DNA from: Nereida ignava
GTDB taxonomy: Bacteria; Pseudomonadota; Alphaproteobacteria; Rhodobacterales; Rhodobacteraceae
Direction: 5' to 3'
DNA length: 64,000 bases
NCBI RefSeq assembly: GCF_001049735.1
Contig: NZ_CVPC01000005.1
Span: forward strand, 124,001-188,000
Below the pieces are notes generated by a model that was given only the letters and a program-made list of their open reading frames with translations, had not been told where the DNA came from and did no database searches. This document shows, one piece after another, positions 1 to 64,000 of the stretch. How positions within the stretch are numbered: the first letter of the stretch is position 1; each line of letters opens with the position of its first letter. The position numbers were made by a program, and so were the translations under genes.

Positions 1-1077
1 ACCCTGCGCGCCAAAACTGTCGTAGATGCGCCCTGTGAGCATCTGAAAAATGCCAACGCCGCCAATCCCGAACAAGTTCAACAACGTCACACCGCGCCCC
101 GTCAGATGGGACGGGAAAAAGCTGCGTGCGTGGGCGGTAATCACCGGAAATCCGGATCCGGCCATGCCAATCACAGCAAGCAAGATCACCGCAGTCCAAA
201 TTTGTGGCACCGGATTAATCGCCAGAAACGCCAGACACAGCACACCGATGCTGTTGCCGATAATAATGACCCATTTGCGCGTGCCAAAAATGCGGTCTGC
301 CGGTGCGTAAAGGAATGTGCCTGCCACCATAGCAAGCCCCATTACAAGGCCCGCTGTACCAATAAACGCCGGAAGCGCGCCGTGCAGATCATCGAAATAC
401 GGCCCAATCCAAAGCCCCCTGATCCCTGCGGCGGCGGCATAATTCACAAACATCAGCGGGAAAATTAGCCAAAGCGCGGGCATCCGCAAAAGCGTCAGAA
501 CAGAGCCGTCTTTGGGCGCGTCCACCTCACGCGCAGGGTCGCGGATCAGGGCAAACATCACCACAGCCGTGGCAGCCGTAAGTGCCGCAAGCCCCACCAA
601 TGTGGCGCGCCAGCCAAAGGCCTCAACCGCCCAAGCTGTTGGTGCCGCTGACAACAAATTGCCCAAACTCCCGATCCCGATCATCACGCCCGCAAGGGTG
701 GCAAACACGGCCGGTGCATAGATTTTAGCAAAGATGAAATACCCCGCCATCAACACCGCTGAACACCCGATACCAATCAAAACCATCGCCAATTTGATGT
801 GCAGCACCGTGGTGGCCATCGCAAAAACCACCGCCCCAAGCGCACCGATCATCAACAACGCAGGCGCTGTTTTGCGCGGCCCGATTGTATCAAGCGCCCA
901 GCCCACGGGAATTTGCATCACCGCAAATGTCAAAAACCACAGGCCCGAAGCCGCCGCCAGGTCATCAGGCGTGGCGCCAATATCGCGGCCCAGAACACCT
1001 GTCAGAACCGCCAAAAACGCGCGGTAGAATTGCGACAACACATAGGCAAAGATCAATGCGGCGATGCCAGCTTTCAT
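1..1077 (-). CDS. MFS transporter (partial, C-terminus beyond window)
   Basis: Reading the minus strand from an ATG at 1077 gives 359 codons open to the window edge, so the C-terminus is missing. The protein is strongly hydrophobic with many predicted membrane helices. A GWALDTIGPRK stretch after the second helix matches the loop 2-3 signature of the major facilitator superfamily (G-x3-D-x2-G-x-R-K). It is therefore an inner-membrane secondary transporter; the substrate cannot be told from the sequence. It is divergent from the BciB-like gene, with about 110 bases between the start codons. The family is certain, the function within it unknown. Confidence 0.85.
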   Translation of the reverse strand, partial: MKAGIAALIFAYVLSQFYRAFLAVLTGVLGRDIGATPDDLAAASGLWFLTFAVMQIPVGWALDTIGPRKTAPALLMIGALGAVVFAMATTVLHIKLAMVLIGIGCSAVLMAGYFIFAKIYAPAVFATLAGVMIGIGSLGNLLSAAPTAWAVEAFGWRATLVGLAALTAATAVVMFALIRDPAREVDAPKDGSVLTLLRMPALWLIFPLMFVNYAAAAGIRGLWIGPYFDDLHGALPAFIGTAGLVMGLAMVAGTFLYAPADRIFGTRKWVIIIGNSIGVLCLAFLAINPVPQIWTAVILLAVIGMAGSGFPVITAHARSFFPSHLTGRGVTLLNLFGIGGVGIFQMLTGRIYDSFGAQG

Positions 1078-1189
1078 GGGGGTGCTCCGGTTCAAATTAT
1101 CCTCGGGCGTACCGCTGCCATGCAACGGGCAGCCGCGCAAGTCTGCAATCAACTTTGCGGCGCAGCGCGCCTATGCCATACATCACACC

Positions 1190-2398
1190 ATGACAGTCCT
1201 GACCCCCTCCGCCGGCCCTGCTGAACCCCGTGGCCTTTGCACAGATTGCGGCGTCTCGCGCATGGGGATCGCCAAGTCCTGCGGCACCGCGTGCCAGTTC
1301 ATCAAACCGGACTACCCCGCGATGGAAACCGCCGTGCAAGGGCGCACACGGCGCGCAACGGGGGACGAGGTTTTCTTTGGTCCGTTCCAAGCCATGTACC
1401 GTGCCGCTTTGACCCCCGCGCGCGAGGGGGCGCAATGGACAGGGCTGACCACGCGGCTGGCTGAAAAGATGCTGGAAGACGGCAGTGTGGACGGCGTGAT
1501 TTGTATGGTGCCGGACGCTGATGATCCGTGGAAACCCGTGCCCGCGATTATTACTGAGGCGGCCGATATGGCCCAAGCCCGCGGGATGCGGATGGGCTAC
1601 GCGCCGCTGCTGGCGATGCTGGAACCCGCCGCCGAAATGGGCCTTAAACGGCTGGCGATGATCGGCATCCCCTGTCAGGTGTATGCCCTGCGCCGCATCG
1701 AAGAACAGCTTGGCTTTGAGGCCATCACCGTGATCGGAACACCGTGTTCCGACAACACCACCACCGCCAATTTCCATGACTTTCTGGCGCGTCTGTCCGA
1801 CAAACCCGAGACGATCACATATCTTGAGTTTCGCGCCGATTATCACGTTGAGCTGCGCTTTGAGGATGGCCGCTCGCAAAACATTCCGTTCCTGCAGTTG
1901 CCGCTGTCTGATTTATCGCCCGACTTCTTTCCGCTGACCTGTCGTACCTGCGTGGATTACACCAACACGCTGGCTGATATCACCGTGGGCTACATGGGCG
2001 GCACCGGTGAGCAATGGGTGATCGTGCGCAATGATCGTGGCGCCCGCGCCCTTGAGGCGATCCGCCCAGAGGTCAAACTTTCAGCCCCCGCCGATAAGGG
2101 CAAACGCGCCGGTGCCGTGGCCGGTTTTCGCGACAATACTGCGCGCGCGGCGGGCGGGCTTCCCCTGCGCAAAATGCCCAATTGGTTGCGCCCGATTGTG
2201 GGCTGGCTCATGCCCCGTATCGGACCGCGCGGCATCGAATTTGCCCGCGCGAGGCTTGAGATGAAAGCAGTTGAAACCGTGCTGCACCTGCGCCGCGAAG
2301 AGCCTGCAAAGATGAAGAACATGATCCCCGATCATGTCTGGGACCTTGCCGCGCCCTATGATGTGACCCCCCAAGAGGGCGAGCGTCAAAAGCCGTAA
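1190..2398 (+). CDS. BciB/FrhB-type iron-sulfur flavoprotein (8-vinyl reductase-like)
   Basis: A 402-residue protein of the coenzyme F420 hydrogenase/dehydrogenase beta subunit family. The N-terminus has cysteines C17-x2-C20 followed by C31 and C35, suited to an iron-sulfur cluster, then the family blocks GAQWTG, GIPCQVYALR and GTPCSDN. A later CRTCVDY motif and GYMGGTGEQW complete the pattern. Block by block it resembles, from memory, cyanobacterial BciB, the ferredoxin-dependent divinyl-chlorophyllide 8-vinyl reductase. The same fold also serves 7-hydroxymethyl-chlorophyll reductase and other flavin/Fe-S reductases, so the substrate is open. No other bacteriochlorophyll gene lies in this window. 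Start: ATG at 1190 directly precedes the conserved N-terminus; an in-frame ATG at 1064 would overlap the divergent MFS gene. Confidence 0.8.
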   Translation: MTVLTPSAGPAEPRGLCTDCGVSRMGIAKSCGTACQFIKPDYPAMETAVQGRTRRATGDEVFFGPFQAMYRAALTPAREGAQWTGLTTRLAEKMLEDGSVDGVICMVPDADDPWKPVPAIITEAADMAQARGMRMGYAPLLAMLEPAAEMGLKRLAMIGIPCQVYALRRIEEQLGFEAITVIGTPCSDNTTTANFHDFLARLSDKPETITYLEFRADYHVELRFEDGRSQNIPFLQLPLSDLSPDFFPLTCRTCVDYTNTLADITVGYMGGTGEQWVIVRNDRGARALEAIRPEVKLSAPADKGKRAGAVAGFRDNTARAAGGLPLRKMPNWLRPIVGWLMPRIGPRGIEFARARLEMKAVETVLHLRREEPAKMKNMIPDHVWDLAAPYDVTPQEGERQKP

Positions 2399-3252
2399 AG
2401 CCGTGCAGGTGTATCGACCAAAATGCGGCGGCGGGTATCCTCATCCGTAACGATCCCCATGAAGTGGTTCAACAAGACGCCCGCATCCGGCAGTTTCGCA
2501 TCCGCCAGCATAATGTGGGGCCAATCGCTGCCCCAAACGCAGGCGTCAGGGTTGGCGCGCGCCAGTGTTTCGATAAAGCTGCTAGCCGCTTCATACGGCG
2601 CATCGCAAAACCTGTAAGGGGCGCTTAGCTTCACGTGACAGGCCCCATCGGACACCAATTGGCGCAGTGTCTCAAAGCCTTCTTGCTGGGTGCCAAGGCT
2701 TAGATCAGGCCAACCGATGTGGTCAAAACATACGGGCACTGGCATGGCGCGCACATCGTCCGCCAGTTCTTGCATGTGTTTGTGGGTGTTCATCAGCATC
2801 TGCACGTGCATCCCGCGCGCCGCAAGCATCGGCGCGATCCGCTTCACGCCGTCCCACGACAACACACCGCCGTGCACATAGTTCAGCCGCACGCCCACGA
2901 TACCCGCGTCGCGCAGATCATCCAGATCCGCCTCAGTCGCCGCATCCGTGACAAGCCCAATCCCCCGCGCCGCATCACCCATCGCCGAAACAGCAGCCTT
3001 GGTCACATCATTGTTCGCCCCGTAAAGAATGGAGTGCACGATCACGCAACGCTCCATGCCCAGCACATCCATATGGTGGCGGTAGCGCGTGACATACTCA
3101 TCAAGACTGCCGGCAGCGGGGTCCTCAACACGGCCATCCCACAAGGGCATATCATCGCCCACCATATGAATATGCGCATCACACGCCCCACGCGGCACGT
3201 TTCCAATGGGCGACGTTGGTGTGTCGATCGGGGGCAAGGCAGTGGGCAGCAT
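2386..3252 (-). CDS. Amidohydrolase family protein, 2-pyrone-4,6-dicarboxylate hydrolase-like
   Basis: A 288-residue metal-dependent hydrolase of the amidohydrolase_2 type (TIM barrel). The early CDAHIH motif gives the H-x-H metal ligands, FDHIG carries a later histidine, and the C-terminal WGSDWPH holds the conserved aspartate. This pattern and length fit the LigI family (2-pyrone-4,6-dicarboxylate lactonase and related lactone or amide hydrolases). No protocatechuate meta-cleavage genes surround it, so the exact substrate is inferred only at family level. Start: ATG at 3252 is chosen over 3342 because the longer form would overlap the divergent tupB start at 3323. Its 3' end overlaps the convergent BciB-like gene by 13 bases. 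Confidence 0.8.
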   Translation of the reverse strand: MLPTALPPIDTPTSPIGNVPRGACDAHIHMVGDDMPLWDGRVEDPAAGSLDEYVTRYRHHMDVLGMERCVIVHSILYGANNDVTKAAVSAMGDAARGIGLVTDAATEADLDDLRDAGIVGVRLNYVHGGVLSWDGVKRIAPMLAARGMHVQMLMNTHKHMQELADDVRAMPVPVCFDHIGWPDLSLGTQQEGFETLRQLVSDGACHVKLSAPYRFCDAPYEAASSFIETLARANPDACVWGSDWPHIMLADAKLPDAGVLLNHFMGIVTDEDTRRRILVDTPARLYGF

Positions 3253-3322
3253 GTCGGCTCCTATCGGATTTATGGCGTTTCTTAGCTTTGGAGTAGCCCA
3301 GCAGGTTTGGTAGAGACAAGGG

Positions 3323-4030
3323 ATGGAAACATTTGCCGACATACTGCTGCGCGCCTTTGCTCTGATCGCCCAAGGGGATCCGGTGCTGCGCGGTGTTGTG
3401 GGGCTGTCGCTTTATGTCACCCTAAGTGCGACCGCCATTGCCTGTGCGATTGGCCTGCCATTGGGCGCGGTTGTGGGCGGCACACAGTTTGCCGGACGCG
3501 GCGGCGTTATCATCTTTCTGAACGCGCTGATGGGCCTGCCGCCTGTGGTCGTGGGGTTGGTAGTGTATCTGCTGTTGTCAGCAAGTGGCCCGCTTGGGGT
3601 GCTGGGCCTGCTTTACACCCCTGCTGCCATGATTATTGCGCAGACCATTCTGATCACGCCGATTGTTGCGGCCCTAACGGTGCAAGTGACGTCGGATATG
3701 CACCGCGAATACCGCGAGCAGTTCCGCTCGATGGGTGTTGGACGGCTGGCACGCATTGGGGCGCTGATGTGGGATGCGCGGCTGGCGTTGGTGCCTGTGG
3801 CGCTTGCGGGTTTTGGCCGTGCGGTGGCCGAAGTGGGCGCAGTTATGATTGTGGGTGGCAACATCAACCACGTCACCCGCGTCATGACCACCTCGATCGC
3901 GCTTGAAACCAGCAAGGGCAATCTTGAGCTGGCGCTGGCCCTTGGGATTGTGCTGTTGTTGATCGCACTTCTGGTGAATGCAGCCGTGATGACACTGCGC
4001 TCTGCCTCTGTGAGGGCTGCTTATGCGTGA
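3323..4030 (+). CDS. tupB: Tungstate ABC transporter permease
   Basis: A 235-residue inner-membrane permease with about five to six hydrophobic helices. It contains the EAA-type loop that docks onto the ATPase (around AEVGAVMIVGGN, residues 170-185). The closest known family is TupB/WtpB of tungstate importers, and the downstream binding protein has the tungstate-type motif TTSTQNSG. It is the first gene of a compact tupBCA operon: its TGA at 4028-4030 overlaps the start of tupC by 8 bases, implying translational coupling. Tungstate supply would serve tungsten or molybdenum enzymes such as formate dehydrogenases. The start at 3323 lies 71 bases from the divergent hydrolase gene. Confidence 0.88.
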   Translation: METFADILLRAFALIAQGDPVLRGVVGLSLYVTLSATAIACAIGLPLGAVVGGTQFAGRGGVIIFLNALMGLPPVVVGLVVYLLLSASGPLGVLGLLYTPAAMIIAQTILITPIVAALTVQVTSDMHREYREQFRSMGVGRLARIGALMWDARLALVPVALAGFGRAVAEVGAVMIVGGNINHVTRVMTTSIALETSKGNLELALALGIVLLLIALLVNAAVMTLRSASVRAAYA

Positions 4031-4775
4031 GCCCGCAAATATCATCCGCGCTGATTTCGGCGGCACCCTTCTTGAAACACGCGGGCTTACCTACCGCGCC
4101 GATGGCACGCGCTTTGTGGATGACGTCTCGCTTCGTCTGCGCGAGGGGCGCATCACTACAATTTTGGGGCCCAATGGTGCGGGCAAAAGCCTGTTGCTGC
4201 GGTTGATCCACGGGCTGATCGCGCCCACATCTGGCGATGTCATCTGGAACGGGCGCAGCCTTGATGCCCCTGCCCGCGCGGCCCAAGCCATGGTGTTTCA
4301 GCGCCCCGTGATGATGCGCCGCTCTGTTGCGGGTAATTTGCGTTTTGCATTGAAGGTGAAGGGCGTGCCCCGCCACGCGCGCGCCGCCCAAGTAGAGGCG
4401 CTGCTGACCAAGGCAGGCCTTCAGGATATGGCAACACGCCCCGCACGGCTTTTGTCCGGTGGTGAGCAACAAAAGCTGGCGATTGTGCGCGCCACCATTG
4501 GTGCGCCGCGTATGCTGATGCTTGATGAGCCGACAGCCAATCTTGATCCATCAGCGACGCGGGCTGTCGAAACATTGGTGCAAGATGTGCAGACCCAAGG
4601 CACCACGGTGGTGATGGTCACCCACGACCAAGGACAGGCGAAACGCCTTGCCCAAGATGTGGCGTTCCTGCAAAGCGGCCGCCTAGCCGAGGCCGGTCCC
4701 GCAGCGCGCCTTTTGACTGAACCACAATCACGCCCCATGAAAGCGTGGCTGGATGGAGAGCTTTATGTGGACTAA
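4023..4775 (+). CDS. tupC: Tungstate ABC transporter ATP-binding protein
   Basis: A 250-residue ABC ATPase. Walker A is GPNGAGKS (about residues 44-51), the signature motif is LSGGEQQ, Walker B is MLMLDEPTANLD, and the switch histidine sits in VMVTHDQ. It powers import through TupB. The ATG at 4023 lies inside the 3' end of tupB (8-base overlap), and its own stop codon at 4773-4775 overlaps the start of tupA, so the three genes are tightly coupled. Length and motifs are complete. Assignment to tungstate rather than another oxyanion rests on the neighbouring binding protein. Confidence 0.88.
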   Translation: MREPANIIRADFGGTLLETRGLTYRADGTRFVDDVSLRLREGRITTILGPNGAGKSLLLRLIHGLIAPTSGDVIWNGRSLDAPARAAQAMVFQRPVMMRRSVAGNLRFALKVKGVPRHARAAQVEALLTKAGLQDMATRPARLLSGGEQQKLAIVRATIGAPRMLMLDEPTANLDPSATRAVETLVQDVQTQGTTVVMVTHDQGQAKRLAQDVAFLQSGRLAEAGPAARLLTEPQSRPMKAWLDGELYVD

Positions 4776-5586
4776 ATGCGCAGGTCTGATTTTTGCGTTG
4801 GCACTGTCTGTGTCGGTGATGCCGACGGGCGCAAAAGCTGAGCAATTCATCGTGGTACAATCCACCACATCCACACAAAACTCTGGACTGTTTGATGCGA
4901 TTTTACCGGTATTTGAGGCCGCAACCGGTATTGAAGTCCGCGTCGTGGCCGTTGGCACAGGGCAGGCGTTGCGCAATGCCCAAAACGGTGACGGAGATGT
5001 TTTGCTGGTGCACGCCAAAGCCGCAGAGCAGGCCTTTGTGGATGCGGGTTACGGCCTGCCGCGCCGCGATGTGATGTATAATGATTTCGTGCTGATCGGC
5101 CCAAAAGACGACCCTGCGGGCATTCGCGGAACACGCAGCGCGGCTAAGGCGCTGGCCCGTATCGCCGCCCAAAAAGCACCCTTTGCCAGCCGCGGTGACG
5201 ACAGCGGCACCCACAAAGCCGAGATGCGGATGTGGGGCGCGCTTGACCCAACAGATGCCTCGGGCACGTGGTACCGCGAAACGGGCAGCGGCATGGGCGC
5301 GACCCTGAACACCGGCATCGCCATGGGGGCGTATGTGCTAAGCGACCGCGCCACGTGGCTGGCCTTCGGCAACAAAGCAGACCACGACGTGCTGGTTGAG
5401 GGCGATCCCCCGATGTTCAACCAATACGGCGTGATCGTGGTAAACCCCGCGCGCCACCCCCACGTTAAAGTGGCCGAGGCCCAACGCTTTGCTGATTGGT
5501 TAACCCAAGATGGAGGACAGAGCGCCATCGCAGCGTTCACCGTTGCGGGCACCCAGCCTTTCTATCCAAACGCAACACCGCGTTAA
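4765..5586 (+). CDS. tupA: Tungstate ABC transporter periplasmic binding protein
   Basis: A 273-residue solute-binding protein. It starts with a signal peptide (short positive N-terminus, hydrophobic stretch, probable cleavage after AKA). The mature N-terminus carries VVQSTTSTQNSG, the ligand-binding motif typical of TupA, and a second binding segment RGDDSGTH around residue 150. The ATG at 4765 is preferred over 4753 because GGAGAG lies at the right distance upstream of it; the gene then overlaps tupC by 11 bases. The order permease-ATPase-binding protein is retained in one transcript. It captures tungstate, and possibly molybdate weakly, in the periplasm. Confidence 0.9.
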   Translation: MWTKCAGLIFALALSVSVMPTGAKAEQFIVVQSTTSTQNSGLFDAILPVFEAATGIEVRVVAVGTGQALRNAQNGDGDVLLVHAKAAEQAFVDAGYGLPRRDVMYNDFVLIGPKDDPAGIRGTRSAAKALARIAAQKAPFASRGDDSGTHKAEMRMWGALDPTDASGTWYRETGSGMGATLNTGIAMGAYVLSDRATWLAFGNKADHDVLVEGDPPMFNQYGVIVVNPARHPHVKVAEAQRFADWLTQDGGQSAIAAFTVAGTQPFYPNATPR

Positions 5587-5658
5587 GGGCTGTCATTTGC
5601 CACGCGATGGTGATTTATCACGGCGGAATTTGACGGACGTTTTACAAGGGGCATCCAA

Positions 5659-6111
5659 ATGGACAAAGATCTCAGCTTTTTCTTGATCATCGGCCTAATG
5701 CTTGTGGTCGGTGTGATGGTTGCCCTTCAAGGGCCACTTAACGCCAAACTTTCACAAAACATCGGCAGCTTTGTTCTTGGCTCAGCCATTTCATTTGCTG
5801 TTGGCTTAGTCGCGCTGATCATCTTGTGGTTTGCGGGCGGCGCACAAGGCAGCCTTGCCGCAATCAAAGTGCAGCCGCTTTATCTGTTAAGCGGTGGTTT
5901 GTTGGGGGTATGCTTTGTGTGGGCCTTCACATGGGCAGTGCCGCAAATTGGTGTGTTCTTCGTGGTGATCTCTGCAATCATCGGACAGATGATCGGCGCA
6001 GTTGTGATCGCGCGGATCGGCATGTTTGGGGTCGCCCCCAGCTATCTCGGCCTATCGCAGTTTGTCGGGCTTGGCTTTTTGACTGTGGGCGCCGTACTGA
6101 TCTATCGCTAG
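5659..6111 (+). CDS. DMT-superfamily small membrane transporter (DUF606/YdcZ type)
   Basis: A 150-residue, almost wholly hydrophobic protein with about five membrane helices. The start LIIGLMLVVGVMVALQGPLN and the later QIGVFFVVISAIIGQM fit the YdcZ/DUF606 family, which behaves as half-size members of the drug/metabolite transporter superfamily. Such proteins often function as dimers, sometimes from two adjacent genes; only one copy is seen here. The start ATG follows AAGGGG at good spacing. It lies 72 bases after tupA on the same strand, but no functional link to tungstate uptake is evident. Substrate unknown. Confidence 0.75.
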   Translation: MDKDLSFFLIIGLMLVVGVMVALQGPLNAKLSQNIGSFVLGSAISFAVGLVALIILWFAGGAQGSLAAIKVQPLYLLSGGLLGVCFVWAFTWAVPQIGVFFVVISAIIGQMIGAVVIARIGMFGVAPSYLGLSQFVGLGFLTVGAVLIYR

Positions 6112-6149
6112 ATCATCGAGCCTGTTGCGACCCGCCTTTCAAACAGAAA

Positions 6150-7109
6150 TCACTTCTGATCGATAATCCCACGTTTGCGCAACGTGGGGCTAAGACGGGC
6201 GGCCGTACCTGTTTCAAACCGTGAACGGGTGCGCAGAACCGGCGTCGTTTCAGAGGCGTCTTTTGTGCCCTCGCGGAACACAATCATCAAACCACTGGCA
6301 ATGATGATCGCTGCACCAAGTAGGGTCATCGCGTCAGGGAATTCCGAAAAGAGCAGCACGCCAAAAATGGTCGCCCAAATGATTTGGCTATACTGCATCG
6401 GCGCGACGATTGCCGCGTCCCCCTTTTTGTAGGCCACAATCATGCAAAGCCCCGCAAGGTTCACAAGGATAGACATGGCGAGCGTACCGACCAAATCAGG
6501 AAGGGTCATGGGAACATAGACAAACGGCAGGGCCACGCCCATCAACACAAAGTTGGCCATCATGGGGTACAACATCAAAACAATCGTACGTTCGTCCTTA
6601 CCAATTTTGCGCACGATCACGGAGGCCAGCGCCCCGCCAAACGCACCCGTCAACGCAGCGGCATGGCCAAGACCCAGCTCGGTCCCCCCCGGGCGCAGCA
6701 CCACCAAAACACCGCTTAGGCCCAGCGCAACCGCAACCCAGCGCCGCCAGCCGACAGTCTCGCCCAAGATCGGAATAGACAGCACGGTAATGATCAGCGG
6801 ACTTGCGAAAATAATGGCGTAGGTCTGGGTCAACGGCAGCACAGAGAAGGCGTAGAACACGCTGATGCCTGTGGCGACTGCGGCAAGCGTGCGCAGGGCG
6901 GTCCACCATGGGTGACGCGGAATAAGGTTGGCTTCGGTCTGATCGCGCATCAGCATCATCATGACCATCGGAAAGCCGAATAGCCCGCTGAAAAACAAAA
7001 TCTGGAAAGGCTGATAGCTTACGCCCAGTACTTTCACGATCACATCATGGGTCGAGAAAATAGCAAAACCCAAAAGGGCATAAAGCGCGGCAGATGTATT
7101 GTTGGACAT
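6150..7109 (-). CDS. EamA-family (DMT) transporter 1
   Basis: A 319-residue inner-membrane protein with ten predicted helices arranged as two EamA repeats, typical of drug/metabolite exporters of the RhaT/EamA class. The start is uncertain. An ATG at 7136 is possible, but an ATG at 7172 can be excluded because it lies inside a clear Rho-independent terminator (7141-7183) that closes leuB. ATG at 7109 begins the conserved portion. None of the starts has a good ribosome binding site. The gene lies downstream of leuB on the same strand, directly behind that terminator, so it needs either read-through or a promoter I cannot identify. Substrate unknown. Confidence 0.8.
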   Translation of the reverse strand: MSNNTSAALYALLGFAIFSTHDVIVKVLGVSYQPFQILFFSGLFGFPMVMMMLMRDQTEANLIPRHPWWTALRTLAAVATGISVFYAFSVLPLTQTYAIIFASPLIITVLSIPILGETVGWRRWVAVALGLSGVLVVLRPGGTELGLGHAAALTGAFGGALASVIVRKIGKDERTIVLMLYPMMANFVLMGVALPFVYVPMTLPDLVGTLAMSILVNLAGLCMIVAYKKGDAAIVAPMQYSQIIWATIFGVLLFSEFPDAMTLLGAAIIIASGLMIVFREGTKDASETTPVLRTRSRFETGTAARLSPTLRKRGIIDQK

Positions 7110-7140
7110 AAAAGCGGCCTGACTGGTTTCAGTCATGGCT

Positions 7141-7183
7141 AAAACAAACGCCCGCCCTGTGACAAGATGCATCAGGGCGGGCG
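7141..7183 (-). terminator. Rho-independent terminator of leuB
   Basis: A perfect 11-bp inverted repeat (7149-7159 with 7173-7183, GC-rich, 13-base loop) is followed on the minus strand by the T-rich tract TTTGTTTT (7148-7141). It lies 26 bases after the leuB stop codon and a few bases before the start region of the next gene. Confidence 0.85.
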
Positions 7184-7208
7184 CTGTGAATTGTTGTGAA
7201 GCGTGCCC

Positions 7209-8312
7209 TTAAAGGGACGCGTCCAAAGCGGCTAAGATAACGTCGCCCATCTGGATGGTGCTGATTGGGGTGCCACCGTCTGGGCCCATCAGATCACCTG
7301 TACGCGCACCATCGGCCAGCACTTTTTCAACCGCTGCTTCAAGGCGAGCAGCCTCAGCGCCTTGGTCAAACGAATAGCGCAGCGCCATCGCGAAGGACAA
7401 AATACACGCGATTGGGTTCGCTTTGCTTTGGCCTGTGATGTCAGGTGCGGAACCATGTACCGGCTCATAGAGCGCTTTGGGGCGACCGTTTTCGCCAATT
7501 GCCCCAAGAGATGCAGAAGGCAGCATGCCAAGCGAGCCAGTCAGCATTGCAGCACAGTCAGACAAAATATCACCAAACAGGTTGTCTGTCAGGATCACGT
7601 CAAACTGCTTAGGCGCGCGGACCAACTGCATTGCGCCATTGTCTGCGTACATATGGCTTAACCCAACTTCGGGGTACTCAGCGTGCACTTTGGTCACGAC
7701 TTCACGCCACAAAATGCCACTTTCCATCACGTTCGCTTTTTCCATAGAGCAAACGCGTTTGTTACGGCGCATAGCCAACTCAAACGCAGAGCGCGCAACG
7801 CGGTCAATCTCGGCTTCGGTGTAGCGCTGGGTGTTGATGCCTACGCGTTGGCCGTCTTCTTCGAAGATGCCCCGTGGCTCGCCGAAGTATGAACCTGATG
7901 TCAGCTCACGAACGATCATGATGTCGAGGCCAGATACGATGTCACGCTTCAGGCTTGAGAAGTCAGCCAATGCGTCAAAACACTGTGCCGGGCGCAGGTT
8001 TGAGAACAGATCCATCTCTTTGCGCAGGCGCAGCAGGCCGCGCTCGGGCTTCACGGAGAAGTCCAGATCATCATAGGCAGGGCCACCAACGGCACCGAGC
8101 AAAACGGCGTCCGCGGCATGTGCTTTGGCCATCGTGTCATCGTGCAAAGGCGTGCCGTGAGCATCATAAGCCGCGCCACCGACAAGGTCGGTTTCAACGT
8201 CAAACGACAGGTCGCGCTTATCGCCGAACCACGCGATAACGCGCTCAACCTCGGCCATGACTTCGGGGCCAATGCCGTCACCGGGCAGGATCAAAAGGGA
8301 GGGGTTCGCCAT
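7209..8312 (-). CDS. leuB: 3-isopropylmalate dehydrogenase
   Basis: A 367-residue cytosolic enzyme that oxidises and decarboxylates 3-isopropylmalate with NAD in leucine synthesis. The N-terminus [11 protein letters not shown], the substrate motif around [20 protein letters not shown] with metal-binding aspartates, and the NAD-binding PVHGSAPDI are all intact, and the length is normal. It is the last leucine gene of the minus-strand cluster leuC-leuD-(two other genes)-leuB. A strong terminator follows it. The ATG at 8312 is the only sensible start. Confidence 0.97.
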
Positions 8313-8378
8313 TGCAACAAGTCCTTCTTAAAATTGGTTGCTTAGCGGGTAGCCCGTTCGCCCCCAATGGTCAAGAAA

Positions 8379-9323
8379 TCAGGGCCTCAGGGTAACGTCC
8401 GCCCAGACCAAACCGTGCCGCCCCATGCCAGCAGGCGGCCATAAAACACCGCTGCTGCGCGGTGTAATATCGGGCGAGGCCAGAACATAACTAAGCCGTA
8501 GGCGGTAGGCGTTTCGAAATTCAGCTGTGTGGCCGGTTGGTGCTGCATCCTGCAGATCAGCGCGCGCAAACATTTGCCCCATCAGTGGGTCCTGCGCCGG
8601 ATCAAGATTAAAGAGCCCCGCAAGAATGAAGGGCTGAGACATGCTTGCGGACCCGCTTGGCGCACCACGCTCGGCCAAGGCGGTATCAAGGCGACCATCC
8701 AATAGATGCGCCCAAAGGCGGATCTCATCTGCGTTGCGTTTGCCGTTGCGGTCTTCGTCCCCATCAAAAATGGGTGGCGTTGCCTCAAAAGTAGCTAGGG
8801 TAAAGCCATCAAACGGCACGATCCAATGCACTTGAGATGACAGCCGTTGCGCCGCTTGGGCGCGCGCAGACGGAAAAGGGGCGCCATCGGGGTAAGTTGG
8901 CAAATCAGCATCAGGCAAGTCGCGCCATAACAGATCAGACAGATCGATCACTGGCCCAGCGATCGGGCGTTTTGAAAGCACTGCAACACCGCCGTGGCCC
9001 GCAAAGCGTCCGTCCCCTTGGGCGTCGCGGGGTTGGCACAGCTTACTGTCGCCGTCCATATCAAGCCCCGTAGCCATGCCCGCGTTAGGCAAGCTGGTAA
9101 ACATATGATCAAAACCAAGATGGGCGTTCAGCGCGGTAAGCGCGCGGGCGTCATAATCCCAATCAATGCCCTGCAAGATCAAAACATCCGGATTTGCCTG
9201 TTTGATCAGCGCGACGCGGGCCATGACTTCATCAGTTTCGCGTTTGATATCGCGGAGCAAAAGCGCGGGACCACGGGCCTGAAGTTCTGTTTGATAGGTT
9301 GCAACGCGCAGGGTCTGAGACAT
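8379..9323 (-). CDS. Endonuclease/exonuclease/phosphatase family protein
   Basis: At least 314 residues of the EEP fold. TLRVATYQTEL begins the domain, and GHGGVAVLSKRPI and RHGLVWAD are recognisable family strands. Two usual catalytic positions look altered: the motif normally reading LQE is LQGIDWD, and the usual GDFN is AGLFN. Catalysis is therefore uncertain. The first in-frame ATG is at 9323, but the reading frame upstream (to about 9395) encodes a clear signal-peptide-like segment ending in CASLA, so translation probably begins at a non-ATG codon near 9368 (CTG) or just after the preceding gene's stop at 9395. It is likely exported and coupled to the upstream membrane-protein gene. Confidence 0.75.
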   Translation of the reverse strand: MSQTLRVATYQTELQARGPALLLRDIKRETDEVMARVALIKQANPDVLILQGIDWDYDARALTALNAHLGFDHMFTSLPNAGMATGLDMDGDSKLCQPRDAQGDGRFAGHGGVAVLSKRPIAGPVIDLSDLLWRDLPDADLPTYPDGAPFPSARAQAAQRLSSQVHWIVPFDGFTLATFEATPPIFDGDEDRNGKRNADEIRLWAHLLDGRLDTALAERGAPSGSASMSQPFILAGLFNLDPAQDPLMGQMFARADLQDAAPTGHTAEFRNAYRLRLSYVLASPDITPRSSGVLWPPAGMGRHGLVWADVTLRP

Positions 9324-9394
9324 CGCCAAGCTCGCGCAAACTGTTACCCAGATACAAAGCGCCGTCAGGATTGGTTTCGCAAAGCCGCTGAGGC

Positions 9395-10240
9395 CTAGGC
9401 CACCAGAAAGTCGTCCGCCTCGGCGACTTCTGCGGCATAGGTGCGGCGGCGTTGGTCGGCGATCATATCGGCCACACGGCTCGTCGCGATGCCACGCATA
9501 AACAAAGATGCCGGTAAAAATGCCCACGCTGCCATCGTCCATATCAAGGTCTGCGGATTGGTCATTGCCATCGGGCCAAAGAAATCAGCCGCAAGCTGAA
9601 CCACCACAGGGATGATGAATGGCAGCAGAAACACTAACATAATGTTAAAACGCGCATCCTTGTTGAGGCGGCGCACCACATCACCACCGGCGGTTGGATC
9701 GAACATAGGCAGGTTAATCCACACGTTGAACGTGCCCGAATTACTCGGCCAACGGGACAAACGAAGCGCGGCCAAAAATACCGCCAGCGATAGCAGCGAG
9801 GTCAGATAGCTGATGCCTGCGGCGGTGCGCACGGCAGTGACAATCTCGGCGGGGCTGTCCACAGGAAGCATGCCCACCACCAGACGCACGGGCGAGAACG
9901 GAAAATCAATCGATGCGCCAATCCGCTGGCCGATGGCGGCGGTAAATTCGGTTACGGGCGTGGCGTCGTACTTCCCACTACAAATAATCGACAGAACCAA
10001 AACGGTAAAAAACAGAGAACCGAAACGAATCCGATTAAAAGGCGGTGCAAAGCGGAACTCAATAAGCGAGGGATAGTCCGATTTATATTCGATGAACGTC
10101 AGAATGGCGGCAGCGATGGCGATGAAGGATACAATTTCCAACCCACCAGCGATGGTTGCGGGCAACATCACTGATGGCAACGCGATAAGCAGGATGACAC
10201 AAAAGGCGCGAATAGCTGCGCCAGCAAAACGGGAAAACAT
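9395..10240 (-). CDS. Conserved multi-pass membrane protein of unknown function
   Basis: A 281-residue protein with about six hydrophobic segments and short charged loops, plus an arginine/alanine-rich cytoplasmic C-terminus (ADQRRRTYAAEVAEADD). I recognise it only as a type commonly found in Rhodobacteraceae between leucine genes and an EEP-family nuclease; no enzymatic motif is visible. The start ATG at 10240 (MFSRFAG) is preferred to 10264 or 10282, since the hydrophobic region begins right behind it. It is probably cotranscribed with the downstream nuclease-like gene, with which it has essentially no spacing. Confidence 0.7.
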   Translation of the reverse strand: MFSRFAGAAIRAFCVILLIALPSVMLPATIAGGLEIVSFIAIAAAILTFIEYKSDYPSLIEFRFAPPFNRIRFGSLFFTVLVLSIICSGKYDATPVTEFTAAIGQRIGASIDFPFSPVRLVVGMLPVDSPAEIVTAVRTAAGISYLTSLLSLAVFLAALRLSRWPSNSGTFNVWINLPMFDPTAGGDVVRRLNKDARFNIMLVFLLPFIIPVVVQLAADFFGPMAMTNPQTLIWTMAAWAFLPASLFMRGIATSRVADMIADQRRRTYAAEVAEADDFLVA

Positions 10241-10570
10241 CACCAAAACCTCAAACTCGTTATGCATAAACCAAGTATACACACGCTTATTTACGCGCCC
10301 TTTTGCTCGAAAACCTGCGCTTGGGCATCTAGTTAATGATCAAGATATGCCCATATTCAAAAATCCAAACAACTGTTTTGCATCTGTGATGTCTGATTTT
10401 GATACTACTTTAGGAAGGAAGTAGTGCGGGTTTGCACCACGTTTGGAAATCCGTAAAAACAAGGCACAAGATGTTGCGAGAGGCAAAAAAGGAGGCACAA
10501 GTCCGTTAAGCCAAGATGAACAGCAACGGTCAGCTATTTACGCAAACTTGCCCAAACCCGCGGCCCAAAA
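10241..10570. other. Intergenic region with no gene seen
   Basis: About 330 bases between the membrane-protein gene and the terminator of leuD. No open reading frame here has a ribosome binding site or recognisable product. The stretch is lower in GC than its surroundings and presumably contains the promoter for the membrane-protein/nuclease pair, but no convincing -35/-10 pair could be picked out. Confidence 0.5.
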
Positions 10571-10605
10571 CGAAAAACGCCCACCCAGAAACCACTGGAT
10601 GGGCG
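10571..10605 (-). terminator. Rho-independent terminator of leuD
   Basis: An 11-bp stem with one G-U wobble (10578-10588 with 10595-10605, 6-base loop) is followed on the minus strand by TTTTT and CG. It lies 23 bases after the leuD stop codon and separates leuCD from the next two genes. Confidence 0.85.
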
Positions 10606-10628
10606 CATAATCTGAAAGCCTAAGGGCG

Positions 10629-11234
10629 TTAGACCCAAGGACGGCTTTTGGACAGCTCGGCCTCGAATGTGTCGATGGAGGCGGCCTTTTCCATGGTCAG
10701 GCCAATGTCATCAAGACCGTTCATCAGGCAGTGCTTTTTGAACGCATCAACTTCGAAAGAGAACGCTTCGCCGTCGGACGACGTGACGGTTTGCGCTTCG
10801 AGATCGATGATCATGCGCGCGTTCGAGCCTTTCTCCGCGTCTTTCATCAACACATCAACCGCCTCTTGGGGCAGCACGATTGGCAGGATGCCGTTCTTGA
10901 AGCAGTTGTTGAAGAAGATGTCTGCAAAGCTGGTTGAGATAACAGACTTCACACCGAAGTCTTTCAGCGCCCACGGCGCGTGCTCGCGCGAAGAGCCGCA
11001 GCCAAAGTTATCGCCAGCGACCAAAATCTCGGCGTTCCGGTAGGCATCTTGGTTCAGAACGAACGTCGGGATTTCCGCGCCACCGTCATCATAACGCATC
11101 TCGTCGAACAGGTTCACACCAAGGCCCGAACGTTTGATAGTTTTCAAAAATTGCTTCGGGATGATCATATCAGTGTCGATATTGATCAAAGGAAGCGGCG
11201 CGGCGATCCCTGTAAGGGTTTCGAATTTATCCAT
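10629..11234 (-). CDS. leuD: 3-isopropylmalate dehydratase small subunit
   Basis: A 201-residue subunit that joins LeuC to isomerise 2- to 3-isopropylmalate. It shows the family core [29 protein letters not shown] with the swivelling-domain loop, and the usual length. Its start lies 75 bases after leuC on the same strand, so the two subunits are made from one transcript. A terminator follows it, so leuB downstream is likely expressed separately from leuCD. Confidence 0.96.
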
Positions 11235-11309
11235 AATGGTCTCCTTCGTGAGACAGAAATTTATGTGGCACGCTGCTGCGCATTTTGCGGCGAGCAGCGG
11301 GCGAAAGAC

Positions 11310-12716
11310 TTAGCTAAAATCCCGAACGTCAGTCAGCTTGCCGGTTACAGCAGCCGCCGCCGCCATGGCAGGTGACATCAAGTGCGTACGACCACCGCGA
11401 CCCTGACGGCCTTCGAAGTTACGGTTGGACGTTGCCGCACAGCGCTCGCCGGGGGCGAGTTGGTCGGGGTTCATCGCAAGGCACATAGAACAGCCCGCAA
11501 GGCGCCATTCGAAACCGGCTTCTTTGAAGATGTCCGCAAGGCCTTCTTCTTCGGCTTGTGCACGCACAAGGCCGGAACCGGGCACGACCATTGCGCGCAT
11601 ACCGTCTTTGATCTTTTTGCCTTTGAGGATTTCCGCCGCTGCGCGTAAATCTTCGATACGGCCGTTGGTGCATGACCCGATGAAGACTGTGTCAATCTCA
11701 ACGTCAGTCAGCGGTGTTCCTGAGGTCAGGCCCATGTAATCAAGCGAGCGTTGCGCTGCATCAACTTTGCCGCCTTGGAAATCAGCCGCCGCTGGAACAT
11801 CTGCGGTGATTGGCAGCACGTCTTCGGGGGATGTGCCCCATGTGACAACCGGTGCGATGTCTTCTGCTGCGATGGTCACAACCATGTCCCAATGCGCGTC
11901 ATCGTCGGAATAAAGCGTTTTCCACCACGCAACCGCGGCATCCCAGTCAGCGCCTGTTGGGGCGTTGGGGCGACCTTTGCAGTACTCGAATGTTTTCTCA
12001 TCAGGGGCTATGATACCCGCACGCGCACCGCCTTCGATGGCCATGTTGCAAACCGTCATGCGGCCTTCCATAGACAGATCGCGGATCGCTTCGCCGCAAT
12101 ACTCAATCACGTAGCCAGTGCCACCTGCCGTACCGGTTTTGCCGATGACAGTCAGGGTGATGTCTTTTGCAGTTACGCCCGGGCGCAGTTTGCCTGTGAT
12201 CTCAACCTTAAGGTTCTTTGACTTTTTCTGGATCAACGTTTGTGTCGCCAGAACGTGCTCAACCTCGGATGTACCGATGCCGTGGGCCAGCGCACCAAAT
12301 GCGCCGTGGGTGGCCGTGTGGCTGTCGCCGCACACAACAGTCATACCCGGCAGGGTCCAGCCTTGCTCGGGGCCGACAATATGCACGATACCTTGGCGCA
12401 CGTCAGACACGGGATAGTAGTGGATGCCGAATTCTTTGGCGTTGCTGTCCAACGCGGCCACTTGAATGGCGCTGTCTTCGGTCATGTTTTTGGGATCATC
12501 GCGGCCCGGCGTTGTTGGCACGTTGTGATCCGGAACAGCGATTGTCTTTTCCGGTGCGCGCACAGTGCGGCCGGTCATGCGCAGACCTTCGAACGCTTGG
12601 GGTGACGTTACTTCGTGCACCAAGTGGCGATCGATGTACAAAAGGCACGTGCCGTCTTCGGCTTCATGGGCCACGTGGGCATCCCAGATTTTATCGTAAA
12701 GTGTTTTGGGGGACAT
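11310..12716 (-). CDS. leuC: 3-isopropylmalate dehydratase large subunit
   Basis: A 468-residue aconitase-family subunit carrying the 4Fe-4S active site. Cluster cysteines are visible in FIGSCTNGR and in [12 protein letters not shown], and the substrate segments [25 protein letters not shown] and the C-terminal [20 protein letters not shown] are intact. It works with LeuD in the cytosol in leucine synthesis. GGAGAGGACC lies just upstream of the ATG at 12716. It is the first leucine gene of this minus-strand cluster. Confidence 0.97.
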
Positions 12717-12952
12717 GTTGGTCCTCTCCCGTAATAAATGTGTAAAGAATAGAAGGTGGATAGAAAATTGAGGGCTGGCGCCTAGTGTAGTCGCGCAAGC
12801 ACAGTCATGGATGCGCCGTAAAAGCGTTCGCGCAGGCGGGCTCGATCTTCCATGATGTATCGTTGTTCCATAGCGATCAGATACAGAGAATCGGCCCTTC
12901 TCGCAAGAAGTTAGGCTTGAGATATCTGTATGCGTGGCGCAAACTCACCCCC

Positions 12953-14358
12953 ATGGCAGGACATATTGGTGAGACACGGAGCGATTGGGGTCCAGGCCCC
13001 GAGACGGCAACTGCCGCCTCTGACCCGTTTCAACCCGCAACGATCGAAGTCATAACAGACACCGCGACGGGCATTTTGCGCCAAGCCGAAATTTTCGCCC
13101 AAGGGCTGCTGCGCCCCTCAAGTCTTGTGCAGATCGCAGTTGTTGTTGTTCTGCTGATTATTGCCGAAGTATTGCGGCGGCTGATTAAGCCCCGAATGCA
13201 GGCGTGGGTGCGCGGCAAGCAGGGTATTCCCAATTGGCAATTAAGGTGTTTTTGGTGATCCAGAACCGTCTGCGCGGCATCATGTTTGTGCCCCTTGCCT
13301 ACGGCGCTGTGGCGATCATGCAGGATCTCTACCGCTTTCCATCAAAATATTACCTGTTGGTTATTGTTGCCAACCTTGCCACGGCTTGGCTGATCGTGGC
13401 GTTTGCCACACGGCTTATTAACAACAACCTCTTGCGGCGCGTGGTGAATTGGGCGGCTTGGACGTGGATCACTTTGCGCATCGTCGGGCTGGATAGCGAG
13501 ATCCAACAGATGCTGGAAAGCGCGCGCATTGGCCTTGGCGAAAGCACCATCAGCGTCTGGCAGATTTTGCAGGGTCTGACCCTGTTGGCGCTGCTTTTTG
13601 TTGGCGCGCGCTTTCTAACCCGAACGACCACAACGCGGGTAAACAGCAACGAGGAAATGTCGCCCTCAATGCGGGTGTTGGTGGTAAAGGCCACGCAGGT
13701 TGCCCTGTACGGTGCGGCGTTTTTCATTGGGATGCGGGCAGTTGGAATTGATCTGACCGGGCTCGCAGTGCTATCTGGTGCCATTGGTGTGGGGCCTGGC
13801 TTTGGGCTTCAAAGAGTAGTCTCGAACCTTGTGTCCGGCGTGATCATCTTGCTGGATAAGTCCATCAAACCATGCGATGTGATTAGCCTTGGCGACACAT
13901 TTGGCTGGATCAACAGCCTTGGCGCGCGGTACGTCAGCGTCATGACACGCAACGGCAAGGAATACCTCATCCCGAATGAGGATCTGATCACCGGCCAAGT
14001 GGTGAACTGGTCTTACTCAAATGATTATGTGCGTCTCGATATTTATTTTGGCACCGCCTATCACGATGACCCTCACAACGTCCGCACCCTTGCGATTGAA
14101 GCTGCCAAGAGCGTGGACCGCGTCCTTAGCAGCCCGCGTGCACCGGTCTGTCATATTGTTGGTTTTGGGGATTCGTCCGTTGATTATATCCTGCGGTTTT
14201 GGATCTAAGACCCCACAGGCGGGCTGACAAACGTGCGCAGACAAGTCTTTTTGGCCCTGTGGGACACCTTCAAAGCCAATGATATCTCTATTCCGTTCCC
14301 GCAAAGGGAGGTAAAGATGATAGAAGGGTCACAGTTAAGCACCAATGCGCTTGACTAG
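12953..14358 (+). pseudogene. MscS-family mechanosensitive channel, disrupted
   Basis: The remains of a MscS-type mechanosensitive channel gene. The first part (12953 to about 13243) encodes a leader and first hydrophobic segments. The sequence then continues one frame off, and the reading frame that runs to 14208 carries the pore and beta domain (GVGPGFGLQRVVSNLVSGVII, FGWINSLGARY, IPNEDLITGQVVNWSY). A single missing A at 13243-13244 would explain the frame change. A TAA at 14206-14208 then interrupts the C-terminal domain, whose frame continues for another 49 codons (DPTGGLTNVRRQVFLALW...) to TAG at 14356-14358. With two independent lesions, a full-length channel cannot be made unless these are sequencing errors. 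Confidence 0.85.
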
Positions 14359-14473
14359 GCGACAGACCGTCACGTTTGTGTTTACATCCTGATTATTGAG
14401 ATTTAGCAGGCCCGATGCTACTCTGATAGCAGGCCCAGCGTCGGGGCTTTGGCGACGCGTATAAAGGAGGACA

Positions 14474-14536
14474 ATGTTCTGTCTCTTTCTACAGATGCGG
14501 CCCATACGGGTGCCGCAGGTGCAGGTGCCCCGATGA
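14474..14536 (+). CDS. Short upstream ORF coupled to rsfS
   Basis: A 20-codon frame, MFCLFLQMRPIRVPQVQVPR, begins at an ATG preceded by a strong AAGGAGG at ideal spacing. Its TGA stop overlaps the rsfS ATG (ATGA at 14533-14536). The strong ribosome binding site therefore belongs to this little frame, and rsfS would be reached by termination-reinitiation. No homology is recognised, and the peptide itself may be irrelevant. An alternative is that rsfS begins further upstream at a CTG near 14482 using the same site, in which case this frame is accidental. Confidence 0.45.
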   Translation: MFCLFLQMRPIRVPQVQVPR

Positions 14537-14937
14537 GCACTAAACCCGATACCGCCAAAAGCGATGCGCTGCTGGTGACTATCCTTAAATCCCTCGATGA
14601 CATGAAGGCCGAAGACGTTGTGCAAATTGATCTGCGCGGCATGTCTGAGATGGGTGATTACATGATCATCTGCTCGGGGCGTTCAAGCCGTCAGGTTGCT
14701 GCGATCGCGCAGAACCTTGTGACCGACGTAAAAGCTGCTCACCGTCGCAACGCCAAGCTGGAAGGCAAAAGCGCAGGCGATTGGGTGTTGGTCGACACTG
14801 GTGACATCATTGTGCATGTGTTCCGCCCCGAAGTGCGCGAGTTCTACCAGCTTGAAAAGATGTGGCTTAGCCCAGAAGAACAAGCAGAACGCGGCATGCC
14901 AACAGGTCCGTCCACACACGATCCATCCGCCGAATAG
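14533..14937 (+). CDS. rsfS: Ribosome silencing factor
   Basis: A 134-residue protein of the RsfS/Iojap family, which binds ribosomal protein uL14 on the 50S subunit and blocks subunit joining when nutrients are short. The core VVQIDLRGMSEMGDYMIICSG, then RSSRQVAAIA, DWVLVDTGDIIVHVFRPEVREFYQLEKMW, is complete. Start: ATG at 14533 gives a normal family length. A frame extension upstream to 14449 exists but is rich in alanine and glycine and unlike the family. It is followed 9 bases later by rlmH, the usual pairing of two ribosome-related genes. Translation start is probably linked to the short frame just upstream. Confidence 0.93.
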   Translation: MSTKPDTAKSDALLVTILKSLDDMKAEDVVQIDLRGMSEMGDYMIICSGRSSRQVAAIAQNLVTDVKAAHRRNAKLEGKSAGDWVLVDTGDIIVHVFRPEVREFYQLEKMWLSPEEQAERGMPTGPSTHDPSAE

Positions 14938-14946
14938 CACCGCCCG

Positions 14947-15417
14947 ATGACGCGCGTGCATCTATGCGTTGTGGGCCGGCTGCGTGCTGGCCCTGAACGC
15001 GACATGATCCAAGACTATGTTGACCGCTTTGACAAAACAGGGCGCAACATGGGGCTTGGACCGATCACCATCACCGAAGTCGATGCAAAAGGTGCCGGTC
15101 AACAGGCCGAGCATGAGTTGCTGTCGCGTGCGTTGCCCAAAGGGGCCATGTGCTGTGTTCTGGATGAGCGCGGCAAAGTGATGAGCTCGCCCCAGTTTGC
15201 CGAAAAGCTATCGGGCTGGCGCGATCAAGGAGCGCAAGACATTGCCTTTATCATCGGCGGTGCCGATGGGTTGCTGCCCGAAATGCACGCAAGTGCTGAA
15301 ACAAAGCTTAGCTTTGGCGCGATGGTTTGGCCCCATATGCTGGCACGGGTGATGCTGTGCGAACAACTTTACCGCGCCGCATCAATTTTGGCAGGCAGCC
15401 CCTATCACCGCGTCTGA
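14947..15417 (+). CDS. rlmH: 23S rRNA (pseudouridine1915-N3)-methyltransferase
   Basis: A 156-residue SPOUT-class methyltransferase that modifies pseudouridine 1915 in helix 69 of 23S rRNA on assembled ribosomes. It shows the knotted S-adenosylmethionine site IAFIIGGADGLLPE and the C-terminal signature MLCEQLYRAASILAGSPYHR, and has the standard length. It lies 9 bases downstream of rsfS and is almost certainly in the same transcript. Confidence 0.96.
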   Translation: MTRVHLCVVGRLRAGPERDMIQDYVDRFDKTGRNMGLGPITITEVDAKGAGQQAEHELLSRALPKGAMCCVLDERGKVMSSPQFAEKLSGWRDQGAQDIAFIIGGADGLLPEMHASAETKLSFGAMVWPHMLARVMLCEQLYRAASILAGSPYHRV

Positions 15418-15479
15418 CATGGCGAGGCTTTCGCGCATCGGTCAGTTTGCCAGTCATTGATGAATTTTCAGCGCCACTA

Positions 15480-16466
15480 TTAAATGGGGAACCCGTCAAC
15501 TGTGCGCAACTCACCTGTTTTGGTGCCACGCCAGTTCGTAATGTCACCCCCGATACGGCGCAGCGCAGCAGGATGTGCGGGATCAAGGTGACCAAGGTGG
15601 ATAAGTAAGGTCGCTATCATCGCCTCTGCGGCGCGGGTTGTGCCACAGGTTGCTTTCACTGCAATGCCCATCTTGGCCTCGGGGATAATGGCAATAAACA
15701 CGCCTTCTGCACCCGTTTTAATCATTACTTTGCCGCCCATGGCGCGCATCAATTCAGTACAGGCGCGCCCCTTACCCGCGATTAATTCGGGATGCAGAGC
15801 CATCGCCTCGCGCAGCGAGACTATAGCGCGACCACGGCTATTGCCTTCGGTCGCAGATGCAAATGTCGCCATGCCGCGCGCAAGACCGTGCATCGTGGTG
15901 GCAAAGTTAGGCGCAGAGCACCCATCGATCCCAAAAGTAGGGGAGGCAACTTCCGTCACTTCTTCAAACGCACCTTTGCAAGCCTGCTGCACAGGATGAT
16001 CAAGCAACTCGTAATCCGCATCCCCGCGCAGATGTTTATTCAACAGCAAGAACCCCGCGTGTTTACCAGAGCAATTGTTGTGCACTTGGCACGGGCTTGC
16101 ATCTGTTTTGATCAGGCGCGCGGCCTCTGGTTTGTCGGCGGGGTGTTGTTGGCCGCAACGCAAATCTTCATCGCCCAAATCCATTTCGGACAGCCATGCC
16201 TGAACACGCTCCACATGGATGGCCGCACCATTGTGGCTGGCACATAAAAGTGCGCGTTGTTCAGTGGTCAGATGATCCGCTGCACCGCTTTCCAAAAGCG
16301 GAAGTGCTTGGATCATTTTGCATGAAGAACGCGGGAATATCACCGCATCCGGATCGCCCCATGCCTGCACGATATCGCCTTTTTCGTCGCAAACCACCGC
16401 ATGCCCCGTGTGCAGGCTTTCGAGCAAATCGTTGCGCCAAAGCGCGATCATGGGGTGAGGAGCCAT
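15480..16466 (-). CDS. Asparaginase (COG4448 type)
   Basis: A 328-residue protein of the bacterial asparaginase family first described in Rhizobium and unrelated to the E. coli AnsA/AnsB type. Visible family blocks are FPRSSCKMIQALPLLESGAAD, CASHNGAAIHVERVQAWL, CSGKHAGFLL and IDGCSAPNFA. The serine and lysine in RSSCK and the cysteine in NCSGKH are probable active-site residues. It should hydrolyse asparagine to aspartate and ammonia in the cytosol. It is monocistronic, facing the rlmH gene, with about 62 bases between the stops. An in-frame ATG at residue 6 is an alternative start. Confidence 0.88.
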   Translation of the reverse strand: MAPHPMIALWRNDLLESLHTGHAVVCDEKGDIVQAWGDPDAVIFPRSSCKMIQALPLLESGAADHLTTEQRALLCASHNGAAIHVERVQAWLSEMDLGDEDLRCGQQHPADKPEAARLIKTDASPCQVHNNCSGKHAGFLLLNKHLRGDADYELLDHPVQQACKGAFEEVTEVASPTFGIDGCSAPNFATTMHGLARGMATFASATEGNSRGRAIVSLREAMALHPELIAGKGRACTELMRAMGGKVMIKTGAEGVFIAIIPEAKMGIAVKATCGTTRAAEAMIATLLIHLGHLDPAHPAALRRIGGDITNWRGTKTGELRTVDGFPI

Positions 16467-16646
16467 CAGTTAAGACCTTTTTGGGGCGGTTTTCCGCGTA
16501 AATGCTGGGCGCAAGGGGTTTTCCCATTGGCTGGTTTCAGGCTAATGTTGCACCATCGAGTTGAAAACCCGCCAATTGCGATGACCCAAGAAAAATCTGG
16601 GCCGCAGCGGTGGATCCACAGGCAGAACAGCTTGGAGGCTGTGAAC

Positions 16647-17168
16647 ATGATTTCGAAATTGACGACTGCATGCGCGGTACTGGCCCTTTCGGTTACAGCG
16701 AGTTTTGCGCAGGAATCGAGTAACCAAGTGGCGGCCAAAACGGACTGGAGCGTCTTTGTTGAAAGCAACCCGACTGAATGTTGGGCAGTCTCGGCCCCTA
16801 AAGAAACAGTAAACACCAAAGATGGCCGCGTCGTTGCGGTGCGCCGCGGTGACATCTTGTTGTTCACATTCTTCCGCCCCGGCGCGTCTGTAAAAAACCA
16901 GCTGACCTTCACGGGCGGTTATCCTTTCGCAAACGGATCGACTGTTTCCATGGAGATCGGTTCTGCTTCATTTGATCTGTTCACTGACGGCGAGTGGGCG
17001 TGGCCCGCAACACCCGAGGATGACGCTAAGATCGTGACAGCCATGAAGCGCGGCGCAACTGCAACGCTTACGGCCCGCTCATCACGCGGCACGATCACCA
17101 AAGACACCTTCAGCCTGTCTGGCTACACCGCCGCAGTTGATGACGCCGCAAAGCGCTGCGCAGGCTGA
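16647..17168 (+). CDS. Invasion-associated locus B (IalB) family protein
   Basis: A 173-residue exported protein. A signal peptide of about 21 residues ends in SFAQE, and the mature part is a compact beta-rich IalB domain (W-S-V-F, CWAVSAP, GDILLFTFFRPG, VSMEIGSASFDLFTDGEWAWP, a C-terminal cysteine in AKRCAG that could pair with the first one). Family members are periplasmic; the name comes from Bartonella, and the biochemical role is unknown in general. GGAGG eight bases upstream fixes the ATG at 16647. A strong terminator follows, so it is a single-gene unit. Confidence 0.85.
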   Translation: MISKLTTACAVLALSVTASFAQESSNQVAAKTDWSVFVESNPTECWAVSAPKETVNTKDGRVVAVRRGDILLFTFFRPGASVKNQLTFTGGYPFANGSTVSMEIGSASFDLFTDGEWAWPATPEDDAKIVTAMKRGATATLTARSSRGTITKDTFSLSGYTAAVDDAAKRCAG

Positions 17169-17198
17169 TCCCATAATCGCCCATGTGGGCTTTGAAAC

Positions 17199-17227
17199 AA
17201 AGGACTGGTGCGCGCACTGGTCCTTTT
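17199..17227 (+). terminator. Rho-independent terminator after the IalB-family gene
   Basis: A hairpin of about 12 bp with two wobble pairs (AAGGACTGGTG at 17200-17210 against CACTGGTCCTT) is followed by TTTT. It ends transcription of the upstream gene 30 bases after its stop, before rlmN begins. Confidence 0.75.
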
Positions 17228-17287
17228 GCGTTTTGACAGGCAGTGACGTATGAGATGCGTCATATTCCAATTCGGAGATTCCCCAGC

Positions 17288-18472
17288 ATGGCCAATGCAC
17301 CCGTTACGCAAGATGTATTGACGATCCCGCGCAAGCAAGTGGACGGGCCGGTTAACCTGATCGGACTGACACGCCCTGCGTTGCGCGAAGCGCTAATCGC
17401 AGCGGGTGCGCCCGAGAAGCAGGCCAAAATGCGAGCAGGCCAGATTTGGCAGTGGCTCTATCAATGGGGGGTGCGCGACTTTGATGCGATGACAAACCTG
17501 TCCAAAGCATACCGTGCCGAACTTGCAGAGAATTTCATAATTGAGATCCCCGAAGTTGTATCAAAACAAGTAAGCAGCGACGGCACCCGCAAGTGGTTGG
17601 TACGTATCGCAGGCGGCCACGAAGTTGAGGTAGTTTATATCCCCGAAACCGATCGCGGCACCTTGTGCATCAGCTCGCAGGTTGGCTGCACGCTGACGTG
17701 TTCATTCTGTCACACGGGTACGCAAAAGCTTGTCCGCAACCTGACCGCTGGCGAAATTATCGGCCAAGTTATGATGGCGCGGGACGATCTGGAAGAATGG
17801 CCAACACCGGGTGAAAAGCACGTTGAAGGGCGATTGCTGTCGAACATCGTGCTGATGGGCATGGGTGAGCCGCTTTATAACTTTGAGAACGTCCGCGACG
17901 CGATGAAGATTGCGATGGACCCAGAGGGCATCCAGCTGTCACGCCGCCGCATCACTTTGTCGACCAGCGGCGTGGTCCCAGAGATTGCCCGCACCGCCCA
18001 AGAAATCGGCTGTCAGCTGGCGGTGTCTTTCCACGCCACCACAGACCCCATCCGTGATACCCTTGTACCGATCAACAAGCGGTGGAACATCGAAGCGCTT
18101 TTGGATGCGTTGCGCGCCTATCCAAAGGCAAGCAACTCTGAGCGGATTACGTTTGAATATGTGATGCTCAAGGGTGTGAACGACAGTGACGAAGATGCGC
18201 ATCGCTTGGTAAAATTGATCGGGGGCATCCCCGCCAAGATCAACTTGATCCCGTTCAACGAATGGCCAGGCGCACCTTATGAACGCTCGTCGAACAACCG
18301 CATTCGTGCGTTCGCAGATATTGTTTACAACGCAGGCTACTCAAGCCCAGTGCGCAAACCGCGGGGCGAAGACATCATGGCAGCATGTGGTCAGCTAAAG
18401 TCCGCAACCGAGCGCGAGCGTAAATCACGCAAGCAAATTGAGGCCGAAGCGGGCATGGCCGCGCAGGATTGA
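17288..18472 (+). CDS. rlmN: 23S rRNA and tRNA adenine C2-methyltransferase
   Basis: A 394-residue radical-SAM methyltransferase that methylates C2 of A2503 in 23S rRNA and A37 in some tRNAs. The radical-SAM motif CTLTCSFCH holds the three cluster cysteines. GMGEPLYNF is the SAM-binding motif, and [11 protein letters not shown] contains the C-terminal cysteine that forms the covalent intermediate. The start ATG at 17288 follows GGAG at good spacing; an extension to 17243 is unlike the family. Its stop lies one base from that of the convergent dehalogenase gene. Confidence 0.97.
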
Positions 18473-18473
18473 T

Positions 18474-21400
18474 CTAAAGGTCAATCTCTAGCACCCCATC
18501 TTTTTCAGCAGCGCGCGACTGGCACAAAATAATTGTGTCTGCGCGCTGTGCTTTTGACAGCACAAAATCACGGTGCTCAACATGACCGCTTTTCACACCG
18601 CATTTACACACGCCACAAATCCCATCCAAGCATTTCACATCCACACGGATACCGTTTTCATTAAGAACATCCGCCGCCGTTTTATCTTTGGGCACCGCAA
18701 GCGTGCGGCCGTCATTTAGCTTAATGGCAAACGGCTCATTCACGTAATCAGGCTGCTCTGGCACACTGAAATACTCCAAATGTCGCGCTTCTTCCGGAAA
18801 GCCCAGCGCCGCAGCAGATTGAATGACAGACTTCATGTAAGCCTCACTGCCGCAGGTATAGATGTGCATACCTCGTTCATAGGCGGGGATGCTTTCATCC
18901 AGATTAACCCGCGTACCTTCGTCAGTGATGTGTAGTTGTACATGGCTGGCCCATGGCACATTTACCAGATCATCCAGATACGCCATCGAAGCGCGCGTGC
19001 GGCCAGAATAGTGCAACGCAAACGGGCGGCCTTCGGCGTGTAATTCATGGGCCATTGCGATCATCGGCGTGATGCCAATCCCGCCACCAAACAAAAGCGT
19101 GGTATGTTCTGTCTGCTCAAGGGCAAAGTGGTTGATGGGGGGCGATACAAAGACCCTTCGGCCTTCCTCAAAAATGCGGTGCATCAACTTAGATCCCCCG
19201 CGGCCATCATCCTCGCGCAGCACACCAATTTGATAGGTGCTCCTGTCAGCGGGATTACCAGACATGGAATACTGGCGAAGATATTCTGGGGATACCAACA
19301 CGTCCAAATGCGCACCCGCCTGCCACGCAGGAAGGGGCGAGCCGTCTGCGGCAGTGAATTCATATTTCGCAATATCGGCCGTCATCTTTTCGACTTTTGA
19401 GATGCGCATCTCAATCACAGGGCTGTCCCCATCGGCGGTGTAGGTGTGCGCAACCTCGGCCACTTCGCCGCCCGCCAGCTTGGCCTTATAGGCGTCTGCG
19501 GTGATCATATCGCGGTAGGCTTTAATCCCGGCTTCTCGGTCCATCTCAAAAGGATACGGATAGGGGTGCGGCGCAAGGTTGGCCGGATAAACCGCAAGGG
19601 TTTGGTCTTCGTATTTCAGATCAAGATCCTTTTGCAGATCGCGCGCATTGACAGGTTTATCTGTCGGGCGGTAGCCGCCGTCCTCAGTAATTTCGAGATC
19701 CCACCACCACTTTTTGACGCTGTTCAAACCGCCATTACCAACCGCATCATCAAGCTTTGCTAGTAACGGTGCTGCTTTTGGCACATTCATCGCAGCCCAC
19801 CGAAAGGGCTTTTCCTTGAAGACCCCCTCAAGGTTCCACGGGCAAGTTTTCATACAGCGACCACACATCGCGCCACCCGGTGTTGTAACGCGGTATGTTG
19901 TGCATTTCTGGCTATCAGATTTCCAAATCTCATAGCCGTTGAACATCAGTTTTGGTCCCGCGGTGATCGCCCCGCTTGGACACTCGCGCGCACATTTGTT
20001 GCACGCGTTACAAAAGTTCTGCAGCCCGAAATCAATCGGCTTGTCGTGACTAAGCGGCAGGTCCGTGGTCACCACACCAGATTTCAGCCGCGGCCCCAAA
20101 AAGGGGTTAAGGATGACTTCACCAATGCGGCTGACCTCGCCCAACCCTGCCAAAAGCAACAGCGGCGGCTGCAATACCTCACCGTCCATCACCGTGTGGG
20201 CCTTGGCGGAATACCCAAGATTACGGATTTGTTTGGCCAACACACCGCCCAGCAAAGAGAACCGCAAATATGCGCGCATGGATTGCGCGACCGCAATCCA
20301 ATCATCCCCCGACGACCCCTCCATCGACGGATAGCCCTGATCAACAATCGTCGAAATTGCCTGATCGTGGGTAGGCGTGATCGGTGCACCCGTTGCATCG
20401 TGCGAATACCACGTCCAATCAGGGCAGCGCGAAATGCCAACAGCGTCGACGCCCAAAAAGTAGCTGGTGGCTTTTACCAAATTGGCGGCCTCAGTCGGGC
20501 TTAGCTGCGCTTTTTCAGCCGCTGGCACACCGTCTTGCAACAGAACAAACGCCCCAAGCGCACGGCGCTGCGCCGACGACGGAGCCGATTTTCGCACATA
20601 CAAGCCACCCGTAGAGGCCTTTTGCAGCGGCTTACCCATATCGCCGAACTGCGCACGCGCAAACATATCTGTGCGCTTTGGAACGCGTGCCACCCGCGCT
20701 TCGTCAATGTAAGTTGTAGGATCATCTACACGCTTCAGTGTCTCGAACGGATGTGCCCCATCTACAAAGCGCCGCTTGGCAAAAGGCGCCGCGTTCAACG
20801 CATTTTTCGCTGATTTTGTGCCAAGCTTCCAACGGATGCCAAACGCACTTTTGGGTTGCTCGGCCAAAGGGACAAGCGGGCGATCAACCGCAAGATCAAG
20901 CGAGGTTGTCACAACAGCCAGACCAAATCGCGTGCCAACGTAAGGATGTGTCAGCGCACCATTTTCGACAGTTGTCAGGCCCGCGCTGACCGAAAGACGG
21001 CCAAGGTCCACATCACTTGTGCTGGCCGTATGCGCGCGCGCCGACTGCCCCAAAACGCGTAAGTAATTGGCAATGACAGTCGCAGACTCAGCCGCCAGCA
21101 AAGCCGCGCGGTGGGCATAGGCGCCCTCGATCCATTCTGTGCCAATTTCATCCGGCAAAATATCCCGCGGATTTTCGTACAAAAAGACAATGGCGTGGGT
21201 GTGATCATCGATTGAGGTTACAGGCGCTTGGACCGAGTCTTTCAGATCGGCCATGATCATATCAATGCCCGATGCCAGCGATTTGGTTTGCCGCGTTTGC
21301 AGGTCATGGGCCAAGCGGTCGATGTCAGGGTTGCGGAACGGCGCCACAAGGCGGTCCGTATCCGTGATGCGGCAAATACCGACAGCGGCTGCATCGTTGA

Positions 21401-21677
21401 AAAAGCCAAAAGCCTTAAGGTGATCCGCACGCTCTTGAATATCCGATGGGATATCGCTTTGCCCGCGGTTGATCAGCCCGTCCCGGATGGCATCTAGCAT
21501 TGCTTGATGTTCGCGCATGGCATTGATGACAGAATGCGGCTTATCAGACGTGAACGTCAGTTGGGTTTGCTTTGGAACACCACGCAACATCGGCTGCTCG
21601 CCCCGCGCCAAAAGCTCTGAAGGGTATGGCCCCATATGAATGGGACGCGTTTTGTCAGAGAAGAAGCGAACGGTCAT
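18474..21677 (-). CDS. Self-sufficient catabolic reductive dehalogenase (B12/Fe-S domain fused to flavin-2Fe-2S reductase)
   Basis: A 1067-residue fusion. Residues about 1-335 and 335-640 are two related halves: LGQSARAHT near 209-217 matches LGYSAKAHT near 487-495, and each is followed about 40 residues later by a VVTT segment. This is the arrangement of cobalamin-dependent reductive dehalogenases with a vestigial N-terminal copy. Two ferredoxin-type motifs follow: C556, C559, C562, C566P and C592, C605, C608, C612P. Residues about 755-975 form a flavin/NAD reductase domain (RQYS 801-804, GGGIGITP 864-871). The last 80 residues are a plant-type 2Fe-2S ferredoxin (C1016, C1021, C1024, C1052). 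There is no Tat signal and no adjacent membrane anchor, so it should be cytosolic, taking electrons from NAD(P)H to cleave carbon-halogen bonds as in the NpRdhA/BhbA group. The substrate is unknown. ATG at 21677 is the likely start; TTG at 21692 is possible. It lies alone between rlmN and tRNA-Lys. Confidence 0.88.
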   Translation of the reverse strand: MTVRFFSDKTRPIHMGPYPSELLARGEQPMLRGVPKQTQLTFTSDKPHSVINAMREHQAMLDAIRDGLINRGQSDIPSDIQERADHLKAFGFFNDAAAVGICRITDTDRLVAPFRNPDIDRLAHDLQTRQTKSLASGIDMIMADLKDSVQAPVTSIDDHTHAIVFLYENPRDILPDEIGTEWIEGAYAHRAALLAAESATVIANYLRVLGQSARAHTASTSDVDLGRLSVSAGLTTVENGALTHPYVGTRFGLAVVTTSLDLAVDRPLVPLAEQPKSAFGIRWKLGTKSAKNALNAAPFAKRRFVDGAHPFETLKRVDDPTTYIDEARVARVPKRTDMFARAQFGDMGKPLQKASTGGLYVRKSAPSSAQRRALGAFVLLQDGVPAAEKAQLSPTEAANLVKATSYFLGVDAVGISRCPDWTWYSHDATGAPITPTHDQAISTIVDQGYPSMEGSSGDDWIAVAQSMRAYLRFSLLGGVLAKQIRNLGYSAKAHTVMDGEVLQPPLLLLAGLGEVSRIGEVILNPFLGPRLKSGVVTTDLPLSHDKPIDFGLQNFCNACNKCARECPSGAITAGPKLMFNGYEIWKSDSQKCTTYRVTTPGGAMCGRCMKTCPWNLEGVFKEKPFRWAAMNVPKAAPLLAKLDDAVGNGGLNSVKKWWWDLEITEDGGYRPTDKPVNARDLQKDLDLKYEDQTLAVYPANLAPHPYPYPFEMDREAGIKAYRDMITADAYKAKLAGGEVAEVAHTYTADGDSPVIEMRISKVEKMTADIAKYEFTAADGSPLPAWQAGAHLDVLVSPEYLRQYSMSGNPADRSTYQIGVLREDDGRGGSKLMHRIFEEGRRVFVSPPINHFALEQTEHTTLLFGGGIGITPMIAMAHELHAEGRPFALHYSGRTRASMAYLDDLVNVPWASHVQLHITDEGTRVNLDESIPAYERGMHIYTCGSEAYMKSVIQSAAALGFPEEARHLEYFSVPEQPDYVNEPFAIKLNDGRTLAVPKDKTAADVLNENGIRVDVKCLDGICGVCKCGVKSGHVEHRDFVLSKAQRADTIILCQSRAAEKDGVLEIDL

Positions 21678-21804
21678 AAAGCTGTGATCCAAAGGTTGTT
21701 TGAAACAGTGGTAGCAGCATTATGTGAAGAAGTGGAATGCCTTGCGGCGGTGTCCGGTGCCTCGCGTGTTCACGCATCACTCTCATGGTAGAAAAGAGAG
21801 AAAA

Positions 21805-21880
21805 TGGTGAGCCCTACAGGGTTCGAACCTGTGACCTACTGATTAAAAGTCAGCCGCTCTACCAGCTGAGCTAAGGGCCC
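21805..21880 (-). tRNA. tRNA-Lys (anticodon TTT)
   Basis: A complete 76-base cloverleaf on the minus strand. The acceptor stem starts GGGCCC, the anticodon loop reads CTTTTAA giving UUU, the T-loop is GGTTCGAAC, and CCA is encoded at the 3' end. The 3' end faces the reductive dehalogenase gene, 127 bases away. Confidence 0.97.
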
Positions 21881-21892
21881 ACACAAGGCGCT

Positions 21893-21921
21893 TATCTAGA
21901 AAGACACTCCGATGGGGTCAA
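21893..21921 (-). promoter_or_regulatory. Probable promoter of tRNA-Lys
   Basis: On the minus strand a -35 TTGACC (21921-21916) and a -10 TAGATA (21898-21893) are separated by exactly 17 bases. They lie about 13 bases upstream of the mature tRNA 5' end, a typical stable-RNA promoter position. The -35 sits inside the near-palindrome GGGGTTGACCCC. Confidence 0.65.
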
Positions 21922-21998
21922 CCCCGTTTTTTCAGAATCTCTTTCCCTTTTATTATGAAATCCCTATATCCGCTCAAATGACCAAAAATACTGATCAT

Positions 21999-22799
21999 AT
22001 GCCCGTCAATTTTATGAAAATGCACGGTGCCGGAAACGATTTTGTCGTAATCGACAGTCGTAATGGTGGTCCTGTGGTGTCTGCAAAGCTGGTTGCGGCC
22101 ATCGCTGACAGGAATCGCGGCGTGGGATTCGACCAACTGGCCGTCATCGAGGACGGGCTGCGTCTGACATTTTACAACTCGGACGGATCTACATCGGGGG
22201 CGTGTGGAAATGCTACCCGCTGCATCGCTGCGCGCGAAATGGCAATGACGGGGGTGACAGAGCTTGCGCTTCAAACGGACCGCGGCGCACTTCGGGCGGT
22301 GATGGTTGACGGTGAAACATGGATCAACATGGGCCAGCCGCAACTTGAATGGCACGACGTGCCGCTTGCCGAGCCACTCGATACCTTGTCGCTTCCGATT
22401 GATGGCAGCCCTGCGGCAACTGGCATGGGCAACCCGCATTGCACTTTCTTTGTGGATGATGCCGAGGCAATTGATCTGGCTTCTTTCGGTCACAAGCACG
22501 AGCACAATCCGCTTTACCCCGAACGCACCAACGTCCAAGTCGCCCATGTTGTGGGTCCTGACCATCTGCGGATGCGCGTATGGGAACGCGGCGCAGGTAT
22601 CACGCTTGCCTCTGGTTCGTCTTCCTGCGCCACGGCTGTTGCTGCGCATCGCCGCGGATTGACCGGACGCAAAGTGCGAATTGATCTAGATGGTGGCACG
22701 TTAGTGATTGACTGGCGTGATGATGGCGTGTGGATGACAGGCCCGACCGCCCATGTTTTTGACGGTGTTCTGACAGCCGGTTGGTTGGCGGGCTTATGA
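21999..22799 (+). CDS. dapF: Diaminopimelate epimerase
   Basis: A 266-residue cytosolic enzyme converting LL- to meso-diaminopimelate for lysine and peptidoglycan. [15 protein letters not shown] opens the fold. The two catalytic cysteines are in ACGNATRC (first half) and in [10 protein letters not shown] (second half), a conservative variant of the usual G-S-G-x-C-A-T-A. The start is ambiguous: ATG at 21999 sits next to the conserved N-terminus and ATG at 21978 is also possible. An upstream extension to 21912 would run into the tRNA-Lys promoter. Its stop overlaps the next gene as ATGA, forming a dapF-mtaB-GST operon. Confidence 0.94.
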
Positions 22800-24049
22800 G
22801 CGCACCTGTTTTCTCAAACCACGGATGCCGCCTGAACGCCTATGAGACCGAGGCGATGAAAGAGCTGGCCCAAGGTGCTGGCCTAAATGATGCAGTCATC
22901 ATCAACACCTGTGCTGTGACCGCCGAGGCTGTGCGCAAAGCGCGCAAAGACATTCGTAAGCTGCGTCGTGAAAACCCCGACGCCAAGGTTATCGTGACCG
23001 GTTGTGCCGCACAAATTGACCCCGACAGTTTCGCCCAAATGGATGAAGTCGACGCAGTTATCGGCAACACCGAGAAAATGGACGCTGGCACATGGTCAGG
23101 GCTTGCGGCGGACTTTGTCGGTAAGGTTGAGCCCGTTCAAGTTGACGACATTATGTCTGTTACGGAAACCGCTGGTCATTTGATTGATGGTTTTGGAACA
23201 CGCAGCCGCGCCTATGTGCAGGTCCAGAACGGATGCGATCACCGCTGCACATTTTGCATCATCCCTTACGGTCGCGGCAATTCACGATCCGTTGCCGCAG
23301 GCGTGGTGGTTGAGCAGATCAAGCGGCTTGTGGGGCGCGGATATAACGAGGTCGTTCTGACTGGAGTTGATCTGACCTCATGGGGTGCAGATTTACCGAT
23401 GGCACCCAAACTGGGTGACTTGGTGATGCGCATTTTGAAATTGGTGCCTGACCTGCCCCGTTTACGTATTTCAAGCATCGATAGTATTGAGGTCGACGAG
23501 GCCTTGATGGAAGCCATCGCAACACAGCCGCGTCTGATGCCACATCTGCATCTTTCGCTGCAGGCGGGGGATGATCTGATCCTCAAGCGGATGAAGCGGC
23601 GGCACCTGCGTGGTGACGCGATTGCGTTCTGCCAAGAAGCGCGCAAGCTACGCCCCGATATGACTTTTGGCGCCGACATCATTGCAGGCTTTCCGACCGA
23701 GACCGAAGAGATGTTTGAGAATTCTTTGAAGCTGGTTGAGGAATGTGATTTGACGTGGCTGCACGTCTTTCCCTATTCACCACGCCCCGGCACGCCTGCT
23801 GCGCGCATGCCTGCGGTGCAAGGTGGCGCAATCAAAGACCGTGCGGCGCGGCTGCGGGCCGCTGGCGATGCGCAGGTCAACGCGCATTTGGCTCGGCAAG
23901 TGGGCCAGACCCACAACGTGCTGATGGAAAACCCACGGATGGGACGCACGGAGCAATTCACCGAAGTGCATTTTGAGACAGATCAGCCAGAAAGCCAGGT
24001 CGTGAAGGCAGTGATCGCAGGGCACACGGCAACACATCTGGTCGCATGA
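22796..24049 (+). CDS. mtaB: tRNA t6A37 methylthiotransferase
   Basis: A 417-residue radical-SAM enzyme of the MiaB/RimO/MtaB family that adds a methylthio group to t6A37 of tRNAs reading ANN codons. An N-terminal UPF0004 domain carries cysteines in NHGCRLN, INTCAV and VTGCAA; the radical-SAM motif is CDHRCTFC; a C-terminal TRAM-like region is reduced. The spacing and N-terminal cysteines favour MtaB over MiaB. The ATG at 22796 overlaps the dapF TGA, and its own stop overlaps the following GST gene in the same ATGA manner. Confidence 0.93.
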
Positions 24050-24675
24050 CACCTATACTTTATTCATTCAGGCGCTGCCCCTACGCGATGCGCGCACGCT
24101 TGGCGATTACACTGTCGCAAACCCGCGTTGAGCTGCGCGAAATCATTTTACGCGATAAGCCGGCGGCAATGCTTGCTGCATCCCCCAAAGGCACAGTTCC
24201 CGTTTTGGTGATTGGCGATGAGGTGATTGAGGAAAGCCTTGATATAATGAAGTGGGCCTTGGCGGATCATCCGCTTGGTGCACTGTCAGACAAGGATGCC
24301 GAGTTAATCGCGCTCAATGACGGGCCATTCAAATCGGCCCTTGATCGCACGAAATACGCAACACGCTTTCCGGGTACCGACCCAAACGCCGAGCGCGAGA
24401 AAGGCTGCGCATTTATTGCAACGCTTGAGGCGCGCCTGTCAGGACCCTGGCTTGGCGGTGATACAGCATCGCTGGTGGATTACGCTATTCTGCCGTTCAT
24501 CCGGCAATTTGCGAACACTGACGCGACATGGTTCGCCGAGCAGCCCTACCCACGCGTTCAAAAATGGCTTGGTGATTTTTTGGCGTCGCCCCTGTTTCAA
24601 TCGATCATGAACAAATACGAGCGGTGGGACGAGCTAAGCCCTTCAGAGCCCGTCTATTTCCCTTCAAATCCGTAA
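24046..24675 (+). CDS. Glutathione S-transferase family protein 1
   Basis: A 209-residue thioredoxin-fold protein with a helical C-terminal domain. The N-terminal motif RRCPYAMRARL resembles that of omega/GrxB-like transferases, where the cysteine is catalytic. GTVPVL with a following cis-proline and EES glutathione-binding pair is present. It overlaps mtaB by four bases and is the last gene of the dapF operon. The substrate is unknown; a thiol-transferase role is more likely than detoxification conjugation, given the CPYA motif. Confidence 0.85.
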   Translation: MTPILYSFRRCPYAMRARLAITLSQTRVELREIILRDKPAAMLAASPKGTVPVLVIGDEVIEESLDIMKWALADHPLGALSDKDAELIALNDGPFKSALDRTKYATRFPGTDPNAEREKGCAFIATLEARLSGPWLGGDTASLVDYAILPFIRQFANTDATWFAEQPYPRVQKWLGDFLASPLFQSIMNKYERWDELSPSEPVYFPSNP

Positions 24676-24872
24676 ACACATGCAAAAAACAGGTATGTTT
24701 GTGCGACATACTGGAGCAGTTTGGCGGGCAGACTTCAATGTGTGCTGGACGGATTGCAATCTGCGTTCTAAATAGCGTGTCGATAGCGGCTGCAGGATTC
24801 CCTGTGGCCTGTTCATATTTGATCGACCCATTCGGCCGATCCGCCTAACGGAAACAAGGGGAGAACACGATC

Positions 24873-25436
24873 GTGTCTCACGCAGAAAATACGCAAGGCA
24901 CCCGCCGCGACTTCATCTACTACGCCACCGCTGGCGCAGGTGCTGTGGTTACCGGCGCTGCCGTTTGGCCATTGGTCAACCAGATGAACCCAAGTGCTGA
25001 CGTTTTGGCATTGGCATCCATCCGCGTGGATGTGGCCGATGTTGAGCCTGGCACGCAAATCACAGTTCTTTGGCAAGGTAAGCCTGTGTTTATCCGCCGC
25101 CGCAACCCAGAAGAAATCGCCGAAGCACGCGCGGTTGATCTTGGTGCCCTGCCGGATGCGAACGCTGACAACGCAAACCTCGCTGCAGATGCGGATGCGT
25201 CCGATGAAAACCGTGCTCTTGATGAAAACGGCGAGTGGTTGGTCATGATGGGCGTTTGTACCCACCTTGGTTGTGTGCCTCTTGGCGACGGTGCTGGTGA
25301 GTTCAACGGCTGGTTCTGCCCATGCCACGGTTCACACTATGACACCGCAGGCCGTATCCGTAAGGGTCCAGCGCCACGCAACTTGCCTGTTCCAACGGCA
25401 TCGTTTGTCGACGAAACAACAATCCAACTCGGTTAA
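24873..25436 (+). CDS. petA: Ubiquinol-cytochrome c reductase Rieske iron-sulfur subunit
   Basis: A 187-residue Rieske protein of the bc1 complex. A twin-arginine signal (RRDFIYYAT, residues 11-19) precedes one membrane anchor. Cluster-binding boxes are C129-T-H131-L-G-C134 and C149-P-C151-H152-G-S, giving the two cysteine and two histidine ligands plus the disulfide pair. The insertion after residue 90 (aspartate, alanine and asparagine rich) is typical of Rhodobacterales. A GTG start is preceded by GGGGAG. It passes electrons from ubiquinol to cytochrome c1 in the periplasm and is first in the petABC operon. Confidence 0.97.
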
Positions 25437-25448
25437 GGGAGATACCAT

Positions 25449-26792
25449 ATGTCTGGAATTCCACACGACCACTATGAACCAAAGTCAGACGGCCAGAAAT
25501 GGCTGCACAAGCGCCTTCCCGTTGTAGGCCTGCTTTATGACACGCTGATGCTTCCCACACCAAAGAACCTTAACTGGATGTGGATCTGGGGTATCGTTCT
25601 GACGTTTACTCTGGCACTTCAAATCATCACCGGCATCGTGCTGGTTATGCACTATGTACCGCACGTTGATATGGCGTTTGCCTCTGTTGAGCACATCATG
25701 CGTGACGTGAACGGCGGCCACATGATCCGCTATTTCCACATGAACGGTGCATCGCTGTTTTTTGTCGCTGTATATGCCCACATTTTCCGTGGCCTATACT
25801 ATGGCTCGTACAAAGCGCCACGTGAGGTTACATGGATCATCGGCATGCTGATCTACCTGTTGATGATGGGTACAGCATTCATGGGTTACGTTCTTCCTTG
25901 GGGCCAAATGTCGTTCCACGGTACGGCGGTTATCACTGGCCTGTTCGGTGCGATCCCGTTCGTTGGTGAAAGCATCCAAACATGGTTGCTTGGTGCATCC
26001 GCTGTTGGTCAGCCTGCGCTGAACCGCTTCTTCAGCCTGCACTACCTCATGCCGTTTATCATTGCCGGTCTGGTGATCGTTCACATTTGGGCGTTCCACA
26101 CAACTGGCAACAACAACCCAACTGGTGTTGAAGTACGTCGCACATCCAAAGAAGAAGCAGAGCGGGACACACTCCCCTTCTGGCCATACTTTGTGATCAA
26201 AGACTTGTTCGCACTGGCAATCGTGCTGGTTGTATTCATGGCAGTCGTTGGCTTCATGCCCAACTACCTTGGCCACCCAGACAACTACATTGAAGCGAAC
26301 GCGCTGGTCACACCTGCGCACATCGTTCCCGAGTGGTACTTCTTGCCATTCTACGCAATCCTACGCGCCTTCACAGCGGAAGTATGGGTTGTGCAGTTGG
26401 CTGATTTCGTAACATTTGGCATTGTTGATGCGAAGTTCTTCGGTGTTCTGGCCATGTTTGGTGCGATCGCTGTGATGGCATTGGCACCATGGTTGGACAC
26501 ATCATCAGTCCGCTCTGGCCGCTACCGCCCAATGTTCAAATGGTGGTTTGGCCTTCTGGTTGTCGACTTCTTCGTGCTGATGTGGGTGGGCGCACGCCCT
26601 GCTGAATTCCCATATGATGTCATCTCGCTTATCGCGTCGACCTACTGGTTCGCTTACTTCCTCGTCATTCTGCCGTTGCTTGGCATCATCGAGAAACCGA
26701 TGACACCGCCAACGACAATCGAAGACGACTTCAATGCCCACTACGGCAAAAAAGATGGCGCTGCAGATGCAGTAGCCACACCAGCCGAGTGA
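25449..26792 (+). CDS. petB: Cytochrome b of the bc1 complex
   Basis: A 447-residue membrane protein with eight helices. Four heme-ligand histidines lie on helices B and D (in the [11 protein letters not shown] region and in [10 protein letters not shown]). The quinol-oxidation loop PEWYF is intact at the positive side. It forms both quinone sites of the complex. The start follows AGGGAGAT, 12 bases after petA. Its stop is just before petC, so the three subunits are expressed together. Confidence 0.98.
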
Positions 26793-26806
26793 GAAAGGAC
26801 TACCCA

Positions 26807-27601
26807 ATGTTGAAGAAACTCGCCCTTACCACAGCAGTTGCCCTCGGCCTTTCGGCCGGCGGCGCGCTTGCTGCTGGTGGATCAGACGCAAAAATTGAAA
26901 ACTATGCGTTTTCATTTGAAGGTCTGACAGGCTCGTTTGACCAGAACCAACTTCAGCGTGGCCTTCAGGTTTACACTGAAATCTGCGCAGCTTGTCACGG
27001 TTTGAAATACGTCTCTTTCCGTAACTTGTCTGACGACGGTGGTCCTGCGCTTCCTGAAGATCAGGTGTTTGCGTACGCCGACGAATATGAAGTCTTTGAT
27101 GCCGCTATCGATGATTTCCGTTCTGCGACGCCTGCCGACAAATTCCCAGCATCCGCACTGGCTAACGCACCTGACTTGTCCTTGATGGCAAAAGCGCGCG
27201 CTGGCTTCCATGGCCCTGCGGGTACAGGCATCAGCCAGCTTATCAATGGCATGGGTGGACCAGAGTACATTGCGTCTCTCTTGGCTGGCTACACCGGCGA
27301 AGAAAAAGAAGAAGCGGGTACCATCCTTTATGAAAACACTGCCTTCCCAGGTGGCTGGATTTCAATGGCGCCCCCTCTTTACGGTGATGATGTTGAATTC
27401 GCGGACGAAGATGCATCAACCGAGTTGGAAGACATCGCTCAGGACGTGTCTGCGTTCTTGATGTGGACAGCTGAGCCTAAAATGATGGCGCGCAAGCAAG
27501 CAGGTCTTACCGGCTTGATCTTCTTGTCTGTGCTTTCAGTCCTGCTTTACCTCACAAACAAGCGTTTGTGGGCGGCAGCAAAGGGCAAAAAATCTGCATA
27601 A
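26807..27601 (+). CDS. petC: Cytochrome c1
   Basis: A 264-residue periplasmic heme protein anchored by one C-terminal helix ([17 protein letters not shown]). A signal peptide ends at LAAG. The heme-attachment motif CAACH is near residue 60 and the methionine ligand lies in a conserved M-A-P-P segment. It receives electrons from the Rieske protein and passes them to soluble or membrane cytochrome c. AAAGGA precedes the ATG. A clear terminator downstream ends the operon. Confidence 0.97.
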
Positions 27602-27627
27602 GCCTATCAATTAGGTTTTACGAATTT

Positions 27628-27658
27628 AACGCCCCGTCCACCGTGATGGGGCGTTTTT
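27628..27658 (+). terminator. Rho-independent terminator of petABC
   Basis: An 8-bp stem AACGCCCC/GGGGCGTT (27628-27635 with 27648-27655) with a 12-base loop is followed by a run of T residues. It lies 27 bases after the petC stop. Confidence 0.85.
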
Positions 27659-27725
27659 CTTTGGGCGACACTTGAGGCCGAGCCGCCCGCGCTTTATGCA
27701 ATCTCAAAAGGGGAGTGCACCACCG

Positions 27726-28829
27726 ATGAGCATGAACAGCTTTGGACATTTGTTCCGCGTGACAACTTGGGGCGAGAGCCACGGCCCTGCCTTGGGTGCT
27801 ACTGTTGACGGCTGCCCACCCCAAGTGCCCGTAACGCCGGAAATGCTTCAACATTGGTTGGACAAGCGCAAACCCGGCCAAAACAAAAACACCACACAAC
27901 GCCAAGAACCGGACGCAGTAGAAATTCTATCTGGCGTTTTCGAGGGCCAAACAACCGGTACGCCAATCCAGCTGATGATCCGCAACACGGATCAACGGTC
28001 GCGCGATTATGGCGATATCGTTGAAAAGTTCCGCCCCGGCCATGCAGATATTACCTATTGGCAAAAATACGGCATCCGCGATTACCGTGGGGGTGGCCGA
28101 TCAAGTGCGCGTGAGACCGCGTCACGAGTTGCTGCGGGTGGTGTCGCGCGTGAGGCGATTAAGGCGATGGCCCCTGATATGTCTGTGACGGGCTACATGG
28201 TTCAGATGGGCGAGAAGAAAATCGATCGCGCAAAGTTTGACTGGGATGCGATTGGGCAAAACGACTTTTGGTGCCCTGATGCGGATGCAGCAAAAGAGTG
28301 GGAAGACTATCTAACATGGTTGCGTAAAGACGATCACAACAGCGTCGGAGCAATCATTGAAGTGGTTGCACGCAATGTTCCCGCTGGCGTTGGTGCGCCT
28401 GTTTACGGCAAACTTGATACAGATTTGGCCGCTGCAATGATGTCGATCAACGCAGTCAAAGGCGTTGAAATTGGTGAGGGGATGGCTGCCGCCGCGCTTA
28501 CCGGACGCGACAATGCAGACGAGATTTTCATGGGCCTGAACGGCCCAGAGTATTCAAGCAATCACGCCGGTGGTATCCTTGGTGGTATCAGCACGGGTCA
28601 AGATGTCGTGGTACGTTTCGCCGTTAAGCCGACTTCCTCCATCTTGTCACCGCGCAAAACAATTACAAAAGCCGGTGAAGAAACCGAGATCATCACCAAG
28701 GGCCGTCACGACCCATGTGTTGGCATCCGTGCGGTTCCTGTCGGCGAAGCCATGATGGCATGTGTGATGCTGGATCATATGCTGCTGCACCGTGGCCAAA
28801 CCGGCGGCAATCGCGGCACAATCGGTTAA
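27726..28829 (+). CDS. aroC: Chorismate synthase
   Basis: A 367-residue FMN-dependent lyase making chorismate from EPSP, the branch point of aromatic amino acid synthesis. The signature regions GESHG near the start, the central RPGHAD and [18 protein letters not shown], and the C-terminal GRHDPCVG are complete. It lies 68 bases after the petABC terminator and is a separate unit. ATG at 27726 or 27732; the first is used. No other shikimate gene lies nearby. Confidence 0.97.
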
Positions 28830-28835
28830 GGCAAG

Positions 28836-29228
28836 CTAATCAAGAGACAGTTCCAGCAGTTCCTTAATGGCGCTGTCGTTCATAACTGCGCCCTCAACGC
28901 GGCCAAGCTCGCGGCTTCCACGCAACAGCAAAAGTGTGCCGTTTTGTGTTACCTGCCGTTTCTCAGCCATGCCCGATTCACCGTAAGTATCGTAGTCCAC
29001 AACAATGTAGGTGATCGCCGCGCGTAAAGCTGGATTTTTCTCTTTGAGCATATCAATGATGGACGCATGCCGCGCACAAGCGATACACCAATCGGTCCGA
29101 AAATCGAGTAACACCGTTGCGCCTTGCGACAGCTTATCTCGGTCCAGGCGAGGCTGATATTCAAGACCCCGCGCCTGCACCACGGATGCGGCCAAACACA
29201 AACCCAACGCCACCCACGAAACTTTCAT
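28836..29228 (-). CDS. Exported thioredoxin-fold protein
   Basis: A 130-residue protein with a short signal peptide ending in VQARG, then a thioredoxin fold with a WCIAC redox pair (F-R-T-D-W-C-I-A-C) in the position of the classical CxxC, resembling the C-terminal domain of DsbD. It should be a periplasmic thiol-disulfide protein. Its partner is unknown. It converges on aroC with six bases between the two stops, and lies 12 bases downstream of an EamA-type transporter gene on the same strand, so the two may be cotranscribed. Confidence 0.8.
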   Translation of the reverse strand: MKVSWVALGLCLAASVVQARGLEYQPRLDRDKLSQGATVLLDFRTDWCIACARHASIIDMLKEKNPALRAAITYIVVDYDTYGESGMAEKRQVTQNGTLLLLRGSRELGRVEGAVMNDSAIKELLELSLD

Positions 29229-29240
29229 ACTCGTAACCCT

Positions 29241-30107
29241 CTACTTAGTTTGCTTTGACACCTGCACAGCAAAAATTCCTGCAGCGATAATGGCAACGCC
29301 AAGAACGTCGATCAACCCTATCTGTTCTCCCAGCAAAACTGCTGCCAATGCGACACCAAAAAACGGGTTAAGAAAATGGAAAGTCGCGGCGCGCACAGCA
29401 CCAATCCGGCTGACCAAGACGAACCAAATTACCGTCGCCGCCAAACCGGGCACAAGGGTCGTGTAAACAAATGCGCTGGCAAGAAGCGGGGTGATCGTGA
29501 CATTCCACGTTTCAAAAAGTAGCGCAGGCACCGTAAGCGCGGCAGAGCCTACAAGCATCTGAAGCCCCACAATCATCAGGACCTGCCCACTGGAAACCGC
29601 GTTACGGACCGATAGTGTTGCAACCGTCAGGGACGCCACACCCAGCACACACAGCAAAACACCCCACGGATCAAGCCCGCCGTGCAGCCGTGGCACCATG
29701 ATGACCAGAACACCGACCAGGCCCGTGACCAAGCCAAGCAGCGCAACAATAGGCAGACGCTGGCGCAAAAATACCCACCCAACCAAAGCGACCAAAAGAG
29801 GCATGGTAGACGCGATGATCGCGGCAATAGACGCTTGAACCGTTTGCATTGCGATAAAATTCAGACCCAAATACAGGGCATTTTGGCATAATCCAAAAAC
29901 AACAATCGCGCGCCACTGCGCCTTAGTCAGCCGCCAGCTTTGTTTGAGTAGCAATGCAATGCCAACAGCAACCGTTCCGGAAATGAAGAAACGCAACGAC
30001 AGCGTCATGAGGGGCGGCGCCTCAAGAACGATGATGCGTGCAGATGCAAACGCCGACGACCACATCAGAGCAAAAGACAGCCCCAGAAAAACCGAACGTA
30101 GATCCAC
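29241..30107 (-). CDS. EamA-family (DMT) transporter 2
   Basis: A 288-residue transporter with ten predicted helices in two EamA repeats. A GTG at 30107 is chosen because AGGAG lies nine bases upstream; the reading frame extends further only to a TTG at 30128. The start region lies 35 bases behind the terminator of the HU gene on the same strand. The substrate is unknown, typically an amino acid or metabolite exporter. It is followed by the thioredoxin-like gene. Confidence 0.8.
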   Translation of the reverse strand: MDLRSVFLGLSFALMWSSAFASARIIVLEAPPLMTLSLRFFISGTVAVGIALLLKQSWRLTKAQWRAIVVFGLCQNALYLGLNFIAMQTVQASIAAIIASTMPLLVALVGWVFLRQRLPIVALLGLVTGLVGVLVIMVPRLHGGLDPWGVLLCVLGVASLTVATLSVRNAVSSGQVLMIVGLQMLVGSAALTVPALLFETWNVTITPLLASAFVYTTLVPGLAATVIWFVLVSRIGAVRAATFHFLNPFFGVALAAVLLGEQIGLIDVLGVAIIAAGIFAVQVSKQTK

Positions 30108-30141
30108 GCTACTACACTCCTGATGCAATAGGGCCGAAACT

Positions 30142-30169
30142 AAAAAGGGGCCGCATCATGGCGACCCCT
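30142..30169 (-). terminator. Rho-independent terminator of the HU gene
   Basis: A 9-bp stem with one wobble pair (30046-based numbering avoided: arms at 30146-30154 and 30161-30169, loop of six) is followed on the minus strand by TTTTTA. It lies about 28 bases after the HU stop codon. Confidence 0.85.
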
Positions 30170-30196
30170 CTATTCACGATAAAGTCTGTGGTCGAC

Positions 30197-30484
30197 TTAG
30201 CCGTTAACGCTGTCTTTCAGCGCTTTAGCGATTGTCATTTTGACAACTTTATCCGCATCTTTTTTCAGCATTTCGCCAGTGGCAGGGTTGCGCACCATAC
30301 GCTCTGGACGCTCGCGGCAATAGATTTTGCCAACGCCTGGAAGTGTCACAGCGCCACCAGCACTTACTTCGCGTGTAATAAGCGAAACAACCGCTTCAAG
30401 CGCGCCGCCAGCAGATTTCTTGTCTACGCCCATTTCCTCAGCAAGTGCTGCTACGAGTTGGGTCTTTGTCATTGGTTTCGCCAT
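30197..30484 (-). CDS. HU-family DNA-binding protein
   Basis: A 95-residue nucleoid protein. The dimerising helices are followed by the beta-arm with GVGKIYCRERPERMVRNPATGE, which matches the HU/IHF DNA-gripping arm including R-N-P-A-T-G. A GGAGACC upstream fixes the ATG at 30484. HU and IHF are hard to separate by eye; the arm is HU-like. Monocistronic, with its own terminator. Confidence 0.93.
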   Translation of the reverse strand: MAKPMTKTQLVAALAEEMGVDKKSAGGALEAVVSLITREVSAGGAVTLPGVGKIYCRERPERMVRNPATGEMLKKDADKVVKMTIAKALKDSVNG

Positions 30485-30607
30485 TTTACAGGTCTCCTCA
30501 TTCCGCCCGATTTTGGGCCTCATGGGCGTAATCTAACGGTATATAGTGTCCCCACACAACTCTTTGTGATTGGAAAAACCGCAAAAAACCGCCTTTTTTC
30601 GCCTATT

Positions 30608-32092
30608 TTACAAGAATGCGGTCTCTTCAAAGCTCCGGAGCTTGCGTGAATGGATGCGTTCAAGAGGCATATCGCGCAAGTATTCCATCGCGCGAATACC
30701 AATCATGAGGTGCCGTGCAACCTGAGTTGTGTAGAAATCAGAGGCCATTCCCGGCAATTTCAACTCCCCGTGCAGCGGTTTATCCGAAACGCACAGCAGC
30801 GTCCCATACGGCACACGGAAGCGGAAACCGTTGGCGGCAATTGTTGCACTTTCCATATCAAGCGCGACTGCCCGCGACTGCGAAAGGCGCTGAACGGGAC
30901 CTTCTTGATCGCGCAGTTCCCAGTTACGGTTATCAAGGCTGGCAACCGTTCCTGTGCGCATGATTTGTTTTAGGTCATAGCCTTCAAGCTTCGTGACCTG
31001 CGCTACTGCTTTTTCCAGCGCGATCTGAATTTCGGCCAGCGGTGGAATGGGCACCCAAACAGGCAAATCATCATCCAGCACTTTGTCTTCGCGCAGATAC
31101 GCATGGGCCAGCACAAAGTCGCCCAAGGCTTGGGAATTTCGCAAACCCGCACAGTGACCAACCATTAGCCACGCATGCGGGCGCAGCACTGCGATATGAT
31201 CCGTGGCAGTCTTTGCATTGGACGGACCCACCCCAATATTGACCAAAGTAATCCCACCGCCACCGGCACGCTTAAGATGGTACGTTGGCATCTGCGGCAG
31301 CTTCGCAGGCGGTGTGCAGGCCGTATCGGGGTCCGTAATCACGTCATTACCGGGACCAACAAATGCGGTATAGCCACTTGCAGGATCGCGCAGCATTTCG
31401 CGGGCGTAGGCTTCAAACTCCTCGACGTAAAACTGATAGTTCGTAAACAGGACATGGTTCTGAAAATGACCGGGGTCCGTAGCCGTGTAATGGGAAAGCC
31501 GAGCCAGCGAATAATCCACCCGTTGCGCAGTGAACGGCGCAAGGGGCATTGCCCCATCTTCATAAGTAAAGCCAAGGCCGTTTACGATGTCATCGTTGGT
31601 TGTCGACAAATCTGGAACATCAAAAACATCGCGCAGAGTAAACTTGACCGCCCCGTCTTGGGGGACATTCAGCCCACCTTTGTTAGCGACAGCAAAATGG
31701 ACGGGCATCGGCGTTTGGGACGTTCCAATTTCAACCTCGCCGCCGTGATTGGTCAGCAAAAGATCGATCTGCTGTTCAAGGTAGCTAGCAAACAAATCAG
31801 GCCGCGTCACTGTCGTAGCGTAGATACCTGGACTTGGTACGTGACCAAACGACAGGCGACTGTCCGCCTGCGCGAAGCTTGTCGAATGCAGTCTGATTTC
31901 TGGGTAGAAGGCGCGGAACCGTTGGGTGGGGCTTTCACCAGTCAGACTGGCTTCGAAATGGGCGCACAGAAACTCCACTGCTTCATCATAAAGCGCCCTA
32001 AGTCGGACCACCGCCTCAGCCGCATTTGTAAAGTGCTGCGGCGCACCTTGTTCGGGCGAACATACCGGTAGCATTCTGGTAGGGTCAATCAT
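30608..32092 (-). CDS. amn: AMP nucleosidase
   Basis: About 494 residues. The enzyme splits AMP to adenine and ribose-5-phosphate, tuning adenylate levels. The N-terminal allosteric domain is followed by a phosphorylase-type catalytic domain with GPSNAKTATDHIAVLRPHAWLMVGHCAGLR (nucleoside-binding region) and the C-terminal DMESATIAANGFRFRVPYGTLLCVSDKPLHGE, both typical of Amn. ATG at 32113 or 32092 could start it; neither has a strong ribosome binding site. A gap of 123 bases separates it from HU downstream, and the divergent SDR gene lies 143 bases upstream. Confidence 0.93.
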   Translation of the reverse strand: MIDPTRMLPVCSPEQGAPQHFTNAAEAVVRLRALYDEAVEFLCAHFEASLTGESPTQRFRAFYPEIRLHSTSFAQADSRLSFGHVPSPGIYATTVTRPDLFASYLEQQIDLLLTNHGGEVEIGTSQTPMPVHFAVANKGGLNVPQDGAVKFTLRDVFDVPDLSTTNDDIVNGLGFTYEDGAMPLAPFTAQRVDYSLARLSHYTATDPGHFQNHVLFTNYQFYVEEFEAYAREMLRDPASGYTAFVGPGNDVITDPDTACTPPAKLPQMPTYHLKRAGGGGITLVNIGVGPSNAKTATDHIAVLRPHAWLMVGHCAGLRNSQALGDFVLAHAYLREDKVLDDDLPVWVPIPPLAEIQIALEKAVAQVTKLEGYDLKQIMRTGTVASLDNRNWELRDQEGPVQRLSQSRAVALDMESATIAANGFRFRVPYGTLLCVSDKPLHGELKLPGMASDFYTTQVARHLMIGIRAMEYLRDMPLERIHSRKLRSFEETAFL

Positions 32093-32235
32093 CACTGGTC
32101 CGCCTGTTCTCATTTGTTATACCGTGCAAATCGTTGCACCCGAACTTAGCAACATCAACCAGATTTTCGCGCGTCGCTTAACGTGCCCTGTCCTGCTCAC
32201 TTTCGGACCATTGCGGTGGATCAAGGAGTTTTCAC

Positions 32236-33105
32236 ATGCCGACCCTACTTTCATTTGGCCATGGATTTTCCGCGCGCGCCCTAAGTCGAATTTTGCCCAA
32301 TGACTGGACCGTTTACGGCACCACCCGCACCGAAGAAAAAGCAGAAGTTTTGCGGGCTGCGGGGATCAAGCCAATCATATGGCCCGGCGAGGCACTTGAT
32401 ACCGCTTTGAAAGAGGCGACACACCTGCTGATCAGTGCGGGCCCATCTGCGCAGGGCGATCCGGTTTTGAACACCCTTAAAGACGAGATTAAGGCGCTGG
32501 CACCACGCCTTGAGTGGGCAGGTTACTTATCGACCACAGGGGTTTATGGCGACCATCAAGGGGATTGGGTGGATGAAACTACGGCACTGACGCCCGCCAC
32601 AAAACGCGGGCAACTGCGTGTGAGTGCCGAGGCAGAGTGGCAAAGCATCCCTAGCCTACCGCTTCATATCTTTAGGCTGGCCGGCATTTATGGGCCCGGT
32701 CGTGGCCCTTTTGCCAAGGTCCGCAACGGAACCGCGCGGCGGATCATCAAACAAGGTCAGGTGTTCAGCAGAATTCACGTAGAGGATATTGCGCAGGTGT
32801 TATGGGCATCAATCACGCGTCCGAACATTGGTGCGGTGTACAACCTTTGCGACAATGATCCTGCACCCCCCGAAGACGTTATTGAATACGCAGCGCAATT
32901 GCTTGGCGCACCAGTTCCACCCGCAATCGACTACGAGACAGCAGAAATGACTCCGATGGCGCGCAGCTTTTACGCAGAGTCTAAGAAGGTCTCAAACGAG
33001 CGGATCAAAACGGAGTTGGGCGTTAAACTGAAATACCCAGATTACAAAACCGGCCTACGGGCGCTGTTAAAGTTAGAGCAGGACAGTGCTGCGCAACCAT
33101 TGTAA
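32236..33105 (+). CDS. NAD-binding SDR/epimerase-like protein (YeeZ type)
   Basis: A 289-residue protein with an N-terminal Rossmann region (LLSFGHGFSARALSRIL) and the extended SDR pattern YLSTTGVYGDH and FRLAGIYGPGRG. The usual YxxxK catalytic pair is not obvious, a feature shared with the YeeZ-like group. The C-terminal domain resembles that of UDP-sugar epimerases but no sugar specificity is evident. It starts 16 bases after AAGGAG. The next gene (sodium channel) follows by 46 bases, possibly in the same transcript. Confidence 0.75.
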   Translation: MPTLLSFGHGFSARALSRILPNDWTVYGTTRTEEKAEVLRAAGIKPIIWPGEALDTALKEATHLLISAGPSAQGDPVLNTLKDEIKALAPRLEWAGYLSTTGVYGDHQGDWVDETTALTPATKRGQLRVSAEAEWQSIPSLPLHIFRLAGIYGPGRGPFAKVRNGTARRIIKQGQVFSRIHVEDIAQVLWASITRPNIGAVYNLCDNDPAPPEDVIEYAAQLLGAPVPPAIDYETAEMTPMARSFYAESKKVSNERIKTELGVKLKYPDYKTGLRALLKLEQDSAAQPL

Positions 33106-33151
33106 GCGCCGCATAAGCACACATATCACGTCCAACCAAAGGACCATAATC

Positions 33152-33913
33152 ATGCACCAGTTGACTGTATTTCTTGAGCGCCCACTGACACGCAACATCA
33201 TCATGGGCATTATCATTTTCAACGCAATCTTGTTGGGAATGGAAACGTCAAACGGGCTGATGCAAAACTATGGGACGCTGATCACAACGCTCGATAGCGC
33301 GTGTTTAGCCGTATTCGTAATTGAGTTGCTGGCAAAGCTAGTAGCCTATCGCGGCCGATTTTTTCGGTCGGGCTGGAACTGGTTCGACTTCATTATTGTA
33401 AGCATTTCCCTTGTCCCAGCCGCGCAAGGGCTTAGCGTTTTGCGGGCCATGCGGATCTTGCGAGTGCTGCGCGTCATCACAGTGGCTCCATCGTTGCGAC
33501 GGGTCGTCGAAGGTTTTGTGAACGCACTACCCGGCATGGGCAGTGTCTTTTTGTTGATGGCGCTGATCTTCTACATCAGCGCAGTTATGGCGACCAAGCT
33601 ATTCGCCTCTGCGTTTCCGGAATGGTTCGGCAGCTTATGGCTGTCGCTATATTCACTGTTTCAAATCATGACGCTGGAAAGCTGGTCCATGGGCATCGTG
33701 CGCCCCGTGATGGAGGTCTACCCCTATGCGTGGCTCTTTTTCGTGCCATTCATCATGGTCACCACATTCGCCGTGGTAAACTTAATCGTAGGTCTAGTTG
33801 TGAACTCGATGCAAGAAGCGCACGCAGAAGAAACGAACGCTGTCACAGACGCCTACCGCGATGAAGTTCTTGAGCGGTTAAAGTCAATCGAAGAGCAATT
33901 AAGCAAACGCTAA
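33152..33913 (+). CDS. Voltage-gated sodium channel (NavBac type)
   Basis: A 253-residue channel subunit with six membrane helices that would assemble as a tetramer. S4 carries R98, R101, R104 and R107 at every third position. The pore loop has TLESWSM (174-180), the bacterial Nav selectivity filter and the same as that of the Silicibacter pomeroyi channel. The C-terminal 222-252 region is charged and predicted helical, as in the coiled-coil tail. The inner helix [13 protein letters not shown] is complete. ATG at 33152 begins at the conserved N-terminus. It may help control flagellar behaviour or pH homeostasis in marine cells; that is inference. Its stop interlocks with that of dxs. Confidence 0.92.
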
Positions 33914-35838
33914 GCGCGTTTGCTATCAAGCTTTGTAATCCCAAGAACATCGAGAACTTTTGCCTCAATGTCTGCTGCATTAAGACCCGCCATCGCGTAC
34001 ATATCCTCGGGGCTGGACTGATCGATAAACGTATCGGGCAACACCATGGAACGGAACTTCAGACCAGTGTCAAAAACAGCCTCATCCGCCAAAAGCTGCG
34101 CAACGTGTGATCCGAAACCACCAACAGCACCTTCTTCGATGGTAAGCAAAGCCTCGTGCTGTTCCGCCAAATCCAAGATCAAGGTGCGATCAAGTGGCTT
34201 TGCAAAACGGGCGTCGGCGACGGTTGGGGTTATGCCACGCGCCGCCAGCGCTTCACAGGCAGCCTCTACTTCCGCCAAGCGGGTCCCGAAAGACAAAATG
34301 GCAACGCGTGCGCCCTCACGGATCATGCGACCCTTACCAATTTCAAGCGCTTCGCCGCGTTCAGGAAGCTCAACCCCAACACCCTCGCCCCGCGGAAAAC
34401 GGAAAGCGATAGGGCCGTCATCATAAGCCGCAGCTGTGGCAACCATATGCACCAACTCTGCCTCATCAGCAGCCGCCATAACGACAAAGTCAGGCAGATT
34501 GCTGAGGTAAGCAACATCAAACGCGCCCGCGTGCGTCGCCCCATCCGCGCCCACAAGCCCTGCGCGATCAATCGCAAAACGAACAGGTAGGCGCTGAATG
34601 GCCACATCATGAACGACCTGATCATAACCGCGCTGTAGGAACGTTGAATACATCGCGCAAAACGGCTTCATGCCGCCCGCCGCGAGAGCCGCTGAAAACG
34701 TAACCCCGTGTTGCTCGGCAATGCCCACATCAAAGCACCGGCTTGGGTAGCGTTCTGCAAATAAGTTCAACCCAGTCCCATCGGGCATCGCGGCGGTTAT
34801 GGCGCAAACTTTATCGTCACGGCTGGCTTCATCGAGAAGGGTTTGTGCGAAAACCTTGGTATAGCTTGGCGCATTGCTGGGTGCCTTTTTCTGCTCGCCT
34901 GTCACAACGTTGAACTTGGAGACACCGTGTCCTTTGTCACGCGCCTGCTCAGCAGGAGCATAGCCTTTACCTTTTTTCGTAATGCAGTGGATCAAGATTG
35001 GGCCAGTCGCGCGGTCATGGACAGTGCGCAACACTGGCAAAAGCTGATCAAGGTCGTGACCATCAATCGGGCCAACATAGGAAAAGCCCAACTGTTCAAA
35101 CAATGTGCCGCCCACAGTCATGTGTTTCAGCATATCTTTCGCGCGCTTCGCCCCTTCGCGGAAAGGTTCCGGCAGCAAACTTACTGCACCTTTTGCGGCG
35201 GACTTAAATTCTTGAAACGGCGCGCCGGCATAAAGCTGGCTTAGGTACGAAGATAGTGCGCCAACAGGCGGCGCAATCGACATCTCGTTGTCGTTCAATA
35301 CAACGATCATGCGTTTCTTCAGATGGCCCGCATTGTTCATCGCTTCAAATGCCATGCCCGCTGACATGGATCCGTCACCAATGACAGCAATTGCATCGCC
35401 ATTTCCTTCGGGCGGGGCGCCCCCTAAATCACGAGCGACCGCAAAGCCAAGTGCAGCAGAAATAGACGTGGAACTGTGGGCCGCACCGAATGGGTCAAAC
35501 GGGGATTCACTGCGCTTTGTGAAACCGCTCAGCCCGTCTTTTTGGCGCAACGTACGGATACGGTCACGACGTCCAGTCAAAACTTTGTGGGGGTAGCATT
35601 GATGACCAACATCCCAGATGATCTTATCTTTCGGGGTGTCAAAAACAGCGTGAAGCGCCACCGTCAACTCAACAACACCAAGGCCGGCACCAAGGTGACC
35701 ACCCGTGACCGATACTGCGCTAATCACCTCAGACCGGACATCATCAGCAAGCTGGTGCAGTTCTGCATCGCTAAGGCTTTTCATATCTGCAGGTGTGCTA
35801 ACGCGGTCCAAAACCGGTGTGTGTGGTCTGTCAGACAT
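33910..35838 (-). CDS. dxs: 1-deoxy-D-xylulose-5-phosphate synthase
   Basis: A 642-residue thiamine-diphosphate enzyme making DXP from pyruvate and glyceraldehyde-3-phosphate, the first step of the MEP isoprenoid pathway. It has the typical [26 protein letters not shown] (TPP/Mg motif), and transketolase-like C-terminal regions. It is the last gene of HDAC-like-xseB-ispA-dxs, with 11 bases from ispA. Its TAG stop overlaps the convergent sodium-channel stop by four bases. Confidence 0.97.
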
Positions 35839-35849
35839 GATCGTTATCC

Positions 35850-36713
35850 TTAATGGCCGCGAGTAATCACAAAACGTGCCGCTTGCTTTAGCGTATCGGC
35901 ATCATCGCCGAAACCCGCAAGGGCGTCGCAGGCTTCATCAACCAGATTAGATGCGCGGGCTTTTGCCCCCTCAAGGCCCAGCAATGAGACGAATGTCGCT
36001 TTGCCTGCGCTTTGATCTTTGCCAACAGCCTTACCAACCGTCGCCGCATCACCTGTGACATCCAACACATCATCAGCGATCTGAAACGCGAGGCCAAGTC
36101 GATCCCCGTAGGTTTGCAAGGCATCTGTTGGGGCCTCTGACATGACCGCACCAGCCATCGCAGACCATTCAATCAGCGCGCCAGTTTTGCCTTTTTGCAA
36201 TGCAATGATCTGATCCAAGGTCAGCGGAATTTGTGCCGTCTCGGCGGCAATGTCTGCAGCCTGCCCACCGACCATCCCTTTAATTCCACTGGCACGTGCG
36301 AGGCTTAGGGACAAATCCAATCGCGCTTGTAAGCTGCACTCAGTCTGGGCAATCAACTCAAACGCCAAAGTCTGCAAAGCGTCACCAGTCAAAACAGCTG
36401 TCGCCTCATCCCACTTCACATGAACGGTCGGGTTCCCTCGGCGTAAATCATCATCATCCATGCAGGGTAAATCATCATGCACCAAAGAATACGCATGCAA
36501 ACATTCAATCGCTGCTGCAGCGTTTCTCGCCTCATTAGGACCAATTCCATGAAGGCGCGCGCTTTCCAAGACCAAAAAGGCGCGCAATGCTTTGCCACCA
36601 CGTGTCGCATAGATCATCGGCTCCGCGATAGCGCTTGCGCAGCCCTTTAACACATCGGCGATACAAGCCTCGGATACTTTTGCCGCATCGCCTAGCGCAG
36701 CCTGAAAGCTCAT
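35850..36713 (-). CDS. ispA: Farnesyl/geranyl diphosphate synthase
   Basis: A 287-residue prenyltransferase. The two aspartate-rich motifs are [14 protein letters not shown] and DDVLDVTGD. The G-K-A-L-R substrate motif is near the start and HSLVHDDLP follows ALVHD-type spacing (here AYSLVHDD). It joins isopentenyl and dimethylallyl units to C10 or C15 chains. Its ATG immediately follows the xseB stop, so translation is coupled. It supplies precursors for quinones and undecaprenyl phosphate. Confidence 0.95.
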
Positions 36714-36956
36714 TTATTCAGCGTCCAGAGGAGTTGTGCCAACAGCAGCGCCATCTGCACTTAACGTAAGCTTGGCCACTTTTTCTTCAGCGGCATTCAG
36801 CTTCGCTTCACAATGTTCTTTTAGTTTTGCTCCGCGCTCATACAGCGCGATGGATGCCTCAAGCTCAACCGAGCCGCTGTCCAATTGGGTCACCACACGC
36901 TCCAATTCGGCAATTGCCTGCTCGAAGCTCATCTCTGCTACTGGTGTCTCGCTCAT
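36714..36956 (-). CDS. xseB: Exodeoxyribonuclease VII small subunit
   Basis: An 80-residue helical protein. [31 protein letters not shown] matches the XseB family domain, which pairs with XseA in a single-strand exonuclease. It overlaps the HDAC-like gene as ATGA and adjoins ispA, the common xseB-ispA-dxs arrangement in Proteobacteria. xseA is not in this window. Confidence 0.95.
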
Positions 36957-37879
36957 TGTCCGCGCTCCATTAAGACTTCAACATGTGCCTTCGCCGACGT
37001 GGCCAAGGCATCAAGATCATAACCGCCCTCGAGGGTCGAGACCACCCGCCCACCACAATATTCATCTGCGATATCGCACAGCTGATGCGTCACCCATGCA
37101 AAATCATCCTCAGATAGATCCATACCAGCAAGCGGATCAGCACTGTGTGCGTCAAAACCCGCTGAAATTAACAACAACTCGGGATTAAAGCGCTTTAGCA
37201 TCGGCAGGACTTGTTCCGTGATGGCCTGCTTGAAAATGGCAGAGCCGGCGCCGCCCGGAAGTGGGACGTTCAAGACGTTATTGTAGGCGCCCGTTTCATG
37301 GGCATGACCCGTACCTGGGTAAAGCGGCATTTGGTGGGTTGAGCAGAATAGAATGCGCGGATCACTCTCGACCAAGTCCTGTGTGCCGTTGCCGTGATGC
37401 ACATCAAAATCAACAATTGCCACACGACTTAGGCCGTGATGGTCAAGCGCATGTTTCGCAGCAATGGCGACCGAACCAAACAGACAAAACCCCATTGGTG
37501 TTTCGCGTTCAGCATGGTGACCAGGTGGGCGGACCGCGGCGAATACATTTTGCACATCGCCCCCCAAGACCATATCAACAGCCTTAACATTTGCACCCGC
37601 AGCCCGCAGCGCCGCGCCAAGCGAGCCGACCGACATATGCGTGTCCGCATCAAGAGAGGTCCAGCCGCTATCAGGTGCAGATTGTCGAATGGCAGTGACA
37701 TGCGATTTGGGATGTGCGCGCAACAAATCGTCATCGGCCGCAAACGGAGCAGGCACCCGCACCAAATCAAGACCATCCAGCGCACTCAGCACCGCATCAA
37801 GCCGCGCAACTTGTTCGGGGTGGCCCGGAGGCGTGACATGCTCAAGGCATTCGGGGTGGGTGATCAATGCTGTGGCCAT
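36953..37879 (-). CDS. Histone-deacetylase-family (acetoin utilisation-like) hydrolase
   Basis: A 308-residue zinc hydrolase of the arginase/deacetylase fold. RPPGHHAER gives the paired active-site histidines, [12 protein letters not shown] supplies zinc ligands and a further histidine, and [12 protein letters not shown] adds the last aspartate. Family members deacetylate acetylated lysines or polyamines; the substrate cannot be assigned. GGAGGAGC precedes the ATG at 37879. It heads the xseB-ispA-dxs operon, overlapping xseB by four bases. Confidence 0.9.
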
Positions 37880-37919
37880 GATCGCTCCTCCATTTTTTGG
37901 TGTTTCGAATGGGCGTATG

Positions 37920-38630
37920 TTAGTCTGGTGCCAACATGTAACCGGCACCGCGCACAGTTTGTAGATACCGCGGCTGTTTTGGATCGGCCTCAATCTTGCG
38001 ACGCAAACGCGTGATTTGCACGTCAACCGCGCGCTCTTGGGCCTTGCCCCCGTCTTTGCCACTGTCACGACCAAGATCTTCGACCAGTTTGATACGGCTG
38101 ATCGGCTCAGAAGGCTGGGCGCTAAAGATTTTCATCAACTGAACCTCGGTTGCGGTTAAGCGAACCACCTCATCGCCACGGCGCAACTCGGTGCGGTCAA
38201 TGTCATAACGGCAAGGTCCAAGGTGCAACACTTTTGGCAAGCTATCCGACATCGTATCCGAGGGCATCCGACGTAAGATCGCGTTTATCCGCAGCAATAG
38301 TTCTTTAGGCTCAAACGGCTTTGCCAAGTAGTCATCCGCGCCAGCTTCAAGACCCGCGATGCGGTCGTCCGTTTCGCCTTTGGCTGTCAGCAATAGAATT
38401 GGCGTCTGCAGCGTCTCGCGCAAATTCCGTGTGAGACTAATGCCATCTTCCCCCGGCATCATGATGTCCAGCACGATCAGATCAAACTCAAGCCCCGCCA
38501 ACACACGGCGCGCGTGTGCGGCATCACGGGCCGCACTGACCAAAAAGCCGTTCTTCATCAGAAACTTTTGGAGCAGCCCACGAATACGCTCGTCATCATC
38601 AACAATCAGCAGGTGGGCTTCGTTTTCCAT
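37920..38630 (-). CDS. petR: OmpR-family response regulator, PetR-like
   Basis: A 236-residue two-component regulator. The receiver domain has the acidic pocket DDD near residue 11, the phospho-acceptor in [11 protein letters not shown] and K in AKPFEPKE. A winged-helix output domain follows ([33 protein letters not shown]). Its ATG overlaps the stop of the MarR-type gene. The pair petP-petR in Rhodobacter capsulatus is needed for expression of bc1 complex genes; here it lies about 10 kb from petABC in the opposite orientation. The name is by analogy; no cognate kinase is nearby. Confidence 0.82.
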
Positions 38631-39133
38631 TACTCAGTCTCTTTCAACTTATCAAAACACCGGCGCATTTCTGTGTCCATCATCGCCTCTAACACCATTC
38701 GAAACCCTTGCACTGCCTCTGGACCGGCCGCGCGGTACGCACTGCGCACCCGCGCCGTTTGCACCTCCGACAGCTCTGCCTCCAAGGCGTGACCAGCAGG
38801 CGTCAGATACAAATGACGCTCACGTTTATCTTGGGTTCCAACCTTACTTTCGACAAGACCATCATCGATCAAACTACGCAAGACACGGTTCAGCGATTGT
38901 TTTGTTACGCCCAAAATCCCCAACAGGTTGTTAACAGTCGTCCCGGGCGAGCGGTGGATAAAGTGAACTGCGCGGTGATGCGCGCGGCCATATCCTTTTT
39001 CAGACAACACACGATCCGGATCTGCGGTAAACCCACGATAGGCAAAGAACATTGCCTCAATGCCTTTGCGAAGCTGTTCATCCGTCAAAAACAGCAGGTT
39101 CGGGCCACGCATTTCGTTCCGGTTATCTCGCAT
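38630..39133 (-). CDS. petP: MarR-family regulator, PetP-like
   Basis: A 167-residue MarR-type repressor with a winged helix (NNLLGILGVTKQSLNRVLRSLIDDGLVE then a basic wing with DKRERHLYLT). A strong AAGGAGG lies at the start, and TAATG links it to the response-regulator gene downstream. It resembles PetP of Rhodobacter, found with PetR. A 7-bp imperfect inverted repeat about 23 bases upstream (39156-39173) is a plausible autoregulatory operator. Confidence 0.82.
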   Translation of the reverse strand: MRDNRNEMRGPNLLFLTDEQLRKGIEAMFFAYRGFTADPDRVLSEKGYGRAHHRAVHFIHRSPGTTVNNLLGILGVTKQSLNRVLRSLIDDGLVESKVGTQDKRERHLYLTPAGHALEAELSEVQTARVRSAYRAAGPEAVQGFRMVLEAMMDTEMRRCFDKLKETE

Positions 39134-39155
39134 ATTTCTGTCCTCCTTAGTTGCG

Positions 39156-39173
39156 ACAATACGTCAGTGTTGT
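39156..39173. promoter_or_regulatory. Inverted repeat, possible MarR-type operator
   Basis: ACAATAC (39156-39162) and GTGTTGT (39167-39173) form an imperfect palindrome of two 7-base arms with one mismatch and a 4-base spacer, 18 bases in total. That size fits MarR-family operators. It lies between the divergent petP and ilvE genes. No experimental support; inferred from position and symmetry only. Confidence 0.35.
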
Positions 39174-39273
39174 TGACATTCCAAGAATCGATTGCTAGCC
39201 AAGCCTATAATTTACGCAACTTTATGACCGTTTCGGTCTTAATTTGAGCAACATTAGCAAATGGAGGCTGAAA

Positions 39274-40140
39274 ATGGCTGGCTATGATGACCGTGATGGA
39301 AAAATCTGGATGGACGGCAAATTGGTCGAATGGCGGGACGCAAATGTCCACATTTTGACCCATGCCATGCACTACGCCTCCTCTGTGTTTGAGGGCGAGC
39401 GCTGCTACTCGGGTAAAATCTTCAAGTCTAAAGAACACTCCGAGCGACTGATCCGTTCTGGTCAGCTTATCGACTTCGAAATCCCCTATACTGTTGAAGA
39501 AATCGAAGCTGCCAAACAAGCCGCACTTGATGCAAACGGCCTAACAGATGCGTATGTGCGTCCTGTTGCGTGGCGCGGATCCGGTGAAGATATGGGCGTC
39601 GCAGCTGCGCGCAACCCTGTGCACCTGGCTGTCGCGGTTTGGGAATGGGGCAACTACTACGGCGACGCCAAAAATAAAGGCGCAAAACTGGACATCGCAA
39701 AATGGAAGCGCCCAAGCCCTGAAACAGCACCGTCCCAAGCCAAGGCTGCGGGTCTTTACATGATTGCAACCATGTCCAAGCATGCCGCCGAAGCAAAAGG
39801 CTGCTCGGACGCGATGATGTTTGATTACCGCGGGTACGTGGCCGAAGCGACCGGCGCCAACATTTTCTTCGTAAAAGACGGCGAGGTTCACACACCAATC
39901 GCTGATGCGTTCCTAAACGGGATCACCCGCCAAACAGTGATCCAGATGCTGAAAGAAAAAGGCATTACCGTGAACGAGCGGATCATCATGCCAGAAGAGC
40001 TTGAAGGCTTTGAGCAATGCTGGCTGACCGGCACAGCTGCAGAAGTCACACCAGTCGGCACAATCGGTGACTACAACTTTGAAGTGGGTGCTTTGGTCAA
40101 AGAAATCGCCAGCGATTATGAAAAGCTGGTACGCGCCTAA
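39274..40140 (+). CDS. ilvE: Branched-chain amino acid aminotransferase
   Basis: A 288-residue fold-type IV PLP transaminase for valine, leucine and isoleucine synthesis. The N-terminal H-I-L-T-H-A-M-H-Y-A-S-S-V-F-E-G-E-R block, the PLP lysine region SQAKAAGLYM, and EATGANIFFV are typical. GGAGG precedes ATG at 39274. A perfect TATAAT at 39206 could be its -10 element but lacks a good -35. A terminator follows. It is divergent from petP. Confidence 0.95.
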   Translation: MAGYDDRDGKIWMDGKLVEWRDANVHILTHAMHYASSVFEGERCYSGKIFKSKEHSERLIRSGQLIDFEIPYTVEEIEAAKQAALDANGLTDAYVRPVAWRGSGEDMGVAAARNPVHLAVAVWEWGNYYGDAKNKGAKLDIAKWKRPSPETAPSQAKAAGLYMIATMSKHAAEAKGCSDAMMFDYRGYVAEATGANIFFVKDGEVHTPIADAFLNGITRQTVIQMLKEKGITVNERIIMPEELEGFEQCWLTGTAAEVTPVGTIGDYNFEVGALVKEIASDYEKLVRA

Positions 40141-40176
40141 ACAGTCGCTAAACTGCCCTTTAGGTACTAAAACAAT

Positions 40177-40208
40177 AAGGTCATCGCTGAAACGCGGTGG
40201 CCTTTTTT
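40177..40208 (+). terminator. Rho-independent terminator of ilvE
   Basis: A 10-bp stem with two G-U pairs (40177-40186 with 40195-40204, 8-base loop) is followed by TTTT. It lies 37 bases after the ilvE stop. Confidence 0.75.
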
Positions 40209-40216
40209 CGTATCAG

Positions 40217-41128
40217 CTATTTGAAGCGAACCTGCCGTTCTGCGGCCAGCTTGATCCCCAAATGACGCTCGCGAAGCACGATCACAACACCAGCAAGCAC
40301 GATCAACGCAGCACCCGAAATAACACCCAAAGTCGGCACTTCGTTGAACCAAGCATACCCAATGCCAATGGCAAGCAGCATCGCAGTATAATCAAAGGGC
40401 GCCACCACAGACGCTGGCGCGAACCGGTAAGACTGCGTCAGACACAATTGCCCCACCCCACCGATGATACCGCCCAAAATAAGCAACAACGTCGTTTCAA
40501 GTGGGGGCACAACCCAACCAAAAGGCAGCGTTAACAACGACAGAACCGAGGTGGTCAACATGAAGTAGAACACAATCGCTGTTGAACTTTCTGTAGCTAC
40601 CATCTTGCGCACAAACATCTGCGCCAATGCCGCCATCGAAGCGCTGACCAGCATCAAACCAACGGCGATGGTCTTCATCCTTTCACTGGTGTCAAAACTA
40701 AGCTGGTCCCACAAAATGATCAGCACACCCGCAAAACCAAGACAAACCATAGAGATACGGAACTTGCCTACGGTCTCCCCTAAAAAGAGGGCCGCAAAAA
40801 CAGTTAGAACAAGAGGTGTGGTAAAGCTAAGCGCTGTGACGTCTGGAAATGCCAGAATACCGAGACAGAAAAACCTTAGCCCCATTGAAGTACTGCCGGC
40901 CAAACCACGCAGAACATGACCAATCGGACGCTCTGTTTTCAGCCCTGTAGATAAATTGCCGCTCCACCACAAAAAAGCAAACAGCACAGGAAGGGTGAAA
41001 ACGGACCGGAAGAAAACGGCCTCGCCGGTTGGGACCTCATCTGCGGTCGCTTTGATGATGCTCATCAGCACAGTAAACAGCGACACGGCCAAAATTTTCA
41101 GTGAAATGCCTTTGATGGTGTCGGTCAT
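40217..41128 (-). CDS. EamA-family (DMT) transporter 3
   Basis: A 303-residue protein with ten predicted helices in two EamA repeats. The start ATG at 41128 overlaps the queG stop (ATGA), so it is translated together with queG. The substrate is unknown. It is the last gene of the GST2-queG-transporter operon. Compared with the two other EamA genes in this window it belongs to a distinct subgroup judged by the helices' sequence. Confidence 0.82.
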
Positions 41129-42150
41129 GATAGCCGCCCAACTGCCCATTCTGCAGCGTCCCGAACAACCGGATCATTGTCATTGAGCAAAGCTTGCGCA
41201 TGAGACTTCAACTCAGGCTTTCCTGAATTTCCAATCGCGTAAAGGACATTGCGGGTGAACCGATCTCGGCCAATCCGCTTGATTGGTGAGCCAGAAAAAC
41301 GTGCGCGAAACGACGCATCATCAAAAGACACTAACGCAGCCAGTTTGGGGGCTTTTAACTCCTCGCGGGCCGCGTATTTCATTTCGGTCGCAGCGACAGC
41401 AAATTTATTCCATGGGCACGCAGCCAGACAATCATCACAACCGTAAATATGGTTACCCATCTTCTCACGCAGTTCAGGCGCAACAGGGCCTTTGTGCTCA
41501 ATTGTAAGGTATGAAATGCAGCGCCGCGCATCCAATTGAAACGGCGCGGGGAACGCATCTGTGGGGCATGCATCAAGGCATGCTGTACACGATCCGCAAT
41601 TATCAGTTTGCGCTTCGTCCGGCTCAAGCTCTGCCGTCGTGAAAATCGCCCCCAGAAAAAACCAGTTTCCAAGATCGCGCGCCAACAGATTTGTATGCTT
41701 ACCCTGCCAACCTAAGCCCGCCGCTTGCGCCAGCGGCTTTTCCATAACTGGTGCCGTATCAACGAAGACTTTAATCTGAATGTCGCCCTGCTCTACCAGC
41801 CAGCGCCCCACCTTCTTAAGCCGCTTTTTAGCAACATCATGATAGTCTTTATTCTGCGCATAGACACTAATTGCGCCCAGCTCTGGCCTGCTCAAAACTG
41901 TGCGTGGATCGTGTTCAGGCGTGTACATTTCCGCCAACATAATAACAGATCTGCATTCGGGCCACAGGTCTTGCGGGCTGCCGCGCCAGTTCATACGCTC
42001 TGCCATCCAACTCATCTGACCGTGATATCCCGCCTCCACAAAAGCGGATAACCGTTGCGCCGTTTCCGGCGCGGCGTCAGGTTTGCACACCCCCATTTTG
42101 GCAAAACCGGCGTCCTGCGCCACGTCCCAAAGGCGGGCTTTCAAGGACAT
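41125..42150 (-). CDS. queG: Epoxyqueuosine reductase
   Basis: A 341-residue cobalamin-dependent reductase finishing queuosine synthesis in tRNA. Two ferredoxin motifs are present: [12 protein letters not shown] and [11 protein letters not shown]. The active-site aspartate is expected in the segment before them. A HEAT-like C-terminal tail ([16 protein letters not shown]) is typical. The ATG at 42150 immediately follows the stop of the GST-like gene. This protein is a small, distant relative of the reductive dehalogenase family, sharing the corrinoid/Fe-S chemistry. Confidence 0.95.
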
Positions 42151-42816
42151 TTAAAAATCCAAATTGGAATAATGCGCAGGCTGCGGAAAGCCAGAAACCT
42201 GATCGGCCAGAATTGAACGAAACGCAGGGCGAGACTTAATTTTTGCGTACCAGTCTTTCACGTTCGCCGATCGGTTCCAGTCCACATCACTGATGTAATC
42301 AAGGGATGACAGGTGCGCGGCAGCGGCAAAATCAGCTAAAGTCATTTGGTCACCAGCGAGCCAGCGACGCTGATCCAAAAGCCATGTCATATAGTCGAGG
42401 TGATACTTAATCGCACGCGCACCCGATTTGATGTTGGCGCTGTCTGGGTAGCCGGTCTTCTGCACTTTTTTGTTCACGCGCTCATACAAAAGTTTGGTCG
42501 TAACTTCGTGATGAAACTTGTCATCAAACCAAGAAACAAGCCGGCGCACTTCAAAACGCAACTCCGGCGATGCAGGCAAAAGCGGCGGCGTGGGATGCTT
42601 TTCTTCGAGGTACTCACAAATCGCTGCGCTTTCGCTCATCAGACGACCATCTAATTTCAGGATTGGAACTTTAGCAGCAGGATTACGGCGCAAAAACTCG
42701 GAATCGCCTTCCCAATAGCGCTCTTCAACCAACTCAACTTCGATCTTTTTTTCAGCAAGGCTCAGGCGAACTTTGCGGCAAAAAGGTGAAAGCGGAACAT
42801 GATAAAGACGGTTCAT
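42151..42816 (-). CDS. Glutathione S-transferase family protein 2
   Basis: A 221-residue GST-fold protein. LSPFCRKVRLSL near the start holds the probable active-site cysteine or serine, AKVPIL includes the cis-proline, and SESAAICEYLEE the glutathione-binding pair. The C-terminal domain is normal in size. It adjoins queG without any gap, an arrangement seen in related genomes. Whether it acts in detoxification or in a thiol step with queG is not known. Confidence 0.85.
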   Translation of the reverse strand: MNRLYHVPLSPFCRKVRLSLAEKKIEVELVEERYWEGDSEFLRRNPAAKVPILKLDGRLMSESAAICEYLEEKHPTPPLLPASPELRFEVRRLVSWFDDKFHHEVTTKLLYERVNKKVQKTGYPDSANIKSGARAIKYHLDYMTWLLDQRRWLAGDQMTLADFAAAAHLSSLDYISDVDWNRSANVKDWYAKIKSRPAFRSILADQVSGFPQPAHYSNLDF

Positions 42817-42867
42817 AATTGGCTCGATTAATTGTTTATACTGTCATGCCCTAAGCCGCTGTTGCGT

Positions 42868-43596
42868 TCAACTCTCGAAGCACGCTGCGCGGCCATCCGC
42901 CTTAATTGTAGCCTCGCCTGACAAAATAGACCGCGTGCGCGCACGTACAAAATCAGTCGGACGGCTAGCAGACCGGCTTTTGGGGGCTGGCAATATCGCT
43001 GCAAGGCGTGAAGCTTGGAGGCGCGTTAACTCCGATGATGAGACTTGAAAATAGTGCAAAGCCGCAGCTTCAACGCCAAAGACGCCTTCATCAAATTCAG
43101 CAATGTTCATATAAACTTCTAAGATGCGGCGCTTTGACCAGAACAACTCCATCACCGGCGTCATAAGGGCCTCAAGCCCTTTGCGGGGATAAGAACGCCC
43201 ATGCCAAAGAAACGCGTTCTTGACGACCTGTTGACTGATGGTTGATCCACCGCGGTTGCCATCTTCGGCAGCTTCAACAATTGCGTCCAAATCAAGCCCC
43301 CAATGCAAACAAAAATCAGCATCCTCAGCTGCTACCACAGCGCGTGCCATCACTGGCGCAATTTTTTCAATAGGCTTCCACTCACGCGTTACGCCGCCCA
43401 AGCGTAAACCTTCGGACATAATATAGGGTGTCGTCGGTGGATTGATCAAAGAATAGGCCGCGATCCACAACACAAGGAGCGCGGCAACTGCCAGAACTAT
43501 TCGCAGCAACCAGCGCCGAATGAACAACATGGGCCGCATAAAAAACGGCACCCTTTCAGCGGATGCCGTTTTCTTATTCTTGGTTTTTTTCACCAT
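42868..43596 (-). CDS. mtgA: Monofunctional peptidoglycan transglycosylase
   Basis: A 242-residue GT51 enzyme. One N-terminal membrane anchor (about residues 27-50) precedes the catalytic domain with the first motif VVAAEDADFCLHWGLD (catalytic glutamate in AEDADF), GGSTISQQVVKN, and the RKGLEALMT block. It polymerises lipid II glycan strands at the inner membrane, without a transpeptidase domain. ATG at 43596 starts with a lysine-rich leader. It is 39 bases downstream of gltB on the same strand. Confidence 0.94.
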   Translation of the reverse strand: MVKKTKNKKTASAERVPFFMRPMLFIRRWLLRIVLAVAALLVLWIAAYSLINPPTTPYIMSEGLRLGGVTREWKPIEKIAPVMARAVVAAEDADFCLHWGLDLDAIVEAAEDGNRGGSTISQQVVKNAFLWHGRSYPRKGLEALMTPVMELFWSKRRILEVYMNIAEFDEGVFGVEAAALHYFQVSSSELTRLQASRLAAILPAPKSRSASRPTDFVRARTRSILSGEATIKADGRAACFES

Positions 43597-43635
43597 GCTG
43601 CAATCATGCCAGCGCACTCATGCCTCTGCAACGGC

Positions 43636-46600
43636 TTATTCTGCTGGGACGGACGCTTCTTCGATACCAAGCGGAACAGGCAAATGAGCCAACATTTCTG
43701 TTGAGCATACCTGTAAGAAGTTTGACCGCTCCATATCCCAGTTTTGCAAGATCTCAGCCGCTTTACGGCTGCCTGTTTCTTCCAAGTGGCGCTCGATGAG
43801 ACCCTTAAGCTGTACTTCCCAATGCTCCATCGTGACAGGGCACGTGACCAGAGTTTCCATGTTCATCATGCTTTGGGCCGTTTGCTCTGGATCGTAGATG
43901 TACGCCATGCCGCCAGTCATACCCGCGCCAAAGTTAGCGCCAATATTCCCAAGGATTACAGCAACGCCTCCAGTCATGTATTCACAACCGCAGGCACCAC
44001 ACCCCTCAATAACCACTTTCGCGCCAGAGTTACGAACGCCAAAACGCTCACCCGCACGACCTGCAGCAAAGAGATACCCATCCGTCGCACCGTACAAAAC
44101 AGTGTTCCCAATGATTGTATTCTGATCCGCTTTCAACGGGCTTGCCATTGGAGGACGGACCACAATCGTGCCGCCAGACAGGCCTTTTCCAACGTAGTCG
44201 TTTGCATCGCCAGAAACTTCAATCTTAAGCCCTGGGGCCGCAAACGCCCCCAAAGATTGCCCTGCGGAACCTGTCAATTTGACAGTCAGGTGATCGGGTT
44301 GCAGGGAATTGCGCATACCGAAATTCTTTACAATGTGGCTTGATGTCCGCGTGCCAATTGTACGTAGCGTGTTCTGTACCGCGTATTGAAGCTGCATCTT
44401 CTCACCATCATTCAGGAAGCGTGCTGCGTCTTGAACGATTTGCGCATCAAGCGTTTCTGGCACAGCGTTACGTGGCTTGGAGCGATCGTAAACAACCTTC
44501 TCCGCCCCATCGACCGTGATCAAAAGTGGGTTCAGATCGAGGTCATCAAGATGCGCAGAGCCACGGCTCACCTGAGCGAGCAGGTCAGCGCGGCCAATGA
44601 TGTCATCCATGCTGCGGGCACCAATGCTTGCCAGCAACTCACGCACTTCTGTGGCGTAGAACGTGATAAGGTTTACCACCTTGTCAGCATTACCCGTGAA
44701 CTTGTCACGCAGTGCTTCGTCTTGGGTACACACACCAACGGGACAGGTGTTTGACTGACATTGGCGCACCATGATGCAGCCCATCGCGATCAATGCAGCG
44801 GTGCCGATGCCATATTCTTCGGCACCCAACATCGCCGCCATCACAATGTCACGACCTGTACGCAAACCACCATCAGTCCGCAGCGTAACGCGTTCACGCA
44901 AGTTGTTCATAGAGAGAACCTGATGCGCTTCGGTCAGGCCCATCTCCCATGGTAGGCCTGCATATTTGATGGATGTCGCGGGTGACGCGCCGGTGCCGCC
45001 ATTATGACCCGAGATCAAGATCACGTCCGCTTTTGCCTTCGCAACACCAGCCGCGATTGTACCAACCCCACTGGATGCAACCAGCTTCACGGTCACCTTA
45101 CAGCGCGGGTTGATTTGTTTCAGATCGTAGATCAACTGCGCCAAATCCTCGATCGAGTAAATATCGTGGTGTGGCGGAGGTGAAATAAGGGTTACGCCCT
45201 TGGTTGAATGCCGCAACCGCGCAATCAAATCCGTAACCTTCATACCAGGAAGCTGGCCACCTTCGCCTGGCTTTGCGCCTTGTGCGACTTTGATCTCAAG
45301 CTCTTCACAGTGGTTGAGATACTCAGCTGTCACACCAAAACGACCAGACGCGACCTGCTTAATTTTAGCAGATGGGTTGTCGCCATTTGCCTCAGGCACG
45401 AAGTGTGCTGGATCTTCGCCACCCTCGCCGCTGTCAGACTTTGCACCAATGCGGTTCATCGCAACGTTCAGCGTCTTGTGCGCCTCGGGGCTAAGCGCGC
45501 CCAAAGACATGCCCGGTGTTACAAAGCGTTTGCGGATCGACGTAATACTTTCGACCTCTTCGATCGGAATTGCTTTACCCATCGGCTTGATGTCGAGCAA
45601 ATCACGAAGGTGAATTGGCGGGTTGCTTCGCATCTTTGCGGAATACTGGCGCCACAATTCATAGCTGCTGCGGTTACATGCAGCCTGCATCATATGCATG
45701 CTCTGCGCTTCCCACGCATGCGTTTCACCAGAACGGCGCGACTTATAAAAGCCACCAATCGGCATTACGTTATCCGCTTGGAAAGCCTGACCGTGGACTG
45801 CTTCGGCTTTGCGTTGAATGCCGATTAGACCGATGCCCGAAATACGGCTCTGCATGCCGGGGAAATACTCGGCGACCATAGCACGCGACAAGCCAACTGC
45901 TTCAAAGTTAAGCCCACCACGGTAGCTGGAAATCACAGAGATCCCCATCTTGGCCATGATCTTCAACAAACCCTGATCAATCGCGCTACGATAGCGCGCA
46001 ACAGCCTCGGTCAAAGTGCATTCCAGCAGGCCTTTTTGGATACGGTCATTCAGGCTGTCTTCTGCCAGATAGGCGTTGACGGTCGTTGCGCCACATCCAA
46101 TCAAAACAGCGAAGTAATGCGGATCAATGCATTCCGCAGACCGAACGTTGAGCGACGTGAACGTGCGCAGTCCTTTGCGCGTCAGCCACGAATGGATTGC
46201 ACTTGTCGCCAAAATCATTGGCATGGCAACACGGTCGCCAGATACATTTTCGTCAGTCAGAACAAGGTGCCCTGCGCCAGACCGCACTGCGTCTTCGGCT
46301 TCTGCACGTATGCGGGCCAAACCGTCGGTCAGATTGCGGCCACCTTTTTCAAAGGTACAGTCAATCTCAACCAAATTAGCGTTGAAGTTTTGCTTCAACT
46401 CTTCCCACTGAGCGTTTCCGACAAACGGGCTATCCAGTACCAAAATCTCGGTCTGGCTACTGTCTTGGTCCAGCACATTCTTTAGATTACCGAACCGTGT
46501 TTTCAGGCTCATCACGCGGTATTCGCGAAGGCTGTCAATTGGTGGGTTGGTAACTTGGCTAAACGCTTGGCGGAAGAAGTGGCTAAGCGGGCGGTATTTC

Positions 46601-48165
46601 TCACTAAGAACTGCAGATGGGGTGTCATCACCCATCGAAGCAATTGCCTCTTTACCGTCCTCGGCCATTGGCGCCAGAATTTGCTCAAGTTCTTCAACTG
46701 TGTAGCCAGCCGCGATCTGACGCTGGCGCAGTTCAGCACCTTCAAACATGGGTGCTTCTGTTACACCCGCAAGCTTCGGTTCAAGGTCGTTGATCTTTCC
46801 AACCCACTCGCCAAACGGCAACTCGGAGGCCAGCGCATCTTTCATCTCTTGATCGTGGAAAAGACGGCCATCTTGCATATCCACCGCAATCATTTGGCCA
46901 GGACCAAGCGCGCCTTTTTCAACGACATTTGCTTCGTTCACAGGAACCATGCCTGCTTCAGAGCCCGCAATCAGCAGTCCATCACCCGTTACAACATAGC
47001 GCATTGGGCGAAGGCCATTACGGTCAAGGCCAGCACAGACCCAACGGCCATCCGTCATCGCAAGCGCTGCAGGACCATCCCATGGCTCCATCACAGAGTT
47101 GCAGTATGAGTACATATCGCGCCAAGATTGTGGCAACTCAATCGCCTGCTTGGACCAGCTTTCGGGCACCAACATCGTCTTCGCCATCGGCGCAGAACGG
47201 CCCGCACGCACAAGCACTTCGAAAACCGCATCCAACGCCGCAGAGTCAGACGATCCGCTTGCGACGATTGGCTTGATGTCTTCTGCCATGTCACCAAACG
47301 CGCCAGAGGCCATACGAATTTCGTGGGACTTCATCCAGTTAAGGTTACCCTTCAGCGTGTTGATCTCGCCGTTGTGGGCCAACATGCGGAACGGTTGGGC
47401 CAGCCACCACTGTGGGAACGTGTTAGTCGAGTACCGCTGGTGATAAATCGCAAAGGCACTTTCAAAACGCTCATCCATCAAATCTGGATAGAACTCAGCG
47501 ACCTGCTCAGCCAACATCATGCCTTTATAGATGATCGAACGACACGACAGAGATGCCAGATAGAGGTCTTTCACGCCCGCCGCGACGGAAGCTTTTTCGA
47601 TACGGCGACGGATCACATAAAGCTCACGCTCAAATGTTTCTTCATCCACACCTTTGGAATTTGAAATGATAATCTGCTCAATCTCAGGGCGCGTCGCGTT
47701 AGCTTTCTCACCCAAGCAGGACACATCCACGGGTACGTGGCGCCAGCCGTAGATATAGTAACCCATACGAAGCACTTCTGCTTCGACAATTGTCCGGCAG
47801 GTTTCTTGGGCGCCAAAGTCAGTACGCGGCAGAAACACCTGACCGACAGCGACCAACTCATTGCGGCGCGGCTCATGGCCCGTGCGTTCAATCTGATCAT
47901 AAAAGAAGGGCACTGGAATTTGGACGTGGATACCGGCGCCATCGCCAGTTTTGCCGTCCGCATCTACAGCACCACGGTGCCAGATCGCCTTCAACGCAGT
48001 AATACCCGCTTCGACCACTGCCCGCGAGCGTGTGCCGTCAACAGAAACCACAAGGCCAACGCCACATGAGGAATGCTCATCCTCAGCGGAATAGAGGCCA
48101 TTCTGCTCCATCCACGCGCGCTTTTCTTCTTCTGCCTTTACCCAAGCTTGATCAAAATTGGTCAT
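43636..48165 (-). CDS. gltB: Glutamate synthase large subunit
   Basis: A 1509-residue NADPH-type glutamate synthase. After a short propeptide, HSSCGVG gives the N-terminal nucleophile cysteine (C34) of the glutaminase domain. The synthase domain includes GEGGEDPAHF, the FMN site region LISGHNGGTGASP, and the 3Fe-4S motif with cysteines in MGCIMVRQCQSNTCPVG. The C-terminal beta-helix GXGXG domain is complete (GTIVVRPP, GYLFAAGRAGERFGVRNSG). It takes ammonia from glutamine to make glutamate from 2-oxoglutarate, partnering GltD, which lies 112 bases upstream. Confidence 0.98.
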   Translation of the reverse strand: MTNFDQAWVKAEEEKRAWMEQNGLYSAEDEHSSCGVGLVVSVDGTRSRAVVEAGITALKAIWHRGAVDADGKTGDGAGIHVQIPVPFFYDQIERTGHEPRRNELVAVGQVFLPRTDFGAQETCRTIVEAEVLRMGYYIYGWRHVPVDVSCLGEKANATRPEIEQIIISNSKGVDEETFERELYVIRRRIEKASVAAGVKDLYLASLSCRSIIYKGMMLAEQVAEFYPDLMDERFESAFAIYHQRYSTNTFPQWWLAQPFRMLAHNGEINTLKGNLNWMKSHEIRMASGAFGDMAEDIKPIVASGSSDSAALDAVFEVLVRAGRSAPMAKTMLVPESWSKQAIELPQSWRDMYSYCNSVMEPWDGPAALAMTDGRWVCAGLDRNGLRPMRYVVTGDGLLIAGSEAGMVPVNEANVVEKGALGPGQMIAVDMQDGRLFHDQEMKDALASELPFGEWVGKINDLEPKLAGVTEAPMFEGAELRQRQIAAGYTVEELEQILAPMAEDGKEAIASMGDDTPSAVLSEKYRPLSHFFRQAFSQVTNPPIDSLREYRVMSLKTRFGNLKNVLDQDSSQTEILVLDSPFVGNAQWEELKQNFNANLVEIDCTFEKGGRNLTDGLARIRAEAEDAVRSGAGHLVLTDENVSGDRVAMPMILATSAIHSWLTRKGLRTFTSLNVRSAECIDPHYFAVLIGCGATTVNAYLAEDSLNDRIQKGLLECTLTEAVARYRSAIDQGLLKIMAKMGISVISSYRGGLNFEAVGLSRAMVAEYFPGMQSRISGIGLIGIQRKAEAVHGQAFQADNVMPIGGFYKSRRSGETHAWEAQSMHMMQAACNRSSYELWRQYSAKMRSNPPIHLRDLLDIKPMGKAIPIEEVESITSIRKRFVTPGMSLGALSPEAHKTLNVAMNRIGAKSDSGEGGEDPAHFVPEANGDNPSAKIKQVASGRFGVTAEYLNHCEELEIKVAQGAKPGEGGQLPGMKVTDLIARLRHSTKGVTLISPPPHHDIYSIEDLAQLIYDLKQINPRCKVTVKLVASSGVGTIAAGVAKAKADVILISGHNGGTGASPATSIKYAGLPWEMGLTEAHQVLSMNNLRERVTLRTDGGLRTGRDIVMAAMLGAEEYGIGTAALIAMGCIMVRQCQSNTCPVGVCTQDEALRDKFTGNADKVVNLITFYATEVRELLASIGARSMDDIIGRADLLAQVSRGSAHLDDLDLNPLLITVDGAEKVVYDRSKPRNAVPETLDAQIVQDAARFLNDGEKMQLQYAVQNTLRTIGTRTSSHIVKNFGMRNSLQPDHLTVKLTGSAGQSLGAFAAPGLKIEVSGDANDYVGKGLSGGTIVVRPPMASPLKADQNTIIGNTVLYGATDGYLFAAGRAGERFGVRNSGAKVVIEGCGACGCEYMTGGVAVILGNIGANFGAGMTGGMAYIYDPEQTAQSMMNMETLVTCPVTMEHWEVQLKGLIERHLEETGSRKAAEILQNWDMERSNFLQVCSTEMLAHLPVPLGIEEASVPAE

Positions 48166-48277
48166 TGCGTTTCTCCTTGAAAGGCACGGGGCCCTAAATC
48201 TGAATTCGGGTGCGACCGATTAATTTGGTCCGTCTACCCGTTTAAATCTGTGATGCCATTTAAGGCAGATGACTGGC

Positions 48278-49714
48278 TTACTCGGCGGCCACGGTAAGGT
48301 TGCTATCGAGATAGCTCAGCATCGCCTCGGCTGCATCGCGACCATCCTTGATTGCCCAAACAACAAGGCTGGCCCCACGAACAATATCGCCGACCGCAAA
48401 CACACCATCGAGGCTGGTTTTGCCCGTAGTAAAGTCTGCTTTGATTGTTCCCCAGCGGGTCACTTCAAGACCGTCTGTGTTCCAAAGCTTAGGAAGCTCT
48501 TCAGGTTCAAACCCAAGCGCCTTAATAACAAGGTCCGCTTCCTCAACATAATCTGCCCCCTCAATTTCTTCGGGGCTTTGACGGCCAGACGCATCAGGTG
48601 CACCAAGACGCATTTTGCTAACCTTCACGCCTTCAACGTGGTCGTCACCCACAAACGCTTTAGGCGCAGACAGCCAAACAAACTCGACACCTTCTTCTTC
48701 AGCGTTTTGAACCTCACGCTGTGAGCCCGGCATATTCGCACGGTCACGGCGATACAGCAGCTTCACGCTTTCGGCGCCTTGGCGAATAGACGTACGGACG
48801 CAGTCCATAGCCGTGTCACCACCACCAATAACCACGATCTTTTTGCCGTCTGCATTCAACGTACCATCGTCAAATTCTGGAACGTCATCGCCGAACGACT
48901 TACGGTTAGACGCCGTAAGGAAATCAATCGCATTCACAATACCATCAACCCCAACGCCTGGCGCTTTGAGGTCACGGGTCTTGTAAACACCAGTAGCGAT
49001 CAAAACTGCATCGTGCTTGCCACGGATTGCATCAAAGGTGATGTCCTCACCAACGTTACAGTTAAGTACAAACTCAACACCTGCGGCCTCAAGCTGCTCG
49101 TTGCGGCGCGTTACAATGTCTTTTTCAAGCTTAAAGCCGGGGATACCGTAGGTCAGCAGACCACCTGCGCGGTCATAGCGATCATAGATCGTGACCTGAA
49201 TGCCCTGACGGCGGAGCACGTCTGCTGCGGCCAAACCACCAGGGCCGGCACCGATAATGCCGACTGATTCTGTGCGTTCTTGGCGGGGCTGGATAGGTTT
49301 GACCCATCCATTCTCCCAAGCAGTGTCCGTGATGTATTTTTCGACCGCGCCGATGGTCACGGTACCGTGGCCAGACTGTTCAATGACGCAGTTGCCTTCA
49401 CACAAGCGGTCTTGGGGGCAAATGCGGCCACAGATTTCTGGGAATGTATTCGTAGCTTGGCTGACTTCATATGCTTCTTGCAGGCGGCCTTCAGCGGTTA
49501 GGCGCAACCAGTCAGGAATGTTGTTGTGCAAAGGGCAATGCGACTGGCAATACGGAACACCACACTGCGAGCATCGTGAGGCCTGCTCTTCAGCTTTGCG
49601 CGTTGCGAATTCTGCGTAGATCTCGTTGAAATCTTCACGACGCTCAGACGCGCCGCGTTTCTCTGGCATATCACGCTCTACTTTCGTGAACTTTAGCATC
49701 TTTTGACCAGCCAT
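48278..49714 (-). CDS. gltD: Glutamate synthase small subunit
   Basis: A 478-residue flavoprotein that feeds electrons from NADPH to GltB. Two N-terminal 4Fe-4S motifs are seen (CSQCGVPYCQSHCP and CGRICPQDRLCEGNC), then an FAD site GAGPGGLAAADVLRRQG and an NADPH site GGGDTAMDCVRT. GGGAGAG sits before the ATG. It is transcribed first in gltD-gltB. An AT-rich region with inverted repeats upstream (49815-49861) may carry its control elements. Confidence 0.97.
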   Translation of the reverse strand: MAGQKMLKFTKVERDMPEKRGASERREDFNEIYAEFATRKAEEQASRCSQCGVPYCQSHCPLHNNIPDWLRLTAEGRLQEAYEVSQATNTFPEICGRICPQDRLCEGNCVIEQSGHGTVTIGAVEKYITDTAWENGWVKPIQPRQERTESVGIIGAGPGGLAAADVLRRQGIQVTIYDRYDRAGGLLTYGIPGFKLEKDIVTRRNEQLEAAGVEFVLNCNVGEDITFDAIRGKHDAVLIATGVYKTRDLKAPGVGVDGIVNAIDFLTASNRKSFGDDVPEFDDGTLNADGKKIVVIGGGDTAMDCVRTSIRQGAESVKLLYRRDRANMPGSQREVQNAEEEGVEFVWLSAPKAFVGDDHVEGVKVSKMRLGAPDASGRQSPEEIEGADYVEEADLVIKALGFEPEELPKLWNTDGLEVTRWGTIKADFTTGKTSLDGVFAVGDIVRGASLVVWAIKDGRDAAEAMLSYLDSNLTVAAE

Positions 49715-49814
49715 GAGAACTCTCCCTAAATCAATCCAGAATGCTGCTTTACTCTAGGGCGCATGAATATAAAAGGCAGTAATACTTACCTACTTATCAT
49801 TATTTAGGTGTTTT

Positions 49815-49861
49815 GGACTTATTTTCGCTAATTTATCAATATATATAAGTCCGAATCGGAC
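49815..49861. promoter_or_regulatory. Two inverted repeats in the gltD/uppP divergent region
   Basis: GGACTTAT (49815-49822) and ATAAGTCC (49845-49852) form an 8-bp inverted repeat. The second arm overlaps GTCCGA-A-TCGGAC (49849-49861), a perfect 6-bp palindrome around one base. Both lie in a strongly AT-rich stretch between the divergent gltD and uppP genes. They look like binding sites for one or two regulators, but the factor is not identifiable from sequence alone. Confidence 0.4.
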
Positions 49862-49931
49862 ATAAATAAGTATGTTGCCCAGTAATTACAATGAGTTAAG
49901 CTTTAGCATCGCTAAGTCAGAGAGGGCATCA

Positions 49932-50735
49932 ATGCCGCTATATTATCTCGTCATTATTGCACTCATACAGGGCATCACAGAATTTCTACCTGTATCATCA
50001 AGCGGCCATCTTATCTTATTGCCAAGCTTAACTGGTGCAGAAGATCAGGGGCAAGTTATTGATGTTGCAGCGCATTTTGGCACTCTCTTTGCCGTAATCG
50101 CATTTTTTTGGGCAGATGTTCGCAGTGCAGCAATTGGGCTACCCAAAGCGCTGACCGGCCATGGCACGACTCAAGGCGAGCGCCTCGCCCAGTTACTGAT
50201 CATTGCGACCATTCCTGTAGTCATTGCGGGATTTGCGCTCAAAATGTCAGGCTACAATGATGCACTACGCAATATTACCGTCATCGGCTGGACGATGATT
50301 ATTTTCGGAATCGTGCTTTGGTATTTTGACACTAAATGTCCAAGCATCAAAAATACACCAGATTGGACAAGAAAAGACGCTGTTATCATGGGTCTCTGGC
50401 AAGCAATCGCGTTGATCCCCGGCGTGTCACGGTCTGGCGCGACGATAAGCGGCGCACGCGCCCTTGGCTACACACGCTCAGACGCGGCAAAACTTGCAAT
50501 GCTCATGTCGATCCCGACAATCATTGCGTCTGCAACGCTGTTAGTCTTGAGTTTGAATGCACAGTCGAGCGCAACCCTTTGGCGCGACATATTGATAGTC
50601 GTAGCTCTGTCGTTTGGCGCAGCATTAGTTGCGCTAAGTTTGATGATGAAGCTGCTGAAATCTGTCAGCTTCACCCCTTATGTTATCTACAGAATCGCAC
50701 TTGGCGCAGTACTTCTGGTGATTGCGTACACCTAA
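49932..50735 (+). CDS. uppP: Undecaprenyl-diphosphatase (BacA type)
   Basis: A 267-residue membrane phosphatase that recycles undecaprenyl pyrophosphate for cell-wall lipid carrier. The BacA signatures are intact: ITEFLPVSSSGHL with the catalytic glutamate region, and the loop IPGVSRSGATI. The start follows AGAGAGG. The stop overlaps the convergent NDUFA9-like gene by four bases. A 20-residue extension upstream (start at 49872) is unlikely. Confidence 0.96.
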   Translation: MPLYYLVIIALIQGITEFLPVSSSGHLILLPSLTGAEDQGQVIDVAAHFGTLFAVIAFFWADVRSAAIGLPKALTGHGTTQGERLAQLLIIATIPVVIAGFALKMSGYNDALRNITVIGWTMIIFGIVLWYFDTKCPSIKNTPDWTRKDAVIMGLWQAIALIPGVSRSGATISGARALGYTRSDAAKLAMLMSIPTIIASATLLVLSLNAQSSATLWRDILIVVALSFGAALVALSLMMKLLKSVSFTPYVIYRIALGAVLLVIAYT

Positions 50736-51712
50736 GCCTTGAGGTTCTTTGCGCTTTCCTTGATTGCGTCATACTGCCCGGACGGACGGAAACGCCACAG
50801 GTATTCTGGCAGAACTGACTCCAAAGCTGTGGGCGCAATACCCAGATCCGCAAAAGTCTTTGCATCAGCTGATACAACGTTATCACGACGCAAGTTACGC
50901 ACCTGATCCGCAGTAATTGCCGGAGCAACAAGACCCAAGGACAGCACCTTCGCGACAGAAAAACCAAATGCCATTACATTTGCAACAGGAAATGGGATGT
51001 TCACGACAAGCTTGCGACGGCGGATCACACTAAGCATCTCACCCATCAAGTCTTTGAATGTATGTACCTCTGGTCCACCCAATTCATACACGCCGCCACT
51101 CGCTTTACCCAAAACACCCAGAACAACAGCCTGAGCAACGTCATCGACGTAAACTGGTTGGAACTTTGTGGCCGCACCGACGACTGGAAGAATGGGACCC
51201 ATGCGCGACATCGCCGCGAACCGATTAAAGAACTCATCTTCTGGACCAAAGACAATTGATGGACGCACGATCATCGCATTTGGCATATGCGCCAAAACGC
51301 CCTGCTCACCCAATGCTTTGCTCACTGCATACTGGCTATCGCTTTTCTCATCCGCACCGATTGCGGAAACCAAAACCATGCGCTCAATACCAGCTTTAGC
51401 TGCCAGACGCGCAATACGCTCGGCGCCTTCGTGCTGCACTGCGTCAAACTTGTTCTTGCCGCTCTCGGCCAAAATGCCCACGCAATTCACAACAGCATCA
51501 GCGCCCTGCATCACCAATGCAACTGACGCATCATCGCGGATGTTGCACAACACAGGCTCAACCTGACCAACCACACCATACGGCTTTACAAAAATCGCCT
51601 CGTTCGGATTACGCACAGCGACCCGCACGCGCCATCCCTCTTTGGCCATCCGCCGAGCAACATAGCGCCCAACAAAACCAGAGCCGCCGTAGATTGTGAC
51701 CAGCTTAGACAT
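50732..51712 (-). CDS. NAD(P)-binding NDUFA9-like protein
   Basis: A 326-residue extended-SDR protein. TIYGGSGFVGRYVARRM is the Rossmann glycine motif, and NCVGILAE, SAIGADEKSDSQYAVSKALGE (with Y and K in the catalytic spacing) and RPSIVFGPEDEFFNRFA are typical of the complex I NDUFA9/39-kDa subunit family. In alphaproteobacteria it associates with complex I or acts as an independent oxidoreductase; no nuo gene is in the window. It converges on uppP with interlocked stops. Confidence 0.85.
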   Translation of the reverse strand: MSKLVTIYGGSGFVGRYVARRMAKEGWRVRVAVRNPNEAIFVKPYGVVGQVEPVLCNIRDDASVALVMQGADAVVNCVGILAESGKNKFDAVQHEGAERIARLAAKAGIERMVLVSAIGADEKSDSQYAVSKALGEQGVLAHMPNAMIVRPSIVFGPEDEFFNRFAAMSRMGPILPVVGAATKFQPVYVDDVAQAVVLGVLGKASGGVYELGGPEVHTFKDLMGEMLSVIRRRKLVVNIPFPVANVMAFGFSVAKVLSLGLVAPAITADQVRNLRRDNVVSADAKTFADLGIAPTALESVLPEYLWRFRPSGQYDAIKESAKNLKA

Positions 51713-51806
51713 AATAATAATCCTGTATTCTTTGGCTGCCTAGCGATGTAACGCCCAACGCCAATTCAGACAAGCCGCATTTCGCCGCGGCCAAGCGGTT
51801 GTGTTA

Positions 51807-51835
51807 TTGACAGCGCCCCCCCCACCGCCTAAACG
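51807..51835 (+). promoter_or_regulatory. Probable promoter of tRNA-Leu
   Basis: A consensus -35 TTGACA (51807-51812), a 17-base spacer that includes a run of eight C, and a -10 TAAACG (51830-51835) lie 16 bases upstream of the tRNA 5' end. The -35 is strong and the -10 weak. Position supports a promoter for the tRNA. Confidence 0.6.
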
Positions 51836-51851
51836 CCACTCCACGACACCT

Positions 51852-51937
51852 GCCCAGGTGGCGGAATGGTAGACGCGCTAGCTTCAGGTGCTAGTGTCCG
51901 TATGGACGTGGAGGTTCGAGTCCTCTCCTGGGCACCA
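51852..51937 (+). tRNA. tRNA-Leu (anticodon CAG)
   Basis: An 86-base leucine tRNA with the long variable arm. Acceptor stem GCCCAGG/CCTGGGC, anticodon loop TTCAGGT giving CAG, T-loop GGTTCGAGTCC, encoded CCA at the 3' end. Its 3' end is 105 bases from the glycosyltransferase gene. Confidence 0.96.
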
Positions 51938-52042
51938 GTTTTCCTCTCAGATAGAGTAACCAATAATTAACCAATTCAGAGGCTAACTCACATCCTCTAA
52001 TTGTGAGTTAATTATGTTTGCCAGTTTTCATCGATATCCAGC

Positions 52043-53308
52043 GTGAGACACCTTGTTATAGGCATAAACTTTGCTCCTGAGGCGATGTCTACGGGCCTAT
52101 ATACAACGCAAATGTGTGAGTATTTGGCCGAGCTAGATCATGAGGTCACCGTTCTTTGCGGACAGCCTTACTTTCCCAATTGGGCAGTTCACCGTGGGTG
52201 GAGCAAATTTCGCTACACAAAACGCGATCATGGCAAAATTGATGTGACCCACTGTCCTCATTACGTGCCGCGGAACCCGACGGGCATCAGGCGCATCATT
52301 CATCATACGTCCTTTGCCTTTGCAATTTTGCCGATCTTGATTTGGTACAGTCTAACGAAGCGGTTCGATTTGGTTACAGTCGTCGCGCCCTCGCTGATGA
52401 GCGCACCATTCGCTTTGGCCTTCGCGAAGGTTTCAGGGGCGCGATCACACTTGCATGTTCAGGACTTTGAGGTCGAGGCGGCCTTTGCGACCAAACTCAT
52501 CGATCCGGAGACGCTACTCGGACGCGCAGCACTTCGTTTTGAAAAGTGCTGCCTGAAGCGCTTTAACTTGGTTACTACGATTTCACCGAAAATGCTCCTG
52601 AAGCTCCACCAAAAGGGGGTTACACCCGACAAAACATATGAGTTGAGAAACTGGGCCGATACCAGCCGAATAAAGCCACAAGAGCCGTCGCAGTCATTCA
52701 AAAAGGAAATTCGGATCAGCACAGAATACGTCGCGCTCTACTCGGGTAATATAGGCAACAAACAAGGTATCGGGATCATAGTTGAGGCTGCGAAACTGCT
52801 GTCGCATCGCACTGACCTTACGTTCTTGATCTGCGGGAATGGTCCTGCACTGACAGATCTCAAGCGCAAAGCGTTAGGGCTGCCGAACGTCAGGTTTATT
52901 GACCTACAACCGCACGAGCGTCTGTCCGACCTGCTGAGCATCGCAAATATTCATCTGATGCCCCAAATCGCAGATGCAGCTGACCTGTTGCTACCATCAA
53001 AACTGACTAACATGTTTGCGTCAGAACGCCCTATTGTCGCCACTGCGGCACGTGGCACCGGCCTCGCGGATGAGATCAAGGGCGTAGGCATTGCCACGCC
53101 GCCTGGTGACCCGCCGAAATTTGCCCGCGCAATCGAACAGTTTTTGAACGACAAAGAATTACGCGCCGAGATGGGCAAAAAGGCGCGTTTAATTGCGCTC
53201 ACGCGTTGGGAAAAGAACTCAATACTTACTCGATTTGAGGCGCGCCTACATGAACTGCTTGGCACGTCTAAACGAAAAGGTAAGCCACGCGGTAATCCAC
53301 GCACATAG
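52043..53308 (+). CDS. WcaI-like glycosyltransferase family 4 protein
   Basis: A 421-residue GT4 enzyme in GT-B fold. The N-terminus FAPEAMSTGLYTTQMCEYLAE is the acceptor-side motif seen in WcaI of colanic acid synthesis; the C-terminal nucleotide-sugar domain has YSGNIGNKQG, FLICGNGPAL and LPSKLTNMFASERPIVA. The likely start is GTG at 52043. It probably transfers a deoxyhexose or hexose in an exopolysaccharide or O-antigen, but no polysaccharide locus is close by. It lies alone between tRNA-Leu and an RNase D-like gene. Confidence 0.82.
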   Translation: MRHLVIGINFAPEAMSTGLYTTQMCEYLAELDHEVTVLCGQPYFPNWAVHRGWSKFRYTKRDHGKIDVTHCPHYVPRNPTGIRRIIHHTSFAFAILPILIWYSLTKRFDLVTVVAPSLMSAPFALAFAKVSGARSHLHVQDFEVEAAFATKLIDPETLLGRAALRFEKCCLKRFNLVTTISPKMLLKLHQKGVTPDKTYELRNWADTSRIKPQEPSQSFKKEIRISTEYVALYSGNIGNKQGIGIIVEAAKLLSHRTDLTFLICGNGPALTDLKRKALGLPNVRFIDLQPHERLSDLLSIANIHLMPQIADAADLLLPSKLTNMFASERPIVATAARGTGLADEIKGVGIATPPGDPPKFARAIEQFLNDKELRAEMGKKARLIALTRWEKNSILTRFEARLHELLGTSKRKGKPRGNPRT

Positions 53309-53386
53309 ACACCTCAGATGCCTCTGCTCTTTCCTTGAGCGCTCAAAGCGCATATGCCAACGGGCAACACTATTGCAGGGCCGGAT

Positions 53387-54001
53387 ATGACAAACACACT
53401 CTACCAAAATGACCTCCCTGATGACTTGGATTTGGGTCCAGTCGTCGCGATTGACTGTGAAACGATGGGCCTACATCCGCACCGCGATCGTCTGTGTGTT
53501 ATCCAGATGTCAGGCGGCGATGGAAACGCACATTTAGTACAGGTAGCAAAGGGCCAAACCGAGGCACCAAATTTGTGCCGCATGCTGACCGATCCAAACG
53601 TGCTCAAGCTGTTTCACTATGGCCGGTTTGACATCGCAGCTATGGATAATGCCTTTGGCGCCCTAACTGCGCCGGTTTACTGCACAAAAATCGCTAGTCG
53701 CCTCATTCGCACATACACCGACCGGCACGGCCTGAAGAACCTGCTGCAAGAACTGTTGAGCGTGGACATTAGCAAGCAGCAACAATCCAGTGACTGGGGT
53801 GCCGAAAAACTTACTGACGCACAGCTGGAATATGCTGCAAGTGACGTGCTTTACCTGCACCGCTTGCGTGATGAGCTAAACATCCGCCTTGAGCGCGAAG
53901 GCCGCATGGAGCTTGCACAACGGTGCTTTGACTTCCTGCCGACCCGTGCGCAACTTGATTTGGCTGGTTGGCCTGACAGCGATATTTTCGCGCACTCCTG
54001 A
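53387..54001 (+). CDS. RNase D-like 3'-5' exonuclease
   Basis: A 204-residue DEDDy exonuclease: AIDCETMGL (exo I), HYGRFDIAAM (exo II) and YAASDVLYLHRL (exo III with the tyrosine). It has only the catalytic domain, lacking the HRDC domains of E. coli RNase D, which is common in alphaproteobacteria. It probably trims tRNA or other RNA 3' ends. ATG at 53387; an in-frame ATG at 53354 is weaker. It is followed by kdsD 18 bases later. Confidence 0.9.
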   Translation: MTNTLYQNDLPDDLDLGPVVAIDCETMGLHPHRDRLCVIQMSGGDGNAHLVQVAKGQTEAPNLCRMLTDPNVLKLFHYGRFDIAAMDNAFGALTAPVYCTKIASRLIRTYTDRHGLKNLLQELLSVDISKQQQSSDWGAEKLTDAQLEYAASDVLYLHRLRDELNIRLEREGRMELAQRCFDFLPTRAQLDLAGWPDSDIFAHS

Positions 54002-54019
54002 TTTGAGCGGATCCTAAAT

Positions 54020-54979
54020 ATGACTGATTTCAAAAGCCTTGGCCAAGATGTCATCCGTGCCGAAGCCGAGGCCCTTGAGACACTCGCCAATCAGCTTGGG
54101 GATAGTTTTGAGGCTGCAGCAAAGTTGATGCTTGCCGCGACAGGTCGGGTCATTTTGTGCGGGATGGGGAAATCTGGTCATATTGCGCGCAAGATAGCGG
54201 CCACGCTGGCAAGTACCGGCACCCCCGCACAGTTCGTACACCCCGCCGAGGCCAGCCACGGTGACCTAGGTATGATGGCGAAGGGTGATGTTGTGTTGCT
54301 TTTGTCAAACTCGGGTGAGACTCCTGAACTGGCCGATGTGATTGCACACACAAGGCGCTTCAATATTCCGCTAATCGGCATGGCGAGCCGCGCTGACAGC
54401 ACCCTACTGACACAGTCGGATGTTGCTTTGGTCTTACCTCAACTCGGCGAGGCCTGCGGTACCGGCGTTGTTCCCACTATTTCCACAACCATGACCCTAG
54501 CGCTTGGTGATGCGCTTGCGGTCGTTCTGATGAAGCACCGTCAATTTACGCCTGCCAACTTCCGCGATTTTCACCCCGGCGGGAAACTCGGCGCACTGCT
54601 TTCAAAAGTCGGCGACCTGATGCACTCGGGCGATGCGGTGCCGCTGACTACGGCAAATACCTCAATGCAGGACGTACTCATTACGATAAGTCAAAAAGGC
54701 TTTGGCGTGGTGGGTGTGACCGATGACAGCGGCACGCTTAAGGGCATCATTACGGACGGTGACCTACGCAGACACATGGATGGGCTTCTTGACCTGACCG
54801 CAGGTGACGTGATGACTGCCGGACCAAAAACCATCTCACCAGATGCACTTGCCGAAGAAGCGGTTGGGCAAATGAATGAACGCAAGATCACATGTCTGTT
54901 CGTTGTTGACCCAAAAGGACTAGCACAACCTTGTGGTATTCTGCACATCCATGACTGTTTACGCGCCGGACTGGGGTAG
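54020..54979 (+). CDS. kdsD: Arabinose-5-phosphate isomerase
   Basis: A 319-residue KpsF/GutQ/KdsD protein. SIS sugar-isomerase domain (CGMGKSGHIARKIAATLASTGTPAQFVHPAEASHGDLGM) is followed by two CBS domains. It converts ribulose-5-phosphate to arabinose-5-phosphate, precursor of KDO in LPS. It starts the lpt cluster, two bases from lptC. It fits LPS assembly with lptC, lptA and lptB. Confidence 0.95.
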   Translation: MTDFKSLGQDVIRAEAEALETLANQLGDSFEAAAKLMLAATGRVILCGMGKSGHIARKIAATLASTGTPAQFVHPAEASHGDLGMMAKGDVVLLLSNSGETPELADVIAHTRRFNIPLIGMASRADSTLLTQSDVALVLPQLGEACGTGVVPTISTTMTLALGDALAVVLMKHRQFTPANFRDFHPGGKLGALLSKVGDLMHSGDAVPLTTANTSMQDVLITISQKGFGVVGVTDDSGTLKGIITDGDLRRHMDGLLDLTAGDVMTAGPKTISPDALAEEAVGQMNERKITCLFVVDPKGLAQPCGILHIHDCLRAGLG

Positions 54980-54980
54980 G

Positions 54981-55580
54981 ATGCTTCGGGCAGACAACAG
55001 ATATTCGCGACTGGTTGTTTGGCTGAAAATCATCCTGCCAATTGTCGGCCTTGTTTTGCTGTCGCTGCTGTTTTTGGTCGCACGACCCGCCACGGATGTC
55101 CAAAGCACCATCCCCTATGCCAAAGTCGAGATAGATGAGATTGTCGCGGATCAACGCATTTCGGCACCCACACATTCAGGGGTCACTGCTGACGGTGATG
55201 CTATTGAATTTAAAGCTAAACTTGCCGCACCAAGTCCAGACAAGCCCGACAGCATCACGTCTGAAGGTATTTCAGCGCGGATTGATCTCAAAGGTGGTAC
55301 GACCATCTCTCTGACGGCGCCGCAAGCAAGCGTGGACGGACCAACCCAAACCGCGCGGCTTTCAGGAGGTGTTGAGGTAAATACTTCAACTGGTGTGATG
55401 GTACGAACTGACGCCGTAACAACATCGCTTGAGACAGCTACGCTGGTAACCGATGGGCCTGTGGAAGCCACCTCATCGCTTGGCCAGATCACAGCCGGTC
55501 AGATGACCTTGATACAGCAAAACCGCGGCGTCCATGTTCTGGTTTTCCAAAACGGCGTCCGAGTGATATACCAGCCATGA
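54981..55580 (+). CDS. lptC: LPS export periplasmic protein LptC
   Basis: A 199-residue protein with one N-terminal membrane helix (LVVWLKIILPIVGLVLLSLLF) and a periplasmic beta-jellyroll that relays LPS from LptBFG to LptA. ATG at 54981 immediately follows kdsD; an alternative ATG at 54951 would overlap kdsD by 29 bases. The sequence is diverse, as usual for LptC, so the name relies on context and the N-terminal pattern. Its stop is 17 bases before lptA. Confidence 0.9.
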   Translation: MLRADNRYSRLVVWLKIILPIVGLVLLSLLFLVARPATDVQSTIPYAKVEIDEIVADQRISAPTHSGVTADGDAIEFKAKLAAPSPDKPDSITSEGISARIDLKGGTTISLTAPQASVDGPTQTARLSGGVEVNTSTGVMVRTDAVTTSLETATLVTDGPVEATSSLGQITAGQMTLIQQNRGVHVLVFQNGVRVIYQP

Positions 55581-55597
55581 CTTTTGGAGAGCACCCT

Positions 55598-56080
55598 ATG
55601 TTTTTGCGCTTTATCATTGCCGCTTTTCTTTCTGTTTCCTTCTGCGTTTCAGCGACAGCGCAACAAGTTGCGTTTGGCAAAATTGCTAACAACCCAGATG
55701 CGGCACTTGAGATTACTGCCGACCAGCTCAGCGTTAATCAAGAAAACGGCACAGCCGTTTTTGATGGTAATGTCGTGATTGGCCAAGGTGTGATGCGCCT
55801 TGCCGCAGGCCGTGTTTTGGTTGTCTATGCGGAGGGTGACCAAAAAATTGAGCGGCTAGAAGCGACCGGCGGTGTAACGCTAGTGAATGGTGAGGACGCA
55901 GCAGAAGCAGAGCGCGCCGACTATTCAATTGCAAATAACGAAGTCGTAATGAGTGGAAACGTCCTTGTAACCCAAGGTCCAAATGCGTTGACGTCTGAAA
56001 GTATGACACTTGACCTTGCAACTGGTACGGCACGTATGAACGGTCGCGTGAAAACAATCCTCAACACTGGGCAGGACTGA
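55598..56080 (+). CDS. lptA: LPS transport periplasmic bridge protein LptA
   Basis: A 160-residue OstA-like protein. A signal peptide ends at SATAQQ, then a beta-jellyroll with ITADQLSVNQENGTAVFDGNV and GNVLVTQGPNALTSESMTLD, the LptA repeat. GGAGAG before the ATG at 55598 favours this over 55577. It forms the periplasmic LPS bridge. Its stop overlaps the lptB start (TGATG). Confidence 0.94.
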   Translation: MFLRFIIAAFLSVSFCVSATAQQVAFGKIANNPDAALEITADQLSVNQENGTAVFDGNVVIGQGVMRLAAGRVLVVYAEGDQKIERLEATGGVTLVNGEDAAEAERADYSIANNEVVMSGNVLVTQGPNALTSESMTLDLATGTARMNGRVKTILNTGQD

Positions 56081-56832
56081 TGCCAGATCTCAAAGTAACC
56101 GAAGGGTCCGCGGGACTACGGGTCAGCAACCTACGTAAAAGCTACCGTAAGCGGACCGTCATTCGAGACCTATCCATGACACTGGCGCGTGGTGAAGTTG
56201 TGGCTCTGCTGGGGTCAAACGGGTGCGGCAAATCAACCTGCTTTTACTCAATTGCAGGCCTCGTCACGCCCGAAGGTGGCCAAGTGACGATTGATGGCCG
56301 CGACGTAACGACCCTGCCAATGTATCGCCGCGCCAAACTGGGTATCGGCTACCTTCCACAAGAAATGTCCATTTTTCGTGGAATGAGCGTTGAAGACAAC
56401 ATCGGAGCAATCCTCGAAATTTCTGAGCCGGATCGCGCTATTCGACGCAAACGGCTTGATGAATTATTATCCGAATTCTCGATTGAACATTTACGCCGCG
56501 CCTCGGCACTTGCACTTTCGGGTGGCGAGCGGCGCCGCGTTGAAATTGCCCGCTGCCTTGCCGCTGATCCCAAATATGTGCTGCTGGATGAGCCATTTGC
56601 TGGCGTAGATCCTATTGCGGTGGGCGAAATTCGCACCCTCGTTTCAGATCTCAAAACACGCGGTCTTGGCGTTTTAATCACGGATCACAACGTGCGGGAA
56701 ACTCTCGAAATTGTTGATCGTGCTTACATCATGCACAGCGGAACAATCTTGATGAGTGGCACCGCAGCAGAGGTCGTAGCGGATGAGAAAGTGAAGCAAG
56801 TTTACCTCGGCCAAAATTTTCGCATTTCATAA
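56080..56832 (+). CDS. lptB: LPS export ABC transporter ATP-binding protein
   Basis: A 250-residue ATPase: Walker A GSNGCGKSTC, Q-loop in YLPQEMSIF, signature LSGGERRRVEIARCL, Walker B YVLLDEPFAGVDP, switch histidine ITDHNVRET. It powers LPS extraction with LptF and LptG, which are elsewhere. It overlaps lptA by one base. No rpoN follows it, unlike the gammaproteobacterial order; a 196-base gap leads to hpf. Confidence 0.97.
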   Translation: MPDLKVTEGSAGLRVSNLRKSYRKRTVIRDLSMTLARGEVVALLGSNGCGKSTCFYSIAGLVTPEGGQVTIDGRDVTTLPMYRRAKLGIGYLPQEMSIFRGMSVEDNIGAILEISEPDRAIRRKRLDELLSEFSIEHLRRASALALSGGERRRVEIARCLAADPKYVLLDEPFAGVDPIAVGEIRTLVSDLKTRGLGVLITDHNVRETLEIVDRAYIMHSGTILMSGTAAEVVADEKVKQVYLGQNFRIS

Positions 56833-57028
56833 CCAGCGCGCAATCTCACTTGACAGATCGCACTGATCCAGCGCCAAATGAAGCTAATGAAAGTGGCCAG
56901 ACCCATCTTTTTTAGCCTGATACTCGGTTGTCACCGCGCCCTTTCATTCAGCCAAAAGTTACCATTTCTTTACATTCATGCGTCAGGCCATGTTGGGCGG
57001 AAACGGTTCAAATAACACTGGAGACTTC

Positions 57029-57598
57029 ATGCGCTATCAAATCACTGGCAAGCAAATCGACATCGGCGACGCACTTCAAACACATGTCAAAAACGAACTT
57101 AATGACATCGTTGAGAAATACGCAGAACGACCGACGGACGCCAATGTGGTTTTTTCAAAAAGCGGTCATGAACACGTCTGTGAAGCGACCATCCATCTTT
57201 CAACCGGGCTGACCGCGCAAGCAAAGGCTCATGCGACCGAAATCTATGCGGCATTCGATGAATGTGCCGAGAAAATGGAAAAGCAGTTGCGGCGCTACAA
57301 ACGGCGCCTAAAGGACCACCATAGCAAGCGGAAAGAACCGGTTGAACAATTGGGGGCTTCCTCTTATATCCTCGCGGCAAGTGAGGGCGTTGACGACAGT
57401 GAACCGGAAACGTTGCAGCCTATGATTATTGCCGAGGTTGAAACTAAAGTTTCAACAATGTCAGTCGGTGAAGCGGTTATGCAGATGGAGATTTCCGGAG
57501 CGCCGGTGGTGATTTTCCGGAACGAGAGTAACAGTGCGTTTGGGGTCGTCTACAAGCGCGACGATGGTAACATTGGGTGGATCGAGCCCAAAACGTAA
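57029..57598 (+). CDS. hpf: Ribosome hibernation promoting factor (long form)
   Basis: A 189-residue protein. The N-terminal HPF/RaiA domain (residues 1-100, YQITGKQIDIGDALQTHV and a basic RRYKRRLKDHH end) binds the 30S decoding region. The C-terminal domain (SVGEAVMQMEISGAPVVIFRNE) promotes ribosome dimers in long-form HPF. GGAGA precedes ATG at 57029. It is followed by ptsN 36 bases later. Confidence 0.95.
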   Translation: MRYQITGKQIDIGDALQTHVKNELNDIVEKYAERPTDANVVFSKSGHEHVCEATIHLSTGLTAQAKAHATEIYAAFDECAEKMEKQLRRYKRRLKDHHSKRKEPVEQLGASSYILAASEGVDDSEPETLQPMIIAEVETKVSTMSVGEAVMQMEISGAPVVIFRNESNSAFGVVYKRDDGNIGWIEPKT

Positions 57599-57634
57599 CA
57601 GGGCATCGGCGCATCAGCCGAAAAGAGTAGTACA

Positions 57635-58099
57635 ATGAACCTAAGTGATATCCTTACACCAAACGCCGTCCGCGTCTTGGGCAACGTCAGCAGTAAAAAA
57701 CGACTGCTGCACGATGTGGGTGACATCGCGAATGCGTGCTACGACCTTCAAGGTGCGCGATTGATTGAGGCCCTTATGGAGCGCGAAGCGCTTGGGCCAA
57801 CGGGAGTAGGGCACGGTGTTGCCCTACCTCACGCGCGGCTTGATGATATCGACACCGTAAAAGGTGTATTTCTGCGCCTTGAGCGCCCCGTAGATTTTGG
57901 GGCAGTCGATCGCCAGCCTGTTGATCTTGTGTTTGCGTTGTTTGCACCCCGCGACAGCGGTGTTTCGCACCTCAAAGCGCTGGCTCTGGTATCGCGGACA
58001 TTGCGCGATGAAGCGGTCTGCGAGAAACTTCGCGCAAATAGCGACCCATCAACGCTGTATGCAGTTTTGACTGCTCAGAATATCTCAAAAGCAGCCTAG
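57635..58099 (+). CDS. ptsN: PTS IIA-like nitrogen-regulatory protein
   Basis: A 154-residue EIIA-Ntr domain. The phosphorylated histidine is in the segment GVGHGVALPHARLDD. It passes phosphate in the regulatory phosphotransferase chain PtsP-PtsO-PtsN and tunes nitrogen, potassium or carbon processes. hpf-ptsN is the normal neighbourhood. Its stop overlaps that of the convergent sulfotransferase by four bases. Confidence 0.95.
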   Translation: MNLSDILTPNAVRVLGNVSSKKRLLHDVGDIANACYDLQGARLIEALMEREALGPTGVGHGVALPHARLDDIDTVKGVFLRLERPVDFGAVDRQPVDLVFALFAPRDSGVSHLKALALVSRTLRDEAVCEKLRANSDPSTLYAVLTAQNISKAA

Positions 58100-59520
58100 T
58101 TTTTCCAAGCTGAGAAACCGAACGCCATGTAATCGCGCTGGTACGCTTCGCGGCACGCGCGTTCGACTTCAGCATCGTAGATTTCTGCCAATTCAAACTC
58201 AGCACTCGTGTCAGGCTGCGTTAAGGCCGGACACGTGCTTTTGACCTGCGCCGAAAGATAAGCAAGCCCGTCAGAAAGTTCAGCCTCTCGGATAACCATA
58301 TCAGGGCTCATAAACGTGCTAAATCCGTGAAGAATACTTGATTGACTTGCCCAGTTTGGATCAACGCGGATACTCGTTTTGCCTTCAAGGTTTGCCTTAA
58401 TGAACTCCAAAAACTTTAAGAAACCTACTCGGTGCTCATTAGGACCATATCCAGAAGAGCGGCGTCCATCTTTGGGTAGAGTAATGTCGTAGTTTTCGAT
58501 CAGATTTTGCCTAATCACAGGAAAACTGGCCTCATCCACGTTGAGGATTCTTTCACAGAACACTCTATGGGCCCGCTCAACAGGATGGCAAACAACGGTA
58601 AAAGTCCTGTTAGGGGTCCGGTTCCGCTTCCACCGCCGGACAGTCTTTTGCGAAAAATCCGTCAACAAATCAGCGGTCGCTACGCCGTCTACCTGAGCAA
58701 GCCAGTGCGCAACTTTAGCCATCGGGCCACCAGGAATAGGATGATATAGAAGCCCCGTTTCAGCGGCAGCAATGTAACTTGGAACTGCCGCGTTTCGGGC
58801 AGGTTCAGTTGATGCAATGTCTTGCTCATCAATCTGCTCCACCTTCCCAAGCGCTGCTCGCATCTCTGCATAGTTTGAAACCTTTGAGGACAGCGGCGCA
58901 GGGTTTTGCCGCTTCAACTCGCTCGACAACGCGCTAAGTGTGGGCGCACCAAGATAAGCCGCGATCCCATTCAGCACATCAAGTGAGTTAAGATCATCAT
59001 AGTCCACAAAGAATGATGTTTGGCCCGCCCGCTGAAGTGCCCCCCGCAGGTCTTGCTGAAATGCCTGAAGATCAGCCAAGAATTTAGCGTATTTGCGCGG
59101 CTGAAATTCGATCTGGCTGGTTTTGCGCCGCGTCTCGTGGGTTAGTTTCCATTGATTGGTCGCACGCGCGATTTGAAGGGACACAAAGCTATCAAGCGGA
59201 TTGCGCGTCAAAATGATCTTGGCGCACCGTTCATCCGCGATGATATCAGCTAAGATGCGCGGATCGTGTTCATGAAAATACCGAAATCCATTGAGGCCAT
59301 CGGCGTTTCGGATCGCCTGAACAAGAAGATCCGGTTTTTGTTCGCGCTGTTTTTTGCTGATCCCCAAAATATCATCTCGGTTGGGATAACCGATAAATGC
59401 AGGATTAAACGCCTCGCCATGACATGTAACGCCTTCCATCGCGTTTAGGTGGGTTTCCAAAAGATTGGACCCCGTGCGCATCTCGGCAAACATTACAAAG
59501 CTATCAAAACGGCCTGTCAT
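58096..59520 (-). CDS. Two-domain sulfotransferase-like protein
   Basis: A 474-residue protein with two sulfotransferase-like halves. In the first half, EMRTGSNLLETHL (13-25) resembles the 5'-phosphosulfate loop of Stf0-type enzymes and ILTRNPLDSFVSLQIA (103-118) the 3'-phosphate-binding helix. In the second, residues 257-275 (YHPIPGGPMAKVAHWL) take the place of a PSB loop and VVCHPVERAHRVFCERIL (309-326) resembles the 3'-phosphate motif of Sulfotransfer_2. It probably transfers sulfate from PAPS to a glycan. The start ATG follows the stop of the GT14 gene directly. It ends the galU-GT-GT-GT14 operon. Confidence 0.8.
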   Translation of the reverse strand: MTGRFDSFVMFAEMRTGSNLLETHLNAMEGVTCHGEAFNPAFIGYPNRDDILGISKKQREQKPDLLVQAIRNADGLNGFRYFHEHDPRILADIIADERCAKIILTRNPLDSFVSLQIARATNQWKLTHETRRKTSQIEFQPRKYAKFLADLQAFQQDLRGALQRAGQTSFFVDYDDLNSLDVLNGIAAYLGAPTLSALSSELKRQNPAPLSSKVSNYAEMRAALGKVEQIDEQDIASTEPARNAAVPSYIAAAETGLLYHPIPGGPMAKVAHWLAQVDGVATADLLTDFSQKTVRRWKRNRTPNRTFTVVCHPVERAHRVFCERILNVDEASFPVIRQNLIENYDITLPKDGRRSSGYGPNEHRVGFLKFLEFIKANLEGKTSIRVDPNWASQSSILHGFSTFMSPDMVIREAELSDGLAYLSAQVKSTCPALTQPDTSAEFELAEIYDAEVERACREAYQRDYMAFGFSAWKN

Positions 59521-61218
59521 CTATCTCACCAAATAAGGTCGGCGGGGCTCTGGCACGGGTGCTGCCTCAACGCTTGAAAGGGGAAAATCACCCATCAAAT
59601 ACGGATGCATCACTTCGTTTTTCAGGCTCTGCAGAAACTGCCCAAAACCAGTAAGATCAACCATCTTGGGCACTTCTGTCAGGCGCCGAGGTGGCTTTTG
59701 CCCCATTTCATCAACAATATCTTGTAACGCATCCATGGGCGCCTCAATGAAGTCAGCCAATGCCCACGCCCGGACCTTTGCTTTTACGTAAGGCGTTTTC
59801 AAAATCTCTAAGAACTTATTTTCAACGCGCTGTAGGCGTGCAGCCTCAACACGGACCTCCGCGAAAGGGCGCGTTGAGTGAAAGAGCGGCACAGCCCACG
59901 CGCCAGAAATCACAGAAATCTGTGCATTCGGATCAAGCGCCAATTTCCAGTTGAGGTCTTGCACGTCTGCAGGTCCAAACTGAAAACACTGCCGTTCGCC
60001 GCGCGTGTTCCAGATAAGTGAAGTCAGAAAATCACGTGGAGCATAGTCGCGAACTGCGGCGCTGTCCGACAAAGCCCCAGTAAAACTTGGCTCACCGCCC
60101 GCAAAATGCACTTTGTCCCGAGCGAATAAATGCCCATGGACACGAACTGGCGTTGCCCTTGGGAGCCAATCCAAAAAGCCTTCAAAAACGTCATTAAAAC
60201 CACAAAAGACAGAATAGGGCGCCGCAGTCATTGCGCCTTCGACACCTGCATGGGGGAATCGCCCTTGCATATACAACCCATTGCGGCCGCGTACCCGACG
60301 CTCAACCGCCTTGGCAAATATCCGGTCAATCTTGGCTGGAGCAGGCTCGGTTTGTGGAACAGTACCCTCATTCTTTTGAAGAAACGTGTCGTAAAGTATA
60401 TTCGCTTGGGGCCAAATTTTACGCGCTACAAAGCAATCAGAACGGCGCAAAAGCTGTAAATGATCGTCGTAAAAGATATGGGGCTTACCCTGAAAATCGA
60501 ACTTGGACAACGTGAGCGAGCGGCTCTCAATTCGTTCGGAATGGATCCTCGCAAGCGTTTGAAAGTAACTCTCGTCCGGTATCCAAACACGCTTGAAATA
60601 TCGATCATACGTTTGGCGCATGGGATCATTCAAAATGGCCGACAGCGTGCTGCGGGTCAGGCACCACCACTGCGACCCCATATGCGGCTGTAACCCCGTG
60701 GGTATTTTACGTTTAAATCTGATGCGACGCTGCAGTCGGACATACCCATCAAATAACTTTCGTTGGTGCTTCCAAGAAAATGGGAACCGCAACGTAAAGC
60801 GCTCAGCATCCAGCCCACCAATTGTCCAAGGAACGTCTTGGGTCGTGGCGCTTTCGATGAAATCTATTTTGGGGCGCGCTTTTAAATAGGCGCATAAATC
60901 GCGCACAGGCCGCAGGGGCAAACATGACCCAGATGCCAGAAAAATATGCTCGACCTGTGGATGCTCACGTAGGATTTGCTCTGCTGCCGTTTGTGTTGCG
61001 CCAACCAATGACCATGTGCCCCAATGACATTTACGTCGTGCAGAAAAGCTCACCTCAGGCAAATCTGAAAGCCGCCCGCGAAACGCAGTGAATTCCGCCT
61101 GCGACACGGCTTTGTCAACATGGACAACCACTGGACAACCACCGGCCACCCAATGACGCACAACCTGTTCAGCACGGTCCAGTGCCGCATGAACGAGCAT
61201 GATGACCCCAACGCTCAT
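59521..61218 (-). CDS. GT14-type beta-1,6-N-acetylglucosaminyltransferase-like protein with C-terminal domain
   Basis: A 565-residue protein. The N-terminal domain is of the core-2/I-branching type, as in the family that adds beta-1,6-GlcNAc branches. IMLVHAALDRAEQVV opens it, then HIFLASGSCLPLRP and GSQWWCLTR, with WIPDESYFQTL as an acidic motif. The C-terminal 270 residues form a domain I know mainly from Rhodobacteraceae (DUF5927/5928 from memory, not checked). ATG at 61218 overlaps the stop of the upstream GT2 gene; TTG at 61224 is unlikely. It is a probable cytosolic or membrane-associated glycan-branching enzyme. Confidence 0.82.
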   Translation of the reverse strand: MSVGVIMLVHAALDRAEQVVRHWVAGGCPVVVHVDKAVSQAEFTAFRGRLSDLPEVSFSARRKCHWGTWSLVGATQTAAEQILREHPQVEHIFLASGSCLPLRPVRDLCAYLKARPKIDFIESATTQDVPWTIGGLDAERFTLRFPFSWKHQRKLFDGYVRLQRRIRFKRKIPTGLQPHMGSQWWCLTRSTLSAILNDPMRQTYDRYFKRVWIPDESYFQTLARIHSERIESRSLTLSKFDFQGKPHIFYDDHLQLLRRSDCFVARKIWPQANILYDTFLQKNEGTVPQTEPAPAKIDRIFAKAVERRVRGRNGLYMQGRFPHAGVEGAMTAAPYSVFCGFNDVFEGFLDWLPRATPVRVHGHLFARDKVHFAGGEPSFTGALSDSAAVRDYAPRDFLTSLIWNTRGERQCFQFGPADVQDLNWKLALDPNAQISVISGAWAVPLFHSTRPFAEVRVEAARLQRVENKFLEILKTPYVKAKVRAWALADFIEAPMDALQDIVDEMGQKPPRRLTEVPKMVDLTGFGQFLQSLKNEVMHPYLMGDFPLSSVEAAPVPEPRRPYLVR

Positions 61219-62231
61219 GCCCAATTTCCTTTAGACATGAGGCCCAAAATTTCGAGCTGCCGCCAGTTAATGTAACTCTCTGACCACCTGCACCAAAGAT
61301 CGGGGTCATCCTTCAGCTGCGCAGCGTAGGATTTATACTCATGACTGGCCGCGTAATGCTGTTTGCGGTTCAGTTCTTCAGCCGCTTTGGCACCAAACGT
61401 ATCAAGAAACTTGGCGTGCAGTAGAATACCCGTAGCCTTCTCACCGCCATTTGCATCGTAGGTGAGGTTCAAACCGCGGGGCAACAGCATGTGTGTTGAA
61501 CTGACATAGGTGTAGCCTTTACGCCACTTGACGAGCGGGGTTTTGTTGAGCGCCGGCGCACGAATTGGGTCATCGGCGAAGAACATCCGCATGCGCGGCC
61601 CACCTTGAATCCATAAATTGCCGTATCGGTTATTGCGCGAAATCGTGTAATTGCCCGCGTCAAACCAATTGAGCACCTCAAGGGGGTCCTGACCCTCTAC
61701 ATAGCAGGACTGACCTATTGGCCCCTTTGGATACATATCCAAAAGCAATGCGCTGAATGACCGTATCGAAGATGTATCAAGCCAATCAGTCAGCGCCCGA
61801 ATGGGGCGCGTGTCGCTGAACGGAAAGACAAAGAATTCATCACAATCAACGGTCAAACACCACTTACCCGCACCATATTTCGAGAGTAGATAGTTCAGCC
61901 AATCCATCCCAAAGCGTGCCGATTTATAGCTATGTTGTGTCGTCCAAACCGAGACATCGAGCTGCTGCGCAAGATACTCACGGCCACCATCATCGCTGTC
62001 GTTATCAACAATCACAAAGTGATCGACACCCTGGGCACGGTAGTACTCCAAAAAATATGGCAAACGGCGCTTTTCGTTGCGAAGGGTAGAGAACAGAACG
62101 ATGCCATCACGAGGGATTTGAGCAGTATTATTGGCAACCATTCGCAACTCACGGGATTTGCGCCGCGCACGGATGCGCAAGCGCTTCCTCTGCAGCCTCA
62201 TCCTGTATGAGCTCCAAATACCCAAAGCCAA
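61215..62231 (-). CDS. Glycosyltransferase family 2 protein, copy A
   Basis: A protein of up to 338 residues with the GT2 core TLRNEKRRLPYFLEYYRAQG, VIVDNDSDDGG and WCLTVDCDEFF (acidic motif). It is a clear paralogue of the next gene; the two align along most of their length, including LDMYPKGP and NLWIQGGPR. The start is uncertain: TTG at 62231 or TTG at 62225, the latter with GAGG upstream; the first ATG at 62201 would cut into the region conserved with the paralogue. Its stop overlaps the GT14 start. Confidence 0.82.
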   Translation of the reverse strand: MALGIWSSYRMRLQRKRLRIRARRKSRELRMVANNTAQIPRDGIVLFSTLRNEKRRLPYFLEYYRAQGVDHFVIVDNDSDDGGREYLAQQLDVSVWTTQHSYKSARFGMDWLNYLLSKYGAGKWCLTVDCDEFFVFPFSDTRPIRALTDWLDTSSIRSFSALLLDMYPKGPIGQSCYVEGQDPLEVLNWFDAGNYTISRNNRYGNLWIQGGPRMRMFFADDPIRAPALNKTPLVKWRKGYTYVSSTHMLLPRGLNLTYDANGGEKATGILLHAKFLDTFGAKAAEELNRKQHYAASHEYKSYAAQLKDDPDLWCRWSESYINWRQLEILGLMSKGNWA

Positions 62232-62319
62232 ACCTCATAAATCCCCAACCGATCACCGCCGGTTTTCGTACATCGCAACTATAGGCCAAAAATTGCGTTT
62301 TCGTAAATAAATTCGCCGC

Positions 62320-63339
62320 CTACGCGCCCCATTTGATCGGATACATAAGTCCCAAATCAATCAACTGCTGCGGACCCTCATAGCGGGCAGCACCTTCGTG
62401 CCACAAGTCAGGGTTCGCACTTAGGGCGTCATAATACTCATCATAGAGAGCGGAATTATTGAAGTGCTCGTCACGCTGCTTTTCCTCGGAAGATTTATCA
62501 ACAATTTCGGGCAGAAATTTCGTATGAAGTAGAACGCCAGATGGCCTTTCACTTCCCTGATAGTTCTGCACATCGTTCAAGCGCTTTGGCAGCAGCGAAT
62601 GCGTTGAGTTGACATACACAAAACGTCGGCTCCACTTCACAAAAGGGATCTTGTTAAGCGTCGGCGCGCGGCGGAATTCTTGGGCGAAAAACTGACGTGC
62701 CCGTGGCCCGCCCTGCACCCAAAGATTGTTCATCCGTTTTTGTGTTTTGAAGTCGTACCCATCAGGGTCAAACCAGCCTAAAACATCGATCGGATAATCA
62801 CCCGCTTTATATGTCTGCCGCCCAAGTGGCCCTTTAGGATACATGTCCAACATGAGTGCCCCAAAAGACGTCTCACCCGCCGCATCAAGCACTTTAGACA
62901 GCGCCCTGAGATCTAGAGTAGTACTCTGATCGTATACGAGCAACTCATCAGCATCTACCGTCAGGCACCACCGATCATGTCCGTAAACAATCATCAACCA
63001 CGTCAGCCAATCCATCCCAAACCGCGACAGCCGATAGCTGTGATTGGTACGCCAAACAGACACATCAGGTGCGCCGTGAAGCAGTTCAGAGGTGCCGTCC
63101 GTTGAGCCGTTATCTACCACCAAAAAGTGCTGCACGCCTAATCTGCGGTAGTGTTCAAAAAAGTATGGCAGGCGCGTGCCTTCATTGCGCACACACACAA
63201 AGCACAAAACACTGCTCGGAATGATATTAGCAGTCTTGTCGCTTGCCAGCGAGAGTTGATTCCGCTTGCGCAATGCGCGCAACAAATACCGGCGGCGTTT
63301 CCACCGCAATTTATAAGAATCAATGAGACGCGCTAGCAT
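62320..63339 (-). CDS. Glycosyltransferase family 2 protein, copy B
   Basis: A 339-residue GT2 protein parallel to copy A. VRNEGTRLPYFFEHYRRLG, LVVDNGSTDG and WCLTVDADELL form the nucleotide-sugar site, with LDMYPKGPLG and NLWVQGGPR shared with copy A. A basic N-terminus (KLRWKRRRYLLRALRKRNQ) suggests membrane or substrate contact. It follows galU by 30 bases and precedes copy A by 88 bases in the same operon. The acceptor is not known. Confidence 0.85.
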   Translation of the reverse strand: MLARLIDSYKLRWKRRRYLLRALRKRNQLSLASDKTANIIPSSVLCFVCVRNEGTRLPYFFEHYRRLGVQHFLVVDNGSTDGTSELLHGAPDVSVWRTNHSYRLSRFGMDWLTWLMIVYGHDRWCLTVDADELLVYDQSTTLDLRALSKVLDAAGETSFGALMLDMYPKGPLGRQTYKAGDYPIDVLGWFDPDGYDFKTQKRMNNLWVQGGPRARQFFAQEFRRAPTLNKIPFVKWSRRFVYVNSTHSLLPKRLNDVQNYQGSERPSGVLLHTKFLPEIVDKSSEEKQRDEHFNNSALYDEYYDALSANPDLWHEGAARYEGPQQLIDLGLMYPIKWGA

Positions 63340-63369
63340 GCCAAGACCCGAAACGTCAGCTACACCAAA

Positions 63370-64000
63370 TCACTGTGCGGCTTGTTGGTGGCCAACCATC
63401 TGCTGAAGATAGTCCAAAAGCTCATCGCGACCCAAACCAAACGAGACAGTCGCCTGCAGAAAGCCCGCTTTTGATCCGCAATCAAACCGCTGGCCTTGGA
63501 AGCGGTATCCATAAACGCCCCGCTCGTTTTCAATCTCTTTCGCGATCGCATCAGTCAGCTGTATTTCACCGCCCGCGCCAGATTTGAGCTGGCTGAGGTT
63601 TTGCAGTACTTTTGGCGAAAGGATGTAACGACCGATCACAGCTAAGTTCGACGGCGCGTCCTCAACGGAAGGCTTCTCAACCATACCTTTGACCGACACC
63701 ATCGCCCCAAGATCTCCTTGGATATCAAGCATGCCGTAGCTGCTTGATTTCTCTTTGGGGACCTCCATCGCAGCCACCATCGAGCCGCCTGTTTCCTCGT
63801 ACGCCTCTACCATCTGTTGAAGACAGGGCTTATCGGCCGCAATAACATCATCAGGTAAAATAACCGCAAAAGGCTCATTCGCGATAAGTCTACGCGCGCA
63901 CCACACCGCATGCCCCAAACCAAGAGCCTTATGTTGGCGAATGTAGGCGATTGCCCCACTGTCCATGTTGGTATTTTTCAAGACCTCTAGAAGCTCGTCT
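63370..64000 (-). CDS. galU: UTP-glucose-1-phosphate uridylyltransferase (partial)
   Basis: The C-terminal part of GalU; the frame is open to the window edge, so the N-terminus with its G-x-G-T-R motif lies beyond. Visible parts are QHKALGLGHAVWCAR, FAVILPDDVI and the C-terminal YRFQGQRFDCGSKAGFLQATV, all standard for the family. It makes UDP-glucose, the precursor of many polysaccharides. It begins the operon with the two GT2 genes, the GT14 gene and the sulfotransferase. Confidence 0.94.
   Translation of the reverse strand, partial: DELLEVLKNTNMDSGAIAYIRQHKALGLGHAVWCARRLIANEPFAVILPDDVIAADKPCLQQMVEAYEETGGSMVAAMEVPKEKSSSYGMLDIQGDLGAMVSVKGMVEKPSVEDAPSNLAVIGRYILSPKVLQNLSQLKSGAGGEIQLTDAIAKEIENERGVYGYRFQGQRFDCGSKAGFLQATVSFGLGRDELLDYLQQMVGHQQAAQ

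Follow-up and report, generated by a model that had tools for sequence, protein, structure and literature searches.

A single open frame in the genome of Nereida ignava raises two questions: whether its product is a reductive dehalogenase that carries its own reductase, and what such an enzyme would do for a host that, judged from its relatives, is probably marine. The frame lies on the minus strand of the analysed stretch of 64,000 nucleotides (hereafter the window) at 18474..21677, where it runs intact from an ATG at 21677 to a stop at 18474 and encodes 1067 aa. With a TTG at 21692 as the start codon instead, the protein would be five residues longer. An earlier note on this DNA, silent on the strand, had described a fused, soluble dehalogenase; read on the plus strand from 18474, the same stretch is broken by several stops.

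Domain architecture and family assignment

The protein is built from two halves. The functional corrinoid and Fe-S dehalogenase core occupies residues 308-659 (20756 down to 19701, minus strand), as indicated by profile, alignment and structure model, and contains two [4Fe-4S] motifs, C556/559/562/566 and C592/605/608/612 (19842..20012, minus). Behind it lie a phthalate dioxygenase reductase-type domain for flavin and NAD(P)H binding (residues 751-972; 18762..19427, minus), with the motifs RQYS at 801-804 and GGGIGITPM at 864-872, and a plant-type [2Fe-2S] domain matched by Fer2 (residues 989-1056; 18510..18713, minus) with cysteines C1016/1021/1024/1052. Ahead of the core, residues 82-268 (20874..21434, minus) form a vestigial corrinoid-type domain that is an internal duplicate of it: this segment aligns to the core with 50.4 bits, against 24.6 for the best of 50 shuffles, and also gives a weak TIGR02486 match of 21.2 bits. 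Ala and Phe stand opposite the catalytic Tyr and Lys in this duplicate. A gap between two phmmer stretches to NpRdhA further marks residues 110-157 (21207..21350, minus) as holding about 42 aa inserted in the window protein, possibly the insert described for JtRdhA and related fusions (PMC10463259).

Profile searches place the protein among the reductive dehalogenases, with 181.9 bits for TIGR02486 (cut-off 160.35; BhbA scores 203.3). In phmmer searches it matches NpRdhA (E 1.8e-158) and phthalate dioxygenase reductase (2pia, E 2.3e-52), as well as the self-sufficient P450-PDR fusions 6kbh and 6laa. Fer2 reaches 39.1 bits (cut-off 21), the Fer4 families PF12838, PF13484 and PF00037 exceed their cut-offs, and PF00175 (NAD binding) falls slightly below its own (19.3 bits, cut-off 22). 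PF13486 (Dehalogenase) is absent among the Pfam matches of the protein up to E 1; it was dropped as a marker because it is silent in the host genome and in all 14 control genomes and is thus uninformative. That the protein is instead a QueG-like epoxyqueuosine reductase, or another corrinoid enzyme that is not a dehalogenase, is extremely improbable, given that its TIGR00276 match (26.8 bits) is far under the cut-off of 200 while TIGR02486 passes its own, that all six dehalogenase active-site residues are present, and that the real QueG is a separate gene of the same window (41125-42150, minus; TIGR00276 448.6 bits).

The AlphaFold model (mean pLDDT 83.8, pTM 0.81) aligns to NpRdhA over 679 residues (Z 44.4, rmsd 2.6, 42% identity) and to 2pia over 309 (Z 29.5, rmsd 8.7). 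The placement of the [2Fe-2S] domain in it is weak, with pLDDT below 50 at 971-977 and 1017-1023. The model was built without cofactor, and the fold match together with the conserved residues points to a corrinoid pocket. The six-residue active-site list published for NpRdhA (PMC10463259), F291, S422, M423, Y426, K488 and R552, corresponds here to F339, S466, M467, Y470, K532 and R596. Of the 94 sequences in the alignment, the window protein included, 93 retain these residues (F339 in all 94), and so does BhbA; the 12 cluster cysteines, which the earlier note had correctly located, are likewise kept in 93 of the 94. The remaining sequence, L180, has a frame that breaks at 394 residues, ahead of the cysteines.

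Respiratory enzymes of the PceA type are recognized by a Tat signal and an adjacent RdhB anchor, and a motif scan and the gene neighbourhood revealed neither. No RR occurs within the first 60 residues, and the maximum Kyte-Doolittle 19-mer is 1.42. There is also no room for an adjacent rdhB, since rlmN is 1 base away on one side and tRNA-Lys 127 bases away on the other (112 from the TTG). Taken together, the protein is very probably an RdhA-PDOR fusion, a self-sufficient reductive dehalogenase located in the cytoplasm. The fused architecture proposed at the outset is thus upheld by profiles, phmmer and model alike, and profile, active-site residues and model support a soluble enzyme that would be driven by NAD(P)H.

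Proposed chemistry and known relatives

Activity, NADPH use, the preference for bromine or iodine and the electron route are here inferred by analogy with JtRdhA and NpRdhA. In the C-terminal module, the flavin would accept hydride from NAD(P)H and split it into single electrons, which would pass through the [2Fe-2S] cluster and the two [4Fe-4S] clusters to a base-off cobalamin. On a bromo- or iodophenolic compound, the reduced corrinoid would then strip the halogen that stands ortho to the hydroxyl, and Y470 and K532/R596, the counterpart of the Y-K/R dyad of NpRdhA, would supply the proton. The enzyme most likely removes bromine or iodine from phenol-like compounds by means of vitamin B12 and NADPH. 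Chlorinated substrates may also be accepted, as NpRdhA, unlike JtRdhA, is reported to reduce such compounds (PMC10463259). The host likely synthesizes its own cobalamin, because CobN, the only gene of the pathway examined, is present in its genome (1565.9 bits, cut-off 822.05).

The enzyme type has already been described, and the window protein is a further member of the full-length, self-sufficient catabolic RdhA subfamily. JtRdhA from Jhaorihella thermophila (WP_104007082) was purified, found to be NADPH-driven and characterized in 2023 (PMC10463259). According to that published description, on which the likeness is based rather than on a comparison of sequences, JtRdhA shares with the window protein a vestigial domain, a corrinoid core, two [4Fe-4S] clusters and a PDOR module with flavin and [2Fe-2S], as well as the lack of a Tat signal, an insert relative to NpRdhA and the same six active-site residues (PMC10463259). 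BhbA of Comamonas sp. 7D-2 (WP_015585978; plasmid pBHB) aligns over its full length at 49.8% and shares the active-site residues and cluster cysteines. NpRdhA of Nitratireductor pacificus (PDB 4ras, 6zxu, 6zxx, 6zy0, 6zy1) has the same catalytic half; however, it is described as lacking the PDOR module (PMC10463259) and, by phmmer, shows no counterpart of the insert at residues 110-157, both of which are present in the window protein. NpRdhA, which the earlier note had named beside BhbA as a catabolic case, is itself not a fusion. The reductase module is in turn common to 2pia and the CYP116B-type P450-PDR fusions (6kbh, 6laa), which feed dioxygenase or P450 systems, whereas in the window protein it is joined to a corrinoid enzyme.

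A marine roseobacter, Roseobacter sp. MED193, offers an additional comparison. Its Ros_A3X954, a reductive dehalogenase without Tat signal, debrominates 2,6-dibromophenol and is reported to be highly oxygen-sensitive (PMC13101508). The same strain carries a fused relative of the window protein (L045, at 70%), which appears to be a distinct gene; identity of the two was rejected, as the Fe-S motifs reported at 283-345 of Ros_A3X954 imply a short enzyme (PMC13101508).

Genomic setting and distribution

The dehalogenase gene stands alone among housekeeping-type genes. Its stop codon is 1 base apart from that of the convergent rlmN (17243..18472, plus; TIGR00048 402.5 bits, cut-off 290), and directly upstream on its own strand lies a tRNA-Lys gene (TTT; 21805..21880, minus), which closes the other side of the slot. 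The next gene past the tRNA is dapF (21912..22799, plus; TIGR00652 219.4 bits, cut-off 114.65). The immediate neighbours of the dehalogenase gene include no regulator, transporter or catabolic gene. No promoter-like site for it was found on the minus strand within 21600-22000, and the sole minus-strand terminator-like site of that interval is inside the tRNA. A foreign base composition was considered and rejected (GC 0.548 for the gene, 0.541 for the window and 0.556-0.565 for three neighbouring genes). Nor were attachment sites found: among repeats of at least 14 nt in 17100-22000, there are no direct repeats of the tRNA end.

Near-complete fused copies are common in Rhodobacteraceae-type bacteria, and together with the prior description of JtRdhA (PMC10463259) this leaves the rarity implied by the earlier note unsupported. 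In a scan of public genomes, each of the 80 top-ranking loci aligns with almost the entire query, at 67-74%, and a full-length copy is found in 13 of 37 sampled genomes of the same family. The alignment took in 77 of these 80 loci; no long clustered frame was recovered for L040, L065 and L096, which were omitted. A congener carries a copy adjoining tRNA-Thr that is phylogenetically distinct in a tree of 93 rows, from which the broken-frame L180 was excluded; the accompanying AU test used 37 hand-picked rows of the 93, with the pair named post hoc from the tree and both trees obtained by 'quick' searches. The enzyme clades thus differ between the congeners, with tRNA-Lys as neighbour in one and tRNA-Thr in the other. 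Adjacency to a tRNA was rejected as a general rule, as a tRNA lies within 1 kb in only 2 of 90 loci including the window (89 with at least 500 bp upstream), namely the window and the congener.

Role in the host

One candidate role, parallel to that of BhbA, is catabolic: the dehalogenated phenol would proceed through ring cleavage to central metabolism. For this host the label 'catabolic', which the earlier note had used, is not supported: none of the families searched yielded a ring-cleavage dioxygenase. Profile searches detected none of PF00775 (intradiol), PF02900 (LigB-type) and hmgA (homogentisate dioxygenase; TIGR01015) in the host genome or in the congener, and no pcaH (TIGR02422) in the host genome. 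Six PF00903 matches occur in the host genome, all in open frames of 142-174 aa, and were discounted as two-domain extradiol dioxygenases because these frames are too short.

The main alternative to a catabolic role is detoxification, that is, halogen removal without mineralization, acting on bromophenols or brominated aromatic acids near algae and other halogen producers, with the product excreted or left behind. This reading has close to an even chance. It is favoured by the solitary position of the gene, by the lack of a ring-cleavage dioxygenase in the tested families of the host genome, and by the report that JtRdhA is tightly coupled and functions in air (PMC10463259). However, it relies on negative genome evidence from a search that did not extend to gentisate and hydroquinone dioxygenases or the Paa and Box routes, and a ring-cleavage family is present in 11 of the 13 carriers of the family.

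A catabolic role like that of BhbA is possible, if rather doubtful. The bhbA gene lies on a plasmid typed as conjugative, with one gene between it and annotated genes for protocatechuate 4,5-dioxygenase alpha and a class III extradiol dioxygenase beta, whereas the window gene is alone among its housekeeping-type neighbours. In the set of 49 relatives whose flanks reach 5 kb or more on each side, an hmgA-cluster gene lies within 5 kb in two and an FAD-hydroxylase-cluster gene in three. These names come from one scanned representative per cluster (hmgA 643.2 bits, cut-off 510.75; NF006002 FAD-dependent oxidoreductase 687.7, cut-off 416, with the MhpA models below cut-off). That 11 of the 13 full-length carriers possess one or more of three ring-cleavage families would also fit catabolism, but carriage shows no association with these families (11/13 versus 19/24; Fisher p 1.0 for 37 genomes, treated as independent). 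The missing dioxygenase families in host and congener, and the absence of a directly adjoining catabolic gene, further argue against it.

A broader proposal, that in this genus the dehalogenase is decoupled from catabolism, disarming natural bromophenols or salvaging halogenated aromatic metabolites, and also spreads as a single gene landing beside tRNA genes, appears unlikely as a whole. A literature search on halotyrosines returned nothing.

PMC10463259 leaves open whether fused enzymes generally take only brominated (and iodinated) substrates, since a single example had been studied in detail, and the window protein would be a further case for this question. Fused dehalogenases also occur in two congeners in which searches for common ring-cleavage enzymes found none, and it thereby becomes testable whether such bacteria debrominate mainly to acquire carbon or to detoxify.

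Assignment and architecture of the fused dehalogenase

The gene at 18474-21677 lies on the minus strand and encodes 1067 residues without an internal stop; several stops interrupt the plus-strand reading from 18474. Its product exceeds the cut-off of the NCBIfam reductive dehalogenase profile TIGR02486 (181.9 bits, cut-off 160.35), and phmmer matches it to NpRdhA of Nitratireductor pacificus (E = 1.8e-158), to phthalate dioxygenase reductase (2.3e-52) and to two P450-PDR fusions, so that both families named for a profile search in the earlier note are matched. PF13486 found nothing in the protein or its genome, and was equally silent in all 14 control genomes. The QueG profile gives 26.8 bits, below its cut-off of 200, and the genome's QueG, the other class III cobalamin enzyme, is a different gene (41125-42150, minus strand, 448.6 bits) about 20 kb away; a best match to QueG, which the earlier note had held would count against a dehalogenase, is thus not what was found. 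Since all 12 cluster cysteines also stand at the positions that note assigned them, its fused reductive dehalogenase is confirmed, with only the strand to be added.

The corrinoid/Fe-S core occupies residues 308-659, the flavin/NAD(P)H part residues 751-972 and the [2Fe-2S] domain residues 989-1056. The core recurs in degenerate form at residues 82-268 (50.4 bits, against 24.6 for the best of 50 shuffles), where Ala and Phe replace the catalytic Tyr and Lys. Compared with NpRdhA, the protein has about 42 extra residues at 110-157, possibly the insert reported in PMC10463259 for JtRdhA of Jhaorihella thermophila and related fusions. The six active-site residues listed there correspond to F339, S466, M467, Y470, K532 and R596, and are conserved in 93 of 94 aligned sequences (the window, 12 family-sample loci, 77 of the 80 public-scan loci and four plasmid loci), F339 in all 94. 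The sole exception is a plasmid copy from Yoonia sp. SS1-5 (locus L180, 8001-11208), a dehalogenase relative whose first stop comes after 394 residues. PLSDB's incomplete gene table has no entry for this region, and the broken frame reflects either decay or a sequencing error.

The structure model that the earlier note had proposed as a check (AlphaFold2, 44 rows, cofactor-free) has a mean pLDDT of 83.8 and a pTM of 0.81. NpRdhA chains take Foldseek ranks 1-14, and VIA-align superposes model and NpRdhA over 679 residues (Z 44.4, rmsd 2.6, 42% identity). About residues 308-660 align with the respiratory-type PceA of S. multivorans (Z 22.7-23.8) and the membrane-bound RDH complex 8q4h (Z 24.6). 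The phthalate dioxygenase reductase 2pia aligns over 309 residues (Z 29.5, rmsd 8.7), a high rmsd that fits a loose placement of the [2Fe-2S] domain in the model (pLDDT below 50 at 971-977 and 1017-1023).

By analogy with JtRdhA and NpRdhA, from which all activity of the window enzyme is inferred, electrons would pass from NAD(P)H through flavin, [2Fe-2S] and [4Fe-4S] to cobalamin, where a halogen ortho to the phenolic hydroxyl would be removed with a Tyr-Lys/Arg dyad as proton source. The parts and residues for this mechanism are present. According to PMC10463259, the best substrates of JtRdhA were 3,5-dibromo-4-hydroxybenzoate and 3-bromo-4-hydroxyphenylacetate; iodophenols were also accepted, and none of the chloro compounds assayed was converted.

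Distribution of the fused enzyme

In a sample of 61 genomes, with the relatives chosen by the search tool, 16 give a hit with an E-value of 1e-60 or lower. The window's family accounts for 37 of the sampled genomes, and 13 of these, the window's own among them, carry a full-length match (identity 51-72%, own copy excepted). A scan of public genome contigs returned at least 592 pattern stretches, of which at least 568 encode a relative of some kind. Each of the 80 top-ranking loci covers query residues 5-1045 or more, at 67-74% identity; by record title most belong to Rhodobacteraceae/Roseobacteraceae, and some are Hyphomicrobiales or Granulosicoccaceae bins. Of 992 plasmid records with a match, 8 reach a query coverage of 80% or more, among them that of BhbA of Comamonas sp. 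7D-2. With these family and public counts, and with the subfamily and the name "full-length/self-sufficient" already in print in PMC10463259, the rarity claimed earlier is outdated: the window dehalogenase is a known kind of enzyme.

Roseobacter sp. MED193 carries a fused relative (L045, 70% identity) beside the debrominase Ros_A3X954 of PMC13101508, a short RDase by the Fe-S motif positions given in that paper, so that one marine strain apparently holds both RDase kinds.

A solitary gene at differing sites in two congeners

The dehalogenase gene is solitary, with one base between its stop codon and that of the convergent rlmN (TIGR00048, 402.5 bits). A tRNA-Lys lies upstream on the same strand, 112 bases from the TTG start and 127 from the ATG, and dapF (TIGR00652, 219.4 bits) beyond it. 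The congener G001 retains the order rlmN, tRNA-Lys, dapF with three unrelated ORFs in the slot; its own dehalogenase gene lies on a different contig, 61 bases from a same-strand tRNA-Thr. Among the 90 loci compared, a tRNA within 1 kb is seen at these two alone. Neither attachment-like repeats at the locus nor foreign base composition of the gene was found.

In a quick tree of 93 rows, the window enzyme falls in a 30-row set (support 100) and the G001 enzyme in a 55-row set (support 95). An AU test on 37 of these rows, the pair having been chosen after tree inspection, rejects the two as one group (p 4.8e-6). This placement in different clades suggests that the two genes were acquired separately, or that they are old paralogues lost differentially.

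The G001 slot (L153, 5728-7683) encodes 395 residues with sub-threshold Nuc_deoxyrib_tr and prok_STING matches, a 148-residue 8xMP membrane protein (70.4 bits) and 166 residues without a match. PADLOC gave JetC at 14.5 bits and nothing else; the three ORFs may make up a small defence-like module in a variable slot.

Neighbourhoods, host metabolism and role

Forty-nine relatives have 5 kb or more of sequence on each side; the gene clusters represented within 5 kb of them include MarR-type regulators (7), TRAP large permeases (4), FAD-hydroxylase-like proteins (3) and homogentisate dioxygenases (2). Molybdenum-hydroxylase-like subunits (13) represent one shared neighbourhood counted repeatedly, since 12 are Ruegeria by title and the thirteenth is a genus-less bin. 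When one representative per cluster was scanned, hmgA, dctM and an FAD-dependent oxidoreductase exceeded a cut-off; those labelled MarR and molybdenum hydroxylase fell under every cut-off. On pBHB (L178, 5672-11219), ligA, the gene for extradiol dioxygenase beta, that for a tripartite tricarboxylate binding protein and bhbA follow one another on one strand, with a single gene between bhbA and the annotated ring-cleavage genes; together they form a compact cassette for dehalogenation and ring cleavage. The window gene, by contrast, stands alone, with no gene of the relatives' clusters or of ring cleavage directly adjoining.

In the window's genome, whose completeness is estimated at 100%, PF00775, PF02900, TIGR01015 and TIGR02422 have no match, and all six PF00903 matches lie in open frames of 142-174 residues; the first three families are likewise unmatched in G001. 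With sub-cut-off and partial matches scored as present, at least one of these three occurs in 11 of 13 family carriers versus 19 of 24 non-carriers, and thus dehalogenase carriage shows no association with them across the 37 family genomes. The host encodes CobN and, on contig C22 (L168, 229-4738), BchH (2012.1 bits), directly upstream of which a BchB-like frame (326 residues, below cut-offs) runs off the locus. From these genes, it is probably a B12-making, bacteriochlorophyll-based phototroph. The interest of the enzyme now lies in its physiological role in a host whose genome yielded no common ring-cleavage enzyme in the families searched.
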